64,000 nucleotides of DNA, taken from contig NZ_JAQNDM010000002.1 of assembly GCF_028368975.1 (NCBI RefSeq), forward strand, positions 1,550,001-1,614,000, read 5' to 3'. The DNA comes from Stigmatella ashevillena. GTDB lineage: Bacteria > Myxococcota > Myxococcia > Myxococcales > Myxococcaceae. The notes below the pieces were generated by a model. The model made no database searches. It had not been told where the DNA came from and saw nothing but the letters and a program-made list of their open reading frames with translations. Shown here in pieces: positions 1 to 64,000 of this stretch (within the stretch, counting starts at the first letter, position 1; every line of letters begins with the position of its first letter). The position numbers and the translations under genes are program-made.

Positions 1-630
1 GTTGTACCCCGCGAGGGCAGGAATCGACGACGGGAGGTTCTCATTGCCCCCGAGGGCCTGGCAGTTCCCGCTGAAGCTCTCGTAGTAGCAGGTCGAGTGA
101 ATGGTCCCGGTGGCGAGGTTGAGGATCCGGGAGACGCGCCGGTGCGCACCGGCCGCGAAGTCGGTGTACATGGTCAGGTAGATGACCTGCGGCTCGGCAC
201 ACAGCCACTCGAAGTCGATCTCGCTGTTGTCCGGCAAGCCGTTGCCGTTGTAGTCGCCGCCATCATTGAAGTACGTGAAGAACCCCGTGACGACGCCCGT
301 GTTGGGCTGGGACGAACAATCGGTGGTCTTCAGCCGGGTGGTAAAGGTTCCGTACTTGTAGAGCGCCGAGCTCTCCTTCGTGATGCCGCCCCCCACGCCC
401 ACCGCAGGGTTCGCCGCGAGTTTGAACTGCAGCGCCTTTCCATCCGTCGTCCCGGACTGGGCGGAGTTGGAGATCGCCGTGTTCTGGGAGCCGCCGTAGG
501 AATAGAAATAGGGGGATGTGGACGCCGCCCAGTTCTCCGTAAAAGCGGGTGCGGCCACCGCAGCCAGTGGGCTCCCCGCGAGCAACAGGGCACTTGAGCA
601 CAGCGAAAAACGAAGCCATCCCATTTTCAT
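1..630 (-). CDS. Secreted glycoside hydrolase family 16-like protein, 3' end outside window
   Basis: The reading frame starts at ATG 630 and runs off the left edge with no stop, giving 210 residues. Residues 1-27 are a typical Sec signal peptide ending AVA. Residues 137-141 read EIDFE, the ExDxE active-site motif of GH16 endo-beta-glucanases and agarases, with two glutamates as nucleophile and acid/base and the aspartate between them. The preceding stretch (GTFTTRLKT, then TGVVTGFFTYFND) has the beta-strand pattern of the GH16 jelly roll. A GGGGAG ribosome site lies about 9 bases before the ATG. The likely role is cutting beta-glucan-type polysaccharide outside the cell. Substrate and any C-terminal carbohydrate-binding module cannot be judged because the gene is cut. 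It lies 69 bases downstream of the TonB-like gene on the same strand. Confidence 0.75.
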   Translation of the reverse strand, partial: MKMGWLRFSLCSSALLLAGSPLAAVAAPAFTENWAASTSPYFYSYGGSQNTAISNSAQSGTTDGKALQFKLAANPAVGVGGGITKESSALYKYGTFTTRLKTTDCSSQPNTGVVTGFFTYFNDGGDYNGNGLPDNSEIDFEWLCAEPQVIYLTMYTDFAAGAHRRVSRILNLATGTIHSTCYYESFSGNCQALGGNENLPSSIPALAGYN

Positions 631-699
631 GACGTGGACTCCCCAGGTGAAGCGTTCGGCCCTTTAAGAGAGCTTGGCTTCAATTTCCGGGTTATCCAT

Positions 700-1476
700 T
701 CATTTCAGGGAGAACTGGACAGGCACATCGATGATGACGCGCACGGGCCTGCCGTGGTGTCCGACCGCAGGAGAGAAGCGCCATTGGCTGACGGCGGCGA
801 CGGCCGCATCGTCCAAAGCGGGCACCGAGCGAATGACGCGTGTGTGGCTGGCTTCGATGCGCCCATCCACTCCAATGATGATGCGAACCATCACCAGCCC
901 TTCGATTCCCGCGTTCCGGGCCCGCCGTGGGTATTGCGGCATCACCTGCTTGAGCACGCCCGGGGCTCGCGCCACCTGCTTCAGATCCAGGGCCTCCTCC
1001 CCCGTGGCCCCCAGCAGTCCGCCCGCTTGTCCGCCGACAGTTCCTCCCTGGACGCCTCCTGGGACGGCCTCAGCCGCTTCGGGACCCGGCGCGCTGGCCG
1101 CCGCCTCAGGCGCCTCGGGCACCTTCTCTTCGACCGGGGCCTCGGGCACCTGCTCGGGCGCCTCCTGGGGCTCAGGAGGCTTCGGCGGGAGGACTTCCCG
1201 TGGGACTTGGAGGACCGCGGGTTGGGGGCGGCGGACCTGGGGCTGACGCGGGGCCTGCTCGGGCCTGGGGAGGGCTGCGCTCCCGACCGAGGCTGGAGGC
1301 GGAGGCTTGAAGGAGAGAAACACCAGCTCGGGTTCCTCGGGCTTGAGGGAAGGCTTCGGGCTCACGGGCGTCAGTGACATCGCCCACGCAAACGCCACGA
1401 GGTGAATCAGCACGGCCAGAACGCTGGCGACTCCCCACCGGCCCCACTCACCCTTCCCCCGGGACCCATCCCCCAT
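700..1476 (-). CDS. TonB-family energy transducer
   Basis: With the start at ATG 1476 the protein has 258 residues. One membrane segment (about residues 14-31, ASVLAVLIHLVAFAWAMSL) is followed by a long Pro/Glu/Ala-rich spacer (about 45-150), typical of a periplasm-spanning TonB arm. The last 90 residues are a TonB C-terminal domain, with MPQYPRRARNAGIEG and a C-terminal DVPVQFSLK strand. The frame stays open up to ATG 1566, but that codon lies inside a Fur-like palindrome, so 1476 is preferred; no strong ribosome site was seen there. By family it transmits proton-motive force to outer-membrane receptors, most often for iron chelates. No ExbB, ExbD or receptor gene is in the window. Confidence 0.85.
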   Translation of the reverse strand: MGDGSRGKGEWGRWGVASVLAVLIHLVAFAWAMSLTPVSPKPSLKPEEPELVFLSFKPPPPASVGSAALPRPEQAPRQPQVRRPQPAVLQVPREVLPPKPPEPQEAPEQVPEAPVEEKVPEAPEAAASAPGPEAAEAVPGGVQGGTVGGQAGGLLGATGEEALDLKQVARAPGVLKQVMPQYPRRARNAGIEGLVMVRIIIGVDGRIEASHTRVIRSVPALDDAAVAAVSQWRFSPAVGHHGRPVRVIIDVPVQFSLK

Positions 1477-1550
1477 GCCGGACAATCCCACCCAGGGTGG
1501 GAGGTCTTGCGTGTGAGGGGAGCCGCCCTCGCGCAAGCCCACCTGGAAAT

Positions 1551-1565
1551 TGAGAATCGTTCTCA
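1551..1565 (-). promoter_or_regulatory. Fur-box-like palindrome upstream of the TonB gene
   Basis: The 15 bases TGAGAATCGTTCTCA form two inverted arms (TGAGAA and TTCTCA) around three bases. This fits the 7-1-7 pattern of Fur operators, whose consensus is TGATAATnATTATCA. It lies 75 bases before the preferred start of the TonB-like gene, where repression by iron-loaded Fur would be expected. Assignment is by pattern only. Confidence 0.6.
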
Positions 1566-1642
1566 TTTGCGCCGACCGCAGGGATATCCCGATCAGTCAG
1601 GCCCGTCAACGCACCGGAACCGGGCCGTGGGAGGTGTCTTCC

Positions 1643-2014
1643 TCAAGCAGGCTCGATGAAGTTCAGCCGGTACCCGTCCGGATCCGAGATGACAATCTCC
1701 CGCGTGTGCCACGGCTGGAGGGTCGGCCCATCGAAGTGCAGGCCCTCACGGGCCGCCCGGGCCGCCACCGCATCCACCCCTCCCTCTCCGGTCCGAAAGC
1801 CCAGCAACACGCCCACCCCTCGCCGGCCCTCCATCTCTACGCCCGAAGGGATGACGACCAGGTACACGTCCGCCGTGTCCCGCCATTTCAAGTGCACGAA
1901 GGGGGGCTCCGATTGCACGCGCTCGAACCCGAGCCCCTCGTAGAACCGCGCCGAGCGCTCGCCGTCCGACACGAGCACCTTCATGAAAGACGACACCGCT
2001 CCATCGTTCTCCAT
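1643..2014 (-). CDS. VOC (glyoxalase/bleomycin-resistance) family protein
   Basis: A 123-residue protein of the size of a single VOC unit with two beta-alpha-beta-beta-beta modules. The first module begins MKVLVSDGERSARFYEGLGF, the usual VOC opening. The end reads ISDPDGYRLNFIEPA, where DPDGY-x-L-x-F-x-E is the family signature and Glu121 a probable metal ligand. Members are metal-dependent lyases, dioxygenases or drug-binding proteins; the substrate cannot be read here. The gene starts 28 bases after the P1 peptidase stop on the same strand, so the two are probably co-transcribed. Confidence 0.85.
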   Translation of the reverse strand: MENDGAVSSFMKVLVSDGERSARFYEGLGFERVQSEPPFVHLKWRDTADVYLVVIPSGVEMEGRRGVGVLLGFRTGEGGVDAVAARAAREGLHFDGPTLQPWHTREIVISDPDGYRLNFIEPA

Positions 2015-2042
2015 GAGGGCGTCTGTAGCACGGTGGCCGGGA

Positions 2043-3287
2043 CTACTTGCGGCCGTATTTCTTCATCGCCTCCATGAGCCGATCCCGAGGCAGGGCGAAG
2101 ACCCGGACGCCGTCCGCCCCCGTCAGGGTGTCCGCGGCGAGCATGGCATTGAGGATGGCCTCCTGGGTGGCCTGCACCGTGGCCTCGAAGAGCGGGGTGA
2201 GCCGATCGTTCTCCAGCATCGACACGCTGGAGACCGCCCCCTGGGCAGCGGGGCGCGTGCCCTGGGTCGAGAAGGCGAGGAAGATGTCCCCGGAGGAGTC
2301 CGATCCGAAGCCTCCCATCTTCCCGATTCCCAGCGGAACACGCCGGGCGATCCGCCCCAGTTGATGGGGAAGCAAGGGCGCGTCCGTGGCGACGACGACG
2401 ATGATCGAGCCCAGATCTCCGGGAAAGTTCTCCCCCCGGGAGGCACCCTTCTCCGGACAAGGGGCCATGTCCGAAATGAGCGGATTGGAGGGTGATTGGC
2501 TGCCCGTGGTGCAGGGTTGAAGGTCTGGGATTTCCTCCCCCACCGGCACCCCCGCCACGGAGAAGGGCTTGCGGTGGCCGTAGTTGCATTGGACCAGCAC
2601 GCCCACCGTGTAGCCCCCCTGGGCCTCGGGGAGCTTGCGTGAGGCAGTGCCAATGCCGCCCTTGAAGGCATGGCAGATCATCCCCGTGCCCCCTCCCACC
2701 GAGCCCTCGGCGACGGGGCCCCCGCTGGCACCATCGAGCGCGCGAAAGACATGCTCCGGCTTGACGTGGAAGCCTTCGATGTCGTTGAGGACGCCGTCAT
2801 AGGTCTCCGCCACCACCGGGAGACCGAAATCGAAGGCCTTGCCCCGCTTCGACGCCCAGGCAATCACCGCATCGTGCGCCGTGCCCACGCTGAAGGTGTT
2901 GGTGATGACCACCGGGCCATAGAGCAGACCCGACTCGTTCACCCAGTGGCTGCCCGTCATCTCTCCATTGCCGTTGAGCGCGTACGTGGCCGCGAAGGTG
3001 GGCTCGTCCGAGGCCTTGCCGCGCGGCCACACGGCGGTGACACCGGTCCGCACCGGGCCCTTGCCCTTCACGAGCCGTCCTTGTCCCGAGACGAGCGTGG
3101 TGTGGCCGACCTCGATGCCCGCGACGTCCGTGATGGCATCCAGCGGGCCCGGCTGTCCCCCGAATGGAATCCCCAGCTCCCGCGCCCGGGGGCGGGCGGG
3201 CGCCGGCTGAGCCTCCCCCGCTCCCGGAAAGAGCAGAAGGCAGAGCAGAACGGCGGGAAGGCAAGGCCTGGGCGGAAGCGGCATCAT
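2043..3287 (-). CDS. Secreted P1-family peptidase (DmpA-type aminopeptidase/esterase)
   Basis: A 414-residue protein with a signal peptide (about residues 1-26, ending GEA). It matches the DmpA/BapA family of self-cleaving N-terminal nucleophile hydrolases. Visible signatures are ITDVAGIEVGHTT near residue 52, VNESGLLYGPVVITNT near 116, a glycine-rich GGGTGMICHAFKGGIGT near 198, and Asn235 in CNYG. The autoprocessing site is most likely Gly293-Ser294 in DLGSIIVVVATDAP, where Ser294 becomes the new N-terminal nucleophile of the small subunit. Such enzymes remove N-terminal residues, some with D-amino acid or beta-peptide preference. Ribosome site GGAAGAGG stands directly before tandem ATG codons at 3287 and 3284. 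It is followed by the VOC gene. Confidence 0.9.
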   Translation of the reverse strand: MMPLPPRPCLPAVLLCLLLFPGAGEAQPAPARPRARELGIPFGGQPGPLDAITDVAGIEVGHTTLVSGQGRLVKGKGPVRTGVTAVWPRGKASDEPTFAATYALNGNGEMTGSHWVNESGLLYGPVVITNTFSVGTAHDAVIAWASKRGKAFDFGLPVVAETYDGVLNDIEGFHVKPEHVFRALDGASGGPVAEGSVGGGTGMICHAFKGGIGTASRKLPEAQGGYTVGVLVQCNYGHRKPFSVAGVPVGEEIPDLQPCTTGSQSPSNPLISDMAPCPEKGASRGENFPGDLGSIIVVVATDAPLLPHQLGRIARRVPLGIGKMGGFGSDSSGDIFLAFSTQGTRPAAQGAVSSVSMLENDRLTPLFEATVQATQEAILNAMLAADTLTGADGVRVFALPRDRLMEAMKKYGRK

Positions 3288-3368
3288 CCTCTCTTCCTAT
3301 CAGGCGTCTGGGTTCCCCGAGAATGAGCCAGGGCGTTCCAGACGCGGGGTGCTAGGGTGACCCCTGGC

Positions 3369-4739
3369 ATGCTCCCCGAGTCCGTTCGCCTCTCCATCCT
3401 GTGGGCCAGTGACTTCGTCTGGGGGCCCTGGACCCTGGCGTTCCTGCTCGGCACAGGTCTCTTCCTCACCCTGCGCTACCGCTTCGTCCAGGTCACCCGC
3501 TTCCCGGAAGCCGCACGCACGCTGGTGCCCGCCCAGCAGGAAGGCGCACGCGGCGCGCTGACACCCTTCCAGGCCTTCATGACCGCCCTGGCGGCCTCCA
3601 TTGGAACGGGCAACATCGCGGGCGTGGCCACCGCCGTCGTCTCGGGAGGACCCGGCGCGGTGTTCTGGATCTGGTGCTACGGCTTCTTCGCCACGGTCAT
3701 CAAGCTCACCGAGGCCATGCTCGGCGTCCGCTACCGCGCGCTGAAGGACGGGCACGTCTCGGCGGGCCCCATGTACTACCTCCGGGACGGCTTGCGCTCC
3801 CCTGCCCTGGCCTGGCTCTATGCCCTGGTGGCGGGCATCGCGGCCCTCACCACCACCCCCTTCACGCAGCCCAACTCCATGGCCGTGGTGCTGGAGAGCC
3901 AGCTTCACATTCCCCGCGGGGTCTCGGGCGTATGCATCGCCGTGCTGGCCTGGCTCGTCATCATCGGAGGGGTCCGGAGCATTGGCCGCGTGGCCGAGAA
4001 GCTGGCCCCCCTGAAAGTCGGGCTGTACCTGCTGGGCGGTCTGTGGGTCATCCTCTTCCACGCAGGTCAACTGCCCGCGGTGTTTGCCCTCATCTTCCGC
4101 GAGGCCTTCTCCATGGAGGCGGCAGGCGGCGGCGCGGCCGGCGTGGCGATGATGACGGCCATGCGCTACGGACTGGCTCGGGGCATCTACGCCAACGAGG
4201 CCGGCTATGGCACCGCGGCGGTGGCCTACGGCAGCGCCCGCAGCGAGCGGCCCGTCCAACAGGGGCTCAACGCGGTGATGGAGGTCTTCATCGTCTCGTT
4301 CGTGACCTCTTCCATCAGCGCCCTCACCGTGCTGGTGAGCGGCGTGTGGCGCTCGGGGGCCACGAGCACGGCGCTGGTGGCCTCGGCCTTCAACACGGCG
4401 ATGCCCCTGGTGGGCGGCTGGGTGGTGGCCTTCTGCGCGTTCCTGTTCGGCTACACCACCCTCATCGGGTGGGCGTACTACGGCGAGCAGTTCCTCGAGT
4501 ACATCGTGGGCGCGAAAGTCACCCGGCCCTACCGCTGGGTGTACTGCGGCCTCATCTATTTCGGTGCCGTGGGCAAACCTGAGACGGTCTGGGCCTGGGG
4601 CGACCTGATGAACGGCCTGCAGATCTTCCCCAACATGGTGGGGCTCATCGGCCTGTCGGGCCTGGTGGCGGCGGCGCTTCGAGGACAGCGCCGGGAGAGT
4701 CCTTCCCCGGCAGCCCCCGGAGCATCCGGCCCCCCTTGA
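3369..4739 (+). CDS. Sodium/alanine (AGCS) family symporter
   Basis: About 456 residues with some eleven hydrophobic helices. Near the N terminus SIGTGNIAGVATAVVSGGPG and the following WIWCYGFFATVIKLTEAMLG are the characteristic AGCS (AlsT/DagA) motif, where a conserved Gly-Asn pair binds amino acid and sodium. Later motifs GLARGIYANEAGYGTAAVA and FGYTTLIGWAYYGEQ also fit. It should import small amino acids such as alanine, glycine or glutamine with sodium. ATG 3369 lies 8 bases after AGGGTGA; GTG 3357 is an in-frame alternative. It is divergent from the P1 peptidase, sharing an 80-base promoter region, which suggests uptake of the amino acids that peptidase releases (inference). Confidence 0.9.
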   Translation: MLPESVRLSILWASDFVWGPWTLAFLLGTGLFLTLRYRFVQVTRFPEAARTLVPAQQEGARGALTPFQAFMTALAASIGTGNIAGVATAVVSGGPGAVFWIWCYGFFATVIKLTEAMLGVRYRALKDGHVSAGPMYYLRDGLRSPALAWLYALVAGIAALTTTPFTQPNSMAVVLESQLHIPRGVSGVCIAVLAWLVIIGGVRSIGRVAEKLAPLKVGLYLLGGLWVILFHAGQLPAVFALIFREAFSMEAAGGGAAGVAMMTAMRYGLARGIYANEAGYGTAAVAYGSARSERPVQQGLNAVMEVFIVSFVTSSISALTVLVSGVWRSGATSTALVASAFNTAMPLVGGWVVAFCAFLFGYTTLIGWAYYGEQFLEYIVGAKVTRPYRWVYCGLIYFGAVGKPETVWAWGDLMNGLQIFPNMVGLIGLSGLVAAALRGQRRESPSPAAPGASGPP

Positions 4740-4791
4740 GCCAGGTGGAGGCGGCTTGAGTCCAGGCCTCTCGGCTGGTATGTGGGCCTGG

Positions 4792-4910
4792 CAAGGGGAG
4801 TAGTTCGCGCCGTGAGACAGCGGCGCCGGGACGCTCGACACACTGGCCCCTCCGATGTTGGAGGAGCCCGGGCCCCCACCTCGCGGCGACGCGAGACGAA
4901 CGAGACCTTG
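4792..4910 (+). promoter_or_regulatory. yybP-ykoY-type manganese riboswitch
   Basis: The leader before the UPF0016 gene has the landmarks of the yybP-ykoY aptamer in the right order. GGGGAGTAG lies at 4795-4803. A stem GCGCCG/CGGCGC (4807-4812, 4821-4826) closes a TGAGACAG loop. TCGACACA starts at 4835, a stem CTCGCG/CGCGAG at 4880-4895, and the 3' CGAGACC at 4901-4907. The ends close by CAAGG (4792-4796) with CCTTG (4906-4910) as helix P1. This class binds Mn(II) between its two conserved loops and switches on export genes, often of this very family. A GC-rich hairpin follows and could be the expression platform. Confidence 0.82.
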
Positions 4911-4921
4911 GGACTGGCACA

Positions 4922-4953
4922 CACACACGCCCGGCGCGCCGGGCGAGCGTGTG
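4922..4953 (+). terminator. GC-rich hairpin after the riboswitch, possible expression platform
   Basis: A perfect 16-base palindrome GCCCGGCGCGCCGGGC (4929-4944) is flanked by CACAC (4924-4928) and GTGTG (4949-4953), which can extend the stem. It lies just 3' of the riboswitch P1 helix and about 100 bases before the ATG. There is no T-run, so it may act as a pause or Rho-linked element, or simply as a structured leader. Confidence 0.4.
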
Positions 4954-5057
4954 CAGCCTGAGCCCAGGTCTTGTCGGAGGGAGCCTCCCTGTGACTGCCA
5001 CGGCCCAGCTGCACTCGCGGGACACGCGCGCATGCAGCCCTTGGGAGTCACACCTTC

Positions 5058-5618
5058 ATGGAAGCCATCCTCAGCAGCTTCGCCCTCGTCGCCGTGAGCG
5101 AGATGGGCGACAAGACCCAGCTCCTCGCCTTCAGCCTCGCCAGCCGCTTTCGCAAACCGTGGCACGTCATGGCCGGCATCCTGGTGGCCACCCTGGCCAA
5201 CCACGCGCTGGCCTCGAGCCTCGGCGCCTGGCTGTCCTCGCACGTGCCCGAGCGCGTGATGGCGGGCGTGCTGGCGCTCACCTTCTTTGCCTTCGGCCTG
5301 TGGACCCTCAAGCCGGACACATTGGAGGAGTCCGACAAGCCCAGCCGCTTCGGCCCCTTTCTCACCACCACCTTGCTCTTCTTCCTCGCCGAGATGGGCG
5401 ACAAGACCCAACTGGCGACGGTGGCGCTGGCCGCGCGCTTCCAGTCCATGGTGCTGGTGACGTTCGGCACCACCCTGGGAATGATGGCCTCGGATGGCCT
5501 GGCGGTCTGGCTGGGCGAGAAGGTCTCCGGGCGGGTCCAGTCCCGGTGGGTGCGCGTGACCGCGGCCTGCCTCTTCTTCATCTTCGGCGGGCTGTCCGCG
5601 TGGCGGGCACTGCGCTGA
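5058..5618 (+). CDS. UPF0016/GDT1 (TMEM165) family divalent-metal exporter
   Basis: A 186-residue membrane protein made of two homologous halves, each with three helices. Each half carries the family signature E-M-G-D-K-T-Q, at residues 15-21 and 112-118; these acidic residues form the cation site. GDT1/TMEM165 and the bacterial MneA proteins exchange Mn(II) or Ca(II) for protons. The upstream yybP-ykoY riboswitch fits a manganese efflux role. The ribosome site GGGAG lies at 5043-5047. Its last 41 bases overlap the 3' end of the convergent M36 metallopeptidase gene. Confidence 0.92.
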   Translation: MEAILSSFALVAVSEMGDKTQLLAFSLASRFRKPWHVMAGILVATLANHALASSLGAWLSSHVPERVMAGVLALTFFAFGLWTLKPDTLEESDKPSRFGPFLTTTLLFFLAEMGDKTQLATVALAARFQSMVLVTFGTTLGMMASDGLAVWLGEKVSGRVQSRWVRVTAACLFFIFGGLSAWRALR

Positions 5619-8600
5619 ACCGGCGCCGGCTCCTCCAGCCCAGCGCCCCCAGCAGCAGGGGCATCAGCGAGGCGAGGCTCCCCTCGCCCGTGGCACACCC
5701 ACAGCCGCTCTCCGCGGTGACATTCTCCTCGGAGCCTCCATCGGCTCCTGGACCCGCGTCTCCCGCCCCCCCATCCGGTGGCCCTTCGCCCCCATCGGGC
5801 TGGCCCGGTCCTCCGCCGTCTTCCGGACCCCCGTCCTCAACGGGGCCTGCATCCGGCACCGGTTCTTCCTTAGGCTCCACGGTGATGGACACCCCGTCCT
5901 CGCCGCTCGCCCCCCGGTTGTCGTTCACGGTCAGCGCAAAGGCGAGCACCGTGGTCTGGCTGACCTCCGGAGCCGTGAACCCGGTCTGTGCCGTGTCCGT
6001 GCTCCCCAGCACCACTTCCGGGCCCGAGGTCTGCCGCCAGGCATAGGTCACCGGGTCTCCATCGGGATCCGTTCCGCTCCCGGACAGCGTGACCTGGGTG
6101 CCTTCCAGGACCGTCTGATCCGGGCCTGCCTGAGCCACCGGAGGGGTGTTCACGCAGACAGAAGGCTCCACGCCCAACGTGCTGAACGGCGTATGGGTGA
6201 GACCAGAGAAGCTCAGGTTGTCGATGTCCCAACCCGCCGCGCCAACGCTGACGTCCGTGCCAATGCGAAAGCGGATCCGGACCGTCTGTCCCGCGTACTG
6301 ATTGCCCAGGTCCACCGTGACGGGAACCCACGCGGGGTACCCCTCGCTGATGTCTCCATAGACAGGACGTCCGGCCAGCGGGTTGGTGCCGAACGCGTAG
6401 AGGATGTCCGTATAGCCCGGCGTGGCGGACGCGCCGATGTCCGTCCACGTCACGCCGTTGTCCGTGCTGATCTCCATCACGCCACCGTCCAGAAGGTCGA
6501 AGGAATCCGCCTCGAACTCGAACCGGTGGATGAAGGTGAACCGGAAATCCTCCACCGCCGACACATGGAGGGGCGGCGACATCAGGGCGATGTCCGCCTT
6601 GAACGATGCGTTGGGGCCGAAGAAGTAGTTCACCACCGGCGTCTCCGAGTGGCGGCTCCACAGGGTGGGGTGCCCCAGGGACGCGTCCTTCGTCATGGTC
6701 CACGTGACCAGACGGCTCTCCACGTCATCGGTGGCGGAGGAAGCGGGAAGCTCATCCACATTGACCCGCTCCGAGAAGGAGACTGTGCGGGCCCCCGGGA
6801 TGGCCTGGTCCGCATCCTGGTAGGTGATTTGGAACGTGATGAACCGGATCTCCGCGGGCCCCTCGACCGTCACAGGAATGTCCACCGTGGCCGATGCGAA
6901 GGGCGCGATGGGCGGGAAGACGAGCTGTCCTCCCTGGCCAATCGTCACCCCGGGGTCCGTCGATTGGACCTGGACCGTCGTGGCCGAGACCGTGTCGATG
7001 CCGGTGTTGTCGATCGTCACGCGCAACAGGCCCGTCTCCCCAGGGTCCACCACCCCATCGTTGTCACAAGAGCCCGGCGCCTCCACCAGCTCGGCCCCTC
7101 CCCACCCCACGTCCTTTCCGGAGGCGAAGCTCTCCACCACGCCCGCATGGTTCAGGGAATCCCGGGGCGGAGCCACCGCGCGCAGGCCCGCGCCGCGGCG
7201 GGCAAAGGCCGTGTGAAACAGGCGGAAGTCCTCCCAGCTCTCCGCCAACACCGCCGCCAGCAGCGCATCCCTCGCCTCCAGGAACGTAGGCGCCACGGGG
7301 GTGAGCTGGTAGGACAGCACCAGGTAGCGCTTCATCCGCCGCTGGGCCTCCTCGAAGCTGAGCCTCGCGCTGTCGCGCAGCAGGGACGTGTAGCACTCCC
7401 AGAGCATCGACGCCCACACCTCACCGGAGTTGTGGATCGCCGCATTCGACAAGCCCGACAGGCGCGGATTGGAAGGCGCGGTGATGGGCAGCGCCACGCC
7501 ATTGGCGATGTACCGGAAGGTGAGCGGGTTGAGATTGAAGCTCGAGGAATAGGGATAGCGCCTCAACCCGAAGTAGTACCCGTCATTCTCCCCGCCGCCG
7601 GACACATGGCCGCCCACGGCATAGGCGCCCGTGAAGCCGACGTTCCCAGGGAGCTGCGCGTCCTCGGCGCGCGCCATCATCAGCAGGGCGTGGAAGTCCG
7701 CCCAGCCCTCGCCCATCGCGCGGCCCTGGTTGTTCGTCAGGCCGTTCGCGTTGGCGATCAGGCGATTGCTCATGTAGTGGCCCCACTCGTGGGCCACCAG
7801 GGAGTTGTCCAACGCGCCATCCCGGTGCACCGCCGGCTCCCGGAGCAGACGCACCGTCACCGGACCATTGAGCAGCTGGGCCTTGAGGGCATTGCCATCC
7901 ACCCGGTCGATGGAGAGCACGGGGGTGGTGATGGACGCATCCGTCCCGGTCAGATCCGGGGGAGGGCCCCCCAGGTTATGGGCGATGATGACGCCCAGGG
8001 CGCCCGCGTTCTGGGCATTCTTCACCTTGACGGGATCCGAGCACGTGCCGCGGTCAATCAGGAGGATCTTCCCGGCGGGCGTCCCCTGCTGGACCTGGCA
8101 TCCATCGGTGGGAGAGCCCATGCCATCCTTCGCCAGGACAAGCTCCCCCTCGACGTCGAAGACCTTGGGGCCGAACGCTGCCCACCGCGAGCCCTTCTTC
8201 CCCGCGATCTCTGGCGGCGAGATGACCGTGACGGACTGGCGGGGGTTGGGCGCGAAGACATACATCTGCATCTTCGGCCGGGCGCCATCGGCGGGGGTGG
8301 ACATGGAGGAGGTGCTCAAGCCGCTGAACTCCTGCGCCTCCGCGAGCAGCACGTCGTTGCCCAGCCCACCCCGGCCATAGTTGTCCTGCTGTGCGTTGCC
8401 GGTGGCCTCGGTGAAGCCCGCGTCGTAGTACCAATCGTGCAAGAAGTTGGTGACGTAGAAGAGCTGCGTCACCGCCGCCATGCGCTGCTGAGCACTGGCG
8501 CCAGGCTCCAGGGTGACGTCATAGACACGGTCGAAGGTGGAAGGCCCGCTGAGGCTGGCCCGAAAGTCCGAGCCATCCCGCCCATCGCTCCCGGAGATGT

Positions 8601-9684
8601 CCACGTAGGCATCCACGTTGTTGCCCACCGTCTCGGACGCACCCACGGGGAGCCAGGGATCATTCCGGCTGAAGGGCGAGTTGCTCAACGTCACGGCCTC
8701 GGGAGGAACAACGGGCGCCTGATACCCATCCGGAATGCCCGTGGGGTGAGGCGTGCCGACATGACCCTGAGGCCCGTCGTGGGGCAGAAAAGGGCTGAAG
8801 GGATCCGCCCACACACGGAAGGAGAAGGTGTCCGAGGCGGTGAGGTTGTGACGGAAGAGCAGCCTCCCGTCGTCCGCGGCAATGACATAGGAGTAATAGT
8901 CCGCCTCGGCCTCCTGCACCTGGGTGTGCAGTTCCACGTACCAGGCGGGAATCAGCCGATCCGGCAGCGAGAAAAAGACGCGCCGGGCACGCACAGGCGT
9001 GAGCAGCCGGGCGGGAGACCGTGCGCTCGCGGCCGGGGTGAAGACATGAAAGGTATCGCCTCCCTGTGCGGGGCCCTGCCGAACCAAGCTGGAGGACTCT
9101 GGCCGTACGCCGTGGAGATCCGCATACGCGGCGGCGATGGCCTCCTGGGCACTCCAGGTGAAGCGAAGCCTGCCCGCGCGAGAACCCGGGGCCACGTGCG
9201 CAGAGAGGTGGCCCGAGAGGGCAATGAGCTCGTGGTGCTCGTTCATCAACACCTTGAGGGATTCCCGGAAGAGCTCGATGCCCTCCAGTTCCTGCCGGAA
9301 GGTGACGAGCACGGCCCCGCGCCCCTCGGGAGGTTCCCCCACCGTGGCCGGAACCGTGGCCGCCGTCTCCGGTGCGAGCCCATAGAGCGCGGAGAGCCGG
9401 GCCAGATGGGCACGCGCGGCCTGCTCCGGGCCCATCCGCTTCACCGCCGACAGGAAGCGTGGATCCACCCCCGAGTGCAGTCCCCACACCCACGTGGGGC
9501 TCCCGGACCTCGGATCGGTGCTCACCACCCGTGCCCCCGGCACGCGCGAGGGCCGGTGGGACGGCATCAGAGGCCTGGACGAAACGCTCTCCGAGGACAC
9601 ATCCAGAGCGGGCAACTCCCGTGCGCCCACAAGACCCGGCAACACGAGCACGAGGCCCGCGACGGAAAACACCCAGCGCTTCAT
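5578..9684 (-). CDS. Secreted M36 (fungalysin-type) zinc metallopeptidase with PA domain and MYXO-CTERM-like tail
   Basis: A 1368-residue secreted protein. Residues 1-22 are a signal peptide, followed by an FTP/PepSY-type propeptide (to about 290). The catalytic M36 domain carries HEWGH at 632-636 with the third zinc ligand Glu659 in GEGWADF. A protease-associated (PA) insert precedes it (KILLIDRGTCSDPVKVKNA, with GALGVIIAHN). After about residue 830 come beta-rich domains and a PKD/cadherin-like repeat (SGSGTDPDGDPVTYAWRQ). The end is an Asp/Gly/Pro-rich linker, then ESGCGCATGEG, a short hydrophobic stretch and WRSRRR, matching the MYXO-CTERM surface-sorting signal of myxobacteria, here with some 12 extra residues. 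It probably digests prey or matrix protein at the cell surface. GGAGGAATC directly precedes the ATG. Confidence 0.93.
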   Translation of the reverse strand: MKRWVFSVAGLVLVLPGLVGARELPALDVSSESVSSRPLMPSHRPSRVPGARVVSTDPRSGSPTWVWGLHSGVDPRFLSAVKRMGPEQAARAHLARLSALYGLAPETAATVPATVGEPPEGRGAVLVTFRQELEGIELFRESLKVLMNEHHELIALSGHLSAHVAPGSRAGRLRFTWSAQEAIAAAYADLHGVRPESSSLVRQGPAQGGDTFHVFTPAASARSPARLLTPVRARRVFFSLPDRLIPAWYVELHTQVQEAEADYYSYVIAADDGRLLFRHNLTASDTFSFRVWADPFSPFLPHDGPQGHVGTPHPTGIPDGYQAPVVPPEAVTLSNSPFSRNDPWLPVGASETVGNNVDAYVDISGSDGRDGSDFRASLSGPSTFDRVYDVTLEPGASAQQRMAAVTQLFYVTNFLHDWYYDAGFTEATGNAQQDNYGRGGLGNDVLLAEAQEFSGLSTSSMSTPADGARPKMQMYVFAPNPRQSVTVISPPEIAGKKGSRWAAFGPKVFDVEGELVLAKDGMGSPTDGCQVQQGTPAGKILLIDRGTCSDPVKVKNAQNAGALGVIIAHNLGGPPPDLTGTDASITTPVLSIDRVDGNALKAQLLNGPVTVRLLREPAVHRDGALDNSLVAHEWGHYMSNRLIANANGLTNNQGRAMGEGWADFHALLMMARAEDAQLPGNVGFTGAYAVGGHVSGGGENDGYYFGLRRYPYSSSFNLNPLTFRYIANGVALPITAPSNPRLSGLSNAAIHNSGEVWASMLWECYTSLLRDSARLSFEEAQRRMKRYLVLSYQLTPVAPTFLEARDALLAAVLAESWEDFRLFHTAFARRGAGLRAVAPPRDSLNHAGVVESFASGKDVGWGGAELVEAPGSCDNDGVVDPGETGLLRVTIDNTGIDTVSATTVQVQSTDPGVTIGQGGQLVFPPIAPFASATVDIPVTVEGPAEIRFITFQITYQDADQAIPGARTVSFSERVNVDELPASSATDDVESRLVTWTMTKDASLGHPTLWSRHSETPVVNYFFGPNASFKADIALMSPPLHVSAVEDFRFTFIHRFEFEADSFDLLDGGVMEISTDNGVTWTDIGASATPGYTDILYAFGTNPLAGRPVYGDISEGYPAWVPVTVDLGNQYAGQTVRIRFRIGTDVSVGAAGWDIDNLSFSGLTHTPFSTLGVEPSVCVNTPPVAQAGPDQTVLEGTQVTLSGSGTDPDGDPVTYAWRQTSGPEVVLGSTDTAQTGFTAPEVSQTTVLAFALTVNDNRGASGEDGVSITVEPKEEPVPDAGPVEDGGPEDGGGPGQPDGGEGPPDGGAGDAGPGADGGSEENVTAESGCGCATGEGSLASLMPLLLGALGWRSRRRFSAVPATRTARRR

Positions 9685-9827
9685 GATTCCTCCACGCCAA
9701 ATCCATCGCGCCCTGGAGCTTGCAGCAGGCGAGGGGATCAGCCACCAGCGGGCTCGACTTTACGCGCGCTTGCATCCTCCTGGCGAGAGGCACGCCCTGC
9801 CCGGACATGGCGCATAATCCCCCGCCC

Positions 9828-10877
9828 ATGGTGTCCTCCCTCTGCCTGCGAAGCATGGGCGTCGTGCTCATGCTCGCCCTCCTGGCCTCGTGCCGCATTG
9901 AGTCCGCCGCCCCCTCGACTGCTCCCCTCGTGTCACGCCTGGAGGGGGCCCCCTCTGGCGACGTCTGGGTCTACACCTCCATGTATCGGCACGTGCTGGA
10001 TGCGCTCGATCCGTTGCTCCAAGAGAAGCTGCCCCACGTCCAGGTTCACTGGTACCAGGCGGGGAGCGAGAAGGTCGCCAGCCGGCTGGAGGCCGAGCGC
10101 ACCGCCGGTGCCGTCCGAGCCGACGTGCTCGCGACGTCCGACCCTTTCCTGTACGAGCGGCTCACCCGCGAAGGCGCCTTCTTGCGCTATGCCTCCCCGA
10201 ACGTGCTCCGGGTGCCGCGCTCCCTCATGGAGCTGGATGCCCACTACGCGGCGATGCGCCTGTCCACCATGGTCCTCGTGCGCCGGCAGGGCCTGGAGAA
10301 CCCTCCTTCCGCGTTCGGGGACCTGATCAGCGAGCGCTGGAAGGGGCGGACCGCTATTGGAGACCCTCTCACCTCGGGGACCGCGTTCACCTGGGCCGTG
10401 TTCCTCCAGGCGAAGTACGGCGATACGTTCTTCGAGCGTCTGAGAGCCAAGGGCACCATCGTCGCGGGCGGCAACGCCGCCGTGCTCCAGAAGGTCGAGA
10501 GTGGCGAAGCGGATGTGGGGGTCCTCCTGCTCGAGAATGCCCTGGCCGCGCGTGAGCGGGGCAGCCCCATCGCCTTCACGTGGCCCACCGATGGCGCCGT
10601 CGTCATTCCCGGGCCCGTGGCCATCTTCCAGACGACCCCCAACCCCACGGCGGCCAAGGCGTTCGTGGACGTGCTCCTGTCTCCCGAAGGCCAGCGGATC
10701 ATCGCTGGCAAAGGGGACATGCACGCCGTGGATCCCCGCCTCGAAGGTCCCAGGGGCGAGCCTGGACTGGAGGCGTTGATGGCGCGGACCCAGCCCTGGA
10801 CGCCCGAGCTGCTCGAGCGCGGTCTCGTGCGCGGCGGAGAACTGAAGGAACTCTTCAGCCGGGCCTTCTCCCAATGA
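9828..10877 (+). CDS. ABC transporter substrate-binding lipoprotein, ferric-iron (FbpA) type
   Basis: From ATG 9828 the product has 349 residues. It opens with a lipoprotein signal: hydrophobic VVLMLALLAS then Cys22 (lipobox LASC). The body has the form of a family 1 iron/thiamine/putrescine binding protein: VYTSMYRHVLDALDPLL at the start, VLATSDPFLYERL, then GDPLTSGTAFTWAVFLQAKYG and VVIPGPVAIFQTTPNPTAAKAFVDVLLSPEGQ split over the second lobe. Such proteins bind ferric ion or small organic cations and hand them to a membrane permease. The stop codon overlaps the next gene's start as ATGA, so the two are translationally coupled. The hydrophobic N terminus could also begin at ATG 9855. It is divergent from the M36 protease. 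Confidence 0.85.
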   Translation: MVSSLCLRSMGVVLMLALLASCRIESAAPSTAPLVSRLEGAPSGDVWVYTSMYRHVLDALDPLLQEKLPHVQVHWYQAGSEKVASRLEAERTAGAVRADVLATSDPFLYERLTREGAFLRYASPNVLRVPRSLMELDAHYAAMRLSTMVLVRRQGLENPPSAFGDLISERWKGRTAIGDPLTSGTAFTWAVFLQAKYGDTFFERLRAKGTIVAGGNAAVLQKVESGEADVGVLLLENALAARERGSPIAFTWPTDGAVVIPGPVAIFQTTPNPTAAKAFVDVLLSPEGQRIIAGKGDMHAVDPRLEGPRGEPGLEALMARTQPWTPELLERGLVRGGELKELFSRAFSQ

Positions 10878-12547
10878 GTGGACGCCTCTCGGGTACCCCG
10901 TGGTTCGGGCTTGGCGCCTGGCTGGCGCCGGTCCTGTTCTTCGCCATCGGCCCGGTCGCTGTGCTGCTCCTGCGCAGCCTGGGCACGCCCGGCAGCCTCG
11001 CCCTCTCCACCCTGGCCGCGGAATCGGGGGCGCTCGGCAACACGCTCGCCATCTCCCTGGGGGCCGCAGTGTTCGCGCTCGGACTCGGGACTCCCCTCTC
11101 GGTCCTGCTCTTCCGCACCGGCCTGCCGTTCCGAAGTGCCTTCGTGGCGCTCTTCACCCTGCCCTCGGCCATTCCCCCCTTCATCTGGGGCATGGGATGG
11201 CTGTCCCTGGCGAGCCCCCGGGCGGGCTATCTCAACCGGCTTCTGGGCGAGAGCACGTTCGACCTCTACGGCCCGGGCGGCATTGCCTTCGTCATGGGGT
11301 TGTCCGGGCTGCCGCTCGTGCTGCTCGCGGGAGGTGCCGCGCTCCAGCGGGTGGACCCCGCGCTGGAGGAGGCCGCTCGCCTGTGCGGCGCCTCCCCCTT
11401 CCGCGCGCTGCTGGCCACCACCCTCCCGCTGGCGCTGCCCTCCCTGCTCTCCGGTGCGGTGATGGTGTTCCTGATGACCTCGTCGGCCTTTGGCGTGCCG
11501 TACCTGCTCGGCGTGTCGGCTTCGCCTCCCACGCGGTTCCTCACCACGCGCATCTACGAACTCGTCCTCTTGGGAGGAGAGGAGAACCTGGCCCGCGCGG
11601 GGGGCCTCGCCGCCACCCTCCTTTTGCTCACCCCCCTGGCCCTGTGGGCCACCTGGGCCCTGGGCCGCACGGGCCGTGTCCGTCTGAGCGCGGGCAAGGG
11701 CTTCTCATCCCGCCCCCTGCCCTTGGCACGCTCCCGGCTGCCCCTCACCGTGGCCGTGGGCACCCTGTGCCTCGTGCTCGTGCTCCTCCCGCTCGGCGCG
11801 GTCCTCCTGACATCCGTGCAGCGCAGCTTCGGCGCGGAGCTGACGTGGGAGAGCCTGACGCTCATGCACTGGTCGGGCGTCCTGCTCGAACCGAGAACCC
11901 TGTGGGCCACGGCCCGCAGCCTCCTGCTGGCCACGGCGGCGGGGCTGCTGGTGTGCGCCCTGGGGCTCACCAGTGCCGTGCTCCGCCGTCACTTCCGCCG
12001 CTTGGGAGCGGCCGTGGAAGCACTCGCCGTATGGCCCTATGCCGTTCCCGGCACGGTGCTGGCCATCGCGCTGCTCGTTTCCTTCTCCCGCGATCTGCGC
12101 TTCATCCTGTTCGACCGCATCGCCTTCGTGCTGGCCCTCTCTCACACCTCCTGGTTGCTCCTCATCGCCTACGCGGCGAAGCACCTCGCGCTGGGAGCAC
12201 GCAACAGCGCGGAGGCGCTCGCCCAGGTGGACTCCTCGCTCGCGGAGGCCGCCCGGGTAAGCGGCGCGGGCCCGGTGCGAGCGTTCATCGACGCCCCCCT
12301 GCCCCTGCTGCGCCCCGCGCTGGCCGCGGCCTTCCTGCTGACATTCCTCGCCTGCGCCACGGAAATCACCATGTCCGTCCTCCTCGTTCCGGCGGGCTCG
12401 GAGGTGCTGGGCACGCTCTTGTTCGAGTTGCAGAGCTACGCGGATCCTTCCGCCGCCGCCGTGCTCGCGTGCGCATTCGTGGCCCTGGTGACGCTGGGGC
12501 AGGTGTTGCTCTCCCTCGTGCGCCAGCGCGGCGTGGGGGCCCCCTGA
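10874..12547 (+). CDS. Ferric-iron type ABC permease, two fused membrane units
   Basis: 557 residues with about twelve membrane helices, built as two homologous halves like FbpB and SfuB. Each half ends in the EAA loop that docks the ATPase: EEAARLCGASPFRALLATTL in the first and AEAARVSGAGPVRAFIDAPL in the second. The start ATG 10874 shares bases with the stop of the binding lipoprotein (ATGA), so the two form one operon and one importer. The ATP-binding subunit expected as a third gene is absent: the next gene is an unrelated lipoprotein and no ABC ATPase occurs in the window. The transporter must borrow one encoded elsewhere. Ferric iron is the likely cargo by family. Confidence 0.88.
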   Translation: MSGRLSGTPWFGLGAWLAPVLFFAIGPVAVLLLRSLGTPGSLALSTLAAESGALGNTLAISLGAAVFALGLGTPLSVLLFRTGLPFRSAFVALFTLPSAIPPFIWGMGWLSLASPRAGYLNRLLGESTFDLYGPGGIAFVMGLSGLPLVLLAGGAALQRVDPALEEAARLCGASPFRALLATTLPLALPSLLSGAVMVFLMTSSAFGVPYLLGVSASPPTRFLTTRIYELVLLGGEENLARAGGLAATLLLLTPLALWATWALGRTGRVRLSAGKGFSSRPLPLARSRLPLTVAVGTLCLVLVLLPLGAVLLTSVQRSFGAELTWESLTLMHWSGVLLEPRTLWATARSLLLATAAGLLVCALGLTSAVLRRHFRRLGAAVEALAVWPYAVPGTVLAIALLVSFSRDLRFILFDRIAFVLALSHTSWLLLIAYAAKHLALGARNSAEALAQVDSSLAEAARVSGAGPVRAFIDAPLPLLRPALAAAFLLTFLACATEITMSVLLVPAGSEVLGTLLFELQSYADPSAAAVLACAFVALVTLGQVLLSLVRQRGVGAP

Positions 12548-12622
12548 CAACCATGTCAGCGTTCCAGGGACGTCCTTTCACCGCTCCAGAGAGCGGCAAG
12601 ATGGCACAGCCTTTGCTGTTGG

Positions 12623-13045
12623 ATGGAGGGCATGAACTTCCCCCAATGCCTGCTGCTGCTCCTGATGATTCCCGCCTTCGGTTGCGGCCCTGAGTACGTC
12701 GTGGAAGAGGCTGGATTGGCGCGCTACTTCCTGGACAATCAATCGAGCCACGCGTTGCGCATCGAATGGACGGGCGCGCCACCGGCCCCCACAGAACCCC
12801 CAAACGGGCAGGTGGTCCCCGGCGGGACGCGGAGACAGTTCATCGAAGACGGCATGTTTGGCGGGCGCCCCAACCCTTCCAATACCTTCCAATCCCTGGC
12901 GCTCTACCGGGTGGACGCCTCCAGCCCTGACTACCTCCAAGAGCCCATCCAGAATGAGCGATGGGTGGAGGAGATCGTCGATCCTGGGACGTATGGTATT
13001 GCCCACTACACCCTGAACATCCGAGACGAGGATCTCCAGCCCTGA
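12623..13045 (+). CDS. Small lipoprotein of unknown function
   Basis: A 140-residue protein I do not recognise. The N terminus (MEGMNFPQCLLLLLMIPAFGCG) is a lipoprotein signal with the modified cysteine at about residue 21. The mature part contains Y-F-L-D-N-Q-S-S-H-A-L-R-I-E-W and ends in a beta-rich segment (GTYGIAHYTLNIRDED), which suggests a small beta-sandwich. ATG 12632 is an alternative start. It follows the iron permease by 75 bases and converges on the helicase gene. No conserved catalytic residues stand out. Confidence 0.6.
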   Translation: MEGMNFPQCLLLLLMIPAFGCGPEYVVEEAGLARYFLDNQSSHALRIEWTGAPPAPTEPPNGQVVPGGTRRQFIEDGMFGGRPNPSNTFQSLALYRVDASSPDYLQEPIQNERWVEEIVDPGTYGIAHYTLNIRDEDLQP

Positions 13046-13061
13046 GGGGCGGACGAACGGC

Positions 13062-16000
13062 TCATGAAGGCTGGCCGCCTCCGGACCGCTCCCCCGCGAG
13101 TGCTTCCGCGTAGGCGGTGGCCACCTTCAGGAAGCGCCCTCCTCGCACGCCCGTGAGGTACTGGCGCTTCATGGCTCGGGTGGCCCCCACGTAGAACATG
13201 GCCCGGCGGATACGCTCGTTCTCTCGGGGCGTCCGCTGACGGGCCCCCTCCATCCAGGCCTCGATGGCGTCCAGCGCCTCCAGGCCCGCGAAGAAGACGA
13301 TGGGGCACTCGTGGCCCTTGCACGAAAAGACCGTGGTGGCCCGAACATGGTCCACGCCGCTGACGCGGAAGTCCCCCACATCCCGGCCCCCCTTCCCACC
13401 ATAGGCCTCCGCGGGAACCCCCGCCCGGACCAAGGCCTCCGTGAAGGACGCGGGCATGACGGGGGCCACCACCAGGATGTCCCCTGGCAGGACGCCCTCC
13501 TCACGCACCAGCCGCGCCACCTCCTGGGCCACCCAGCGGGCCTCGCCGGTGCTGGAGGCAAAACCGCGCACCTGCGGCAGCACGCCCCCCCGCTCGGTGG
13601 ACTGCACCCGAAAGACGCCTTCCAGCGTCTCCTCTGGCAGCCAAAGCAATCTCTCGCGGGCCAGCTCATGGACCTTCATGTACTCGCGCATGCCGGGCTC
13701 ACTCACGCCGTGCTGGCGCAGCGGGTCCAGCACGACGTTGAAGGCCATGTCGAGGATGTCCCGCGTGGCGCGGAACGTCTCCTTCAACACCCGGGTGCGC
13801 CCCCGGAAGGACAGACCCTCTGGCAACTGTTCCTTCAGCGCGTCGATGGGAATCTGCCCATAGACATTCTGTGAGTCGTCCATGAAGAGCTGGAAGCAGC
13901 GCACCTCCCGCCCATCGGGCAGCACCTGCGGCCGTACCAGCCCGTGGAGTCTGGCCAGTGCCTTCGCATCCATGTCCTGCGCCTCATCCACGAAGACCGC
14001 ATCGAAGCTGCCAGGCTCGGGCTGACGCAGCGCTCCCGCGTGACGCACCGTCACCTGGGCTCGCAGCGCGCGAACCCGCTCCGCACCCGCCCGAAGGATC
14101 ACGGCCTCGGTGAGCAGCTTGTCCACCAGGGGCGCCAGAGACCGGTTGAAGAAGGACACGAGCACCCGCGCCTGAGGACGTTCGAGCAGGTAGCGCACCA
14201 CCCAGTGCGCCAACACATACGTCTTGCCGCTGCCAGCCACGCCCCGCACCAGGTGGTGGCCATCGTCGAAGCGCCGCTCGAAGAGGGATACCTGCTCTTG
14301 CGTGAAGAGGGGCTGAGAGGTCCTCGCCCCCTCGATTTCTCCTCCCAAGCCCACAGGCACGAGCGGAGGGGTCGGCGCGGGGGGCGGCCGAGGCTGCGAG
14401 GCCAGCAGCTCCAGGCGCGGCGTCTCGCCGGGATGCACGCGCACGCGAGGCAACAGCGAGAGGAACCGCGCGGGCACCGGTGAGGCACGGGCTTCCGCAC
14501 GCGAGGCCAGGACGAGCAGGTAATCCCGCGCGCGGCTGGCGGCCACATTGAGCAGGGGGATGAGCGTGTGCGGAGGGAAAGGACGGCCCCCCGCCACCGT
14601 GTCCACCATCACCACGTCATACTGGGTGCCCTGCTGCCGGTGAATGGTGGAGGCGCTGAAGACGTCCCCGCGCAGACCCGCAGCCCCTCCCAACCGGCGC
14701 AGCAGGGCCGCCTGCGCGCGGTAAGGCGTCACGCACAGCACGGTCAGGCCCGCACGGACCGCTTGCCGGGCCAGGGAGACGGCCAGCCCGGCGGACAGCT
14801 CACGCTGATAACCCGAGCCCGTCTCCCCTCGGCCATGGGTGAGGTGGCGGGCATCACGGCTCAGGCCGTCCAGCACCACCCACGCAGCGCGCGAGGGAAA
14901 TGCCGACACCGGGGCGGGCTTCTCTGCCCGCGCGAGGACGATCTCGCCATTCTCCAGCGCACCGCCGTAGCAGAAGTGGCTCACCACCTGGGCAATGTCC
15001 GGGTGCATGCGGTGCTGGGTCCGCAGCAGCAGCACATCCGGCCGCGCCGCGTCCTTCACCGCGTCCTCCAGGTGCGAGAGGCCACTGGCCCGCAGCCAGC
15101 GCTGCGTGTCCTTGCCGACACCCTCCGCCACGCGGCTGACCGGGCCGATCTGCTTGGGATCTCCCGCCAGCGTCACGTGCCGGGCGAGCGGGGCCAGCAA
15201 AGCCGTGGCCGCCCGCGTCACCATGCCGGCCTCATCCACCACCAGCCTCGCGAAGGTCTCCTCCCCGTCCAGCTCCGCCACCAGCTTCAAGGCCCGGTGC
15301 ACGGTGAGCACCATGAGCGGGCTGTCCCCCTTCTCTGCCTCACGCAGGGTGGGATCCTTCACCCGCCCGCGCAGGGTGCGCAGCTCGGCCTGCATCCGGG
15401 CCAGCTCCTGCGCAGGGCCGCTCCGGGCACGCTCCCGCGTCAGCTCAAGCTCGCGCTCCTGAATGGTGTTGCGCAGCTTGTGGGCCTTCGCCTCTTCCAG
15501 CGCCACGGTGGGCAGCTTCGCGAGTGCCTCGTTCGCGCCCGTGCCTCCCCGGAAGATGCTGCGGGCCAGCGGACGCAAGGGGATGGGCTCACGCTCCAGC
15601 AGGGCACTGACGCGCATCACCAGTTCGTCCGCGGCCCGGTTGGTGGGGGCCACCGCGAGGATGCGCTCACCGGGATAGGCCCGGAGGGCTTGCGCAATCA
15701 GCCCGGCCACCGCCGTCGTCTTCCCCGTCCCGGGAGGTCCCCAGATGCAGCCCCAGGGCTGACACCACAACCGGTCCACCGGCAGCCGCTCCGAATCCTT
15801 GGGGGACAAGGGCGCGGGAGGCTCCTCACCGCAGGCACGAAGCAGGGCCTGGGCCAGCGCGGGCTGCCGGTTCGCGTACGAAGAGGCCGCCGCGCACAAC
15901 GCCTCCGCGAAGTCATAGGGCCGGTAGCACCAGCGCTCGGCCTTGAGCACGCGGCGGTCCAGATCCTCGCCCGAGTCCGAGGCGGCGAAGACACGCCCCG

Positions 16001-16514
16001 TCTCAAAGTCCAAATGGACGATGTTTCCGGCGAAGACGAGCTCCTCCCCCACGAAGCCCAGCAACGAGCCCCCGGACCAGTCCGGGTCCGCCGCCGGCAC
16101 CGGCACGAGTCCCAGGACCCCAGGCCCGGTCAGCCCCAGCTCCCGCACCTCCTGGAGCCGCTGCGCGCGGTATTGCCCCCGCTCGGCCACCAGTGCTTCC
16201 CGCAGCGCCTCGGGCAGGTACTCAGGAGGAACCCATGCCTCGCGCCGTCGGCCCGTGGACACGGCGGCCTGCATGGCCTCGCGCTCCGCCGGACTGCCCT
16301 CCACGGGCGCGGAGAGGTCTCGGACCGGCGCCTCCTCCCCCTTGGCGGCAGAGCCCCGCGGCCCAGGAGCCGGACGCGGCCATTCACCCCCTGCATCGGG
16401 GTCGTACTCCACGCGGAGCGTGGGCCGGACCTCCCCGGGATGGCTCGAGTCCTCGTGCGTCCTGCGCATCATTCGGAAGCGCGCCACCGTAGGAGAGGCG
16501 TCGATCTCCGTCAA
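13062..16514 (-). CDS. Large protein with two SF1 helicase cores (UPF1/DNA2-like then UvrD-like)
   Basis: 1150 residues. After an uncharacterised, partly disordered N terminus (1-240), a first superfamily 1 core has Walker A GPPGTGKT (259-266), Walker B VVDEAG (Asp427-Glu428) and motif III LAGDPKQIGPVSR, as in UPF1/DNA2/IGHMBP2-type helicases. Its second RecA fold follows (LRTQHRMHPDI, SASTIHRQQGTQYDVVMVDT). After a Pro-rich linker near 700 a second core begins: Walker A GVAGSGKT (758-765), VDEAQD (842-847) and a UvrD-like C-terminal fold (TTVFSCKGHECPIVFFAG, then FYVGATRAM). Both ATPase centres look intact. It probably works in nucleic-acid repair or remodelling. The start at 16514 is TTG; ATG 16472 is an alternative. 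The gene stands alone. Confidence 0.85.
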   Translation of the reverse strand: MTEIDASPTVARFRMMRRTHEDSSHPGEVRPTLRVEYDPDAGGEWPRPAPGPRGSAAKGEEAPVRDLSAPVEGSPAEREAMQAAVSTGRRREAWVPPEYLPEALREALVAERGQYRAQRLQEVRELGLTGPGVLGLVPVPAADPDWSGGSLLGFVGEELVFAGNIVHLDFETGRVFAASDSGEDLDRRVLKAERWCYRPYDFAEALCAAASSYANRQPALAQALLRACGEEPPAPLSPKDSERLPVDRLWCQPWGCIWGPPGTGKTTAVAGLIAQALRAYPGERILAVAPTNRAADELVMRVSALLEREPIPLRPLARSIFRGGTGANEALAKLPTVALEEAKAHKLRNTIQERELELTRERARSGPAQELARMQAELRTLRGRVKDPTLREAEKGDSPLMVLTVHRALKLVAELDGEETFARLVVDEAGMVTRAATALLAPLARHVTLAGDPKQIGPVSRVAEGVGKDTQRWLRASGLSHLEDAVKDAARPDVLLLRTQHRMHPDIAQVVSHFCYGGALENGEIVLARAEKPAPVSAFPSRAAWVVLDGLSRDARHLTHGRGETGSGYQRELSAGLAVSLARQAVRAGLTVLCVTPYRAQAALLRRLGGAAGLRGDVFSASTIHRQQGTQYDVVMVDTVAGGRPFPPHTLIPLLNVAASRARDYLLVLASRAEARASPVPARFLSLLPRVRVHPGETPRLELLASQPRPPPAPTPPLVPVGLGGEIEGARTSQPLFTQEQVSLFERRFDDGHHLVRGVAGSGKTYVLAHWVVRYLLERPQARVLVSFFNRSLAPLVDKLLTEAVILRAGAERVRALRAQVTVRHAGALRQPEPGSFDAVFVDEAQDMDAKALARLHGLVRPQVLPDGREVRCFQLFMDDSQNVYGQIPIDALKEQLPEGLSFRGRTRVLKETFRATRDILDMAFNVVLDPLRQHGVSEPGMREYMKVHELARERLLWLPEETLEGVFRVQSTERGGVLPQVRGFASSTGEARWVAQEVARLVREEGVLPGDILVVAPVMPASFTEALVRAGVPAEAYGGKGGRDVGDFRVSGVDHVRATTVFSCKGHECPIVFFAGLEALDAIEAWMEGARQRTPRENERIRRAMFYVGATRAMKRQYLTGVRGGRFLKVATAYAEALAGERSGGGQPS

Positions 16515-16676
16515 CGCTCCCTGCCCCTGCTTGCAAAGCCTGCACGACGCGTCAGGTCCTTCTCCGCTTGGAGTGCTTCCCAGGGAGGGTCCTCCTCACG
16601 CGCCGTGTTGTCAGTCTGTCCACGGGACCTACTTCTCCCTACGCTCGAACGAGGTCGCAGGGACGGTGGCTGCCGC

Positions 16677-17009
16677 TTAACACACCGAGCAGCCCGTACA
16701 GATCAAGACGCCGCCCGAGAGGGAGCAACTGTCGCAGCAAAGATCCTGGGCAGGTGCCTGAAGGTCTTGTCCGGGTGGCACCGTAAAGGGATTCACGTCT
16801 CCAGGCTGAGCGTCGTCGACCTTCACAGAGGAGATGTTGCCAATGGTCTGGTCTCCATCCTTGAGCGAGAAGGTGGAGTCCGCGTTGCGAGTAATCCGGA
16901 CCTTCTCGAAGGTCCGCGCGCCCTGCTGCTCTGCTGCGTCCTCGTTGGAGTTTCCACAACCCGCCAAGCCCACGGCCACTGCCATCGCCAACAGGAAACG
17001 GTTCTTCAT
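16677..17009 (-). CDS. Small lipoprotein with a cysteine-rich C-terminal tail
   Basis: 110 residues from ATG 17009, which is preceded by an AAGGAGAG ribosome site. A lipoprotein signal (LLAMAVAVGLAGC) ends at Cys18. The middle (KVRITRNADSTFSLKDGDQT) looks like a short beta-rich domain. The last 20 residues hold six cysteines in the order C-C-x2-C-x7-C-x2-C-x2-C, ending with Cys at the C terminus, in an otherwise Ser/Gly/Val-rich stretch. Such a tail could bind metal or form disulphides outside the cell. I do not recognise the family. It lies downstream of the lysyl-oxidase lipoprotein, but the terminator at 17144-17183 separates the two. Confidence 0.7.
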   Translation of the reverse strand: MKNRFLLAMAVAVGLAGCGNSNEDAAEQQGARTFEKVRITRNADSTFSLKDGDQTIGNISSVKVDDAQPGDVNPFTVPPGQDLQAPAQDLCCDSCSLSGGVLICTGCSVC

Positions 17010-17143
17010 GGGGTCTCTCCTTTGCTTGGCCCGTGTGACAGGCCGTGAATCAAAGTCGCCCCTGTGTGGGCGCCGTGCCACCCGGGAGGGAAGAGACCGC
17101 TTGCTCATCGGCCAGCGGAGAGCATCGAGAACGGCATGAGGGG

Positions 17144-17183
17144 AATAAAAGAGCCCCCACGCCGTGCGAAGCACGTGGGGGCT
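17144..17183 (-). terminator. Rho-independent terminator after the lysyl-oxidase lipoprotein gene
   Basis: Read on the minus strand, AGCCCCCACG and CGTGGGGGCT (17174-17183 and 17152-17161) form a 10-base stem with a 12-base loop, followed by CTTTTATT. It lies 26 bases after the stop of the lysyl-oxidase gene. Confidence 0.8.
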
Positions 17184-17208
17184 GGGGTTCAGCGGCGGGG
17201 GCCGTCCG

Positions 17209-19206
17209 CTACCGCGCTGGCAGGGTCACCGGAACGCTGGAGGTGTTGTTGTCGAGCGTCGTCTCCTGGAAGGCCCGGGAGGGGTTGAGGGTCACCTGGA
17301 GGCGGTAATCTCCGGGGGGCACGTTGGTGATGTCCAACCACTGGCAGTCCAGCGTGTTGCCATACAGGTCGGACCAGCCCCGCTGAATGCCCTGGTCATC
17401 ACACGTGAACTGCTTGGCGCACGGCACGTCCGGCCCGGTGGCGACCCGCTGCGTGTCCTCCATGCAGTAGGCCTGCTTGCGGCCCGCGAGCACCGTGCGG
17501 CCTTCAGCATCCACCAGCGCGTAGGTGGCGAAACCACCGAAGTGGTAGTGGCCGTGGCAAGGCGAGAAGATGAAGAGGTCTGGCCGCTCAGCGGGCGCTG
17601 GCACCGTGAGGGTCGCGCTGCCCTGGTTCACGGCCTCCACGCTGAAGCGCAGGACGTGGCGCTCTCCCGTGCCCTCCACGCACTCCTCCACCCTCGCGCA
17701 GGAGTTCTCGGTGACGAAGATGGTATCGAAGAGGATCTCATCCCGGAGCCGGGCCTCGTCGACGATCAGGTCCGGCAGCTGCGCGCTGACGGGATGGCAC
17801 GCGCAGTCCGTGCCGCAGAACTCCGACGCACCACAGGACGGCGTGCAGGAGGGACGCAGGTGGTCGCACCCCGCGAAGGTCTCACACGTCCCGGTGGCGG
17901 GCACGCACAGTTCGGCATTGGGACAGAAGCCACACTGCCCTCCGCACCCGTTGTCTCCACATTCCTTGCCATCACAGTTGGGGATGCAGGGGTTGGGCAG
18001 GCACCGCCCCTTCACGCACGACTCGTTCCCCGTGCACACGCCGCAGTTCCCGCCACATCCATCGCTTCCGCCGCAGTAAAGGCCGTCGCACTTCGGCACG
18101 CAGCCGTTGGCGGCGAAGCGCGTGCTCAGCGTGAAGGGGCCCGCCTGGGTGGAGTCGAATCCATCGACAATGAGGTAATAGGTTCCCGGCTCGAGCGACA
18201 CGGAGATGCGGGAGCCATAATCACCCGGCGGCGAGGAATCATCGCTGCACGCCACCGTGCGCGACGCCGTGTTGTCGAGACAGTCGGCGGCGCCATCCGC
18301 GCCTCGCTGCTTGCGCAGGTGGAGCACCGTGTCATAGCCGGAGACGCGCGCCTCCAAGCCCAGCTTCTCCGTCGTGGTGAAGGTGTACACCGCCTCCACC
18401 GCGGTGCTGGTGCGGTTGCAGGAGGGAATGAGCTGGTGGAACCCGTTGGAGGTATCTCCCTGGATGACGTGGTCGCCGACCAGAGGCGCTCCAGTGGCCA
18501 CGAGCGGCAAGGGATTGCGGCACGTGCCCGCCTGAACCTCGGGCCTGCACTCGAAGACGCCCTGAGCACACGCCTGTCCCGCTGGGCAGGTGCCGCACAG
18601 TCCGCCGCAGCCGTCTTCTCCACACAGCTTGCCGGAGCAGTCCGGGTTGCAGGTCGCCATGCAGACCGCACACGCGCCGATGGGAATGTGCTGACACGTG
18701 CGTTTGTCCGGATCGCAGACGTCCTCGGTACATGCCGCTCCGTCGTCGCAGGGAGGAGGACCTGACACGCAGCGCCCATTGGCCAGGCGCTCCTCACCAT
18801 CACAGAACTCACCGTTGGAGCACGTCACCTCCACGTCGGTCTCGAAGGCCCGCTCGAAGGCAGCGCCCTTGCGCTGAGGGGCCCACCCCAGCTTGTGCAG
18901 CCCGGGCTGGGCTGGCGCGGAGACATTGCCCCGGAAGGTGGCCACCTGGCCGGGCTTCACCTGCTCCGTGAGCACGAGCGGCCCTCCGCTCCAGCCCTGC
19001 TGCGCCTGGAGAGCGAGCTTCACCTGGTCTGGCTTCCACGTCGCGGAGCCTTCGTTCTTCATCCGCAGTTGCACCTCGCCGGGCCCGTCCGGGGGCACAT
19101 GCAGCGCCGTCCCGGAGCTCTCCCAGGCCGCGACATAGGTTGCATCGTCATCACAGCCCGTCACCAGAAACACGAGCCCCGCCCAGAACATCAAAACTTT
19201 TCGCAT
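17209..19206 (-). CDS. Lipoprotein with C-terminal lysyl oxidase domain
   Basis: 665 residues from ATG 19206. A lipoprotein signal ends at Cys18 (VFLVTGC). An Ig-like domain (NEGSATWKPDQ) follows, then a Cys-rich block, a PPC-like beta domain (about 225-345), and tandem Cys-rich repeats of the form CDGKECGDNGCGGQCG. The last 210 residues match lysyl oxidase. The copper site is CHGHYHF with His551, His553 and His555. Lys577 in GRKQAYCMEDT and Tyr615 in YGNTLDCQWLDIT occupy the positions of the two residues that form the lysine tyrosylquinone cofactor in animal LOX. The ending PPGDYRLQVTLNP is also typical. The enzyme would oxidise lysine amino groups on cell-surface or matrix proteins. The gene lies 97 bases after the lipoprotein at 19304-20101 and ends in a clear terminator. 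Confidence 0.88.
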   Translation of the reverse strand: MRKVLMFWAGLVFLVTGCDDDATYVAAWESSGTALHVPPDGPGEVQLRMKNEGSATWKPDQVKLALQAQQGWSGGPLVLTEQVKPGQVATFRGNVSAPAQPGLHKLGWAPQRKGAAFERAFETDVEVTCSNGEFCDGEERLANGRCVSGPPPCDDGAACTEDVCDPDKRTCQHIPIGACAVCMATCNPDCSGKLCGEDGCGGLCGTCPAGQACAQGVFECRPEVQAGTCRNPLPLVATGAPLVGDHVIQGDTSNGFHQLIPSCNRTSTAVEAVYTFTTTEKLGLEARVSGYDTVLHLRKQRGADGAADCLDNTASRTVACSDDSSPPGDYGSRISVSLEPGTYYLIVDGFDSTQAGPFTLSTRFAANGCVPKCDGLYCGGSDGCGGNCGVCTGNESCVKGRCLPNPCIPNCDGKECGDNGCGGQCGFCPNAELCVPATGTCETFAGCDHLRPSCTPSCGASEFCGTDCACHPVSAQLPDLIVDEARLRDEILFDTIFVTENSCARVEECVEGTGERHVLRFSVEAVNQGSATLTVPAPAERPDLFIFSPCHGHYHFGGFATYALVDAEGRTVLAGRKQAYCMEDTQRVATGPDVPCAKQFTCDDQGIQRGWSDLYGNTLDCQWLDITNVPPGDYRLQVTLNPSRAFQETTLDNNTSSVPVTLPAR

Positions 19207-19303
19207 GAAGGATCCCCCTGATGGATTGCGCCGGGAGAATTTCACACAGCCCCCCTGATTGCACTCCGAGGGCATGGGCCGCATCCGCCCTTCATGGAGC
19301 GTG

Positions 19304-20101
19304 CTACCGGGCAGCGGCCTCGGTCCCCGCCCCGGAGTCCGAGCCTGGACGCCGGTCGATCTCCTCGGAAGGATAGGCCTTGGCCGCGTCGAGGTACTTC
19401 CGCGGTTGGATGCGGCGGCGATCCCGGCGGCTGATCCATTCCGGGGTGACGAGGGTGGGCTCCCCCTCGGGAAGCTGCTCCACCATGAGCCCATCACAGA
19501 ACAGCCACTCGATGCGGCCATTGGGATACTGGCGCGCGAAGTACAGATCGCCACTGCCCACCTGGGCGTTCGCCGAGCACCAGGTCTGCTTCGCCTGGGC
19601 TTCTCGGGCTGGCGCTTCCACCTCCCACTTCTGCTGGGCTTGCTGCAACTCGGCGGCTGCCAAGGCGCCAGAGGCCCCCTCCAACCGGGCTCTCGCGTCC
19701 TTCACCAGCGCCGCGCCCCGCCTCGCAATGTCGGGAAAGGCCCCTGTCCGGTGGAAGCCGCACGTGGGCAGCGCCCGGAGGTTCCGGTCATGAATCTCCA
19801 GCACGGGCCCCAGCGTCCGGGAGGCCTCTTCCAGCAAGGCCAGGTGCTCGGTGTGCGCGAGCGCCTCCGGCGAGTGAGCGGACTCCGTGTTGGAGAGAAA
19901 CCGGGACAGCACCCCGTTGATCGAACTGAGCTCGTCCGTCAGCCAGCGCGGCTCCGCCTCGCACAGGGCCTTTGCGCCTCCATAGTCCCGGTACTCCGCG
20001 CGCCCCATCCCCAGCACGTATTGCTGCAAGGGAGGCACTTGCTTCGACGCACAGGCACTGAGAAGGACGGACAGGCTCACGAAGACGGAATGGACACGCA
20101 T
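19304..20101 (-). CDS. Lipoprotein of unknown function
   Basis: 265 residues. The start MRVHSVFVSLSVLLSAC is a lipoprotein signal with the modified Cys17. The mature protein is largely helical (TESAHSPEALAHTEHLALLE; then RARLEGASGALAAAELQQAQ), followed by a segment with W, Y and R residues (GDLYFARQYPNGRIEWLFC) that may be a small beta domain, and a charged tail. No catalytic motif is visible and I do not recognise the family. It precedes the lysyl-oxidase lipoprotein on the same strand with a 97-base gap and may share its transcript. Confidence 0.65.
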   Translation of the reverse strand: MRVHSVFVSLSVLLSACASKQVPPLQQYVLGMGRAEYRDYGGAKALCEAEPRWLTDELSSINGVLSRFLSNTESAHSPEALAHTEHLALLEEASRTLGPVLEIHDRNLRALPTCGFHRTGAFPDIARRGAALVKDARARLEGASGALAAAELQQAQQKWEVEAPAREAQAKQTWCSANAQVGSGDLYFARQYPNGRIEWLFCDGLMVEQLPEGEPTLVTPEWISRRDRRRIQPRKYLDAAKAYPSEEIDRRPGSDSGAGTEAAAR

Positions 20102-20228
20102 GGCCCCTCTAGCCTAGGGCATATTTTGACCACAAACAAACCTGCGAACAGAGCCCGGGACGCCTCCGCACGCCTACCCACGCCAGTGGGCTGACGGGGG
20201 ACCACCTCTGGGGTAGCGTGGACACGAA

Positions 20229-21779
20229 ATGAAGCCCCCGCCCTTCCCCTCGCTGAGCCCGTCGTTTCTTCCCCCTGGATCACGGGTAGGGCCCTGGCGC
20301 GTGGTGGGCTGGGGCGGCCGGGGCGCCAACGGCGCCGTCTACCAGGCGCTCCGGGTGGGCCGGGAGGCGGCGGGCCCCGTGGCCCTCAAGCTGGCCATGG
20401 CGCCCGGAGACCCGCGCTTCGCTCGCGAGGGCGCCCTGCTCTCCCGCCTTCGCCACCCGAACATCCCCGCGCTGGAAGGCCGGGGGACCTGGAAACACTC
20501 CCGGGGAACTGCCCCCTACGTCGCCATGCAGTGGGTGGACGGAGTGCCCCTCTATGCCTGGGCCGCCATGCGCAACCCCTCCTCGCGGCAGGTCTTCCAG
20601 CTTCTGGCGCAGGTGGCACGGGCCCTGGAAGTGACCCATGCCCTGCCGGGCGTCCACCGCGACGTGAAGGGGAGCAACGTGCTGGTACGCGGCAGCGACA
20701 GCCGAGCGTTCCTGACGGACTTCAGCTCGGGGCACTTCGCAGGCGCCAGCCCCCTGACCTGGCAGGCGATGCCTCCCTGCACCCCGGCCTACCGCAGTCC
20801 CCAAGCGTGCCGGTTCGCCGCGCTCCGTCCTTCCTCCCACGCCCAGTACACCGCGACCCCGGCAGATGACGTGTTCGCCCTGGGCGTGACAGCCTACCGG
20901 CTTGTGACGGACGAATACCCTCCCCCCGTAGAACCCGGACTGGACGCGAAGGGCCTCTGGAAGGATGGCGGCCCTGGACCGCTGCCCCCCGAGGTCCTCA
21001 ATCCCCGGGTGGAGTCCCGGCTCAACACCCTCATCTTGCGGATGCTCTCGGTGCGTCCTGAAGCGCGTGGCACCGCGGGCGAGTTGGCCCAAGCCTTGGA
21101 GCAAGCGGCGGAGCAGTCAGACCCGAAGGGAGATCAACCCCTCTTCGCGTGGGAAAACCTGCCCTCCTCTCGATGGTCCCTGATGGACTCCGCAGAAGCA
21201 GACCTGCTCGGCCACCGACCACGGTACAGAAGCCGGGCGCGCGTCCTGGAGACTCAGGCGCGCGATGCCGCCGAGCAGACCGTCGCGAACCGGTTGAACG
21301 CGGAGAGGCTTGCTCATTCCAGGGCCGCGACCCAGCCTGATGTCCTTTCCTCGCCCTCCCTTCGATGGGCACGAGGGCTCCTGCTGTCCGCCGGCGTTCT
21401 CCTGCTGGTTTTCGGCCCGGAAAGCGGGGGGCCCGTCCCTTCAGAGCCGTTCCAGGAGATGCCTCCGCGAAGCGAAGCCCAGGACGCTGGCACCGATGCC
21501 GGGACGGTGGGCCTCGCGGACGTCGCGGCTCAGCCCGCCCACAATGCCGAAGGCACCATTGCAGCACACACGGCCATCAGCATCGACCTGCCCAAGGGGC
21601 CCCTCAAGGGTCAAGTCCGGCCTCCCTGCGCGAAGGGTCAGCTGGACCTCCGCGGTGGATGTTGGGCAGCGCTTAAAGCCCAGCCCCCGGAGTGTCCGCT
21701 CTACTCCTACGAATGGAATGGCGGATGCTACATGCCCATCGTCGCCACCCCACGTCCGGACACTTCGGACAAGCCCTAG
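20229..21779 (+). CDS. Membrane-bound Ser/Thr protein kinase with DFS in place of DFG
   Basis: 516 residues. The kinase domain (about 18-295) has the glycine loop GGRGANGAVY (29-38), the ATP lysine Lys54 in VALK, Glu67, the catalytic loop HRDVKGSN (143-150) and the metal site read as DFS (164-166) instead of DFG. A single membrane helix near residues 381-397 (ARGLLLSAGVLLLVFG) separates it from a 120-residue outer part with several Cys and a W-G-G-C-Y motif. All catalytic residues are present, so an active kinase is likely. Myxobacterial kinases of this kind act in development and stress signalling; the target cannot be inferred. Confidence 0.88.
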   Translation: MKPPPFPSLSPSFLPPGSRVGPWRVVGWGGRGANGAVYQALRVGREAAGPVALKLAMAPGDPRFAREGALLSRLRHPNIPALEGRGTWKHSRGTAPYVAMQWVDGVPLYAWAAMRNPSSRQVFQLLAQVARALEVTHALPGVHRDVKGSNVLVRGSDSRAFLTDFSSGHFAGASPLTWQAMPPCTPAYRSPQACRFAALRPSSHAQYTATPADDVFALGVTAYRLVTDEYPPPVEPGLDAKGLWKDGGPGPLPPEVLNPRVESRLNTLILRMLSVRPEARGTAGELAQALEQAAEQSDPKGDQPLFAWENLPSSRWSLMDSAEADLLGHRPRYRSRARVLETQARDAAEQTVANRLNAERLAHSRAATQPDVLSSPSLRWARGLLLSAGVLLLVFGPESGGPVPSEPFQEMPPRSEAQDAGTDAGTVGLADVAAQPAHNAEGTIAAHTAISIDLPKGPLKGQVRPPCAKGQLDLRGGCWAALKAQPPECPLYSYEWNGGCYMPIVATPRPDTSDKP

Positions 21780-21781
21780 TC

Positions 21782-22321
21782 TCAGCCGAGCCGAACGGCC
21801 GGGCCTCTCACTCTCCGCCGGATGTAGAACTCACCTCCGTCGTGCTGAATCTTGAGCCGTGGAGACCCATCCGGGTCACAGTACATGTGCCCTCCCTCCA
21901 GTAGCCTGCGGAGGTCCAGCCGGTAACAGCCGACCCACCGTGGAAGATGAGTTCTGGAGGTTCTCCAATGGAGGCGAAGAATGAAGGGGCTTGCGAGCTT
22001 CTCTTTCTTCAGCTTCTGAGTGTTCTCGCGGTTCGGCGCATCGTTGCCGCAAAGGTGCGTAACGGTCGTCAGAAAGCCGCTCGACCAGCGCTCCCGCTGG
22101 AGTGTTGGTGGCCCGCTCGGGGCGAGAAGTCGACGCGGGCACTCGCTCGTCCTCCGTCCAAATCTCTGGAACGATGGCCAGCAGCGTGTGGGCACACGCG
22201 TCGAAGTATCGAAGCAGCCCATCCACGCCGAGCGAACCGTCGCTCGCTCGCGGACAGATTTCGGCGGACAAGCGCGTTCTGCGGATCGATGCCTGCAGGG
22301 CGCTCTCCTCCGAACGGCCAC
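21782..22321 (-). pseudogene. Probable gene remnant, frame uncertain
   Basis: The 750 bases between the kinase and the toxin gene hold no convincing intact gene. On the minus strand the end of this frame reads like real protein (GCYRLDLRRLLEGGHMYCDP, then LKIQHDGGEFYIRRRVRGP and a stop at 21782). Its upstream half does not. A neighbouring minus frame, about 22100-22271, contains a protein-like stretch (DGLLRYFDACAHTLLAIVPE). This is what a frameshifted, decaying gene looks like. Family not recognised. Confidence 0.3.
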
Positions 22322-22526
22322 CTCGCGGAATCGAAGGTAGAGGCCCGCGAGCAGCGCCTTCAGTATGGAGGAAACAGGGACGTGGCCAGCGGCGAGGCGT
22401 CAGCGTCGGGCGGGAGCCTCACCTCGCAGGGTGTCCGGAGCTGAAGGACGGCGCCACCCGGCGCCTCCTCCTCTTCCCTGTGGCAACTCTCTACCCTGAG
22501 CCCCTCCTCACAAGAAGGGGTGACAC

Positions 22527-23891
22527 ATGCTGCCGTGGAGGGTGCTCTGGAAGGCTGAAGCGCTGTTCCTGGCGTTGCTCGTGGGGTGCGCCAGCATCCC
22601 TCGGGGCCCCCTCGTGGAGGACACCGGCCAGGGCAAAGCCGTCGTCCACGTTCCCCGCGCGGCTGACCTGCAACCGGTGGAACTGGAGGAAGCGGAGTTC
22701 CAGCAGGCGGTGAGGCGCCTTGCGCGCGAGGTGCGGCTGACAGGCACGCCACGCCAGATGGCGGAGAAGGCGTTTCAGATGGACCCGCAGAGCGGTAATT
22801 ACCTCTACCTGCTGCGGGATAAGAAGCTGGTGCCAACGGGGACTGGCGCTCCTTGGGACGGCACGTTGACCCAAGAGGATCTTGCGCTGGCGGAACGCTA
22901 TCGGCTCTGGTGCCAGAGCGCCTACAACTTCTATGGAGACTGTCTCGGAGGCGCGCTGATGGGTGGGCGCTATCTGGACATGCAAGGCCGTTACGTCTGG
23001 GCGCTGGCGATGAGCAAGAGCCCGGTGCTGGGCGAGATGAAGAAGGCGCTCGGAGAGATGGTGGAGTTCCGCGCGCTCATCAGCGGGGCCCTGTGGACGT
23101 TGGGTTCCATGCTGCTGATCCTGCTCCTCAATCCCGTGGCTCCGGCGCTGGTGGCGGCGTTGGGCGTCGGGATGCTCCTGTATGTGGGCTATGACACGCT
23201 CCACAACCTCGTGACGGGCTGGGCTGAGTTGACGGAGGCGGCGAAGGCCGCAACCACCTTCGAGGAGATCCGCGAGGCAGGCGAGCGCTTCGGCAGGATT
23301 CTTGGACAAGAGTCCGCGCGCGCGTTCGCCCTGCTGCTGGTGGCGGCCATTGGCTCGACGGCGCAACGGTTCGCAGCAAAGGTGCCGACGCTGCCCGGCT
23401 CGGCGCAGGTGGCCATGCAGGCTGAGGGTGAGGCCGGAATCTGGCTGCCCGCGCTGGGGACGGTGGAGGAGATCGCGGTCAGTGCCGAGAGCGTCAGCAT
23501 CTCGCTTCCCGCAAACGCGGTGGCCATGGCGGCGCGGCCCAGTGGCGGCAAGGGCCCCTGCATCGAGACGCACCACATCGCCACCATTTGCAACGACAAG
23601 TCCACCGCGCGAGGGGGCACGTGGTCGCCGAGATTCCGGGCAATCTTCGCCAGAGCTGGAATGACGCTGGATGACCCGGCGAACAAGTTGCCCCTCCCGG
23701 GGCACTACGGACCGCACCCAGAGCGGTATCACCAACTCGTCTACAAGGAACTGCTCGACGGAACGGTGACCTGTCGTAGCGTCGTCGAGTGCCGCGAGGG
23801 GCTGACACGGGCCCTCAAGGCTCTTGCGAAGGAAATCGCCACTCCGGGAACAGAACTCAACCAACTCGTCACCCGGCAGCCACCGCGCTAA
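22527..23891 (+). CDS. Lipoprotein toxin with C-terminal AHH nuclease domain (SitA-like)
   Basis: 454 residues. The N terminus (ALFLALLVGCAS) is a lipoprotein signal with Cys21. A helical middle contains two hydrophobic segments (ISGALWTLGSMLLILLLNP and VAALGVGMLLYVG, about 190-230). The last 110 residues match the AHH branch of the HNH/endonuclease VII toxin fold: the paired His349-His350 (ETHHIATICNDK), a tryptophan-Ser segment, and GHYGPHPERYHQLVYKELL with His393 and His397. Lipoprotein targeting plus a toxic nuclease tip is the design of the SitA toxins of Myxococcus, which pass to sibling cells by TraAB outer-membrane exchange. The Imm11-like gene starts 9 bases after the stop. Exact delivery route is inferred; DNA as target is likely by family. 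Confidence 0.8.
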   Translation: MLPWRVLWKAEALFLALLVGCASIPRGPLVEDTGQGKAVVHVPRAADLQPVELEEAEFQQAVRRLAREVRLTGTPRQMAEKAFQMDPQSGNYLYLLRDKKLVPTGTGAPWDGTLTQEDLALAERYRLWCQSAYNFYGDCLGGALMGGRYLDMQGRYVWALAMSKSPVLGEMKKALGEMVEFRALISGALWTLGSMLLILLLNPVAPALVAALGVGMLLYVGYDTLHNLVTGWAELTEAAKAATTFEEIREAGERFGRILGQESARAFALLLVAAIGSTAQRFAAKVPTLPGSAQVAMQAEGEAGIWLPALGTVEEIAVSAESVSISLPANAVAMAARPSGGKGPCIETHHIATICNDKSTARGGTWSPRFRAIFARAGMTLDDPANKLPLPGHYGPHPERYHQLVYKELLDGTVTCRSVVECREGLTRALKALAKEIATPGTELNQLVTRQPPR

Positions 23892-23900
23892 AGGGAGCCC

Positions 23901-24464
23901 ATGCCCAAGCGTTTCTTTGAGCTAGCCGACGATGTAAACGCCCCGCACCGCTGGCACTTGGCCACGCCGACGACCCGTCACGGCCAGAAGGTGGACGAGG
24001 CGCTATTCATGCGCGGGGTACCCGTCCACGATCAGGGGCGATTGAGAGTCCCTGCCGAGATCGCTGGCAAGGCGCTGGACTTCACTCAAGCGGGCATTGG
24101 CATCCCGGTGGTCCATGTCAGGGTCGCGTCCATGTTTTCGGAGCTCGCCCCGGATGACGTTCAACTGATTCCCGTGGACGTGGAGAGCCAACCGGATCAG
24201 TACCTCCTCCTCGTGACCACACGTCTCATCCGCTGCATCGACGAAACAGCGTCACGGATCCGGCTCTGGACCCATGAAGATGGAGCCCCGCACATGGTCG
24301 GTCGCTATGCCTCCGTCCGTGACATGCGCATCGACAAACCCAAGGCGGGAAACGCCAAGGTGTTCCGTTGCGAGGGATGGATAGGTCCGCTGATCGTCTC
24401 TGGAGAGATCAAGGACGCCCTGGAGCGCATGAGCGCCACAGGCACGAGATTCGAGGAGGTCTAA
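23901..24464 (+). CDS. Imm11 (DUF1629)-like immunity protein
   Basis: 187 residues, no signal peptide, so cytoplasmic. The sequence pattern (MPKRFFELADDVNAPHRWHL at the start; QYLLLVTTRLIRCIDE in the middle; IDKPKAGNAKVFRCEGWIG; a C-terminal SGEIKDALERMSATG helix) fits the Imm11/DUF1629 immunity family that neutralises polymorphic toxins. It begins 9 bases after the AHH toxin stop on the same strand, preceded by AGGGAG, as expected for a cognate antidote co-expressed with the toxin. Binding to the AHH nuclease is inferred from position and family. Confidence 0.8.
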   Translation: MPKRFFELADDVNAPHRWHLATPTTRHGQKVDEALFMRGVPVHDQGRLRVPAEIAGKALDFTQAGIGIPVVHVRVASMFSELAPDDVQLIPVDVESQPDQYLLLVTTRLIRCIDETASRIRLWTHEDGAPHMVGRYASVRDMRIDKPKAGNAKVFRCEGWIGPLIVSGEIKDALERMSATGTRFEEV

Positions 24465-24617
24465 GAGACACCCCTTTCAAGGTGATGGAGGAGGCAGGCA
24501 GCTCCTCGGGCGAGGAACTGGCGAGGCTACCTACCGAAACTGGCTCTATCAGGCCCTCTGTAGGGAGGCATTGCCCTGGGTGTGTGGTTCCCTTCCGCAA
24601 AGGGCCACCATTGCCGG

Positions 24618-25053
24618 TCAGACTTCCTCGTCGGGCAGGAGCATGCGGAGCAGTTCGTCGTCGGGACCCAACGGGCGCCAACCGGGCGGGGGCGGGCTGA
24701 CGAGGAGCGCATCGCCAGCCATCATCGCGATGCCGAACTCCTCACCGCCGTCCACTACCAGTGTGGGCTCCAGTTGCACGAAGCCTTCCCGCGTCCCGAT
24801 TCAGCATGGTGGCCTCCCCACGCGTCAGCGAGTGCCACCTCTCGGCCGAGGCACGAGCGGGCATAGCCTGGGATGGCACGTCCGAGCCTTCAGTCTGCGC
24901 CAGCAGCAGCAACAACAGCGCGGGCGTCACGGAGACTTCCGGAGATGGGCGCCTCCTGACTATCGGCATCCATGGAACGCGAGAATACCGGACTGATTCG
25001 GTGTCTCGATCGGAGAGTGGGGCGAGGCTGAGTGGCACAGCCTCCTGTGCCAC
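24618..25053 (-). pseudogene. Frameshifted remnant of a small, possibly secreted protein gene
   Basis: On the minus strand the stretch ending with the stop at 24618 reads like real protein: GFVQLEPTLVVDGGEEFGIA, then MAGDALLVSPPPPGWRPLGP and DELLRMLLPDEEV. Upstream this frame is closed by a TGA near 24803. The plausible continuation lies in another minus frame (to 25053), with a hydrophobic VTPALLLLLLAQ and LTRGEATMLNRD. One indel near 24780-24810 would join them. Alternatively only a 54-codon piece from GTG 24780 is translated. No other gene is visible in 24465-25056. Confidence 0.35.
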
Positions 25054-25056
25054 CGC

Positions 25057-26220
25057 TCAGTACCACTGCTCCTGGCCACTGACCCACGTGGCGAGCACCT
25101 TGAAGTCCGGCCGGAGCAGCGTGAGGTCCGCGCGATAGCCCGAGGCCAGACGGCCCACGTACTCGTCCAACCCCAAGAAGAACGCCGGGTAGAGCGAGGC
25201 CATGCGCAGGCTCTCCTCAAGGGACAGTCCGAGAAGCTGAACGCAGTTGCGGACGGATGTCGCCATGTCGATGTCGGCGCCCGCCAACGTCCCGGTCTCC
25301 GTCACCAGCCGCCCATCCCGGCGGAAGATCTTGTTCCCATACAACGTGAACGAGTCCGCATCGGTGCCCACAGGGGGCATGGCGTCGGTGACCAGAAACA
25401 CCTTGCCAGACGGCTTGCTCTTCATGAGCAGGCGCAGCAGCGCCGGGTGGACATGAATGCCATCCACGATGATGCCGCACCAAGCCGAGTCGGAATCCAT
25501 CGCGGCCAGCACAGGGCCCGGCTGGCGGTTGCTCACCGGAGGCATGGCATTGAACAGGTGGGTGAACCCCCGGATACCGGCCTCCACCGCGTCCCGCGTC
25601 CGCTCATAGGAAGCCGCCGTGTGGCCCGCGGCCACCACCACGCCCGCCGAGGCAAAGCGGCGGATGGCGGCGTCCCCGACCTGCTCTGGCGCCAACGTCA
25701 GCATCAAGCGGCCGCCCCGGCCCGCCAGCCGCCCGGACAATGCCGCCAGGTACTCGACATCCGAGGCATCGGGCGTCCGGATGAAACGGGGATCATGCAC
25801 TCCGGGACGATCACCGCCGATGAAGGGGCCCTCCAGGTGGATGCCCAGCACACCACTGCCGGGCCGGGCCAGCGTCTCGACGACGGCCTCGCAGGCTCGC
25901 TGCATCGAGGCTTTCGCGTCCGTAATGAAGGTGGGCAGCAAGCCGGTGGTTCCCGTGCGCCGGGCGGCCGCGGCAATGGCTCGCGCGGCCTCGGGCGTGG
26001 GCGTGTCGTTGAACAGCACGCCCCCGGCCCCATTGACCTGGGCATCGATGAAACCGGGCGCCAGCACCGCTTCCTCGGGCAACCGCACCACCTCGGCGCC
26101 CGCGGGCACCGCCGAGGCCGGCATCACCGCGGAGATGCGCGCCCCATCGAGCACCAGGACGTGCGAATCGAGGATGCGCTCCCCGGTGAAGAGCCTCGCC
26201 CCCTTCAAGACCCGTTTCAT
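25057..26220 (-). CDS. nagA: N-acetylglucosamine-6-phosphate deacetylase
   Basis: 387 residues, a usual NagA length. It removes acetate from GlcNAc-6-phosphate to give glucosamine-6-phosphate in the cytoplasm. Amidohydrolase motifs are in order: APGFIDAQVNGAGG near residue 50, GVLGIHLEGPF with the metal-ligand glutamate, VAAGHTAASYE, GFTHLFNAMPPVSNRQPG, IIVDGIHVHP, and the catalytic aspartate in LVTDAMPPVGT. The start ATG 26220 overlaps the stop of the SIS deaminase gene (TAATG), so translation is coupled. It is the last gene of the regulator-deaminase-deacetylase operon. The next gene to the left, beyond 25056, is only a remnant. Confidence 0.95.
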   Translation of the reverse strand: MKRVLKGARLFTGERILDSHVLVLDGARISAVMPASAVPAGAEVVRLPEEAVLAPGFIDAQVNGAGGVLFNDTPTPEAARAIAAAARRTGTTGLLPTFITDAKASMQRACEAVVETLARPGSGVLGIHLEGPFIGGDRPGVHDPRFIRTPDASDVEYLAALSGRLAGRGGRLMLTLAPEQVGDAAIRRFASAGVVVAAGHTAASYERTRDAVEAGIRGFTHLFNAMPPVSNRQPGPVLAAMDSDSAWCGIIVDGIHVHPALLRLLMKSKPSGKVFLVTDAMPPVGTDADSFTLYGNKIFRRDGRLVTETGTLAGADIDMATSVRNCVQLLGLSLEESLRMASLYPAFFLGLDEYVGRLASGYRADLTLLRPDFKVLATWVSGQEQWY

Positions 26221-27281
26221 TACACCGTCTCCGTGACTTTGCGGAGGTGAGCAGGGGCGTCCGGATCCAACCGCCGCGCCGTCGCCAACCGATGCACCGC
26301 CATGTAGAAGCTCTGGACCTGGCACAGCGGAGCGATCGCGTTCGGCACCCCGGACACCGTGGGCAGAAGCTCAGCCCCGGGAACCTCGAGCACCGAGCGG
26401 ACCTCCGCCCCCAGCTCCACCATCCGCCGCACCACGCTCCGGGTTCCCTCCGCGGAGCCATCTTCCTGACCCAGCGCCAGCACGGGGAAGCCCGGTCCCA
26501 CGAGGGCCAACGGACCGTGGCTCACTTCGGCGGTGCTGAAGGCTTCGGCATGCAACCGGCAGGTTTCCTTGAACTTCAGCGCCATCTCGAGCGCTGCCCC
26601 CAGGCCACTGCCGCGCCCGAGCACGAACAGGCTCCGGGCATCAACCAGCCGTGAGAGCCCCGGCCACCAGTCGAGCGCGCGCGCCGCCTCCAAGGCCTGC
26701 GGCAACCGGGAGACCGCCTCGTGCAGCCCCGCATCCTGCGTCCAGTGGGCCGCCAATTGGAGGAACGCGAGCCCCGAGAGAATGTAGGACTTCGTGGCGG
26801 CGACGCTGTGCTCAGGACCAGCGCACAGGGGGAAGTTGACGTCGCAGAGGCTCGACAGGGGCGACCCCTCGCTGTTGACGAAGCCGACGGTCAGGGCGCC
26901 CCCCGCGCGCGCCGCTTCCGTCAGCCGCAGGAGGTCCGGACTGCGGCCCGACTGCGAGACGGCGATGAAGAGGCTGTCCTTCAGCTCCAGGTTCGGCGTG
27001 TTGTAGACCGAGGCCACGCTCGGCCCCATCGAGGCCACGGCGCGCCCCAGGTTCGTCTCGAGCAGATACTTGCCATAGCTGGCCGCGTGGTCGGAGCTGC
27101 CCCGGGCACAGGTGACGATGAACGAAGGAGGCCGCTGGCGCAGCCGGGCGCCCAACTCGGCGAAGCCACTGGCGCACTCCCGGATCTGCCGGAGCGCGGC
27201 ATCCGCCGCCTGCGCAGCCTCCCGGGCCATGGCGGGAACCGGGGGAACAACGGGACTCACGACGAGATCAGGAGTGCTCAT
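26220..27281 (-). CDS. SIS-type glucosamine-6-phosphate deaminase (NagB-II)
   Basis: 353 residues with two SIS sugar-isomerase domains and no glutaminase domain. Motifs TCARGSSDHAASYGKYLLE and VSQSGRSPDLLRLTEAA bind the sugar phosphate, as in the isomerase half of GlmS; AATKSY also matches. Between nagA and the GntR regulator it best fits NagB-II, which turns glucosamine-6-phosphate into fructose-6-phosphate and ammonia and replaces classical NagB in several proteobacteria. The gene begins 4 bases after the regulator stop and overlaps the nagA start. A sugar isomerase of the AgaS type is a less likely reading. Confidence 0.88.
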   Translation of the reverse strand: MSTPDLVVSPVVPPVPAMAREAAQAADAALRQIRECASGFAELGARLRQRPPSFIVTCARGSSDHAASYGKYLLETNLGRAVASMGPSVASVYNTPNLELKDSLFIAVSQSGRSPDLLRLTEAARAGGALTVGFVNSEGSPLSSLCDVNFPLCAGPEHSVAATKSYILSGLAFLQLAAHWTQDAGLHEAVSRLPQALEAARALDWWPGLSRLVDARSLFVLGRGSGLGAALEMALKFKETCRLHAEAFSTAEVSHGPLALVGPGFPVLALGQEDGSAEGTRSVVRRMVELGAEVRSVLEVPGAELLPTVSGVPNAIAPLCQVQSFYMAVHRLATARRLDPDAPAHLRKVTETV

Positions 27282-27285
27282 CGGC

Positions 27286-28068
27286 TCACCTCACAGGAAT
27301 GGCCGACCCGGCCAGATTCAGTTCAACGATGAAATCGTATGAGTCCCCCCGGTACTGCGACCGGACGAACTCCAAGGGAGTGCCATCCTCGAGCATGGTG
27401 CGGCGCTCAATATAAAGCGCCGCCGCGCCTTCCCCCACGCCGAGCTGAGCGGCCTGTTCAGCCGAGAGCTGAATGGCCGACAGCCGCTGCAAGGCCCGGA
27501 AGGGCGTGAAGCCCCGGCGCCGCAACGTCTCATAGAGCGACCCCTGAACTTCACCCGGCTCGGGCAAGAAACGGGTCGGCACCACCGCCAGTTCCAACGC
27601 CATGGCGATGCTGTTGGCCGTTCGCAGGCGCTGCAACCGGCTCACCATGGCCCCGGGGCTGATTCCCAGGGCGAGCGTCTCCTCGGGAGTCGCCACCGCC
27701 ACCGTGCGGCTCAGCCACACGGACCCCGCAGCCAGCCCCCGAGAGCCCATGTCCTCGGAGAAGCCCGTCAGGGTGGACAGGCGCTGCTCCACGTAGGGAG
27801 AGCGATTCACGAAGGTGCCCGCCCCTTGGCGCTGCTGCAGGAGCCCCTCGTCCAGCAGCTCCTTCAGGGCCTTGCGCACCGTGACCCGGGAGACGCCAAA
27901 TCGCTCCGCCAGCTCTCGCTCTCCCGGCAGTGCATCCCGGTGGCCCAGCTTGCCGCTGACGATCTGGCTCCGCAGGTACCTCGCGAGCTGAAGATAGAGC
28001 GGCAGCGGCAGCTCGCTCGACAGCGCATCCCCGTCGAAGGAAGCGGCTGCGCTCTGGTGGCTCGACAT
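27286..28068 (-). CDS. GntR/HutC-family regulator of amino-sugar use (NagR/YvoA type)
   Basis: 260 residues. Residues about 20-85 form a winged helix of GntR type (ERFGVSRVTVRKALKELLDE, with LLQQRQGAGTFVN as the wing). The remainder is a UTRA ligand-binding domain (ALYIERRTMLEDGTPLEFVR; then YRGDSYDFIVEL), the HutC subfamily to which NagR, YvoA and DasR belong. Their ligands are phosphorylated amino sugars such as glucosamine-6-phosphate or GlcNAc-6-phosphate. It is the first gene of the nag operon and divergent from murQ. The shared AT-rich region carries two GGTAT/ATACC box pairs, one near each start, so it probably represses both directions until ligand binds. Confidence 0.9.
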   Translation of the reverse strand: MSSHQSAAASFDGDALSSELPLPLYLQLARYLRSQIVSGKLGHRDALPGERELAERFGVSRVTVRKALKELLDEGLLQQRQGAGTFVNRSPYVEQRLSTLTGFSEDMGSRGLAAGSVWLSRTVAVATPEETLALGISPGAMVSRLQRLRTANSIAMALELAVVPTRFLPEPGEVQGSLYETLRRRGFTPFRALQRLSAIQLSAEQAAQLGVGEGAAALYIERRTMLEDGTPLEFVRSQYRGDSYDFIVELNLAGSAIPVR

Positions 28069-28083
28069 GGGTCCTGGCTCCTT

Positions 28084-28110
28084 CTGGTCTTACAACCACT
28101 AGAATACCAC
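28084..28110 (-). promoter_or_regulatory. Candidate operator of the GntR regulator, nagR side
   Basis: CTGGTCT (28084-28090) and AATACCA (28103-28109) form an imperfect inverted pair starting 16 bases before the regulator's ATG. DasR/NagR-type regulators bind TGGTnnnnACCA-like palindromes. A related pair stands on the murQ side of the same intergenic region. The region between (28111-28263) is clearly more AT-rich than the flanking genes, as expected of a promoter. Confidence 0.5.
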
Positions 28111-28263
28111 TTTACGTCCTTGACGCAACACGCAAAACACCCCAACCCCTCCCCAAAGCATACTTAACTATATGAAATAACTAACGTTTTCAGCCTAAAC
28201 GAGGAAAATCTGTCTACTCTACTCTCCACGTCAACAAATTTCACGTTGTAATCTGGATTCGCG

Positions 28264-28296
28264 CTGGTATCTTCCAGCAGTCCAATCTAATACCAG
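28264..28296 (+). promoter_or_regulatory. Candidate operator of the GntR regulator, murQ side
   Basis: A perfect inverted pair, CTGGTAT (28264-28270) and ATACCAG (28290-28296), 19 bases apart, ends 20 bases before the murQ ATG. The spacing puts the arms about two to three helical turns apart, so two dimers on half-matched boxes or one looped complex are possible. Box sequence resembles that on the nagR side. Confidence 0.55.
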
Positions 28297-28316
28297 TGAG
28301 CAGTGAGAGGGGCCGC

Positions 28317-29234
28317 ATGGCGAAGGAGACGGAAGGAACCGCCCGGCGATTCCAAGGGCTCGATGCCTGGGGCACGGGCGAACTCCTGGAGACCTTGTGG
28401 AGCAGCCAGTCCCGCGCCACGGCGGCGTGCCTGGCGGTGCTGCCAGAGCTTGGGCGGGCGGTGGACGCGGCCATCGGTCGGCTCTCCTCCGGTCAGGGCC
28501 GGTTGGTCTATGCCGGGGCGGGCTCTTCCGGAATGCTCGCGGCCCTGGATGCGCTGGAGCTGGGTCCCACCTTCGGCTGGCCCTCGGGCCGTCTCTCTAT
28601 CCTGCTCGCGGGCGGGTTGGACCTCGCGCGGGGCATCGATGGAGGCGCCGAGGACGATGAAGGCGCCGGCCGCTCCCGTCTCCGGGACCTCCGGCCCACC
28701 GCTTCGGACGTGGTGCTCGGCGTCTCCGCCAGCGGGCTCAGCAGCTTCACCGTGGGCATCGTCGATGAAGCCCGCCGCCAGGGCGCGCTGACGGTGGCCA
28801 TCGCCAGCATCGAAGGCTCTCCCCTGCTCCAGGCCGCCGAGCATGCGGTGGCGGTCCGCACCGGCGCGGAAGTCATCGCCGGCTCCACCCGGCTGGGGGC
28901 TGGAACGGCCCAGAAGGTGTGCCTCAATCTGTTCTCGACGGCCGTCATGACGGGCCTCGGTCTCGTCTTCGATAACCTGATGTGCAACGTGCAGCCGGAG
29001 AACGCGAAGCTGCGCCAGCGCTGCGCCGCCATCATCTCACGCATTGCCCAGGTGGACGAGGCGACCGCCGCGGAGGCCCTCCAGCGCCACGGGGACATCA
29101 AGCGCGCCGTTCTTGGGCTCGCAGGACTGTCCATTTCTCAGGCAGAGTCCGCTCTGGCCCGCGCAGGCGGTAACCTGCGTGCCGCGCTCTCAGCGCTCTC
29201 GCCCCAGGAGAAAGGTGGCCCATGTCCACGCTAA
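28317..29234 (+). CDS. murQ: N-acetylmuramic acid 6-phosphate etherase
   Basis: 305 residues, close to the family length. MurQ cleaves the lactyl ether of MurNAc-6-phosphate to give GlcNAc-6-phosphate and D-lactate. The SIS domain motif VYAGAGSSGMLAALDALEL near residue 62 and GVSASGLSSFTVGIVDEA near 135 bind the phosphate; EVIAGSTRLGAGTAQK and CNVQPENAKLRQR match the later conserved blocks. ATG 28317 follows GAGAGGGG; a GTG at 28296 would lie in the operator and is rejected. It is the first gene of the murQ-PTS-nagE unit and overlaps the next by 13 bases. No MurNAc permease (MurP) is present, so its substrate may enter through NagE or arise inside the cell. Confidence 0.93.
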   Translation: MAKETEGTARRFQGLDAWGTGELLETLWSSQSRATAACLAVLPELGRAVDAAIGRLSSGQGRLVYAGAGSSGMLAALDALELGPTFGWPSGRLSILLAGGLDLARGIDGGAEDDEGAGRSRLRDLRPTASDVVLGVSASGLSSFTVGIVDEARRQGALTVAIASIEGSPLLQAAEHAVAVRTGAEVIAGSTRLGAGTAQKVCLNLFSTAVMTGLGLVFDNLMCNVQPENAKLRQRCAAIISRIAQVDEATAAEALQRHGDIKRAVLGLAGLSISQAESALARAGGNLRAALSALSPQEKGGPCPR

Positions 29235-31807
29235 AACCCGCCGGGTCCGACGTCCCCCGGCCCCTTTCCAAGCTGCAGCTCGCCGCCCCCATCGCGGGGT
29301 GGGCCACGGTCCTGGAAGAAGTTCCTGATCCCGCTTTCTCCCAGCGCATGGTGGGAGATGGCATCGCGGTGGACCCTACATCCGCGGAACTCCGCTCACC
29401 CTGCGACGGCGTTGTGCTCACGGTGCACGCCTCCCGCCACGCTTGCACGCTGCGGACGCTGACCGGCGCGGAGATCCTCCTCCATGTCGGCATCGATACA
29501 GTGGGGCTGCGGGGTGAGGGCTTCACGGTCCACGTTCGCGAGGGCCAGAACGTCCGCACCGGCGAGCCGCTGATCTCCTTCGACATGGACCTGCTGGCGC
29601 GCAAGGCCCGCAGCCTGATGACGGTCATGGTGGTGGCCAACGGCGATGCCTACACGGTCACCCACCGGGTCCAGGACCGCGCGGTGGCCATGGGCGAGCC
29701 GCTCCTGGAAGTCTCGGGCGGAGAACTCCTCCCCGCTCCCTCCGAAACGGGCACCGAGACGGCGGAGTGCCAGGTCCGGCTGCTCATCCCCCATGGCCTG
29801 CACGCACGTCCGGCCGCCGCCTTCGTCCGGCACGCCCGGCCGTACCCGGGCAGCGTCCACGTGGAGCTCAAGGGCCGCTCCGTCAATGGAAAGAGCGTCG
29901 TGGCGCTCATGGGGCTCGGCGCCCACCATGGGGACATGCTGACGATCTCCGTCCGGGGCGAGCGGGCCGGACAGATCGTCCAGGAACTGGCGGAACAGGT
30001 CACCCTGGGACTCGGGGATACCCTGCGTCCCATCGCCGAGCCCACCCCCACGCCGGAAGAGAAGCAGCAGGAGGAGGTGACCACCTCCCAGCCCTTCGCT
30101 CCCGGCACGGCGGTGATGCTCAAGGGCACCCTTGCCGCACCAGGGCTCGCGGTGGGCCAGGCGGTCCGGGTCCACGAGGACGAGCCTGAACTCTCCCAGC
30201 AGGGCCGGGGCGTCCAAGAAGAGGAGCAGCGTCTGACCGAAGCCCTGGCGGGGGTCCGCCGGGACATCGAGGCGATGCTCCAGACCGAGGGCGCGGGGCG
30301 TGCAGCGCGGACGGAGATCTTCCAGGCCCACCTTGCCCTGCTCGACGACCCGGAGTTCACCGGGGCCGCGGGCCAGGGCATCGCCGTTGGGCAGAGCGCG
30401 GAGTGGGCGTGGAAAGCAGCCATCGAGAAGCATGTCCAGGTGTTGCACAGCCTCTCGGACCCGCTCCTGAAGGAGCGCATGGGAGATCTGCGAGACATCG
30501 GCCGGAGGGTCATCGCCTTCCTGACGGGACAGGGCGGCACGCGCGTCCCCGCAAACCTTCCTCCGGATGCGATCCTCGTCGCCAACGAATTGTTGCCCTC
30601 CGACCTGGCGGCGGTCCCCCCGGGCCGACTGGCGGCGCTCTGCACGGCGCGCGGAGGCCCCACCTCACATGTGGCCATTCTGGCGGCTGGCATGGGCATC
30701 CCCGCGGTGGTCGCCCTGGGCGACACGGTGCTGCGGGTTCCCACTGGGGCTTCATTGATCGTCAATGGGGACCGGGGCGAGCTTCACGTCCATCCCCCCG
30801 AGGCAGCGCGGGAGGCGACCCTGGGCACCCTGCGCGCCCGCGCCTCCCGCCGAAAGACGGACCTCGCGACGGCTCATGAGGAGTGCCACACGGCGGACGG
30901 TGTCCGCATCGAGGTCTTCGCCAACCTCGGACGGCCGGGAGACGCGGCGGCCGCCGCCGCGCAAGGGGCCGAGGGCTGTGGCCTGCTGCGCAGCGAGTTC
31001 CTCTTCCTGGAGCGGCTCACCGCGCCCACCGAGGACGAACAGGCCGCCCAGTATCAGGAGCTTGCCGACGCCCTGCCGAACCGCCCCTTGATCATCCGCA
31101 CGCTCGATGTCGGCGGAGACAAGCCGCTGGCGTACCTGCCGCTGCCCGTCGAGGAGAACCCGGTGCTCGGCCTGAGGGGCGTGCGCGTCTCCCTGCGCTA
31201 CCCGGAGCTGCTGCGCACTCAGGTGCGCGCCATCCTCCGGGTGAAGCCCCTGGGGGTCTGCCGCATCCTCGTTCCGATGATCACCTCCGCCCACGAGCTG
31301 CAAGCCGTGCGGACGGTGGTGGAGGCGGAGCGCCAGGAGCTGGGCATCACGACCCCGGTCCTCGTGGGCGCCATGATCGAGGTTCCCGTGGCAGCCGTCC
31401 TATCGGACCGGCTGGCGGCCCACGCAGACTTCCTCTCCATTGGCACGAACGATCTCACCCAGTACGCCCTGGCGATGGACCGCGGCAACGCGTACCTGGC
31501 ACCCCAGCTCGACAGCTTGCACCCGGGAGTCTTGCGCCTGGTGGCGCAGACGGTAGAGGGTGCGCGCAAGCACGGCCGTCCCGTGGCGGTGTGCGGTGGC
31601 ATCGCCTCGGATCCCCAAGCAGCCCCGCTGCTCATCGGACTGGGGGTCACGGAGCTGTCGGCCACCCCCGCCGTCATCCCAGGACTCAAAGCCTTCATCC
31701 GTACGCTCACCTTGCCTCAGTGCCAAGAGGCCGCGCGGAAGGCGTTGGAACTCGCAAACGGTGACGAAGTGCGCGCGCTCGTCACCAGTACATGGCAGGC
31801 CCAGTAA
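29222..31807 (+). CDS. Three-domain PTS protein: EIIA(Glc)-HPr-Enzyme I
   Basis: 861 residues that unite the soluble steps of a phosphotransferase chain. Residues 15-165 are an EIIA of glucose/GlcNAc type with the phosphohistidine His88 in LLHVGIDT and helper His73. Residues about 182-268 are HPr, with His194 in HGLHARPAA. From about 295 on is Enzyme I, with the PEP-accepting His483 in GGPTSHVAILAAG and the C-terminal PEP-binding barrel (LLRSEFLFLERLT; later LSIGTNDLTQYALAMDRGN). Phosphate would pass from PEP through His483, His194 and His88 to the IIB of the next gene. The ATG overlaps murQ and follows an AGGAG site. The three domains in this order occur in GlcNAc systems of other proteobacteria. 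Confidence 0.95.
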   Translation: MSTLKPAGSDVPRPLSKLQLAAPIAGWATVLEEVPDPAFSQRMVGDGIAVDPTSAELRSPCDGVVLTVHASRHACTLRTLTGAEILLHVGIDTVGLRGEGFTVHVREGQNVRTGEPLISFDMDLLARKARSLMTVMVVANGDAYTVTHRVQDRAVAMGEPLLEVSGGELLPAPSETGTETAECQVRLLIPHGLHARPAAAFVRHARPYPGSVHVELKGRSVNGKSVVALMGLGAHHGDMLTISVRGERAGQIVQELAEQVTLGLGDTLRPIAEPTPTPEEKQQEEVTTSQPFAPGTAVMLKGTLAAPGLAVGQAVRVHEDEPELSQQGRGVQEEEQRLTEALAGVRRDIEAMLQTEGAGRAARTEIFQAHLALLDDPEFTGAAGQGIAVGQSAEWAWKAAIEKHVQVLHSLSDPLLKERMGDLRDIGRRVIAFLTGQGGTRVPANLPPDAILVANELLPSDLAAVPPGRLAALCTARGGPTSHVAILAAGMGIPAVVALGDTVLRVPTGASLIVNGDRGELHVHPPEAAREATLGTLRARASRRKTDLATAHEECHTADGVRIEVFANLGRPGDAAAAAAQGAEGCGLLRSEFLFLERLTAPTEDEQAAQYQELADALPNRPLIIRTLDVGGDKPLAYLPLPVEENPVLGLRGVRVSLRYPELLRTQVRAILRVKPLGVCRILVPMITSAHELQAVRTVVEAERQELGITTPVLVGAMIEVPVAAVLSDRLAAHADFLSIGTNDLTQYALAMDRGNAYLAPQLDSLHPGVLRLVAQTVEGARKHGRPVAVCGGIASDPQAAPLLIGLGVTELSATPAVIPGLKAFIRTLTLPQCQEAARKALELANGDEVRALVTSTWQAQ

Positions 31808-31837
31808 GGGGACTCCCCCCTCCCCGGAGAGAGGCGC

Positions 31838-33559
31838 ATGCAGACCAATAAGTTCGCTGGAGTCCAGCAGCTCGGGCGTGCCCTGATGCTGCCCATCGCA
31901 GTCCTCCCCGTCGCTGGCCTCTTGTTGAGGCTCGGCCAAGGGGACCTGCTGAACATTCCCTTCATGGCCGCCGCGGGCGACGCCATCTTCTCCAACCTCG
32001 GCTTGCTGTTCGCCGTGGGTGTGGCGGTGGGCTTCGCGCGCGAGAACCATGGTGCCGCGGGGCTCGCCGGCGCCGTGGGCTTCTTCATCACCATCAAGGG
32101 GGCCGAAGCCATCGTGAGCATCCCCCCCGAGGTGCTGGGGGAGTTGACCGGGGCCGCGAGGGACCTCGCCGTCTCTGGCTACAAGGCCAAGCTCCTGGCG
32201 AAGATCAGCATGCCGGCCGGCATCCTGTCGGGCCTCATCGCCGGCCTGCTGTACAACCGCTACAAGGACATCAAGCTGCCGGAGTACCTCGCGTTCTTCG
32301 GAGGCCGCCGCTTCATCCCCATCGTCACGAGCCTCGCCTGCCTGGGGCTCGCGCTCCTGTTTGGCTTCGGTTGGCCGGGCATCGAGGCGGGTCTGGATGG
32401 CTTCAGCCGTTACGTGTTCTCCGCCGGCAAGTTCGGCCTCTTCATTTATGGCTTCCTCAACCGGCTGCTGATCGTCACGGGGCTGCACCACATCCTCAAC
32501 AACATCGCCTGGTTCATCCTGGGTGACTTCAATGGAGTGACGGGCGACCTGAAGCGCTTCTTCGCGGGAGACCCCGCCGCGGGCGCCACGATGGCGGGCT
32601 TCTTCCCGGTCATGATGTTCGGCCTGCCGGCGGCCTGCCTCGCCATGTACCACGCCGCGCCGAAGCACAACCGCGCCAAGGTGGGCGGTGTGCTGACGTC
32701 CATCGCGCTGACGTCCTTCCTGACGGGCGTCACCGAGCCGGTCGAGTTCGCCTTCATGTTCCTCGCGCCGCCGCTCTACCTGCTCCACGCGGTGCTGACG
32801 GGCGTGGCGCACGTCGTCATGGACATGCTGAACGTGAAGCTCGGCTTCGGGTTCTCGGCCGGCTTGTTCGACTACGTGCTGAACTACAACAAGTCGACGA
32901 ACCCCATCCTCCTGCTGCCCATCGGCGCGGTCTACGCGGCCACCTACTACGGGGTGTTCCGCTTCTGCATCGCCCGGTTCAACCTGAAGACGTTGGGCCG
33001 TGAGGAAGAAGAGGCCGCGACGGACAACGCCGGAGGGCTCAACCTCCCCGCTCCCGCCCTGGGCCGGGGCGCTGCCTACGTGAAGGCGCTCGGGGGCGCC
33101 GCCAACCTCCAGAACGTCGACTCGTGCACGACGCGGCTGCGGCTGACCGTGGCCGACAATGCCCGCGTGGACGAGGGAGCGCTCAAGACGCTCGGCGCGC
33201 GAGGCGTCATCCGCCCGGCGCCCGGCAGCATCCAGGTCATCATCGGTCCCCTCGCGGAGCAGGTGGCCAATGAAGTCCAGGAAGCGCTGCGCGGAGGGAG
33301 CGCCGCCCCGGTGAACGACGAGAAGACGCTGGCGCACGCCATGCTGCGAGCACTCGGCGGGCGCGCCAACATCCGGGAGGTGGGCCTGTGCGCCACGCGC
33401 CTGCGGTTGCTTGTCGTCGACGACGCGCTCGTCAATGACAGCGCCTTGAACAATCTGGGAACCCGGGGAGTGGTGAAGCCGTCCCCCGGCTCGGTCCAGG
33501 TCATCATTGGTCCCACTGCTGGGCGTGTGGCCGATGAACTCCGTCTGTTGATCGCCTAG
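31838..33559 (+). CDS. nagE: PTS N-acetylglucosamine permease, IIC with two IIB domains
   Basis: 573 residues. Residues 1-385 are the membrane IIC domain of the glucose/GlcNAc family (KFAGVQQLGRALMLPIAVLP; GFFPVMMFGLPAACLAMYH). Two IIB domains follow, each with its phosphocysteine: Cys430 in NVDSCTTRLRLTV and Cys518 in EVGLCATRLRLLV. A single IIB is usual; the second here looks intact. There is no IIA domain, which the preceding fusion protein supplies. It imports GlcNAc as GlcNAc-6-phosphate, the NagA substrate. The start is 30 bases after the PTS fusion stop with GGAGAGAGG before it. Confidence 0.93.
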   Translation: MQTNKFAGVQQLGRALMLPIAVLPVAGLLLRLGQGDLLNIPFMAAAGDAIFSNLGLLFAVGVAVGFARENHGAAGLAGAVGFFITIKGAEAIVSIPPEVLGELTGAARDLAVSGYKAKLLAKISMPAGILSGLIAGLLYNRYKDIKLPEYLAFFGGRRFIPIVTSLACLGLALLFGFGWPGIEAGLDGFSRYVFSAGKFGLFIYGFLNRLLIVTGLHHILNNIAWFILGDFNGVTGDLKRFFAGDPAAGATMAGFFPVMMFGLPAACLAMYHAAPKHNRAKVGGVLTSIALTSFLTGVTEPVEFAFMFLAPPLYLLHAVLTGVAHVVMDMLNVKLGFGFSAGLFDYVLNYNKSTNPILLLPIGAVYAATYYGVFRFCIARFNLKTLGREEEEAATDNAGGLNLPAPALGRGAAYVKALGGAANLQNVDSCTTRLRLTVADNARVDEGALKTLGARGVIRPAPGSIQVIIGPLAEQVANEVQEALRGGSAAPVNDEKTLAHAMLRALGGRANIREVGLCATRLRLLVVDDALVNDSALNNLGTRGVVKPSPGSVQVIIGPTAGRVADELRLLIA

Positions 33560-33666
33560 CTCAGCGTCTCACGCAGACCCCTGATTCACCCGCCTCCTGG
33601 GGGGATGTGGCGCAAGCCACTCCCGCCAGGGTCAGGTCCGTGCTGTCTCAAAAATGGGAGAAACGA

Positions 33667-36411
33667 ATGAAGCGACTCCTGATGTCCCTGCCCCTCGCGG
33701 CCGTCCTGGCCTCTGGATGTTCTGACTCGGACTCCAAGCCAGACCCCACCGATCCCGATCCCCCCAACCCCCCGGCCCCCAGCATTCCGGCCCAGCTCGC
33801 GGTCCAATTTCAGCCCGTGGACCACTCGGTGGGCAGCTGGAAGTTCTTCCGCGCCACCTTCACCCTCGAGAACAAGGGCCCGGGTGAACTCGGCAGCAGT
33901 GGGTGGAAGCTCTACTTCAGCCTCATCCGGCGAATCCTCTCGGAGGCCGAGGGAGACGACACCGGAATCCAGGAGCTCACGAAGCAGGGCATCCGCATCT
34001 CACTCGCGGACAATGCTGCGAGCGGCGACTACTACGTGATGGAGCCCATCGAGGGCTTCAAGCCCATCGCACCAGGAGAGAAGCGCGAAATCAGCGTGCT
34101 GATCAGCGACTGGGCCATCTTGAAGGCGGATGCGCCCGCCGGGTTCCACATCGCGTTCGCCGGCGAGGATTTCAAGAACGTCGCGTTCGCCGTGCCCTCA
34201 ACGGTCAAGCTGGAGGCTTCCGACCCGAAGCAGACCACGCGCTTCGAGGGCGACGTGCTGCCCGTGCAGACCGCCTCCCTGCGCTACAACGAAAACCCTA
34301 CTGCCCAGAGCCTGGAGCTCAAGGCACGGCTCCTGCCCACCCCCCGCAAGGTCGAGGCGGGCACGGGCGAGATGGCGCTCAGCGGCAACGTCTTCATCGG
34401 TCACACCACCGAGCTCAAAGGTGAGGCGGACTACCTCGTGGCCGCCTTGGGAGACGTGTTGAACGCGTCCATCACCGCCCGGACGGCCGCGGGCGGCGAG
34501 CAGATCTCCCTGAGCATCGATCCCAACCTCGATGTGACCGGCGATGGCGTCCGCGATGCGGAGGGCTACCAGCTCGAGGTCAAGGCAGGCCACGTGACGA
34601 TCCTCGGCGCGGACGCCGCGGGCGTGTTCTACGGCATCCAGACGCTCCGCCAGCTCATCTCGCCCCAGGCCTATCAGGCGGCGGCGAAGCGCGAGGGACG
34701 CCTCACGGAGCTGGCGATCCCCGTGGCCCGCATCGCGGATGCCCCGGGGTTCGTCTACCGCGGCATGCACCTGGACGTGGGGCGCCACTTCCAGTCCAAG
34801 GAGACCGTCAAGAAGCTGCTCGACGTAATCTCCCACTTCAAGATCAACAAGTTCAACATCCACCTGACCGATGACGAGGGCTGGCGGTTGGAGACGCCGG
34901 GCCTCCCCGAGCTGACGAGCTACGGCGCGCGCCGGGGCTTCGATCTCGCCGAGGCCGAGATGCTCCACGCGGGGCTCGGCTCAGGCAGTGATCTTCAGGA
35001 CGGGGATCTCATCCGCCTCAAGCCGACCACGCCGCAGAAGGCCAACGCCGAGACCCCTCTGGCCTACCAGGGCTTCGAGACGGCGACGCTCAACTTCGTG
35101 GGCAAGGGAAGCGGCTACTACACCACGAAGGACTTCGAGGAGATCCTCAAGTACGCCACGGAGCGGCACATCGAAGTCATTCCCGAGATCGACGTGCCGG
35201 GCCACGCCCGGGCCGCCGTCAAGGCCATGGAGTACCGCTACCGGAAGCTCAAGGACCTGGATCCCACCCAGGCGGCCGCCTACCGGCTGATCGATCCGGA
35301 CGACACCTCCAAGCACAAGAGCGTCCAGAACTACACGGACAACTTCATCAACCCGTGCCTGGATACGTCGTACGCCTTCCTGACCAAGGTCGTCCAGGAG
35401 ATCAAAGCTCGCTACACCGCAGCGGGCGCGCCGCTGAAGACCATCCACGCGGGAGGCGATGAGCTGCCCGCCCTGAATCCGAACGTGTGGTGGCAGGGCT
35501 CCCCGCTCTGCAAGGCCAACCCCGCGACGAAGGACATGGATGACCACCAGCTCTTCAACCACTTCTTCACGCGCTGGAATCAGATCATCAAAGATACCGG
35601 CGCGGAGACGACGGGCTGGGACGACATCATCCACAACGGGCTCACCCTGCCAGGGTTCATCCCGATGCCGTGGAGCAATGTCTGGGGTTGGGGTCGCGAG
35701 GACGACGCGTACAAGTACGCCAACCAGGGCTACCGGGTCATCCTGTCCCACTCGACGAACCTCTACATGGACCTGGCCTACAACAAGGATCCCGACGAGC
35801 CGGGCTACTATTGGGCCAACTTCGTCGATGAGAAGAAGACGTTCGAGTACCGACCCTTCGACATCTATGTCAACGCCACCCACGACCGGATGGGCAACGC
35901 CATCAAGCCGGAAGATCTGGCGAGCAAGGTCCGCCTGACGCCGGAAGCCAAGAAGAACATCCTCGGCATGCACGGACTGCTCTGGGGCGAAAATCTCAAG
36001 ACGCCCGAGGTGGTCGAGTACCTTGCCTTCCCGAAGGTGCTCGGCGTCGCCGAGCGCGCCTGGAACCCGGAGCTTCCGGACGTGAGCGAGATGCCGGCCT
36101 TGTGGGGCCAGTTCACCAACAGCCTGGGCCAGTATGTGCTGCCGCGGCTCGGGGCCTACCGGCCGGTGGACCTGCGCGATGAGCTGCCCGAGAGCGTGGG
36201 CGTGAACTACCGCATCCCGCTTCCCGGCGCGCGTCTCATCGACGGAAAGCTGCACGCGAACGTGCGCTTCCCGGGCCTGACCATCGAGTACTCGACCGAC
36301 GACGGCAAGACCTGGACAGCGTACTCGGAGCCCGTGGCTGCGCCCCAGAAGACGCTGCTCAGAACCCGGGCGCTCGATGGACGCAGCAGCCGCGTCACTG
36401 GACTCAACTGA
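33667..36411 (+). CDS. Lipoprotein GH20 beta-N-acetylhexosaminidase (chitobiase type)
   Basis: 914 residues. A lipoprotein signal (SLPLAAVLASGC) is followed by an N-terminal carbohydrate-binding domain (VGSWKFFRATFTLENKGPGE) like that of chitobiases, a GH20b domain, and the GH20 barrel. The barrel shows YRGMHLDVGRHFQSKETVKK and the catalytic pair Asp598-Glu599 in AGGDELPAL. The C-terminal domain is the chitobiase Ig-like end (LTIEYSTDDGKTWTAYSEP). It would split chitobiose and similar dimers outside the inner membrane into GlcNAc for NagE. It follows nagE by about 107 bases on the same strand and ends before a hairpin. ATG 33667 was chosen because it begins the signal. Confidence 0.95.
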   Translation: MKRLLMSLPLAAVLASGCSDSDSKPDPTDPDPPNPPAPSIPAQLAVQFQPVDHSVGSWKFFRATFTLENKGPGELGSSGWKLYFSLIRRILSEAEGDDTGIQELTKQGIRISLADNAASGDYYVMEPIEGFKPIAPGEKREISVLISDWAILKADAPAGFHIAFAGEDFKNVAFAVPSTVKLEASDPKQTTRFEGDVLPVQTASLRYNENPTAQSLELKARLLPTPRKVEAGTGEMALSGNVFIGHTTELKGEADYLVAALGDVLNASITARTAAGGEQISLSIDPNLDVTGDGVRDAEGYQLEVKAGHVTILGADAAGVFYGIQTLRQLISPQAYQAAAKREGRLTELAIPVARIADAPGFVYRGMHLDVGRHFQSKETVKKLLDVISHFKINKFNIHLTDDEGWRLETPGLPELTSYGARRGFDLAEAEMLHAGLGSGSDLQDGDLIRLKPTTPQKANAETPLAYQGFETATLNFVGKGSGYYTTKDFEEILKYATERHIEVIPEIDVPGHARAAVKAMEYRYRKLKDLDPTQAAAYRLIDPDDTSKHKSVQNYTDNFINPCLDTSYAFLTKVVQEIKARYTAAGAPLKTIHAGGDELPALNPNVWWQGSPLCKANPATKDMDDHQLFNHFFTRWNQIIKDTGAETTGWDDIIHNGLTLPGFIPMPWSNVWGWGREDDAYKYANQGYRVILSHSTNLYMDLAYNKDPDEPGYYWANFVDEKKTFEYRPFDIYVNATHDRMGNAIKPEDLASKVRLTPEAKKNILGMHGLLWGENLKTPEVVEYLAFPKVLGVAERAWNPELPDVSEMPALWGQFTNSLGQYVLPRLGAYRPVDLRDELPESVGVNYRIPLPGARLIDGKLHANVRFPGLTIEYSTDDGKTWTAYSEPVAAPQKTLLRTRALDGRSSRVTGLN

Positions 36412-36457
36412 CCTTCGCCCCTTGGCAAAGGTTTGAGTGAAGCAGAGAGCCTCCCCG

Positions 36458-36480
36458 GCCCCGCGGGTTGCCCGCGGGGC
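36458..36480. terminator. Strong hairpin after the GH20 gene
   Basis: GCCCCGCGGG (36458-36467), a TTG loop and CCCGCGGGGC (36471-36480) make a perfect 10-base stem 46 bases after the GH20 stop. There is no clear T-run on either side, so termination may depend on the stem alone or on Rho. Confidence 0.55.
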
Positions 36481-36539
36481 TGGAGAGAGTTGTAGCACCA
36501 GACTGGCGGGGGCCTGTCGTTCTCCCGCCCTTCCCTCAC

Positions 36540-37145
36540 ATGGCCAGGATGAGAGCCCCCACCTCGTATCATCGTCCGGCGATGGTGCCGGCGGATGAAT
36601 CGCGCATGCGTGCTGTCATGGACGGGCATCGCGATGCCACCGAATCGCTCCTGGCGGAGTTGCTGCCCCGGGTGCGAAACAAGGTCCGCTACTCGCTTCA
36701 CTGTGACTCGGAAGTGGATGACATCACCCAGGAAGCCCTGGTCGCCATCTTGCGCGGGCTGCCCTCTTATCGCGGCGACGGCGCCTTCGAGTCCTGGGCG
36801 GACCGGGTGGCGGGCCGGGTGGCCTTCGCCGCCTCGAGCCGGGTCCGCGCCGAGCGCAGCCAGCTCAACCTGGAGGAAGAGGACGTCGAGCTGAACGCCG
36901 TGCCCGAAGAAGAGCCGTCCTCGGAAGACTGTCTCCTGCGCCGCCAGTTGGCGAAGCTGCTGGAGCAGCTCTCCGACGAGCAACGCCGGGTGCTGGTGCT
37001 CCACCACGTGATGGAGATGAGCGTCCCGGAGATGGCCGAGCAGTTGGAAGTCCCCTTCGAGACGATCCGCAGCCGGCTCCGCCTGGGAAGGGCCCACCTC
37101 CGGGCCCTCTTCCTCGCACAGTTCGGCGAGGAGGCCGAGCCCTGA
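36540..37145 (+). CDS. RNA polymerase sigma factor, sigma-70 family (ECF-like)
   Basis: About 201 residues. Region 2 (LLPRVRNKVRYSLHCDSEVD; then DDITQEALVAILRGLP and the FESWADRVAGRVAF DNA-melting stretch) and region 4 (LSDEQRRVLVLHHVMEMSVP, then EMAEQLEVPFETIRSRLRLG as recognition helix) are clear, without region 3, which is the ECF layout. No start has a good ribosome site; ATG 36582 is a likely alternative. No anti-sigma gene is next to it. It lies between the GH20 and chitinase genes, so a role in chitin response is possible but only by position. Confidence 0.85.
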   Translation: MARMRAPTSYHRPAMVPADESRMRAVMDGHRDATESLLAELLPRVRNKVRYSLHCDSEVDDITQEALVAILRGLPSYRGDGAFESWADRVAGRVAFAASSRVRAERSQLNLEEEDVELNAVPEEEPSSEDCLLRRQLAKLLEQLSDEQRRVLVLHHVMEMSVPEMAEQLEVPFETIRSRLRLGRAHLRALFLAQFGEEAEP

Positions 37146-37173
37146 GGGCCCCAGCCTCCCCGCCGTTCACTGG

Positions 37174-39018
37174 CTAGTACTTCGGGAGGTTCGGGATGCT
37201 CTGGTTGCAGTTGCTGGTGATGCCGAGGATCTGGCAGACCCGCTGGCCCGCGGCGTTCACCGACGCAGCACCGGAGGGAGGAGCCATGTGGACGCGCTCC
37301 TTCCAGATCTGCCACACCATCATGCCGTCCGTGGCCTTGCCCTTGTTCTTCATGTACGTGGCGAGCGTCTCGACGTTGTAATACTTCGTCGCCATGTTGT
37401 TCTGGCCGGTGAGCATCTCGGCGTCATACACGGTGCCCGGATCCGCGTTGAGCCTCAGCGTCGCCCCGCCCGCGCCCTCGGGAGCAATCTCCAACCCCAT
37501 CGCGATCGGGCCGCTGTAGATGGCCCGGTACGACTCATAGCCCTCTCGGGGATCGTAGTAGTCGCCCCCGTCGTAGGACATGAGGTTGATGTGGTGCAGC
37601 TTGCTCCCGTGGTTCTTCACCACGCTGTACATCGTTCCGCCGAAGGGTGAGCCCCACTGCACCTTCCCCTCCTCGAACGGGGTCCCCTTCACGTAGTAGG
37701 CGCCCGTCGACCAGCCCGCGATGGAGATGCCCAGCTTCAGGCCCCGGGACCGGATGGTGCTGTCCAGGCTGGTGATGATGTTGGCGATCTCCCCGTCCTT
37801 GGAGCAGCTGAACTGGTCCGGCCCCAGCTTGTTGCAGCTGCTGCCGCTCGACTCCCAGTCGATGTCGATGCCGTCCGCGCCGAGATCCTGCGCCAGGTCC
37901 ACGACATGCGGAGCGCTGAAGCTGGCCCACTGGGTGCCCTGGCTGTAGCTCCAGCCTCCGACCGACAACCAGACCTGCGTGCCCCGCGCGCGCAAGGACT
38001 GGATGTTGCTGATGAGCGCCTGCGCTTGCGCCGGGGTGAACTTCTTCTGCCCGGTGTTCGTCGTGGCGCCCTCGAAGAACTCGAGCCCCGCCACCTCTTG
38101 ATCGAACGCGAACGAGCCCTTCTGGTAGGCCGTGTTCGGCCGCACGAAGGAGAGGTTCAGGTGCGTGTAGTAGCTGGGGATGTTCGCGGTCGTCAGGTCG
38201 ACGATGCTGGTGTTCCAGCTGCTGGCATAGCCAATGTACATCCGCCCCCCACCCGGAGGGGGATCCACTACCGGGAGGTTGACGGTGACACTCGCCGCGC
38301 TGGACGTCGCCGAGTTCCCGCCCGCATCGAAGGCCTTCGCGGTGTAGCTGTAGGTGCCATTCTGCGAGTGGGAGCTGAAGCCGTCCGAAGCGCTGAAGGG
38401 GCTGGAGGTGTCCGTGCTCAGCAGCACGCCGTTCTTGTAGAACTCCACCCGGGTCACCCCCACGTTGTCGCTGGCCGGGGCGGAGAGGCTGACGCTTCCC
38501 ACGCTGGTGAGACGGGTGGGACTGGCCGACAGGCTGACCGTCGGGGGCACCTTGTCGCTGGGATCCGTGGGAGGCTGGCCCCCATCACACGAATAGCCAT
38601 TGATGGTGCAGGAGCTCAGCCCACCGTAGGTCCCCGCCCCTTCAAAGGTGACGGTGATACTGCCCTGGGCGGGCACCACGTTGCCTCCCCATGAGTTGGG
38701 AAGGAAGGTCCACGAGCCATCGCTGCCCTGACTGACGGAGCCGCCCGCCCCCCAGGGTGAGCCACGCACCGTGACACCGCCATTGAACTTGACGTTGAGA
38801 GACCAGTCCGTGATGGCGCTGCCCGTGGTGTTCTGGATCGTGAACACCCCGTTGAAGCCACCCTGCCAGCTGGAGCTGGTGGCGAACGTGGCCTTCAAAC
38901 CGGCGGCGGACGCCGCGAGCTGAAGGCTCTGCAACTGAACCGGCGCCTGGGAATCCTCACCACAGGCGGCCAGGGCGCCCACAAGGGCGGTGACAATGAG
39001 CTTTCTCGGCTGACGCAT
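37174..39018 (-). CDS. Lipoprotein GH18 chitinase with cellulose/chitin-binding (CBM2-like) domain
   Basis: 614 residues. A lipoprotein signal (IVTALVGALAACG) is followed by a CBM2-like beta domain (about 28-145: WQGGFNGVFTIQNTTGSAIT, DWSLNVKFNGG), an Ig-like domain with SVTV-type strands (about 160-245), and a GH18 barrel. The GH18 signature is DGIDIDWE at 382-389, with Glu389 as proton donor. MYIGYASSWN begins the catalytic part. It should cut chitin into oligomers near the cell surface. It is the last gene of a three-gene leftward cluster (40937-42922, 39046-40872, this gene) and converges on the sigma factor. Confidence 0.93.
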   Translation of the reverse strand: MRQPRKLIVTALVGALAACGEDSQAPVQLQSLQLAASAAGLKATFATSSSWQGGFNGVFTIQNTTGSAITDWSLNVKFNGGVTVRGSPWGAGGSVSQGSDGSWTFLPNSWGGNVVPAQGSITVTFEGAGTYGGLSSCTINGYSCDGGQPPTDPSDKVPPTVSLSASPTRLTSVGSVSLSAPASDNVGVTRVEFYKNGVLLSTDTSSPFSASDGFSSHSQNGTYSYTAKAFDAGGNSATSSAASVTVNLPVVDPPPGGGRMYIGYASSWNTSIVDLTTANIPSYYTHLNLSFVRPNTAYQKGSFAFDQEVAGLEFFEGATTNTGQKKFTPAQAQALISNIQSLRARGTQVWLSVGGWSYSQGTQWASFSAPHVVDLAQDLGADGIDIDWESSGSSCNKLGPDQFSCSKDGEIANIITSLDSTIRSRGLKLGISIAGWSTGAYYVKGTPFEEGKVQWGSPFGGTMYSVVKNHGSKLHHINLMSYDGGDYYDPREGYESYRAIYSGPIAMGLEIAPEGAGGATLRLNADPGTVYDAEMLTGQNNMATKYYNVETLATYMKNKGKATDGMMVWQIWKERVHMAPPSGAASVNAAGQRVCQILGITSNCNQSIPNLPKY

Positions 39019-39045
39019 AAGAGCCTCTGGGAAACGCGCGGTGGG

Positions 39046-40872
39046 CTACTGGTACCTGTCGAGGTACGTGCGGTGGCTGTTGGAGAACTCGGAGTTGAAG
39101 TACTTGTCCCAGTTGATCGACCAGGTCATCAGCCCCTTGAAGCCCGGGTAGCCCGAGGACTGGCGCAGGACGTAGCTGCCACCGAAGGACTGGCCCTTGA
39201 TGAGGTAGTCGAGCGCCTTCTGGACGTTGGCGGGCGTCGTATAGCCCCCTCCCGCGGCCTGGGGAGAGGCGGGCAGGCCAATGATGACCTGATCCGGACG
39301 GAGCGCGGGGAAGACGTTGCTCGTGTTGCGGCCCACGGGGAAGCCCTGGAGCAGCATCTCCGCCATGGCCACGTGGAAGTCGGCGGTGCCCTGCGCGTAC
39401 GCGCGGCCATCCAGGCCCTCCACGGAGCCCGTGTTGTAGTGCTGGACGTGCAGGTACGTCAGCCGGTCACGCAGCGCGTAGATGACCGGGAGATAGGCGC
39501 CCCACGGGCCACCGTAGGCCACGAACCCGCCCTGGACGTACGCCGTCTCGGGGGCCATGGTGAGGATGAAGCCCGAACCGAACTGGTTGAGGAGCTGCCG
39601 GGTGGCGTCGATCAGGTTGACGATCTTCGGCGTGGTCGGGCTGCGGAAGTTGGTGTCCCCGCCATTGAGGGACAGGGAGCTGCCCTCCAGGTCGAGATCC
39701 AATCCGTCGAAGCCATAGGTGCTGATCAGCGACTTCATCGTGTTGATGAAGTTCTGCTTGGCGGTGGCATCGGCCAGGTCCACGGTCCCGTTCGCGCCGC
39801 CAATCGAGATGAGCACCTTCTTGCCCTGGGCCTTCAAGGTGGCGATGTCCGCCTTGAAGTCGGCGACGGTGGCGTTGTACGGCGTGAACGCCATGTTGCC
39901 GGTGGTGGAGCCGCCCACGGGCTCGGCGAACGCCACCTGGATGACATCGAACTTCGAGGAGACATCCCTCAGCCGGATGTTCGTCGAGCCGTTGTCGAAG
40001 TTATGCCAGTAACCCACGATGATCTTGCTGCCCACGGCCGGGGGAGCCGACGTCTTCGCCGACACGCTGCTGCTGGCCGCAGAGCGGTTGCCCGCCGCGT
40101 CCCGCGCCTTCACGGTGAAGCTGTACGTCGTGTTCGCCGAAAGTCCGGAGACGGTGGCGCTCAGCCCACTGGTGGTGGCCGCCGCCGAGGCATCGCTGCC
40201 GACGAACACCTCATAGCCCGTCACGCCCACGTTGTCCGTCGAGCCGTTCCAAGCCAGCGAGACGCTGTTGCTGCTGACCCCTGTCGAACGCAGGCTCGAA
40301 GGCGTCGTGGGAGCCTGGTTGTCGGTGCTCGCGGGAGACGTCGTCACGCTGAACGCGGAGCTGGCCGCGGAGCGGTTCCCCGCCGCATCCCGGGCCTTCA
40401 CGGTGAAGGTGTACGTCATGTTCGCCGAGAGCCCGGAGACGGTGGCGCTCGTGGAGCTCGACGTGGCGACCGCGGTGGACGTGCTGCCGCTGAAGACCTC
40501 GTAGCCGGTGACGCCCACATTGTCCGAGGAGGCGTTCCAGGTCAGGGAGACGCTGGTGGACGTCTTGCTGGGAGAGGCGAGCCCGGTGGGGGCCGAAGGC
40601 GCCTGAACATCCACGGCGCCCCCTGTCTCCAGCCACAAGGCGGGAACATTGGGAGGCTCCCACCCGACCAGGGAGGTGTGCGACTGGCGGCAATCATAGG
40701 CCTTGCCCGAGTAGGTGACATTGTCCCCGGCGGCATAGGCCACCGAGGGCGCCCACGCACCGCGATTGGCGGCGAGCGCCAGGGTGGGCACCAGAGTCCA
40801 CAACAGGGCCGCGAGGGCCATCCACGACACAATGCTCTGCCCTGATCGCCGGGCCGCGTGCGACACACTCAT
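39046..40872 (-). CDS. Secreted GH18 chitinase with chitin-binding and two FN3 domains
   Basis: 608 residues from ATG 40872, which follows AAAGGA by 6 bases. A long signal peptide (to about residue 34, ending LALA) leads to a CBM5/12 chitin-binding domain (APSVAYAAGDNVTYSGKAYD; later WEPPNVPALW). Two near-identical FN3 domains follow (TSVSLTWNASSDNVGVTGYE is the start of the first). The GH18 barrel has IIVGYWHNFDNG as first strand and DGLDLDLE with catalytic Glu396. It is of bacterial chitinase type with GH18 subfamily A features. The stop lies 27 bases before the next chitinase, so they share a transcript. Free secretion, in contrast to its two lipoprotein neighbours, suggests division of labour. 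Confidence 0.94.
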   Translation of the reverse strand: MSVSHAARRSGQSIVSWMALAALLWTLVPTLALAANRGAWAPSVAYAAGDNVTYSGKAYDCRQSHTSLVGWEPPNVPALWLETGGAVDVQAPSAPTGLASPSKTSTSVSLTWNASSDNVGVTGYEVFSGSTSTAVATSSSTSATVSGLSANMTYTFTVKARDAAGNRSAASSAFSVTTSPASTDNQAPTTPSSLRSTGVSSNSVSLAWNGSTDNVGVTGYEVFVGSDASAAATTSGLSATVSGLSANTTYSFTVKARDAAGNRSAASSSVSAKTSAPPAVGSKIIVGYWHNFDNGSTNIRLRDVSSKFDVIQVAFAEPVGGSTTGNMAFTPYNATVADFKADIATLKAQGKKVLISIGGANGTVDLADATAKQNFINTMKSLISTYGFDGLDLDLEGSSLSLNGGDTNFRSPTTPKIVNLIDATRQLLNQFGSGFILTMAPETAYVQGGFVAYGGPWGAYLPVIYALRDRLTYLHVQHYNTGSVEGLDGRAYAQGTADFHVAMAEMLLQGFPVGRNTSNVFPALRPDQVIIGLPASPQAAGGGYTTPANVQKALDYLIKGQSFGGSYVLRQSSGYPGFKGLMTWSINWDKYFNSEFSNSHRTYLDRYQ

Positions 40873-40936
40873 GGTCATTCCTTTGATGAAGCGTGAGGTT
40901 TTTGAGAGAGATCGATGAACCATCGATGAAACGACG

Positions 40937-42922
40937 TCAGGGCAGATTCACCGGGCCGGCGTAGTAGTCCTGGACACGGGTGATCCAGTAGTAGCCGTCG
41001 GTCGGCACCGCCTCAGGGGAGGCACCCGGCTGGGGAATGCCACGGGTGCTCACCCCGACGCCGGCGCCCATGAGGATGGCCACCACCCCGGCGTTGGCCG
41101 CCTCTTGCATGTGCGAGCCCCAGGTGACGGTGCTGCCACTCACCGAGACCTTGGGATCGTTCCACACATTCTTCGAGAAGTAGGCCAGCCGGTTGCCCGA
41201 GAGCGTGAGCGTGTCGCCAAAGAAGTACGGAGAGGCCGACTCCTCATAGCGCTGCACGCTGTTGTCCAGGTTCGGGAACACGCCGGAGGCGTTGTACGCC
41301 GTGGGGCTGCGGCGCGAGGTGCCGTTGATGTGCCCGGCGGGGATCTGCCAGAGCACGACGGGCAGCGAGAGCGTGTCCTTGAGCGTCCGGACGAACAGCA
41401 GGTAGTTGTTCCAGAGGTCCGCGTTCCAGAACCAGATGGAGCTCGCCGGATCATTCGGGTTCGCCCCGGCCGCACCCGCGCCGTCCAGCCCGTACTTGTC
41501 GATGGAGATGAACTCGGCACCGCCATACTTCACGCCCGCCTTCAGCGCGAAGCCCGCATTGGCCCGGGCGTTGTCCTGGATCCGGGTCTTGCCCGCCTCG
41601 AAGCCATACACCTCCGTCGAGTGCATGATGCCCGTGCCCGGCGCCCCGGGGGCAGCCCAGAGGTTGAGCTGCCAGCCCAGGAACGCCTTCGGGGTGTGCT
41701 TGCGCAGGGCGTAGTTGATGCTCTGCACGAGGCCCGTCAACGTGTTCGGGAAGGACGGGTCCACGCCCCGCTGGAGCACGCCCGAGTCGTATGCGGCATT
41801 GGTCGCGGCGGGCATCTGCGCCGGGTCTCCCCCGTACTGCGCGGCGTATTGCTGCTGGACGTAGCCCAGGGTGTCGGGCTCGATGACGTAGCCGACGCGG
41901 CCGGTGCCCATGATCGACGTCGCGGTCTGCCCCACGTCGCGCAGCCCCTGGAAGTACTGCGTGAGGAAGCTGGTGCTCTGCAGGTTGGCCCACACGGCCG
42001 CGGGGCTGTCGGTGTTCCCGCCAATCCCGTACACCACGAAGATGGGCGTCATGCCCTGCTCCTTGCTCTTCGTGGCCAGGCGGACGGCGCGGCTGTGCCA
42101 CTCGCTGATCTGCGAGCCGCCATTGAGGTACAGGTAGCCGTAATCGAGGCGCTTGCCCGCGGGGAAGAGCGGGTTCACCTTGGTGAAGAAGCCATCGGTG
42201 CCCGTGAAGGGCTCGTAGACGGTGCCCAGCGCGACGTAGCTCGGGTGCCAGGAGCCATTGGGGTTGGTGTCCTGCGCCGTCGTCACCGACAGCGTGGCGC
42301 TGGCCACGGACACGTTGCCAGCCGCATCGCGGGCCTTGACGGTGTAGCCATACTGCGTCGAGGGCGAGAGGACGCCGTCCGTGTAGGCCAGCGACGCCGT
42401 GGTGCCAACCTGCGTGCCATTGCGGAACACGAGGTAGCCCGTGACGCCGGTGTCATCCGTTGCCGCGTTCCACGCCAGGGACACCTGCGTGGTCGTCACA
42501 CCGGTGGAGCGAAGACCCGTCACCTGCGTGGGCGCCTTGGTGTCCCCTTGGGTGCCGCCGTCCGTCCCGCCGTCCGTGCCTCCATCCGTCCCGGCGTCGG
42601 TCCCCGTGCCCGAGCAGGCGCCGACCAACTTGTACCAACCACTGGCGGTTCCCCAGACCGGATCCGCCGTCCAGATGGCCACCAGCGCCTCGTAGAGGCT
42701 GCCCTGGTACACCACCCGGTCTCCCGGGTTGTAGATGGTGCTGGCGTTCCACGCCGGAACCCCCGTGCAGCTCACCAGCTCCGCAGGGGCCGTGGCGGAC
42801 AGCCCCTCTTCTTCGAAGTTGCCTTCGTCGGGGGACAGGCCTGGCTGACAGGCCGTCGAAGACAGGGCCCACAGAGACAACAGGCCCATCCACGCGGTGG
42901 CCTTCCAATGACGAAAGAACAT
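40937..42922 (-). CDS. Lipoprotein with chitin-binding and FN3 domains and an unrecognised catalytic-type domain
   Basis: 661 residues. A lipoprotein signal (GLLSLWALSSTAC) precedes a CBM5/12 chitin-binding domain (VPAWNASTIYNPGDRVVYQG; later SGWYKLVGAC), a GTDG-rich linker and one FN3 domain (VSLAWNAATDDTGVTGYLVF). The last 410 residues I cannot place. They contain KRLDYGYLYLNGGSQISEW, PIFVVYGIGGNTDSPAAVW and GRVGYVIEPDTLGYVQQQY. The EPD triad resembles a GH6 motif, but the surroundings do not. The pattern of beta strands, aromatic residues and acid groups suggests a TIM-barrel glycosidase. Position beside two GH18 chitinases and its chitin-binding module point to chitin as substrate (inference). 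Confidence 0.75.
   Translation of the reverse strand: MFFRHWKATAWMGLLSLWALSSTACQPGLSPDEGNFEEEGLSATAPAELVSCTGVPAWNASTIYNPGDRVVYQGSLYEALVAIWTADPVWGTASGWYKLVGACSGTGTDAGTDGGTDGGTDGGTQGDTKAPTQVTGLRSTGVTTTQVSLAWNAATDDTGVTGYLVFRNGTQVGTTASLAYTDGVLSPSTQYGYTVKARDAAGNVSVASATLSVTTAQDTNPNGSWHPSYVALGTVYEPFTGTDGFFTKVNPLFPAGKRLDYGYLYLNGGSQISEWHSRAVRLATKSKEQGMTPIFVVYGIGGNTDSPAAVWANLQSTSFLTQYFQGLRDVGQTATSIMGTGRVGYVIEPDTLGYVQQQYAAQYGGDPAQMPAATNAAYDSGVLQRGVDPSFPNTLTGLVQSINYALRKHTPKAFLGWQLNLWAAPGAPGTGIMHSTEVYGFEAGKTRIQDNARANAGFALKAGVKYGGAEFISIDKYGLDGAGAAGANPNDPASSIWFWNADLWNNYLLFVRTLKDTLSLPVVLWQIPAGHINGTSRRSPTAYNASGVFPNLDNSVQRYEESASPYFFGDTLTLSGNRLAYFSKNVWNDPKVSVSGSTVTWGSHMQEAANAGVVAILMGAGVGVSTRGIPQPGASPEAVPTDGYYWITRVQDYYAGPVNLP
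42555..42602 (-). repeat. Four 12-base tandem repeats coding a GTDG linker
   Basis: Four consecutive 12-base units related to CCGCCGTCCGTC lie inside the chitin-binding lipoprotein gene and code the Gly-Thr-Asp-Gly-rich linker between its binding modules. Copy number may vary between strains by slippage without breaking the frame. Confidence 0.7.
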
Positions 42923-43026
42923 TACAGCCCTTCCTTTTTATCGAGTGATGCTCTCCGCCAATCTCTGGCAAAGAGGAACACCCGGATAGAGAGGAGAGCC
43001 TTTTTTTTCGGGTCAATCTGCCGAAT

Positions 43027-45432
43027 CTACCCACCTCGCCGGATGTCCACCCGCTTCCACCCTGCGTCCACTTCGACCCGCAGCACGCCATCCACGAAGC
43101 GGTGCTCCCGTGCTCCGAGCACCTCCTTGGGTTCGGAGAGCGCGTAGACACAGAGCGTTTCCGTCTCCCGGCCGGGCGGCAAGTCGCCTTCCGTGCTTCG
43201 CTCGAGCACGAAGCGGTCCGAGGTCCTTTCACCCGACAGCCGGGTCAGCCGCGACGCGCCGTAGCCATCGCCCGCGTCCTCGTACAGGCGGGCCTCCATG
43301 CGCGGCGCCGCGTGGATGTGCCAGGTGAGGTGCGCCCAGTTGGCCGAAGAGGTGTGCAACGCAGGTTCGGTCAAGGCCAGGGCGCCCCCCTCCCGCAGCC
43401 ACATGGGTACCGAGCTCAGCGGCGCATCGGCCAGGACATGCTGCCGGCCCTCGACGGGCTCTCCCGAGGAGAGCCCCAGGTCGAAGAACGGCAACCACCG
43501 TCCCTCCGGCAAGTACACGTGCCGACGCGTCCGCCCCTGGCGAATCACTGGGGCGACCAGCAGATCCCTGCCAAAGAGGAAGACGTCATCCATGCGCAGC
43601 GCCTCCGCGTCCCCCGGCGCGTACATGACGAGCGGACGCAGCGCGGGCAGTCCTTCCTGGGACGACTCGTACATCAGCGTGTAGAGCGTGGGCAGCAACC
43701 GATAGCGCCGCTCCAGCCACTCCCGGGCGATGGACAGGTAGGGCTCACCGAAGCGCCAGGGCTCCTGGTGAGGCGTGCCCTTGGCGGAGTGGTTCCGCAG
43801 GAGCGGATAGAAGGTGCCCAACTGCGTCCATCGCACGAGCATCTCCCCGGTGGCGCGGCCCAGGAAGCCGGGCACGTCCGCGCCCGTGAAGGAGACGCCA
43901 GACAGGCCCAGGCCCAGCAGCATCGCGATGGACAGCTCCAGGTGCGCCCAGTAGCTGGAGTTGTCGCCTGTCCACACCGCCGAGTAGCGCTGGATGCCAG
44001 CCGCCCCCGCCCGGGTCAACAGGAAGGGACGCCGCTCCGGCACGAGCGCCCGCAGCCCCTCGTAGGCCGCCTGGGCCATGCCGAGCGCATACACATTGTG
44101 GACCTCCAGGTGCCGCCTGTCTCCGTGCCGGGCGTCGTGGGGCAGCGTGGGCCCCTCCACCTTGCCCAGATCCACGGCGGGCGCCGAGTTGATGGAGAAG
44201 GTCTCATTGCCATTGATGAGCCGGAAACAGGCCGGCTCGTTCATGTCGTTCCAGAAGCCCGCGATGCCCGTCTCCACGAAACCCCGGTGCTGCTGGCCCC
44301 ACCACTTGCGCACGGGCTCACGGGTGAAGTCCGGAAAGGTGGCCGGCTTGGGCCACACCTCGCCGAGCAGCACGCTGCCCCGATCATTGCGCACCAGATA
44401 ATCCCCCGCGAGCGCCTCGTCATAGACGCGGTAGCCCGGCTCGGCTTTCACCCCCGGATCAATGATGGTGACAAGCTTCACGCCCTGCGCCGCGGCTTCG
44501 CTCGCCAAGCCTGCGGGATCGGGATAGCGCGAGCGGTCCCACGTCCAGACCTTGTACCCCTCCATATAATCGATATCGAGGTACACGCAGTCCAACGGCA
44601 GCTTGTGCGCGCGGTAGTCGCGGATGACGGAGCGGATCTCCCGTGCGTTCTCGTAGCCCCAGCGTGACTGCTGGACGCCCAGACTCCAGAGCGGGGGCAG
44701 CGGCGGGCGGCCGGTGAGCGCGGTGTAGCGCCTCACCACATCCGCGGGCATCGGGCCCGCGAACAGATAGGTGTCCAGCTCGGGGCCCGCGGACTCCCAC
44801 CTCACGCGCGAGGGGTCCTCCGCGGCCACATCCACCTCCAGTCTCCACGACTCGTCGAGAAAGAAGCCCCAGGCAACCCCCTCGCGCAGCCCCAGACTGA
44901 AGGGAATGGACTGATAGAGCGGATCCGTGTCCGGGTGGTGGGGCACCACGTCGGTATTCCAGAAGACGAAGTGCATGCCGCGCTTGTCGAGCGTCCCCAC
45001 CTTTTCCCCGAACCCAAGCCACGCCTCGTCGGGCGGCGTGTGCAGGGTGAGCCGGGAGCGGAACCGGTTGACGGGATAGTCGGGCATCGTCTCGCCCGAG
45101 AAGCCTTCACACCGGGCGAGTTCCCGGCCCCCGGCATCCCGCAGAACCCAAGTGCCCTGCTCGAGCCGTATCTCCAGCGACAGCCCTTCGGCTTCCACCA
45201 CGGCGGTGCCGCCCTCCTTGTCCCGGCGGACGGACAGCGGAAGCTCCGAGTGCTCCACGACCGACCAGGACTGTTTGGGGCTCAGCTCGCGGGCGGTGAG
45301 CGAGGAGTTGCCTGGGGACGGGATGTGGCGCACCCGGAGGACGCCGGGCAAGGGGCTGCGGATCTCCAGGGCCGAGCGAGAACCCCAGAAAGTGACACGG
45401 GTCGGTTCAATGGACAGATCGTCGAGGCGCAT
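43027..45432 (-). CDS. GH31 alpha-glucosidase
   Basis: 801 residues without a signal peptide, so probably cytoplasmic. The GH31 core shows WNDMNEPACF with the nucleophile Asp396, and WTGDNSSYWAHLELSI with acid/base Asp490, followed by SGVSFTGADVPGFLG. The N-terminal beta-sandwich (SLTARELSPKQSWSVVEHSE) and the C-terminal beta domain complete the usual layout. Members hydrolyse alpha-glucosides such as maltose or xyloside variants. Its bounds to the right, 45433-45478, are short, and upstream lies the TonB C-terminal protein on the same strand. Confidence 0.93.
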   Translation of the reverse strand: MRLDDLSIEPTRVTFWGSRSALEIRSPLPGVLRVRHIPSPGNSSLTARELSPKQSWSVVEHSELPLSVRRDKEGGTAVVEAEGLSLEIRLEQGTWVLRDAGGRELARCEGFSGETMPDYPVNRFRSRLTLHTPPDEAWLGFGEKVGTLDKRGMHFVFWNTDVVPHHPDTDPLYQSIPFSLGLREGVAWGFFLDESWRLEVDVAAEDPSRVRWESAGPELDTYLFAGPMPADVVRRYTALTGRPPLPPLWSLGVQQSRWGYENAREIRSVIRDYRAHKLPLDCVYLDIDYMEGYKVWTWDRSRYPDPAGLASEAAAQGVKLVTIIDPGVKAEPGYRVYDEALAGDYLVRNDRGSVLLGEVWPKPATFPDFTREPVRKWWGQQHRGFVETGIAGFWNDMNEPACFRLINGNETFSINSAPAVDLGKVEGPTLPHDARHGDRRHLEVHNVYALGMAQAAYEGLRALVPERRPFLLTRAGAAGIQRYSAVWTGDNSSYWAHLELSIAMLLGLGLSGVSFTGADVPGFLGRATGEMLVRWTQLGTFYPLLRNHSAKGTPHQEPWRFGEPYLSIAREWLERRYRLLPTLYTLMYESSQEGLPALRPLVMYAPGDAEALRMDDVFLFGRDLLVAPVIRQGRTRRHVYLPEGRWLPFFDLGLSSGEPVEGRQHVLADAPLSSVPMWLREGGALALTEPALHTSSANWAHLTWHIHAAPRMEARLYEDAGDGYGASRLTRLSGERTSDRFVLERSTEGDLPPGRETETLCVYALSEPKEVLGAREHRFVDGVLRVEVDAGWKRVDIRRGG

Positions 45433-45478
45433 GGGGCCGGCAGCCTACAGGCGCCCTGAGTGCAGGCAAGACGCAGGG

Positions 45479-45895
45479 CTACGGCGTCACGGTCCAGGAC
45501 AAATGGAAATGAACCTCCAACGCCGGGCCCGTATACCCCTGGGGCAGCCGGGGAAAAGGGGCTGCCTTCTTGACGGCCGTCAGCGCGGCGGCATCCCAGA
45601 CCTTGGAGCCAGACTCCATCAGGAGGGCCGCGGAGATCAGCTTCCCGTCCTGGGAGACCATGGCCTGGACGATCGCCTTCTTGCCCGGCCCTGGGGCATG
45701 TCTGGCACTCGGCTGCTTCCAGGTGCGTGCGACCCGATCAAAGACTTTCTTCTGGTACTCGGCGTCGGTCAACTGGCCCTGAAAGAAGGTCTGGAGCTGG
45801 GAGTGCCCCCCAGCGGCCAAGGCCACCGGAGCCACCATCAGCGCGGAAGCAAGCACCAACACGAGACGGACATGGACATGGACATGGTGATTCAC
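45479..45895 (-). CDS. Secreted small protein with TonB C-terminal-like domain
   Basis: 138 residues starting at GTG 45895. Residues 1-28 form a signal peptide (VLVLASALMVAPVALA) preceded by an odd MNHHVHVHV made by a short ATGGAC-type repeat. The mature part is a TonB/TolA C-terminal fold: IVQAMVSQDGKLISAALLM, then KVWDAAALTAVKKAAPFPR and LEVHFHLSW at the end. Without the usual membrane anchor and Pro-rich arm it is not a normal energy transducer. It lies 14 bases after the next small lipoprotein gene, with which it shares a strand. Role unknown. Confidence 0.65.
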   Translation of the reverse strand: MNHHVHVHVRLVLVLASALMVAPVALAAGGHSQLQTFFQGQLTDAEYQKKVFDRVARTWKQPSARHAPGPGKKAIVQAMVSQDGKLISAALLMESGSKVWDAAALTAVKKAAPFPRLPQGYTGPALEVHFHLSWTVTP

Positions 45896-45909
45896 TCAGT
45901 CCTCCTGAT

Positions 45910-46164
45910 CTAGAAGTTCGCGTCCGGCTGGGTCCTGTTCGCCTCGCGCCGCTCCTTCTGGGCCTGCTCGCGTTCCTCCTTGCTTTGCTGGGCGGTGCGG
46001 CACACGCGACGTGGAATGTGGCTGCCCGTGACCCGAGACTCCTCACAGACAAGGTTCGGGTCCTGAGGGGCCACGGCCACGGCCGTCTGTTGCGAAGGCT
46101 GTGTACTGGCGCAGGCCAGCAGCATTCCCAAGCCCATTCCCCCCACCCACTGTGTCTTTCTCAA
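45910..46164 (-). CDS. Small lipoprotein with CxxSRVTGSHIPRRVCR motif
   Basis: 84 residues. A lipoprotein signal (GGMGLGMLLACAS) is followed by a short Gln/Thr/Ala linker and the stretch CEESRVTGSHIPRRVCRT, then a highly charged helix (QQSKEEREQAQKERREANRT). The CxxxxVTGSxIxRRVCR block occurs in small envelope proteins of other proteobacteria; its job is not known to me. The two cysteines around it may pair. It begins the pair with the secreted TonB C-terminal protein (14 bases apart). Confidence 0.7.
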   Translation of the reverse strand: MRKTQWVGGMGLGMLLACASTQPSQQTAVAVAPQDPNLVCEESRVTGSHIPRRVCRTAQQSKEEREQAQKERREANRTQPDANF

Positions 46165-46566
46165 ATCGCGGACTCCCGTTCAGGTTTCACTCAGCAAGAA
46201 TGCCCGGAGTGCCCGAGAGATGAAATCGAGCACTCCCCCCCTTGCCAACCTGCCGACGGCTCCCCATCTCGCCTCTCCAATGCCTGCCCGTTTCCGTGAG
46301 AGAAACGCTGGGAGCGCCAAGCCCATACAGTCCGTGAATCCCGCCTATCAAATTCTCACAATCTGGAAGACGGGGCTGTAAATCACAGGCTGGGCAGAAA
46401 ATTGAAACGGCGCTTCATTTTTTTAATGAGTTTGAGGGTTCAAGCCGCTAGAGTTTGAGGGGCGGTGAAACCCGAAACACATCGAGTTCCCGGCTCTTGG
46501 GCGAGTTCCTTTCCCAGAGTCCTGAGACTCGCCCACGCGGTGGTCAATTCCACGAGGAGGAAGTCC
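46165..46566. other. AT-richer intergenic region, no gene seen
   Basis: About 400 bases separate the small lipoprotein (minus) and the choice-of-anchor A gene (plus), both transcribed away from it. The part 46340-46440 is markedly richer in A and T than its surroundings, with a run of seven T at 46419-46425, and is the probable divergent promoter zone. I see no convincing reading frame or structured RNA in it. Confidence 0.5.
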
Positions 46567-47832
46567 GTGAAGAACAAGTCCCTTGGCTGGTGGGTGGTCC
46601 TGAGCCTCTCGGCGTCTGCATGCGGTGTGCAGGATATGTCTGAGACGGAATCCCAGAACGGGTCCTCGCTTCAGCGCCCCTCCACCATTACCGCTGACAA
46701 GACGCTTCCTCCCGCGGGCCAGGCCTTCTTTGGCGTCACCGAAGAGGACTTTTCTCCTCCTGAGAGCAGCATCACCTCTTTCTCGACGCCCGATGAGAAT
46801 GGCAACTACCTCGGCTCGGTGGCCTTGAAGATCACCGCGACGGATGTCGGCTCGGGCGTGAAGGAAATCACCTACTACCTGGGTGGGGCGTCGACGGGTG
46901 GCGGCACGGTGACGGGCTCGACCGTCTATGTGCCTCTCATCGAGAACGCGGGACTGACCACCGTCATCTATTACTCGCGTGACAAGGCCGGAAACGTCGA
47001 GGAAGCCAAGAGCTTCGACGTCAACATTGTCTTCGATCAGCCGGGCGTGAGCTGCCTGCCGGTGAACCTGGACGAGTACAACCTCTTCGTGCTGGGCAAC
47101 TACACCGGCGGCCACGACGTGCAGGGCAAGGTGGCGGCGGGCGGCAACGTCTCCATGCAGAGCTTCGCCGTGGGTGCGGGGCTGCCGGCGACCGATACCA
47201 GCAACGTGCTGGTCGTGGGTGGCAACCTCAACGTGAGCAACGGCACCATCTACGGTGACACCTACTACGGCGGTACCCTCACCACCAATCAGAGCGCCAC
47301 GGTGCGCCGCGGCACCCTGAGCCAGGGCACGCCCTTCAACTTCACCTCACTGGGCTCGGACCTGCAGACGCTGTCCGCCCAGCTCAATGATCTGCCTGTC
47401 ACCGCCACCGCGCGGATCGAACCGTGGGGCGGCCTCTTCCTCAAGGGCAGCGATCCCAAGCTGAACGTCTTCGAGCTGAATGCCAGTATCTTCAGCAACA
47501 CCCGGTACATGGAGCTCGAGGCACCGGCGGACTCGCGGATCGTCGTGAACATCCACGGCCCCTCGGCTTCGTTCTCCAACTTCAGCCAGCACAACTTCCG
47601 GGGCGGCATCAACCAGACGGGCATCCTCTATAACTTCGTCGACGCCACGCAGATCCACGCCACGAGCTTCGGCTTCTGGGGCACGGTGCTGGCGCCGCTG
47701 GCCGACATCACCTTCAACAACGGCAGTTGGGATGGTGGCATCTACGCCAACTCGATGACGGGCACCGCCGAGGGCCACATCAACCCCCTGAAAGACTTTG
47801 AGTTCTGCGAAGGGTCGGAAAACAACTACTGA
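46567..47832 (+). CDS. Choice-of-anchor A family lipoprotein
   Basis: 421 residues from GTG 46567, which follows a strong GAGGAGG site. A lipoprotein signal (LGWWVVLSLSASACG) leads to a region rich in Ser/Thr, then an Ig-like domain with LKITATDVGSGVKEITYYL (about 100-180). The rest is a choice-of-anchor A domain, beginning YNLFVLGNYTGGHDVQGKVA and AGGNVSMQSF, and containing the conserved RGTLSQGTPF and FWGTVLAPLADITFNNGSW near the end. Such domains are found in surface adhesins with varied C-terminal anchors; here the anchor is lipid. Probably a surface protein in adhesion or matrix, by family. It ends in a strong terminator. Confidence 0.85.
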   Translation: MKNKSLGWWVVLSLSASACGVQDMSETESQNGSSLQRPSTITADKTLPPAGQAFFGVTEEDFSPPESSITSFSTPDENGNYLGSVALKITATDVGSGVKEITYYLGGASTGGGTVTGSTVYVPLIENAGLTTVIYYSRDKAGNVEEAKSFDVNIVFDQPGVSCLPVNLDEYNLFVLGNYTGGHDVQGKVAAGGNVSMQSFAVGAGLPATDTSNVLVVGGNLNVSNGTIYGDTYYGGTLTTNQSATVRRGTLSQGTPFNFTSLGSDLQTLSAQLNDLPVTATARIEPWGGLFLKGSDPKLNVFELNASIFSNTRYMELEAPADSRIVVNIHGPSASFSNFSQHNFRGGINQTGILYNFVDATQIHATSFGFWGTVLAPLADITFNNGSWDGGIYANSMTGTAEGHINPLKDFEFCEGSENNY

Positions 47833-47857
47833 GAAGCGCTGGCCCTGAGTGGCCGCT

Positions 47858-47897
47858 GGGCATCGGACTCCTGGGAGTCCGGTGCCCTTTTTTATTT
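47858..47897 (+). terminator. Rho-independent terminator of the choice-of-anchor A gene
   Basis: GGGCATCGGACTCC and GAGTCCGGTGCCC pair around a TGG loop to a nearly perfect 13-base stem, followed by TTTTTTATTT (47888-47897). It begins 26 bases after the stop. Confidence 0.92.
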
Positions 47898-47972
47898 CCC
47901 CTTCTGCCCGGACCCGGGCAGAACTCACGCACGCCGGATGTTGCTGGCTGCACTTTGCCAGAGGGGAAGCAC

Positions 47973-48746
47973 ATGCGTCGGAGGGTGCAACTCACGGAGG
48001 AAGGGCAAGGAAGAGGGCCTCGTCTGCTCCTCCTTCCGGGGCTGGGAGCCCGGGGGTCGGGGTTCCGGGCCCTTGCCACCCAGCTCGCCGGGGTGGCCCG
48101 TCCGGTGTTGGTGGAATACCCCGAAGGCGTCCATGCCGCCTGTGGCGCCAAGGCCCTCGCGGAGCAAGTGGCGCGAGAAGCAGGACGGCTGGATGCGGTG
48201 ATCGCCAGCTCTTATGGCGGAATGGTGGCCGCCCACTTGGCGGTCATGGGGGTCGTCCGCGGGGTGGCGTTCCTCGGCTCCTTCACCCGGCCCGAACACT
48301 TGGGATTGAGGGGACCCCTGCTGGCCCTGATGGGACCCATTGCCGTGCTGGGGCGACCCGGAAGGGTGGCGGCCTCCCTGGCCTCGTGGCGGCGAGTCTC
48401 TGGAGAACACGTCGCGGAGGTGGTTCCCACCACGGCGCTCGAGCGCATCACCACCCTGCACCGGGCCTTCGCCATCCGCACCGAGCCGCCTCCTCCGGAT
48501 TTGTGCTCCTTTTCCGTCCGCTGCACGTGCATCCAGGGCGACCGGGATGTGCTGGTGCCGCCCGCCACGCTGGAACGGCTGGCCGCTTCGCTCCCTCCCG
48601 GGACGCCCCGGCATCTGCTGCGCGGGGCGGGACACGTTCCCTACTTCACCCACCCCGAGGAATGTGCCCGGCTGCTCCAGCCGTGGCTCGCGGCGTTGGC
48701 CCCCGCCCCTTCCCTCACAAGCACGGGCGCCGAGACCGCGGCCTGA
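47973..48746 (+). CDS. Alpha/beta hydrolase
   Basis: 257 residues from ATG 47973 (AGAGGGG before it). The fold is shown by LLLLPGLGARGSGF (oxyanion strand and turn), the nucleophile elbow ASSYGGMVAAHLA, where Ser is the central residue of S-x-S-Y-G-G, IQGDRDVLVPPATLERL with the acid Asp, and the catalytic His in LLRGAGHVPYFTHPEECARL. The ending is short and Pro/Ala-rich. It could be an esterase, lipase or thioesterase; the substrate cannot be read. It converges on the P450 gene with a 26-base gap. Confidence 0.85.
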   Translation: MRRRVQLTEEGQGRGPRLLLLPGLGARGSGFRALATQLAGVARPVLVEYPEGVHAACGAKALAEQVAREAGRLDAVIASSYGGMVAAHLAVMGVVRGVAFLGSFTRPEHLGLRGPLLALMGPIAVLGRPGRVAASLASWRRVSGEHVAEVVPTTALERITTLHRAFAIRTEPPPPDLCSFSVRCTCIQGDRDVLVPPATLERLAASLPPGTPRHLLRGAGHVPYFTHPEECARLLQPWLAALAPAPSLTSTGAETAA

Positions 48747-48772
48747 GCGGCCCCGGCCGAAAGGCCTCCCGG

Positions 48773-50023
48773 CTATCGAGGGCGCAGTTGGACCTCGAGC
48801 GACTCCATCTTGCGAAGCACCGGGTGTGGCCCGAAAGAAGGCTGCGCCAGGAGCTTCATCTGCGGAAACCGCTGGACGAGCGTACTCACGGTGAGCTGCA
48901 CCTCGAGGCGCGCCAGGCTCGCCCCGATGCAGTAGTGCGCCCCGTGTCCGAAGGCGAGGCTCGCGTTCGTGTTCCGGCGCACATCGAAGACGTCGGCGCT
49001 GGAGAACGTGCCCTCATCGCGCAGCGCACTGCCCAACATGACCAGGACCAACTGTCCCTTCTTGATGGTCACCCCTGAGAGCGCCACGTCCTCCAGGGCA
49101 TAGCGGGCAAGCCCCGTCTTCCCGAAGTTGTCGAAACGCAGCACCTCTTCAATCACGTTCCGTGTGAGCCCGGGCTCGGCCTTCACCTGGGCCAACACCT
49201 CGGGCCGCTGCAGGAGGTTGTACACGGTGAAGCTGATCAGATGAACGGTGGTCTCGAAGCCGCCCACGATGAGCGCGGCCACCAGCGAGAGGAGTTCCTG
49301 AGCGCTGAGCGAGTCCCCCCGCTCCTCGGTCCGGATGAGCGTGGTGAGGATGTCCTCCTCCAACGGATGACGGCGCCGGTCCTCCACCGTCTCACGCACC
49401 AGGTTGAGCCCTTCGGCGATGTCGGGCCGCATCGCCTCCATCTCCTTGGCACAGACCAGACCCGGAACGAAGCTCTTGATCATCGCCTCCGTGAACCGCT
49501 GGAACAGCGCCTCGCGCCCTTTGGGAATCTTCAGCATCGAGCCGATCACCCGGGCAGGAATCCGAGCGGCGACTTCGGTCACCACGTTGAGGGTGCCCTT
49601 GGCCTCCACCCCATCCAGGATCTCGTCCACGATGGCTTGGATCTCTGGCCGTAGCCGCTCGATGGCCCGGGGAGTGAGCGCGGGGCTGACGAGCTTGCGC
49701 ACCCGGGCGTGATCCGCGCTCGCGAGCGCGAACAGACCGTACTTGCTCAGATTCTGAAGCTCGGGAATCTGGGTGGTAAGGCCCAACTCCGCGTCAAACT
49801 CCCACACAGCCCGGTTCGCCGTGAACCGCTTGCTGTCCCGGAGCACCGCGATGGCGTCTTCGTACCGGCTGAGCAGCCAGCCATGGCCCGTTTCCCAGTA
49901 GGGAAGCGCCGGTTGGGCCCGGAGCTTCTCCAGCATGGGATACGGGTTCACATCGAACTCGGAGGTGAAGGGATCGAACTCCGTGGAAGGCTGCGCCTCG
50001 CGCTTCGTGTGCTCAAGCGACAT
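48773..50023 (-). CDS. Cytochrome P450
   Basis: 416 residues from ATG 50023. The haem ligand Cys365 stands in FGHGAHYCIGASLARLEV, the I-helix oxygen-activating motif in AALIVGGFETTVHLI, and the K-helix ExxR in VIEEVLRFDN. Size and the ferredoxin just upstream show a soluble bacterial class I enzyme, taking electrons from a ferredoxin and a reductase not in the window. The start overlaps the ferredoxin stop by 11 bases. Substrate unknown: myxobacterial P450s act in secondary metabolism and lipid oxidation, but no biosynthetic cluster is visible here. Confidence 0.95.
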   Translation of the reverse strand: MSLEHTKREAQPSTEFDPFTSEFDVNPYPMLEKLRAQPALPYWETGHGWLLSRYEDAIAVLRDSKRFTANRAVWEFDAELGLTTQIPELQNLSKYGLFALASADHARVRKLVSPALTPRAIERLRPEIQAIVDEILDGVEAKGTLNVVTEVAARIPARVIGSMLKIPKGREALFQRFTEAMIKSFVPGLVCAKEMEAMRPDIAEGLNLVRETVEDRRRHPLEEDILTTLIRTEERGDSLSAQELLSLVAALIVGGFETTVHLISFTVYNLLQRPEVLAQVKAEPGLTRNVIEEVLRFDNFGKTGLARYALEDVALSGVTIKKGQLVLVMLGSALRDEGTFSSADVFDVRRNTNASLAFGHGAHYCIGASLARLEVQLTVSTLVQRFPQMKLLAQPSFGPHPVLRKMESLEVQLRPR

Positions 50024-50240
50024 CGGCACCCTCCTTCTGGGCGGGAGCGTCCACGGTGAATGAGAGCGCCTGACGCGGACACGCTCGCACCGCTTGAGCC
50101 ACCTTGGCACGCAGCCCCGGCGTCACCGCCTCCTGCAGAAGGTGCAAGGAGTCCTTCTCATCCAGGAAGAAGGCCTCCGGCGCCGCGCGGACGCAGACAC
50201 CGTTGGCCTCACAGCGATCCCCATCAATCACAAGCTTCAT
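50013..50240 (-). CDS. 3-cysteine ferredoxin of P450 type ([3Fe-4S])
   Basis: 75 residues from ATG 50240. Ferredoxin pattern: KLVIDGDRCEANGVCVRAAPEAF with the first two cluster cysteines (Cys10, Cys16), and CPRQALSF with the third near the C terminus. Only these three occur, so the cluster should be [3Fe-4S], as in other P450-associated ferredoxins. It should reduce the P450 directly downstream, whose start codon it overlaps (translational coupling). Confidence 0.9.
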   Translation of the reverse strand: MKLVIDGDRCEANGVCVRAAPEAFFLDEKDSLHLLQEAVTPGLRAKVAQAVRACPRQALSFTVDAPAQKEGADVA

Positions 50241-50296
50241 GTCCCCCCCATTCTCAATGAACGGCACTACCCACTGTCAGCGTCCAACACCTCGTC

Positions 50297-52528
50297 CTAC
50301 AACAACTTGTCGAGCGTGATCGGCAAGCTCCGGACACGCTTTCCCGTCGCATGGAACACGGCATTGGCAATGGCGGCCGCCACACCGACAATGCCAATCT
50401 CTCCGAGCCCTTTTGCTCCCAAGGGATTGACGATGGAGTCGTCCTCGTCGACGAAGAGCACCTCGATGCCGCGCACGTCCGCGTGCACGGGGACATGGTA
50501 TTCGGCCAGGTTGTGATTCATGAACCGGCCCAGCGTCTGGTCAATGGCGGTCTCCTCCTCCAGCGCCATGCCAATGCCCCAGACGACGGCGCCGAGAATC
50601 TGGCTGCGAGCGGTCTTCGGATTGAGAATCCGTCCCCCCGCGATGGCACTGACGACACGGGTCACCCGCACCGTGCCGAAGTCCTCGTCCACCTTCACCT
50701 CGGCAAACACGGCGGAGTGCGTGCTCCGTGTGTATTGCAACTGCTTGGGATCAGGAACGGCCAAGGCCTCTTCTTCCAAGCTGAGAACGCCCCCCTGCCG
50801 CATGGCCTGGGTAAGCGTCACAGCCTTGTCCGGCTCCGCGGCCAGCCGGATGCACCCCTCTGTGAACACCACCTCTTCCGGACGGGCCTTTGCCAGGGGA
50901 GAGCCCTCCACCTTCCGGGCGAACTTGAACAGATGCTCACGCACCTTCTCGCAGGCCTCCTTCACCGCCGAGCCCACGGAGGCCACGGTCCAGGAGCCTC
51001 CTTCCATGGGCGCCATGGGCAGCGAGGAATCGCCGAGCTTGAACGTCACGTCCTGGATGCGCAGGCCGAGCGTCTCGGCGGCGATCTGGGTCATGACCGT
51101 GTAGGTGCCTGTGCCAATGTCAGAGGTGGCACTGCTGACGGTGAGCTTGCCATCGATGCTCAGGACCGCCTTCGCGCTCGAGGGCTGCTGCATGGCGTCC
51201 CAGATGCCGGTGGCCATGCCCCACCCCACGAGCTGCTTGCCCTCACGCATCGAGCGCGGGGCGGGGCTTCTTCTGGCCCAACCAAACCGCTCGGCGCCCT
51301 GGTGGTAGCAAGCGCGCAGTTCCTTGCTTGAAAAGGGTTTGTCTTTGTTCTGGTCCCGCTCGGCGTAGTTCTTGAGGCGCAGTGCGAGCGGATCCAACCC
51401 TGCTCGATGGGCCAACTCGTCCATCGCGCATTCCAAGGCATAGACGCCGAGGACAGCTCCCGGGGCGCGCATGTCCAGAGGGGTGTAGCAGTCGAGCTGA
51501 GCGACCTTGTAGTCGAGCCTGACGTTGTCGCATTGGTAGAGCATTCCAGCCCAATTGACGACCACTTCGATGTAGTCCTCGAATCGCGACGTCTCGCCGA
51601 CCGCCTCATGAATGACGGCCTCCAGCGTCCCATCCTGAGCGGCCCCGAGCGCGACCCTTTGAAGGGTCGCGGGCCGGTGGCCAAAGGTAAACATCTGCTG
51701 GCGCGTGAGCGACACACGCACGGAGCGCTTCAACTCGCGCGCCGCCATGACCGCCATGAACAGTTGGTACTGCGGCCTCAAACCAGAGCCAAAAGCCCCT
51801 CCGACAAAAGGTGACAGAATGTGCACCTCGTCTTTCGAGAGGTTGAACACGTTCGAGACGTATTTCTGACTGTTCTGAACGCCCTGGGTCTTGTCGTAGA
51901 TGGTGAGAGAGCCATCGTCTCCATAAATGACCGTCGACGCGTGTGGCTCCATCGGATTGTGATGCTCGACGGCGGACTCATATTCCGCATCGATCTGGAC
52001 CGCGGCCTTGGCGAAAGCCTTGTCCGCATGTCCCCTGGGCTTGGGTGGTGGCTCGAAGCCGTCCTTCCCCTGTGCGGGCACATAAGCCTTGTCCCGCCGG
52101 GCGCGCAAATCCGTCTCGTGAGAATGCACCTCGTATTCGATCCGGACGAGCGACGCCGCATGGCGCGCAAGCTCGAACGTCTCGGCGACGACGAGCGCGA
52201 TGGGCTGGCCGCTGTAGACGATCTTGTCATCCGCGAGCGGCCGGAAGGGCGAGCCCGAGGGAGAGTCATCATCCCGATAGCTGCGATCAAACCAAGCAAG
52301 CCGGGGCCGGTTTTCGTGGGTGAAGACCTGTAACACCCCTTGGAGCTGAAGCGCCTCGCTCGCGTCGATCTTCTTGATGCGCCCCCGGGCGATGGTGCTC
52401 GACACCACCTGGCCATAGATCAAACCAGGGACATGGAACTCCGCGGCGTACCTGGCCTCGCCGGTCACCTTGGCACGGCCATCCACGCGACTGACCGGTT
52501 GTCCAAGCAATCGAGTGGATGCCTTCAT
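50297..52528 (-). CDS. Molybdopterin subunit of an aldehyde oxidoreductase (PaoC/YagR type)
   Basis: 743 residues. N-terminal [20 protein letters not shown] and the [17 protein letters not shown] block, then [20 protein letters not shown] and [19 protein letters not shown], are the xanthine-dehydrogenase-type large subunit that holds the molybdopterin cytosine dinucleotide cofactor. The base Glu710 lies in [12 protein letters not shown]. It oxidises aldehydes or purine-like compounds with water as oxygen source. It is the last of three overlapping genes (2Fe-2S, FAD, Mo), 4 bases overlap each. The substrate is probably an aromatic or aliphatic aldehyde by its kinship to PaoC. Confidence 0.93.
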
Positions 52529-53520
52529 GAGGGCTGCTCCATTCCGGCAGCCTGCGCCAGGGCACGCACCACGGTGCGCTTCGCCAACTCGATCTTGAAG
52601 TGATTATGGCCAAACCCTTTCGCCCCCTGGACGATCGCCTCGGCCACGGCTTGAAAGTTCTCCAGCGTGGCGGGCTTTCCACGCAAGAGGGCTTCGGCTT
52701 CCGTGTCGCGCCAGGGTTTGTGGGCCACGCCTCCCAACGCCAGCCGGACCTCTTGGACCCGACCCTCGTTCAGTTCGAGCGCGGCGGCCACTGAGACAAG
52801 GGCAAACGCGTACGACGCACGATCCCGGACCTTGAGGTAGGCGTGGTGCGTGGCAAAGCCCTCTCGAGGCAGTTCCACGGCGGTGATGAGTTCGCCGGGT
52901 TGCAGGTTCGTGTCCAGGTGAGGGGTATCCCCCGGAAGCCGATGAAACTCGGAGAAGGGAATCGAGCGCTCCCCCTCCTTTCCAGTCACCCGGATGACCG
53001 CGGCCAGCGCCGCGAGCGCCACACACATGTCCGAGGGGTGTGTCGCGATGCATTGATCACTCGTCCCCAGGATGGCGTGGATGCGGTTGAAGCCACCCAT
53101 CGCCCCACAACCCGCGCCAGGTTCGCGTTTGTTGCAGGGCGTCCCCGTGTCATAGAAGTAATAGCAGCGCGTGCGCTGGAGCAGGTTGCCCCCCGTCGTC
53201 GCCATGTTGCGCAACTGCGGAGAGGCACCGGCCAGGATGGCCTTCGCAAGCAGCGGGTACCGCAGTTCGACCTGCGCGTTGTAGGCGACCGCCGAGTTCG
53301 TCACGAGGGCCCCGATTCGCAGGCCCCCCTGCGAGGTCTCCTCGATGTGGCGCAAGGGCAGCCGCGTGATGTCCACCAGGTGGCTGGGCCGGGCGACATT
53401 CTCCTTCATCAGGTCGAGGAGGTTCGTTCCCCCTCCGATGAACTGGGCCTGGGGGTTTTTCCTGGCCGTGCTCACCGCGCCGACGACGTTCTCTGCGCGA
53501 ATATAGGAAAAGCGGTTCAT
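52525..53520 (-). CDS. FAD subunit of an aldehyde oxidoreductase (PaoB/YagS type)
   Basis: 331 residues. The FAD-binding start [38 protein letters not shown] and [20 protein letters not shown] match the flavin subunit. Cysteines in [20 protein letters not shown] and [11 protein letters not shown] fit the extra [4Fe-4S] cluster that PaoB carries. It takes electrons from the iron-sulphur subunit and hands them to the final acceptor. Its ends overlap each neighbour by 4 bases. Confidence 0.92.
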
Positions 53521-54008
53521 TGCCCCGCCCCCCCCTGGCGCTTGCCCATCGCCTGCTCAATCGCCGCGAGGATGTTGGGGTACGCGCCGCAACGGCAGAG
53601 GTTCCCGCTCATCAACTCACGGATGTCACCCGGGGTCTTGGCCTTGCCCTCGTTGATCAACCCCACGGCCGAACAGATCTGGCCCGGGGTGCAATAGCCA
53701 CATTGGAAGGCGTCCTGCTCGATGAAGGCCTCCTGCACCGGGTGCAAGGCCTCTCCCTGCGCCAACCCTTCGACCGTCGTGACGCTGGCGCCGTCCTTCA
53801 TGACCGCCAACGTCAGGCAGGAGTTGATGCGCTGCCCATCCAGCAGGACGGTGCAGGCCCCGCACTGGCCGTGATCACACCCCTTCTTGGTACCGGTCAG
53901 CTGAAGGGATTCGCGGAGCAGGTCCAGCAACGTGGTCCACGGCGCCACGTCCAGCTGCGTCTCTGCTCCGTTGATCTTCAGGGAAATGCGCTGCGCTGAT
54001 GTCTCCAC
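53517..54008 (-). CDS. 2Fe-2S subunit of an aldehyde oxidoreductase (PaoA/YagT type)
   Basis: 163 residues. Two iron-sulphur clusters are visible: a plant-type one with Cys44, Cys49, Cys52 and Cys64 ([16 protein letters not shown]), and a helical one with Cys103, Cys106, Cys138 and Cys140 ([20 protein letters not shown]). There is no twin-arginine signal, which E. coli PaoA has; the complex therefore seems to stay in the cytoplasm. It is the first gene of the three-gene operon. No PaoD-like cofactor chaperone follows. Confidence 0.94.
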
Positions 54009-54146
54009 GCGTACACCCTCCTCGGTCCACCCAACCCCGCGCGCATTGGACAGTGCGCGGGAACAAGGGCGGTACCGGGGAAGATGCTCAGCGTTTCACG
54101 ACGAACATGTGGTGGGGCTCCCGTCTGTCCAAGTGACGGATACCCC

Positions 54147-54170
54147 ACGGAAAAGCCCCAACGAATGGGG
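54147..54170 (-). terminator. Weak possible terminator of the C39-type gene
   Basis: Read on the minus strand, CCCC and GGGG (with a 7-base loop) are followed by CTTTTCC, 18 bases after the C39-type gene's stop. The stem is only 4-5 pairs. Confidence 0.3.
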
Positions 54171-54187
54171 GGACGGCCCGGCTTCGC

Positions 54188-55111
54188 TCAGACTTCGCGG
54201 CCGTAGGTCGCCTTGCCGCGGGAGCCGCCGCCCGGGGTGTTGCCGAGCGTCTCGACGTAATCGTCATTGGCCTGGGCCAGCGTCGCCTCATCTTTGCCCT
54301 GGGCATTGTCGACCACGAGCATGCCGCCGCCGCCGTTCTCCTTCCAGCTCGCATCCACGGCCGAAGAGAGCTTCTCGGCGTCCACCGAGTACTTGGAGCC
54401 GGAGGAGGGGTCCTTCACCGTGTAATTGCCCTGGGCGTCCTTGCCATCCACCATCACCCAGTGCGCGCTGCCGGGCTGCTGCGCGTCTCCACCCGGGGCG
54501 ATCTTGTTGGCGTCCAGCTGGACCATGACCTTCTTGTCGTTGAGCACCGCGTTGTCGAGCGACTGGGCATCAACCTGGGCCTTGCCATCCACCACCTCGA
54601 AGCCCTCATGCGCCAGCATGTTGGACATCTGGTGCGGCGTCGTCCCCGAGCCATCGGTGAACCGGGACTCCAGCGCATCCATCTTCTCGCTGGTGGGCTG
54701 CGCCTCGTACTTGCCCTCCGACTTCGCCAGTTCGGCGACGGCCGCGGGCGCGCAGTTGTTCTCCTTGGTCTGCTGGACCACCGGCTTCTCATCCTCCCAG
54801 GCGCTGAGGCCCAGGTGCGGGTCCGGCAGGTCCGCAGAAGCCTCCAGGGTGGGCGCCTCCAGCGACGTGTCCGGCGCCTGGGACGAGACGCCCGAGTACT
54901 TGGAGGCCCAATCCGCCAGGGACCGAGACGCCTGCTCGAAGGAGTCCTTGTAGAGCCCGAGCTGGGCCTCATTCGGAACCTGGGCTGCGGGCTGCGGCGT
55001 GGCCTGGACCAGCGCGGCGGCTTGAGTCCCCACTGCCGCTCCGGCTGGAGAGGCGATCTCCGGCTGTGCCAGAGGGGTTCTCGAGACGTTGGTAGGAAGG
55101 GTCACGCTCAC
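54188..55111 (-). CDS. C39/papain-like cysteine peptidase-type protein without signal peptide
   Basis: 307 residues from GTG 55111, with GAGGAG before it. No signal peptide. Residues 1-110 are a Ser/Thr/Pro/Ala-rich, disordered stretch. Then TKENNCAPAAVAELAKSEGK holds the nucleophile Cys120, SAHWVMVDGKDAQGNY the His217, and TVKDPSSGSKYSVDA Asp234, the order of the papain/C39 peptidase triad. The disordered head followed by a peptidase, without export signal, recalls substrates of contact-dependent or type III secretion. It lies 104 bases after the FHA activator on the same strand. Substrate unknown. Confidence 0.7.
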   Translation of the reverse strand: MSVTLPTNVSRTPLAQPEIASPAGAAVGTQAAALVQATPQPAAQVPNEAQLGLYKDSFEQASRSLADWASKYSGVSSQAPDTSLEAPTLEASADLPDPHLGLSAWEDEKPVVQQTKENNCAPAAVAELAKSEGKYEAQPTSEKMDALESRFTDGSGTTPHQMSNMLAHEGFEVVDGKAQVDAQSLDNAVLNDKKVMVQLDANKIAPGGDAQQPGSAHWVMVDGKDAQGNYTVKDPSSGSKYSVDAEKLSSAVDASWKENGGGGMLVVDNAQGKDEATLAQANDDYVETLGNTPGGGSRGKATYGREV

Positions 55112-55215
55112 GGGGGCACTCCTCGCCGAAAGTCAGGTAAGGTCAGGGGATGTAGGGACAACATCCTCATTATCTGAGGAAGCCGTATAAAGTTTCCTCG
55201 GTCTTTTCCGATTTC

Positions 55216-56619
55216 TCATTGTCCTCGGGGACCTTTGTCGTCCGCCGAGGCTCCGGCACGGTCCTCGAGGCCGTGCTTGCGCAGCAGCTTCCGCAGATAG
55301 ACGCGGTCGATTCCCGCCTCCCGCGAGGCCCGGGAGATGTTGCCTTCGCAGCGTTCGATCAGGCCCCGGAGGTAGTCGCGCTCGAACCCTTCAATGAGGC
55401 GCTCCTTGGCCTCTTTGAAGGGAAGGTCCATGTCGGAGGCGGCCCCTGCCTTGGGAAGGGCGGTCTCGCCCGAGAGGGCCTCCATCTCCGGCAGGGCGTC
55501 CTCGCCCAGGTTCACCACCTGCTCCACCACGTTGCGCAGCTCGCGCACATTGCCCGGCCACGGGTACTGGGCCAACAACGCCCGCGTCTGGTCCGACAGG
55601 GCGCTGGGAGGCCGCCCCATCCGCTCCAGCATGGTGTCGATGAGCAGGGGAATGTCGTCGGGCCGCTCGCGCAGGGGCGGCAACGTGACGCGGAGCACCG
55701 CGAGCCGGTGGAACAGGTCCCTGCGGAACTTGCCCGCCTTCACCGCCTCTTCCAGGTCCACGTGCGTCGCGGTGATCACCCGGGTGCTTACGGTGCGGTA
55801 GTCGTTGGAGCCCACCCGCTTGATCTGGCGGCGCTCCAGCACGCGCAGCAACCGGGGCTGAAGCTCCAGGGGCAGCTCACCCACTTCATCCAGGAAGACG
55901 GTGCCGCCGTTCGCGCGCTCGAAGGCCCCAGCCCGGTCCGCCAGGGCCCCGGTGAAGGCGCCCTTCACATGGCCAAACAGCTCCGACTCAATGAGCGTGG
56001 GGGCCACGCCCGCGAGGTCCACGATGACGAAAGGCCCCTGGCTGCGCTGGCTCTGCTGGTGCAGCGTCTCGGCGCACACATCCTTGCCCGTGCCCGTCTC
56101 GCCTTGAATGAGCACATCCGCGCCGCCGGGAGCCATGCGCTCCAGCAAGGTGAAGGCCTCACGCATCTTGCGGCTGTTGCCCACCAAGCCCCCGAAGCGA
56201 TCCTTCTTCGAGAGGAGCAGCGAGCGCTCCCGGGTGTCCTCCGGCACCAGCTTGAGCTCCGTGGTGCCCAGGGTGATGACGCTGCCCGGGCGCAGCTCCA
56301 ACTGGGAGAAGCGCAGCCCCTCGCAAAAGGAGCCGTTGCGCGAATCCAGATCGATCGCCAGCACGTGCTCCTCGCGAACCTCCAGCTTCAGGTGCTGGCG
56401 CGAGATGGTCTTGTCACTCAAGACGATGTCGCAGGTGGGCGCTTTGCCCACCGTATACTCGGAGCGAGTGAGGGCGTGGCTGCTGCCCGCCTCAGAGCCC
56501 GAGAGCACCAACAGCTTCAACCGCACCCGGCCGGACTTGGCCCGGCGAAGGGTTGCGGTGGGATCAGAAGATTCCTGCTCGTCGTCTTGATACTCCGGCA
56601 CGCGGCGGGATGCTAACAC
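55216..56619 (-). CDS. Sigma-54-dependent activator with FHA domain
   Basis: 467 residues. The FHA phosphothreonine-binding domain spans about 50-125 (TVGKAPTCDIVLSDKTISRQ, then HLKLEV; IDLDSRNGSF). The AAA+ domain has Walker A GETGTGKD (173-180), the sigma-54 contact loop GAFTGA (220-225) and Walker B VFLDEVGE (241-248). A Fis-type helix-turn-helix lies at the end (GNISRASREAGIDRVYLRKL). So it opens sigma-54 promoters when the FHA domain binds a phosphorylated partner, most likely the kinase encoded 62 bases upstream on the same strand. Starts at GTG; an internal GTG at 56601 is possible. Confidence 0.93.
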   Translation of the reverse strand: MLASRRVPEYQDDEQESSDPTATLRRAKSGRVRLKLLVLSGSEAGSSHALTRSEYTVGKAPTCDIVLSDKTISRQHLKLEVREEHVLAIDLDSRNGSFCEGLRFSQLELRPGSVITLGTTELKLVPEDTRERSLLLSKKDRFGGLVGNSRKMREAFTLLERMAPGGADVLIQGETGTGKDVCAETLHQQSQRSQGPFVIVDLAGVAPTLIESELFGHVKGAFTGALADRAGAFERANGGTVFLDEVGELPLELQPRLLRVLERRQIKRVGSNDYRTVSTRVITATHVDLEEAVKAGKFRRDLFHRLAVLRVTLPPLRERPDDIPLLIDTMLERMGRPPSALSDQTRALLAQYPWPGNVRELRNVVEQVVNLGEDALPEMEALSGETALPKAGAASDMDLPFKEAKERLIEGFERDYLRGLIERCEGNISRASREAGIDRVYLRKLLRKHGLEDRAGASADDKGPRGQ

Positions 56620-56681
56620 GCTCTGGTCCCGGCGGCATCTGCCAGCGTGAGGGCCCGCGGGAATGTGCCTGGGGCCAGCGC

Positions 56682-59438
<2,757 letters not shown>

Positions 59439-59737
59439 GACGATGCACCTGATGACCGCAAGACCAGCCAGACCAACCGCACCTTCAACTTCTGGACCTC
59501 CCCCTCTTGCCCACACGCCCGCCGAGAACTCTATAAGGATCCACTCGGGGTTGCGCGTTCTTCGGGGAAGTCTTGAGGAAGCGGCCCAAGATGATGACGG
59601 GTGTCACCACAGGTGACCCCTGTCATCAGGCTCTCACGTTCCGGGCTGAACCAGAACCGCCCAGGAGCGGCTCGGCTCCTCGGTCCCCAGCCAAGGAAAT
59701 CAGACCTTTATCTCGCTTTCGGGGGCCTGGTGGGTGG

Positions 59738-59754
59738 TTGGCATACCTCCTGCT
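59738..59754 (+). promoter_or_regulatory. Sigma-54 (-24/-12) promoter before the lytic transglycosylase
   Basis: TTGGCATACCTCCTGCT matches the sigma-54 consensus TGGCAC-N5-TTGC: GG of the -24 element at 59740-59741 and GC of the -12 element at 59752-59753, with the required 10 bases between. The start site would lie near 59765, leaving a 45-base leader to ATG 59811. The rest of 59439-59810 holds no gene. Confidence 0.75.
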
Positions 59755-59810
59755 TTAGACCCGCTCATCCACCGCTTCTTTCCTCCCCCTTCTTTCCTTA
59801 GGAACCCGCC

Positions 59811-60728
59811 ATGAGCCTCTCTCCCCTGTCTCGGAACGCGTCAACCATCAGCCCCTCCAATGACCAGTCCCTGATCCGGAGCAGCAGCCTCGCCCAGACG
59901 GCGCAGACCGCGGGTTGCGCGCGAGGCAACGCCCTCCCCCAGGGGATGAAGGCGTTGCAGCAGGACAGCTTCCAGGCGGGCCCGGAGCTCGGCGGGGAGT
60001 GGGCGAAGTTCATGGAGAGCGCCGCGAGCCTGGTCGATGCGGTGACCCAGTTGCAGAGCCTCCTGCAGTCCCCCGAGTTGGGCGGAGAGCTGTCGGCAGA
60101 GGGCGCTGAAGGAGCCCAGGCCATGCCCTCGCCCTTCGAGGACAGCTTCGCGCCCGAGGCCCCGGCCGGACAGGCCGCAGCCTCCACCCCCTCCGCGCCG
60201 AGCGCCGCGGGAGCCACGGGCTCCTCGGACACGTCGGCGGCCTCGGGTGAGGCCAAGCTGGGCTCTGGGCTGCCCCCCGCGCTGAACCAGTACAAGGGGG
60301 CCATCGAGTCGGCAGCGTCCAAGGCGGGCGTGCCGGCCTCGATGCTGGCCGGCCAGATCTGGCAGGAATCCCGCGGCAACCTGGGCGCCTCCTCCACCAA
60401 CGGTGGCAATGGCCTGACGGACACCGGGCTGATGCAGATCAACCCCAACACCTTCGCGGAGCTGCAGAGCAAGCACCCCGAGTTGCAGGGCAAGAACCTC
60501 GCGGATCCTGAGACGAACATTCTGGCGGGCGCCTTCTACATGAAGGACATGAAGGAGCAGTTCGGCAGCTGGGATCTCGCCCTGCGCGCCTACAACTCCG
60601 GCCCCAATGGGGTCGACCGCAGCAACCCGAACGCCATTCCCGCGGGCACGGGCGACGCCACCTACGTCCAGAAGGTGCAGAAGTTCTCGGAAATCATCGC
60701 CACCGGCAACGGCACCCTGCCCGCGTAG
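59811..60728 (+). CDS. Lytic transglycosylase (SLT) domain protein without signal peptide
   Basis: 305 residues, with TTAGGAA before the ATG. No signal peptide; the first 155 residues are Ser/Ala/Gly/Pro-rich, with Gln-rich MKALQQDSFQ and no export signal. The last 140 residues are an SLT domain: GQIWQESRGN with catalytic Glu186, TGLMQINPNTF, then LRAYNSGPNG. It cuts the glycan of peptidoglycan. Domain order and missing signal are like the C39-type protein at 54188. A sigma-54 promoter lies in front, which fits control by the FHA activator. Confidence 0.85.
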   Translation: MSLSPLSRNASTISPSNDQSLIRSSSLAQTAQTAGCARGNALPQGMKALQQDSFQAGPELGGEWAKFMESAASLVDAVTQLQSLLQSPELGGELSAEGAEGAQAMPSPFEDSFAPEAPAGQAAASTPSAPSAAGATGSSDTSAASGEAKLGSGLPPALNQYKGAIESAASKAGVPASMLAGQIWQESRGNLGASSTNGGNGLTDTGLMQINPNTFAELQSKHPELQGKNLADPETNILAGAFYMKDMKEQFGSWDLALRAYNSGPNGVDRSNPNAIPAGTGDATYVQKVQKFSEIIATGNGTLPA

Positions 60729-60805
60729 TGCCCACTGGATCGGATTCTCTCTCCCTCTGGGCAGAAGCGGCGGATAACTTCCGCCCCATGGAGAGGGAGA
60801 GAACC

Positions 60806-63175
60806 ATGTGGACGGGCCATCACCCCCGCAGGTCCAGCGCAGTCCGCCGGAGCCTGCTGATGTTCATCGCCATCCTGGGAGGTCTAAGCACAGCGCAGGC
60901 GGCTGCCGAAGGGCCCAGCACGGCCTACGCTTCGGTAGATCCATTCATCGGAACCGGAGGAGACGGCCACACGTTCCCAGGCGCCGCCGTGCCCTTCGGG
61001 ATGATCCAGCTGAGCCCTGACACGCAGATCCGCCATTTTCGCGAGAGCTACAAATGGGCGGCGGGCTACCGCTACGACGACACCTCCCTCCAGGGCTTTT
61101 CCCATACGCACTTCTCTGGGACCGGGCACTCCGACCTCGGCGACGTGCTGGTGATGCCCCTGGCGGGCGAAGTCCGGTTGGAACCCGGCGATGTGAGCAA
61201 GCCAGGCAGCGGATACCGGTCTCGTTTCAGCCATGACACCGAGACGGCCGAACCCGGCTACTACGCGGTCACCCTGGCGGATCCGGGCATCCGCGCCGAA
61301 CTGACGGTAAGCCACCGCGTGGGTCTGCACCGGTACCGGTTTCCGAAGGGCGCTCCCGCGCACGTGCTGGTCGACCAGCGTACGAGCATCTACAACTATC
61401 CCGGCAAGGTCCTGTGGTCGCGCGTGCGCGTGCACCCGGACGGCGCAGTCACCGGCTTCCGCGAACTCCGAGGTTGGGCGCCAGGCCGTTCTCTGTTCTT
61501 TGCCATGCGCTTCTCCCAGCCGCTCACCGGGCACGCCCTGCACAACCGGGAGGAACGGATCGAATACAAAGGCTTTTCCACTCCAGGCCGGGAGACCGCC
61601 GAGCGGGCGCAGCTCGAAGGCCGGGAGCTGGTCGGCGTCTTCGACTTCGGCGAACTGAAGGACCAGGAACTGCTCGTGAAGGTGGCCATCTCGCCCGTCA
61701 GCGAAGACAACGCGCTCCGGAATCTGGATGGGGACATGCCGGGCTGGGACTTCGATGCCACCCGGGCGGCGGCTCGCGAGGAGTGGCAGAAAGCCCTCTC
61801 AGTGGCGGACTTCGACGCACCGGCCCCGATGCGGAAGATGCTCTATACCGCGCTCTACCACGCCCTGATCGCGCCCAGCCTGTTCACCGACATCGATGGC
61901 CGCTTCCGGGGCCCCGACAATCAAGTCCATCAGGCAAAGGGCTTCACGTTCTACTCGACGTTCTCGCTGTGGGACACCTACCGCGCCGAGCACCCCCTGC
62001 TGACCTTGCTCCAACCCGAGCAGCGCAACAACGACTTCATCCATTCCCTGATCGCCTCCAGCAAGGTGAGTCCCTACGGCGTCCTGCCGGTCTGGCAGTT
62101 TCACGGCCTGGAGACGTGGTGCATGATCGGCTACCACGCGGTGCCCGTCATCGCCGACGCCTATATGAAAGGCATCCGCGGGTACCCTGCGGATCAAGCG
62201 CTCGACGCGATGGTGGCCAGCGCCACCTACAAACCCTACGGAGGGCTCGAGCACTACATGTCCCTTGGCTACGTTCCCATCGACAAGGAACCCGAGGCCG
62301 CCTCCAAGACACTGGAGTACGCCTACGACGACTGGACCATCGCGCAGATGGCACGGGCGATGGGACGAGAGGCCCTGGCCAATCAATTCGAGATGCGGGC
62401 GAAGAACTACCGCAACGTGTTCGATACCAAGACCGGCTTCGCGCGTGCACGCAAGTCCGATGGCAGCTTCCGCGAGCCCTTTGATCCGGCGGCGGTGGGC
62501 TACGGCAGTGACTACACCGAGGGCAATGCCTGGCAGTATTCCTGGTACGTGCCTCAGGACACCGCCGGGTTGATTTCGCTGCTGGGAGGCGACGCGAAAC
62601 TGACCGCGAAACTGGATGCCGTCTTCGACGCCAAGGTCTCCGCCGAGTCCTTCGCACACGTCGAGGACATCTCGGGCCTGATCGGCCATTACGCTCACGG
62701 CAACGAGCCGAGCCATCACGTCGCCTATCTCTACAGCTACGCGGGTCAGCCCTGGCGCACCCAGGAGCGGCTGAAGCAGATCATCGACACCCAGTACAAA
62801 GCAACCACGGACGGGCTGGCGGGCAATGACGACTGCGGCCAGATGTCCGCCTGGCTGGTGTTCACAGCGCTCGGCTTCTATCCGGTGACACCGGGCAGCA
62901 ACGAGTATGTGATTGGACGGCCCTTCGTCGAACGCGCCGCGCTGAACCTGCCCAACGGCAAGCGGTTCACCGTGGTGACCGAGAACCTGGGCGATGGCCG
63001 CCCCTACATCGGCAAGGTGACGCTCAACGGAAAGCCCTTGGAGCGCAGCTTCGTGCGCCACGAGGAACTCATGGCGGGCGGAGAGCTTCGCTTCGTGATG
63101 CAGGCCAAGCCGAACAAGCGCTGGGCCACCCAGGCAGGCAGCCGACCTTACTCCCTGTCCAACGCCCAGCACTGA
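60806..63175 (+). CDS. Secreted GH92 alpha-mannosidase
   Basis: 789 residues from ATG 60806, preceded by GAGGGAGAG. A signal peptide (MFIAILGGLSTAQA) ends near residue 36. The GH92 start DPFIGTGGDGHTFPGAAVPF and GMIQLSPDTQ, and the catalytic-centre GNDDCGQMSAW near the end, identify the family, calcium-dependent exo-alpha-mannosidases that invert. It would remove mannose from glycoproteins or fungal glycans. It follows the transglycosylase by 78 bases and is bounded by a strong bidirectional hairpin. Confidence 0.93.
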   Translation: MWTGHHPRRSSAVRRSLLMFIAILGGLSTAQAAAEGPSTAYASVDPFIGTGGDGHTFPGAAVPFGMIQLSPDTQIRHFRESYKWAAGYRYDDTSLQGFSHTHFSGTGHSDLGDVLVMPLAGEVRLEPGDVSKPGSGYRSRFSHDTETAEPGYYAVTLADPGIRAELTVSHRVGLHRYRFPKGAPAHVLVDQRTSIYNYPGKVLWSRVRVHPDGAVTGFRELRGWAPGRSLFFAMRFSQPLTGHALHNREERIEYKGFSTPGRETAERAQLEGRELVGVFDFGELKDQELLVKVAISPVSEDNALRNLDGDMPGWDFDATRAAAREEWQKALSVADFDAPAPMRKMLYTALYHALIAPSLFTDIDGRFRGPDNQVHQAKGFTFYSTFSLWDTYRAEHPLLTLLQPEQRNNDFIHSLIASSKVSPYGVLPVWQFHGLETWCMIGYHAVPVIADAYMKGIRGYPADQALDAMVASATYKPYGGLEHYMSLGYVPIDKEPEAASKTLEYAYDDWTIAQMARAMGREALANQFEMRAKNYRNVFDTKTGFARARKSDGSFREPFDPAAVGYGSDYTEGNAWQYSWYVPQDTAGLISLLGGDAKLTAKLDAVFDAKVSAESFAHVEDISGLIGHYAHGNEPSHHVAYLYSYAGQPWRTQERLKQIIDTQYKATTDGLAGNDDCGQMSAWLVFTALGFYPVTPGSNEYVIGRPFVERAALNLPNGKRFTVVTENLGDGRPYIGKVTLNGKPLERSFVRHEELMAGGELRFVMQAKPNKRWATQAGSRPYSLSNAQH

Positions 63176-63196
63176 GCCCAGCACAAGGACCATGCC

Positions 63197-63228
63197 CATC
63201 CCCTTGGCGGCCATAGGCCAAGGGGATG
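63197..63228. terminator. Bidirectional terminator between GH92 and aldo/keto reductase
   Basis: CATCCCCTTGGC (63197-63208) and GCCAAGGGGATG (63217-63228) form a perfect 12-base stem with an 8-base loop between two convergent genes. There is no strong T-run on either side. Confidence 0.7.
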
Positions 63229-63233
63229 CCGGT

Positions 63234-64000
63234 TCAACCCCCAGTGGATGGCTTTTCCATCCATACGGGCGGCGCATACCCGGCCGGCTTATCGCCGACA
63301 GAACTTCCGGCATTCAATATCCGTGACTGATACGCATCGGTGAACATCGGGTATGGGAAAGGCGGGGTCCGTGCACTCACCGTGTTGAGCCGCTGGCGCA
63401 ACCCCGCCGGGAGCTCGAAGTCCAACGCGGCGAGATTGTCTTCCAACTGGCTGACCTTGCTCGCGCCGATGATGACCGAGGCCAGCCCGGGTTGCGTGGC
63501 GGCCCAGTTCAACGCCACCTGCGCCATGCTGCGGCCCACCTCCTGGGCCACCTCTTCGAGAGCCGCCACCACCCGCCAGTTGTGCTCGGTGAAGAGGCCG
63601 CTCCCCGGCCCCGGCCCCTTTTGCGTGAGCCTGCCCTCGCCCGTGCCACCGCCCTCGCTCGGCCGGTATTTCCCAGAGAGCAGCCCCATCCCAAGCGGGC
63701 TCCACGCGGTGATGCCCAGTCCCAGCGTCTGCGCCAATGGCACGAACTCAGGCTCGATGTTCCGTTCGATCAACGAGTATTGCAATTGCAGGTTGATGAG
63801 CGGCGTCAGCGCATGTGCTTCGGCATACGTCTGCGCACGTCCTGCATACCAGCCTGGCACATCGGACAGGCCCGCGTAGCGGATCTTCCCAGCCCGCACC
63901 AGGTCGTCGAACGTCCGCACGACCTCCTCGGCCGGGGTGATCCGGTCCCACGTGTGCAGCAAGTAGAGATCAATGTAGTCGGTGCGCAACCGGCGCAGCG
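63234..64000 (-). CDS. Aldo/keto reductase, 5' end outside window
   Basis: The frame runs off the right edge, showing about 255 residues up to the stop at 63234. LRTDYIDLYLLHTWD, VRAGKIRYAGLSDVPGWYA, LQLQYSLIERNIEPE and GITAWSPLGMGLLSGKYRP are the aldo/keto reductase barrel with the NADP-binding C-terminal strands (VIIGASKVSQLEDNL). The catalytic Tyr and Lys lie beyond the edge. Members reduce aldehydes, ketones or sugars. The upstream neighbour is unknown. Confidence 0.92.
   Translation of the reverse strand, partial: LRRLRTDYIDLYLLHTWDRITPAEEVVRTFDDLVRAGKIRYAGLSDVPGWYAGRAQTYAEAHALTPLINLQLQYSLIERNIEPEFVPLAQTLGLGITAWSPLGMGLLSGKYRPSEGGGTGEGRLTQKGPGPGSGLFTEHNWRVVAALEEVAQEVGRSMAQVALNWAATQPGLASVIIGASKVSQLEDNLAALDFELPAGLRQRLNTVSARTPPFPYPMFTDAYQSRILNAGSSVGDKPAGYAPPVWMEKPSTGG

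Follow-up and report, generated by a model that had tools for sequence, protein, structure and literature searches.

A lysyl oxidase domain at the C-terminus of a modular predicted lipoprotein of Stigmatella ashevillena and related myxobacteria

The animal relative of the protein described here is a collagen-cross-linking enzyme, Stigmatella is a social soil bacterium, and HyaS of Streptomyces is known as a bacterial LOX-like aggregation factor. Lysyl oxidases (LOX) of bacteria and archaea were surveyed in 2015, and that survey describes a widely conserved His core and Lys/Tyr pair and a simple architecture in all but three prokaryotic members (PMC4448552). A 2018 alignment revealed that the lysine, the tyrosine and the copper histidines other than the first are conserved in LOX of Stigmatella aurantiaca DW4/3-1 and Plesiocystis pacifica; its Table 1 and the legend of its Fig. 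8 confine the comparison to the catalytic domain and give neither architecture nor function for the S. aurantiaca protein (PMC6508830). The sole biochemically studied prokaryotic LOX, HTU-LOX of the archaeon Haloterrigena turkmenica, showed BAPN-sensitive activity once refolded with copper and oxidised lysine-containing polypeptides, polylysine, glycine, taurine, aminoglycosides and polymyxin; it is described as a promiscuous enzyme that is cryptic in its host, and its authors propose that it supplies nitrogen or once served in resistance (PMC6452851). The same report mentions deltaproteobacterial LOX as well as a LOX of Sorangium whose C-terminal part is Cys-rich. As a sequence finding, the gene presented here is therefore ordinary, since bacterial LOX, those of Stigmatella included, have already been published. 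In the open-access literature, we found no lysyl oxidase paper under Myxococcus or Stigmatella (PMC6508830 spells the latter "Stigmatelia") and no description of the architecture Ig/Cys-rich/PPC-like/Cys-rich/LOX.

The window analysed in this study comprises 64,000 nucleotides of Stigmatella ashevillena. Positions 17209-19206 correspond exactly, from start codon to stop codon, to a frame of 665 aa on the minus strand, with the following features:

17209..19206, minus strand: whole LOX gene (P0001), 665 aa; ATG at 19206 (MRKVLMFW...), GTG/ATG choice resolved to ATG; stop at 17209
19153..19206, minus strand: predicted signal peptide and lipobox V-T-G before C18, residues 1-18, recognised by eye and present in relatives
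18826..19134, minus strand: Ig-like domain of the NBR1 (FW) type, residues 25-127, from Pfam and Foldseek; strands in the model, pLDDT mostly 69-91
18520..18822, minus strand: first Cys-rich stretch, residues 129-229, with a CGEDGCGGLCGTC-type repeat; Cys columns invariant among 14 relatives
18109..18519, minus strand: beta domain, PPC-like/DVUA0089-like, residues 230-366; both matches below curated cut-offs, strands in the model
17794..18102, minus strand: second Cys-rich stretch, residues 369-471, with a further two CGGxCGxC repeats and CGTDCxCH at its end
17218..17775, minus strand: lysyl oxidase catalytic domain, residues 478-663 (Pfam match 504-657)
17539..17559, minus strand: putative copper site CHGHYHF, residues 550-556 (H551, H553, H555), aligned to CHRHYH of LOXL2
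17476..17478, minus strand: K577, candidate quinone-cofactor lysine, K653 of LOXL2 by alignment
17362..17364, minus strand: Y615, candidate quinone-cofactor tyrosine, Y689 of LOXL2 by alignment
17144..17183, minus strand: terminator-like hairpin directly past the LOX stop, seen by eye; 10-pair stem, 12-base loop and T-rich tail

By eye, the stretch AGGGGG was found 6-11 bases upstream of the ATG at 19206, and a terminator scan, which found 4 sites versus 1.2 expected in shuffles, placed a shorter stem (17171-17155) inside the hairpin. A plus-strand frame of 533 aa (17164-18765) overlaps the LOX frame, and antisense overlapping frames of this kind are common in high-GC DNA. That this frame should be the real gene, and the minus-strand stretch no gene, is hardly credible, since Pfam, PDB and fold matches, a lipobox, dN/dS values and same-frame orthologs all belong to the minus-strand frame. 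Thus, the minus-strand frame is the gene and the plus-strand frame over it is not. In regard to selection, Nei-Gojobori comparisons of the LOX gene with seven orthologs resulted in dN/dS values of 0.07-0.29 for the LOX part (7/7 comparisons), 0.09-0.22 for the Cys/PPC part and 0.20-0.77 for the Ig part, so that all three regions were well below 1 and the LOX part was below the Ig part in each of the seven. The LOX part is under strong purifying selection.

The preliminary description of this DNA had proposed a lysyl oxidase at the end of a modular lipoprotein, giving no strand, and named a PF01186 search as a check. This search matched residues 504-657 with an E-value of 1.9e-31 and a score of 109.8 bits, the curated cut-off being 20.4, and, together with the fold and the intact catalytic residues, supports the proposal. 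Human LOXL2 (5ze3) was also matched in a sequence search of the PDB (E 7.4e-26). LOX-profile matches were collected from 126 loci and, after five short ones had been set aside, gave 111 distinct domains including that of the window, 107 of which carried all five catalytic residues (three His, Lys and Tyr) intact. Among the other four, three domains lacking His3, Lys and Tyr are extra N-terminal copies in proteins that also hold an intact copy, and one (L118) reads E-H-R at the three His positions and keeps Lys and Tyr. Removal of these four led to an alignment of 107 domains (A2), down to 36% identical to the query, in which the invariance of His3 follows from the selection, and in which Lys and Tyr were observed to be invariant (107/107), as were D584, D613, C621, W623, D625 and Y634.

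An AlphaFold2 model of residues 455-665, built from A2, reached a mean pLDDT of 91 and a pTM of 0.83. Foldseek ranked 5ze3 first (E 8.7e-16, TM 0.79 by query length), and VIA-align superposed 183 residues of the model on the same entry at 1.9 A and Z 22.4, compared with Z 8.4 for the second-ranked entry; the LOX fold, HxHxH, Lys and Tyr are all common to LOXL2 and the window protein. The residue numbers given earlier for CHGHYHF (550-556), K577, Y615 and the YGNTLDCQWLDIT block (residues 615-627) proved right, and the Lys-to-Tyr spacing is 38 residues versus 36 in LOXL2. In contrast, the Lys577-Tyr615 distance in a model, which had been put forward as a test, is invalid as such and not decisive, because the equivalent pair Lys653-Tyr689 lies 16.6 A apart in the LOXL2 precursor structure 5ZE3 (PMC9694262).

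Compared to LOXL2, the window protein revealed three replacements: Ser548 for the first copper His (LOXL2 His623), so that the fourth His is absent, Arg576 for His652, and Trp611 for the Cys just before the cofactor Tyr. The first-His column held S, D, A, E, C or G in every aligned row with a letter there. According to PMC4448552, the first His is missing from bacterial, fungal and amoebozoan LOX generally and so defines the animal group rather than the LOX family. The ten conserved Cys and five disulfides of animal LOX were not found, as residues 478-665 contain 7 Cys; for myxobacterial LOX, six of the ten animal Cys were described as retained (PMC6508830). The pre-Tyr Cys column was aromatic in 105/107 A2 domains (W 95, Y 6, F 4, with H 1 and M 1 besides), and since this is so although C621 is invariant, the animal disulfide of the pre-Tyr loop is not kept as such. 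In LOXL2, the three His are essential for LTQ formation and His623 and His652 helpful, mutation of either of the latter leaving less than 50% LTQ (PMC9694262). Ser548 and Arg576 would thus speak slightly against the protein being fully active in the way of the animal enzymes.

A catalytically dead LOX fold, serving as a binding protein or metal sponge, would fit with bacterial members lacking these two active-site His of the human enzyme and with the degenerate LOX copies present in one relative; it is nevertheless improbable, given that His3, Lys and Tyr are kept in 107/111 domains at identities to the query down to 36%, that purifying selection is strong, and that an archaeal relative is active (PMC6452851). 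The degenerate copies belong to G128, a metagenome-assembled member of the Myxococcaceae, in which three proteins (L003/L126, L045/L085, L083) carry a degenerate LOX directly before an intact one. LOX cores show a likeness to CARDB (3idu, Z 8.4, borderline by the aligner's own note), and one tandem relative matched CARDB with 26.0 bits against a cut-off of 22.7; given this likeness, the degenerate copy of G128 may be a binding module. Altogether, PF01186, the LOXL2 fold, the intact residues in 107/111 domains, dN/dS, the presence with the same architecture in all seven genomes of the genus group, the lipobox seen by eye and the archaeal activity (PMC6452851) argue for a lipid-anchored LOX-family amine oxidase, and we regard it as very likely, judging cofactor, copper and activity by the family, that the protein acts as an amine oxidase. 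What we describe is an intact, selected LOX member in an architecture for which no description was found in the open-access literature.

This architecture consists of a lipoprotein signal, an NBR1-like Ig domain, a Cys-rich stretch, a PPC-like beta domain, a second Cys-rich stretch and the C-terminal LOX domain. The Ig domain, which is absent from the domain list of the preliminary description, matched PF16158 (N_BRCA1_IG) below threshold in the window protein (21.2 bits, cut-off 28) and in 9/14 full-length relatives at E <= 0.01 (best 1.4e-9), while all 14 matched PF01186. Foldseek related it to human NBR1 (4ole, E 4.4e-6), and the PDB sequence search returned the NBR1-like ILRUN for the N-terminal part at an E near 1, where another, unrelated chain also appeared. 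The full-length model, built from 14 sequences, had a pLDDT of 65 and a pTM of 0.46, its domain arrangement not being interpretable and its LOX part poor; we drew on it only for the Ig at the N-terminus and for the occurrence of strands, and LOX was taken from the domain model. As for the modules named earlier, the Cys-rich repeats were borne out by a total of 51 Cys over the 665 residues, with 44 in the first 479, and by Cys columns invariant among 14 relatives. The PPC-like domain held as a beta domain and failed as a Pfam assignment, since PF04151 reached 19.2 bits against a cut-off of 25.9 (E <= 0.01 in 5/14 relatives, best 0.0014); the sole NCBIfam match of the LOX protein, DVUA0089, was likewise sub-threshold. 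LOXL2/3/4 also have Cys-rich modules before a C-terminal LOX, identified as SRCR in PMC4448552, whereas the Cys-rich modules of the window protein gave no SRCR match in Pfam. HTU-LOX is set apart by the short hydrophobic N-terminal part and the propeptide-like segment of its description (PMC6452851).

In regard to export, the precursor reads, by eye, MRKVLMFWAGLVFLVTG followed by CDDDATY, with Asp at +2 and Tyr at +7 of the mature form, and a lipobox was seen by eye in several relatives as well. The LOX protein is thus probably a Sec-exported, lipid-anchored, extracytoplasmic lipoprotein. Asp at +2 is a retention signal in E. coli. In Myxococcus xanthus, matrix lipoproteins tend to carry Ala at +7 (7/10) and inner-membrane lipoproteins Lys at +2 (PMC3222651). 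The window protein carries neither signal, the rule coming from another genus; this scheme would leave the outer membrane, a weak indication. The earlier term "outer-envelope protein" is fair; a matrix location would go further than these signals do. Surface location, read by eye from these signals, appears reasonably probable.

The genome of the window harbored one LOX, and the same architecture was identified in 7/7 genomes of the genus group. PF01186 exceeded its cut-off in 62/145 genomes of the same order, in 71/195 genomes of a phylum sample and in 0/14 control genomes. The order count, the 2015 survey (PMC4448552) and the S. aurantiaca homologue of the 2018 alignment (PMC6508830) show that a bacterial LOX is not unusual in itself, and in this respect the preliminary description was overstated. 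We distinguished type A (Ig/Cys/PPC/Cys + LOX) from type B (FG-GAP + LOX), and the best 30 loci of the order search comprised 9 of type A, 19 of type B (called by eye, two loci being Pfam-tested) and 2 others. Among the best 80 of 342 confirmed candidate stretches from named genomes, type A was found in Hyalangium versicolor, Pyxidicoccus fallax, four Polyangium genomes and two metagenome bins. Full-length identity of type-A relatives to the window protein ranged from 94 to 53%, the former value belonging to the full-length ortholog of G078, which we take to be Stigmatella aurantiaca DW4/3-1. The homologue of this strain in the 2018 table (PMC6508830) and the window gene are very probably one gene in two sister species.

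Type B proteins of the Myxococcaceae share a lipoprotein-like start, a C-terminal LOX and intact catalytic residues with the window protein, whereas FG-GAP beta-propeller-type repeats replace Ig/Cys/PPC, and in a LOX tree (quick method) types A and B formed separate clades. The type B loci L012-L030, L043 and L046, with integrin-like FG-GAP propeller repeats before LOX, represent a second LOX lineage, and in the g6 group the two LOX genes are often arranged as a tandem with a distance of about 2.1 kb. Sorangium cellulosum LOX (L065, L068, L073, L080) also has a Cys-rich part and, in all four loci, a lipobox-like start, but there this part (157-160 residues after the CQW block) lies at the C-terminus instead of the N-terminus. 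Three further loci, L062, L117 (titled Klebsiella pneumoniae MAG) and L122 (titled Bifidobacterium breve MAG), group with deltaproteobacterial/proteobacterial bins, and the organism names in their titles look wrong. In a full-length tree, Polyangium was placed nearer to the Stigmatella/Hyalangium group than Pyxidicoccus was, and forcing the nine Myxococcaceae sequences together was rejected with a p-AU of 0.002, for a constraint group named after viewing the first tree and with two long branches involved. That the fused gene was transferred as a whole from one myxobacterial class to another is thus suggested and not established.

The loci of relatives were searched with eight query proteins, LOX and its seven neighbours, at E <= 1e-4. 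The neighbours accompany LOX solely in the three nearest genomes (L035-L037), not all of them even there, and the search of the remaining 11 type-A loci, which represent 10 distinct places, found none of them beside LOX. A lipoprotein at 19304-20101 was absent from the 13 kb fetched around LOX of G078 (L035). Directly behind the LOX gene, 16677-17018 (minus strand) encodes a small lipoprotein with a Cys-dense tail LCCDSCSLSGGVLICTGCSVC and no Pfam or NCBIfam family match above cut-off; as a conserved LOX partner it was rejected, since it stands beside LOX in L035 only and the terminator-like hairpin lies between the two. A Ser/Thr kinase-like protein (20229-21779, plus strand; best NCBIfam matches all sub-cut-off) occurs beside LOX in the three nearest relatives. 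The LOX gene looks monocistronic, so that genome context yields no substrate. A collagen-like substrate was dropped as well, because PF01391 is present in 138/145 genomes of the order, including nearly all LOX-negative ones, and so cannot separate LOX-positive from LOX-negative genomes; it also occurs in 3/14 control genomes.

Apart from that, the window encodes a SitA5-family polymorphic toxin (22527-23891, plus strand; NF050093, E 3.4e-88) whose C-terminus is an AHH nuclease (PF14412, E 2.3e-17) and, behind it, an Imm11-family protein (23901-24464, plus strand; PF07791, E 1.7e-12); by these family matches the two are a predicted myxobacterial kin-discrimination toxin/immunity pair. A protein of 1150 aa (13062-16514, minus strand) has two helicase-type parts, AAA_11/AAA_12 in its first half and UvrD/AAA-type in its second. 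Genes for a GntR/UTRA regulator, a SIS-domain protein and a NagA-like amidohydrolase follow one another at 25057-28068 (minus strand), probably forming an amino-sugar operon.

In the mechanism we propose, copper at H551/H553/H555 would let K577 and Y615 form the lysine-tyrosylquinone cofactor, and primary amines would be converted to aldehydes, H2O2 and ammonia. The likeliest amines would be lysine side chains of proteins on the surface of the cell or within the slime/fruiting-body matrix, the aldehydes may form cross-links with adjacent amines, and the Ig, Cys-rich and PPC-like modules may act as anchor, stalk and binding modules placing the enzyme on its substrate. Overall, we read the protein as a Sec-exported, lipid-anchored LOX-family amine oxidase that would cross-link surface or matrix lysines, with a probability of about 0.5. 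Cross-linking as its purpose is a tentative guess from lifestyle and animal analogy, falling just short of an even chance. Counted against matrix cross-linking are Tyr at +7, the lack of a substrate found, neighbours conserved in the three closest relatives only, the replacement of His623 and His652, and the promiscuous, cryptic nature of the archaeal enzyme (PMC6452851).

Some of these points would suit an active but promiscuous surface amine oxidase without a cross-linking job, acting on free amines, amine antibiotics or peptides of prey to gain nitrogen or to detoxify, or supplying H2O2 for competition or predation. No conserved matrix partner gene stands beside LOX, and the one prokaryotic LOX with biochemical data takes small amines, antibiotics and polylysine (PMC6452851). 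Scavenging of small amines is hard to square with a conserved binding/stalk part that spans about 440 residues, includes dozens of invariant Cys and suggests a localised macromolecular target, and we consider such an oxidase a serious possibility on the lower side of even odds. Matrix cross-linking, by analogy to the animal enzymes, is plausible and stays our best guess by a small margin.

In its widest form, the cross-linking reading would make the protein of Stigmatella and its relatives a lipid-anchored LOXL2-like enzyme that has a Cys-rich stalk independent of the animal SRCR and cross-links lysines of the surface or fruiting-body matrix, a bacterial counterpart of animal matrix maturation with LOX recruited onto different delivery modules (Ig/Cys/PPC versus FG-GAP); this form we hold to be unlikely. 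If active, the enzyme would be one of few entry points to a pre-animal role of LOX. In social bacteria with multicellular fruiting bodies, a LOX that is intact and under selection is retained together with conserved binding modules, which raises the question of whether LOX-type matrix cross-linking may be older than, or parallel to, animal collagen chemistry.
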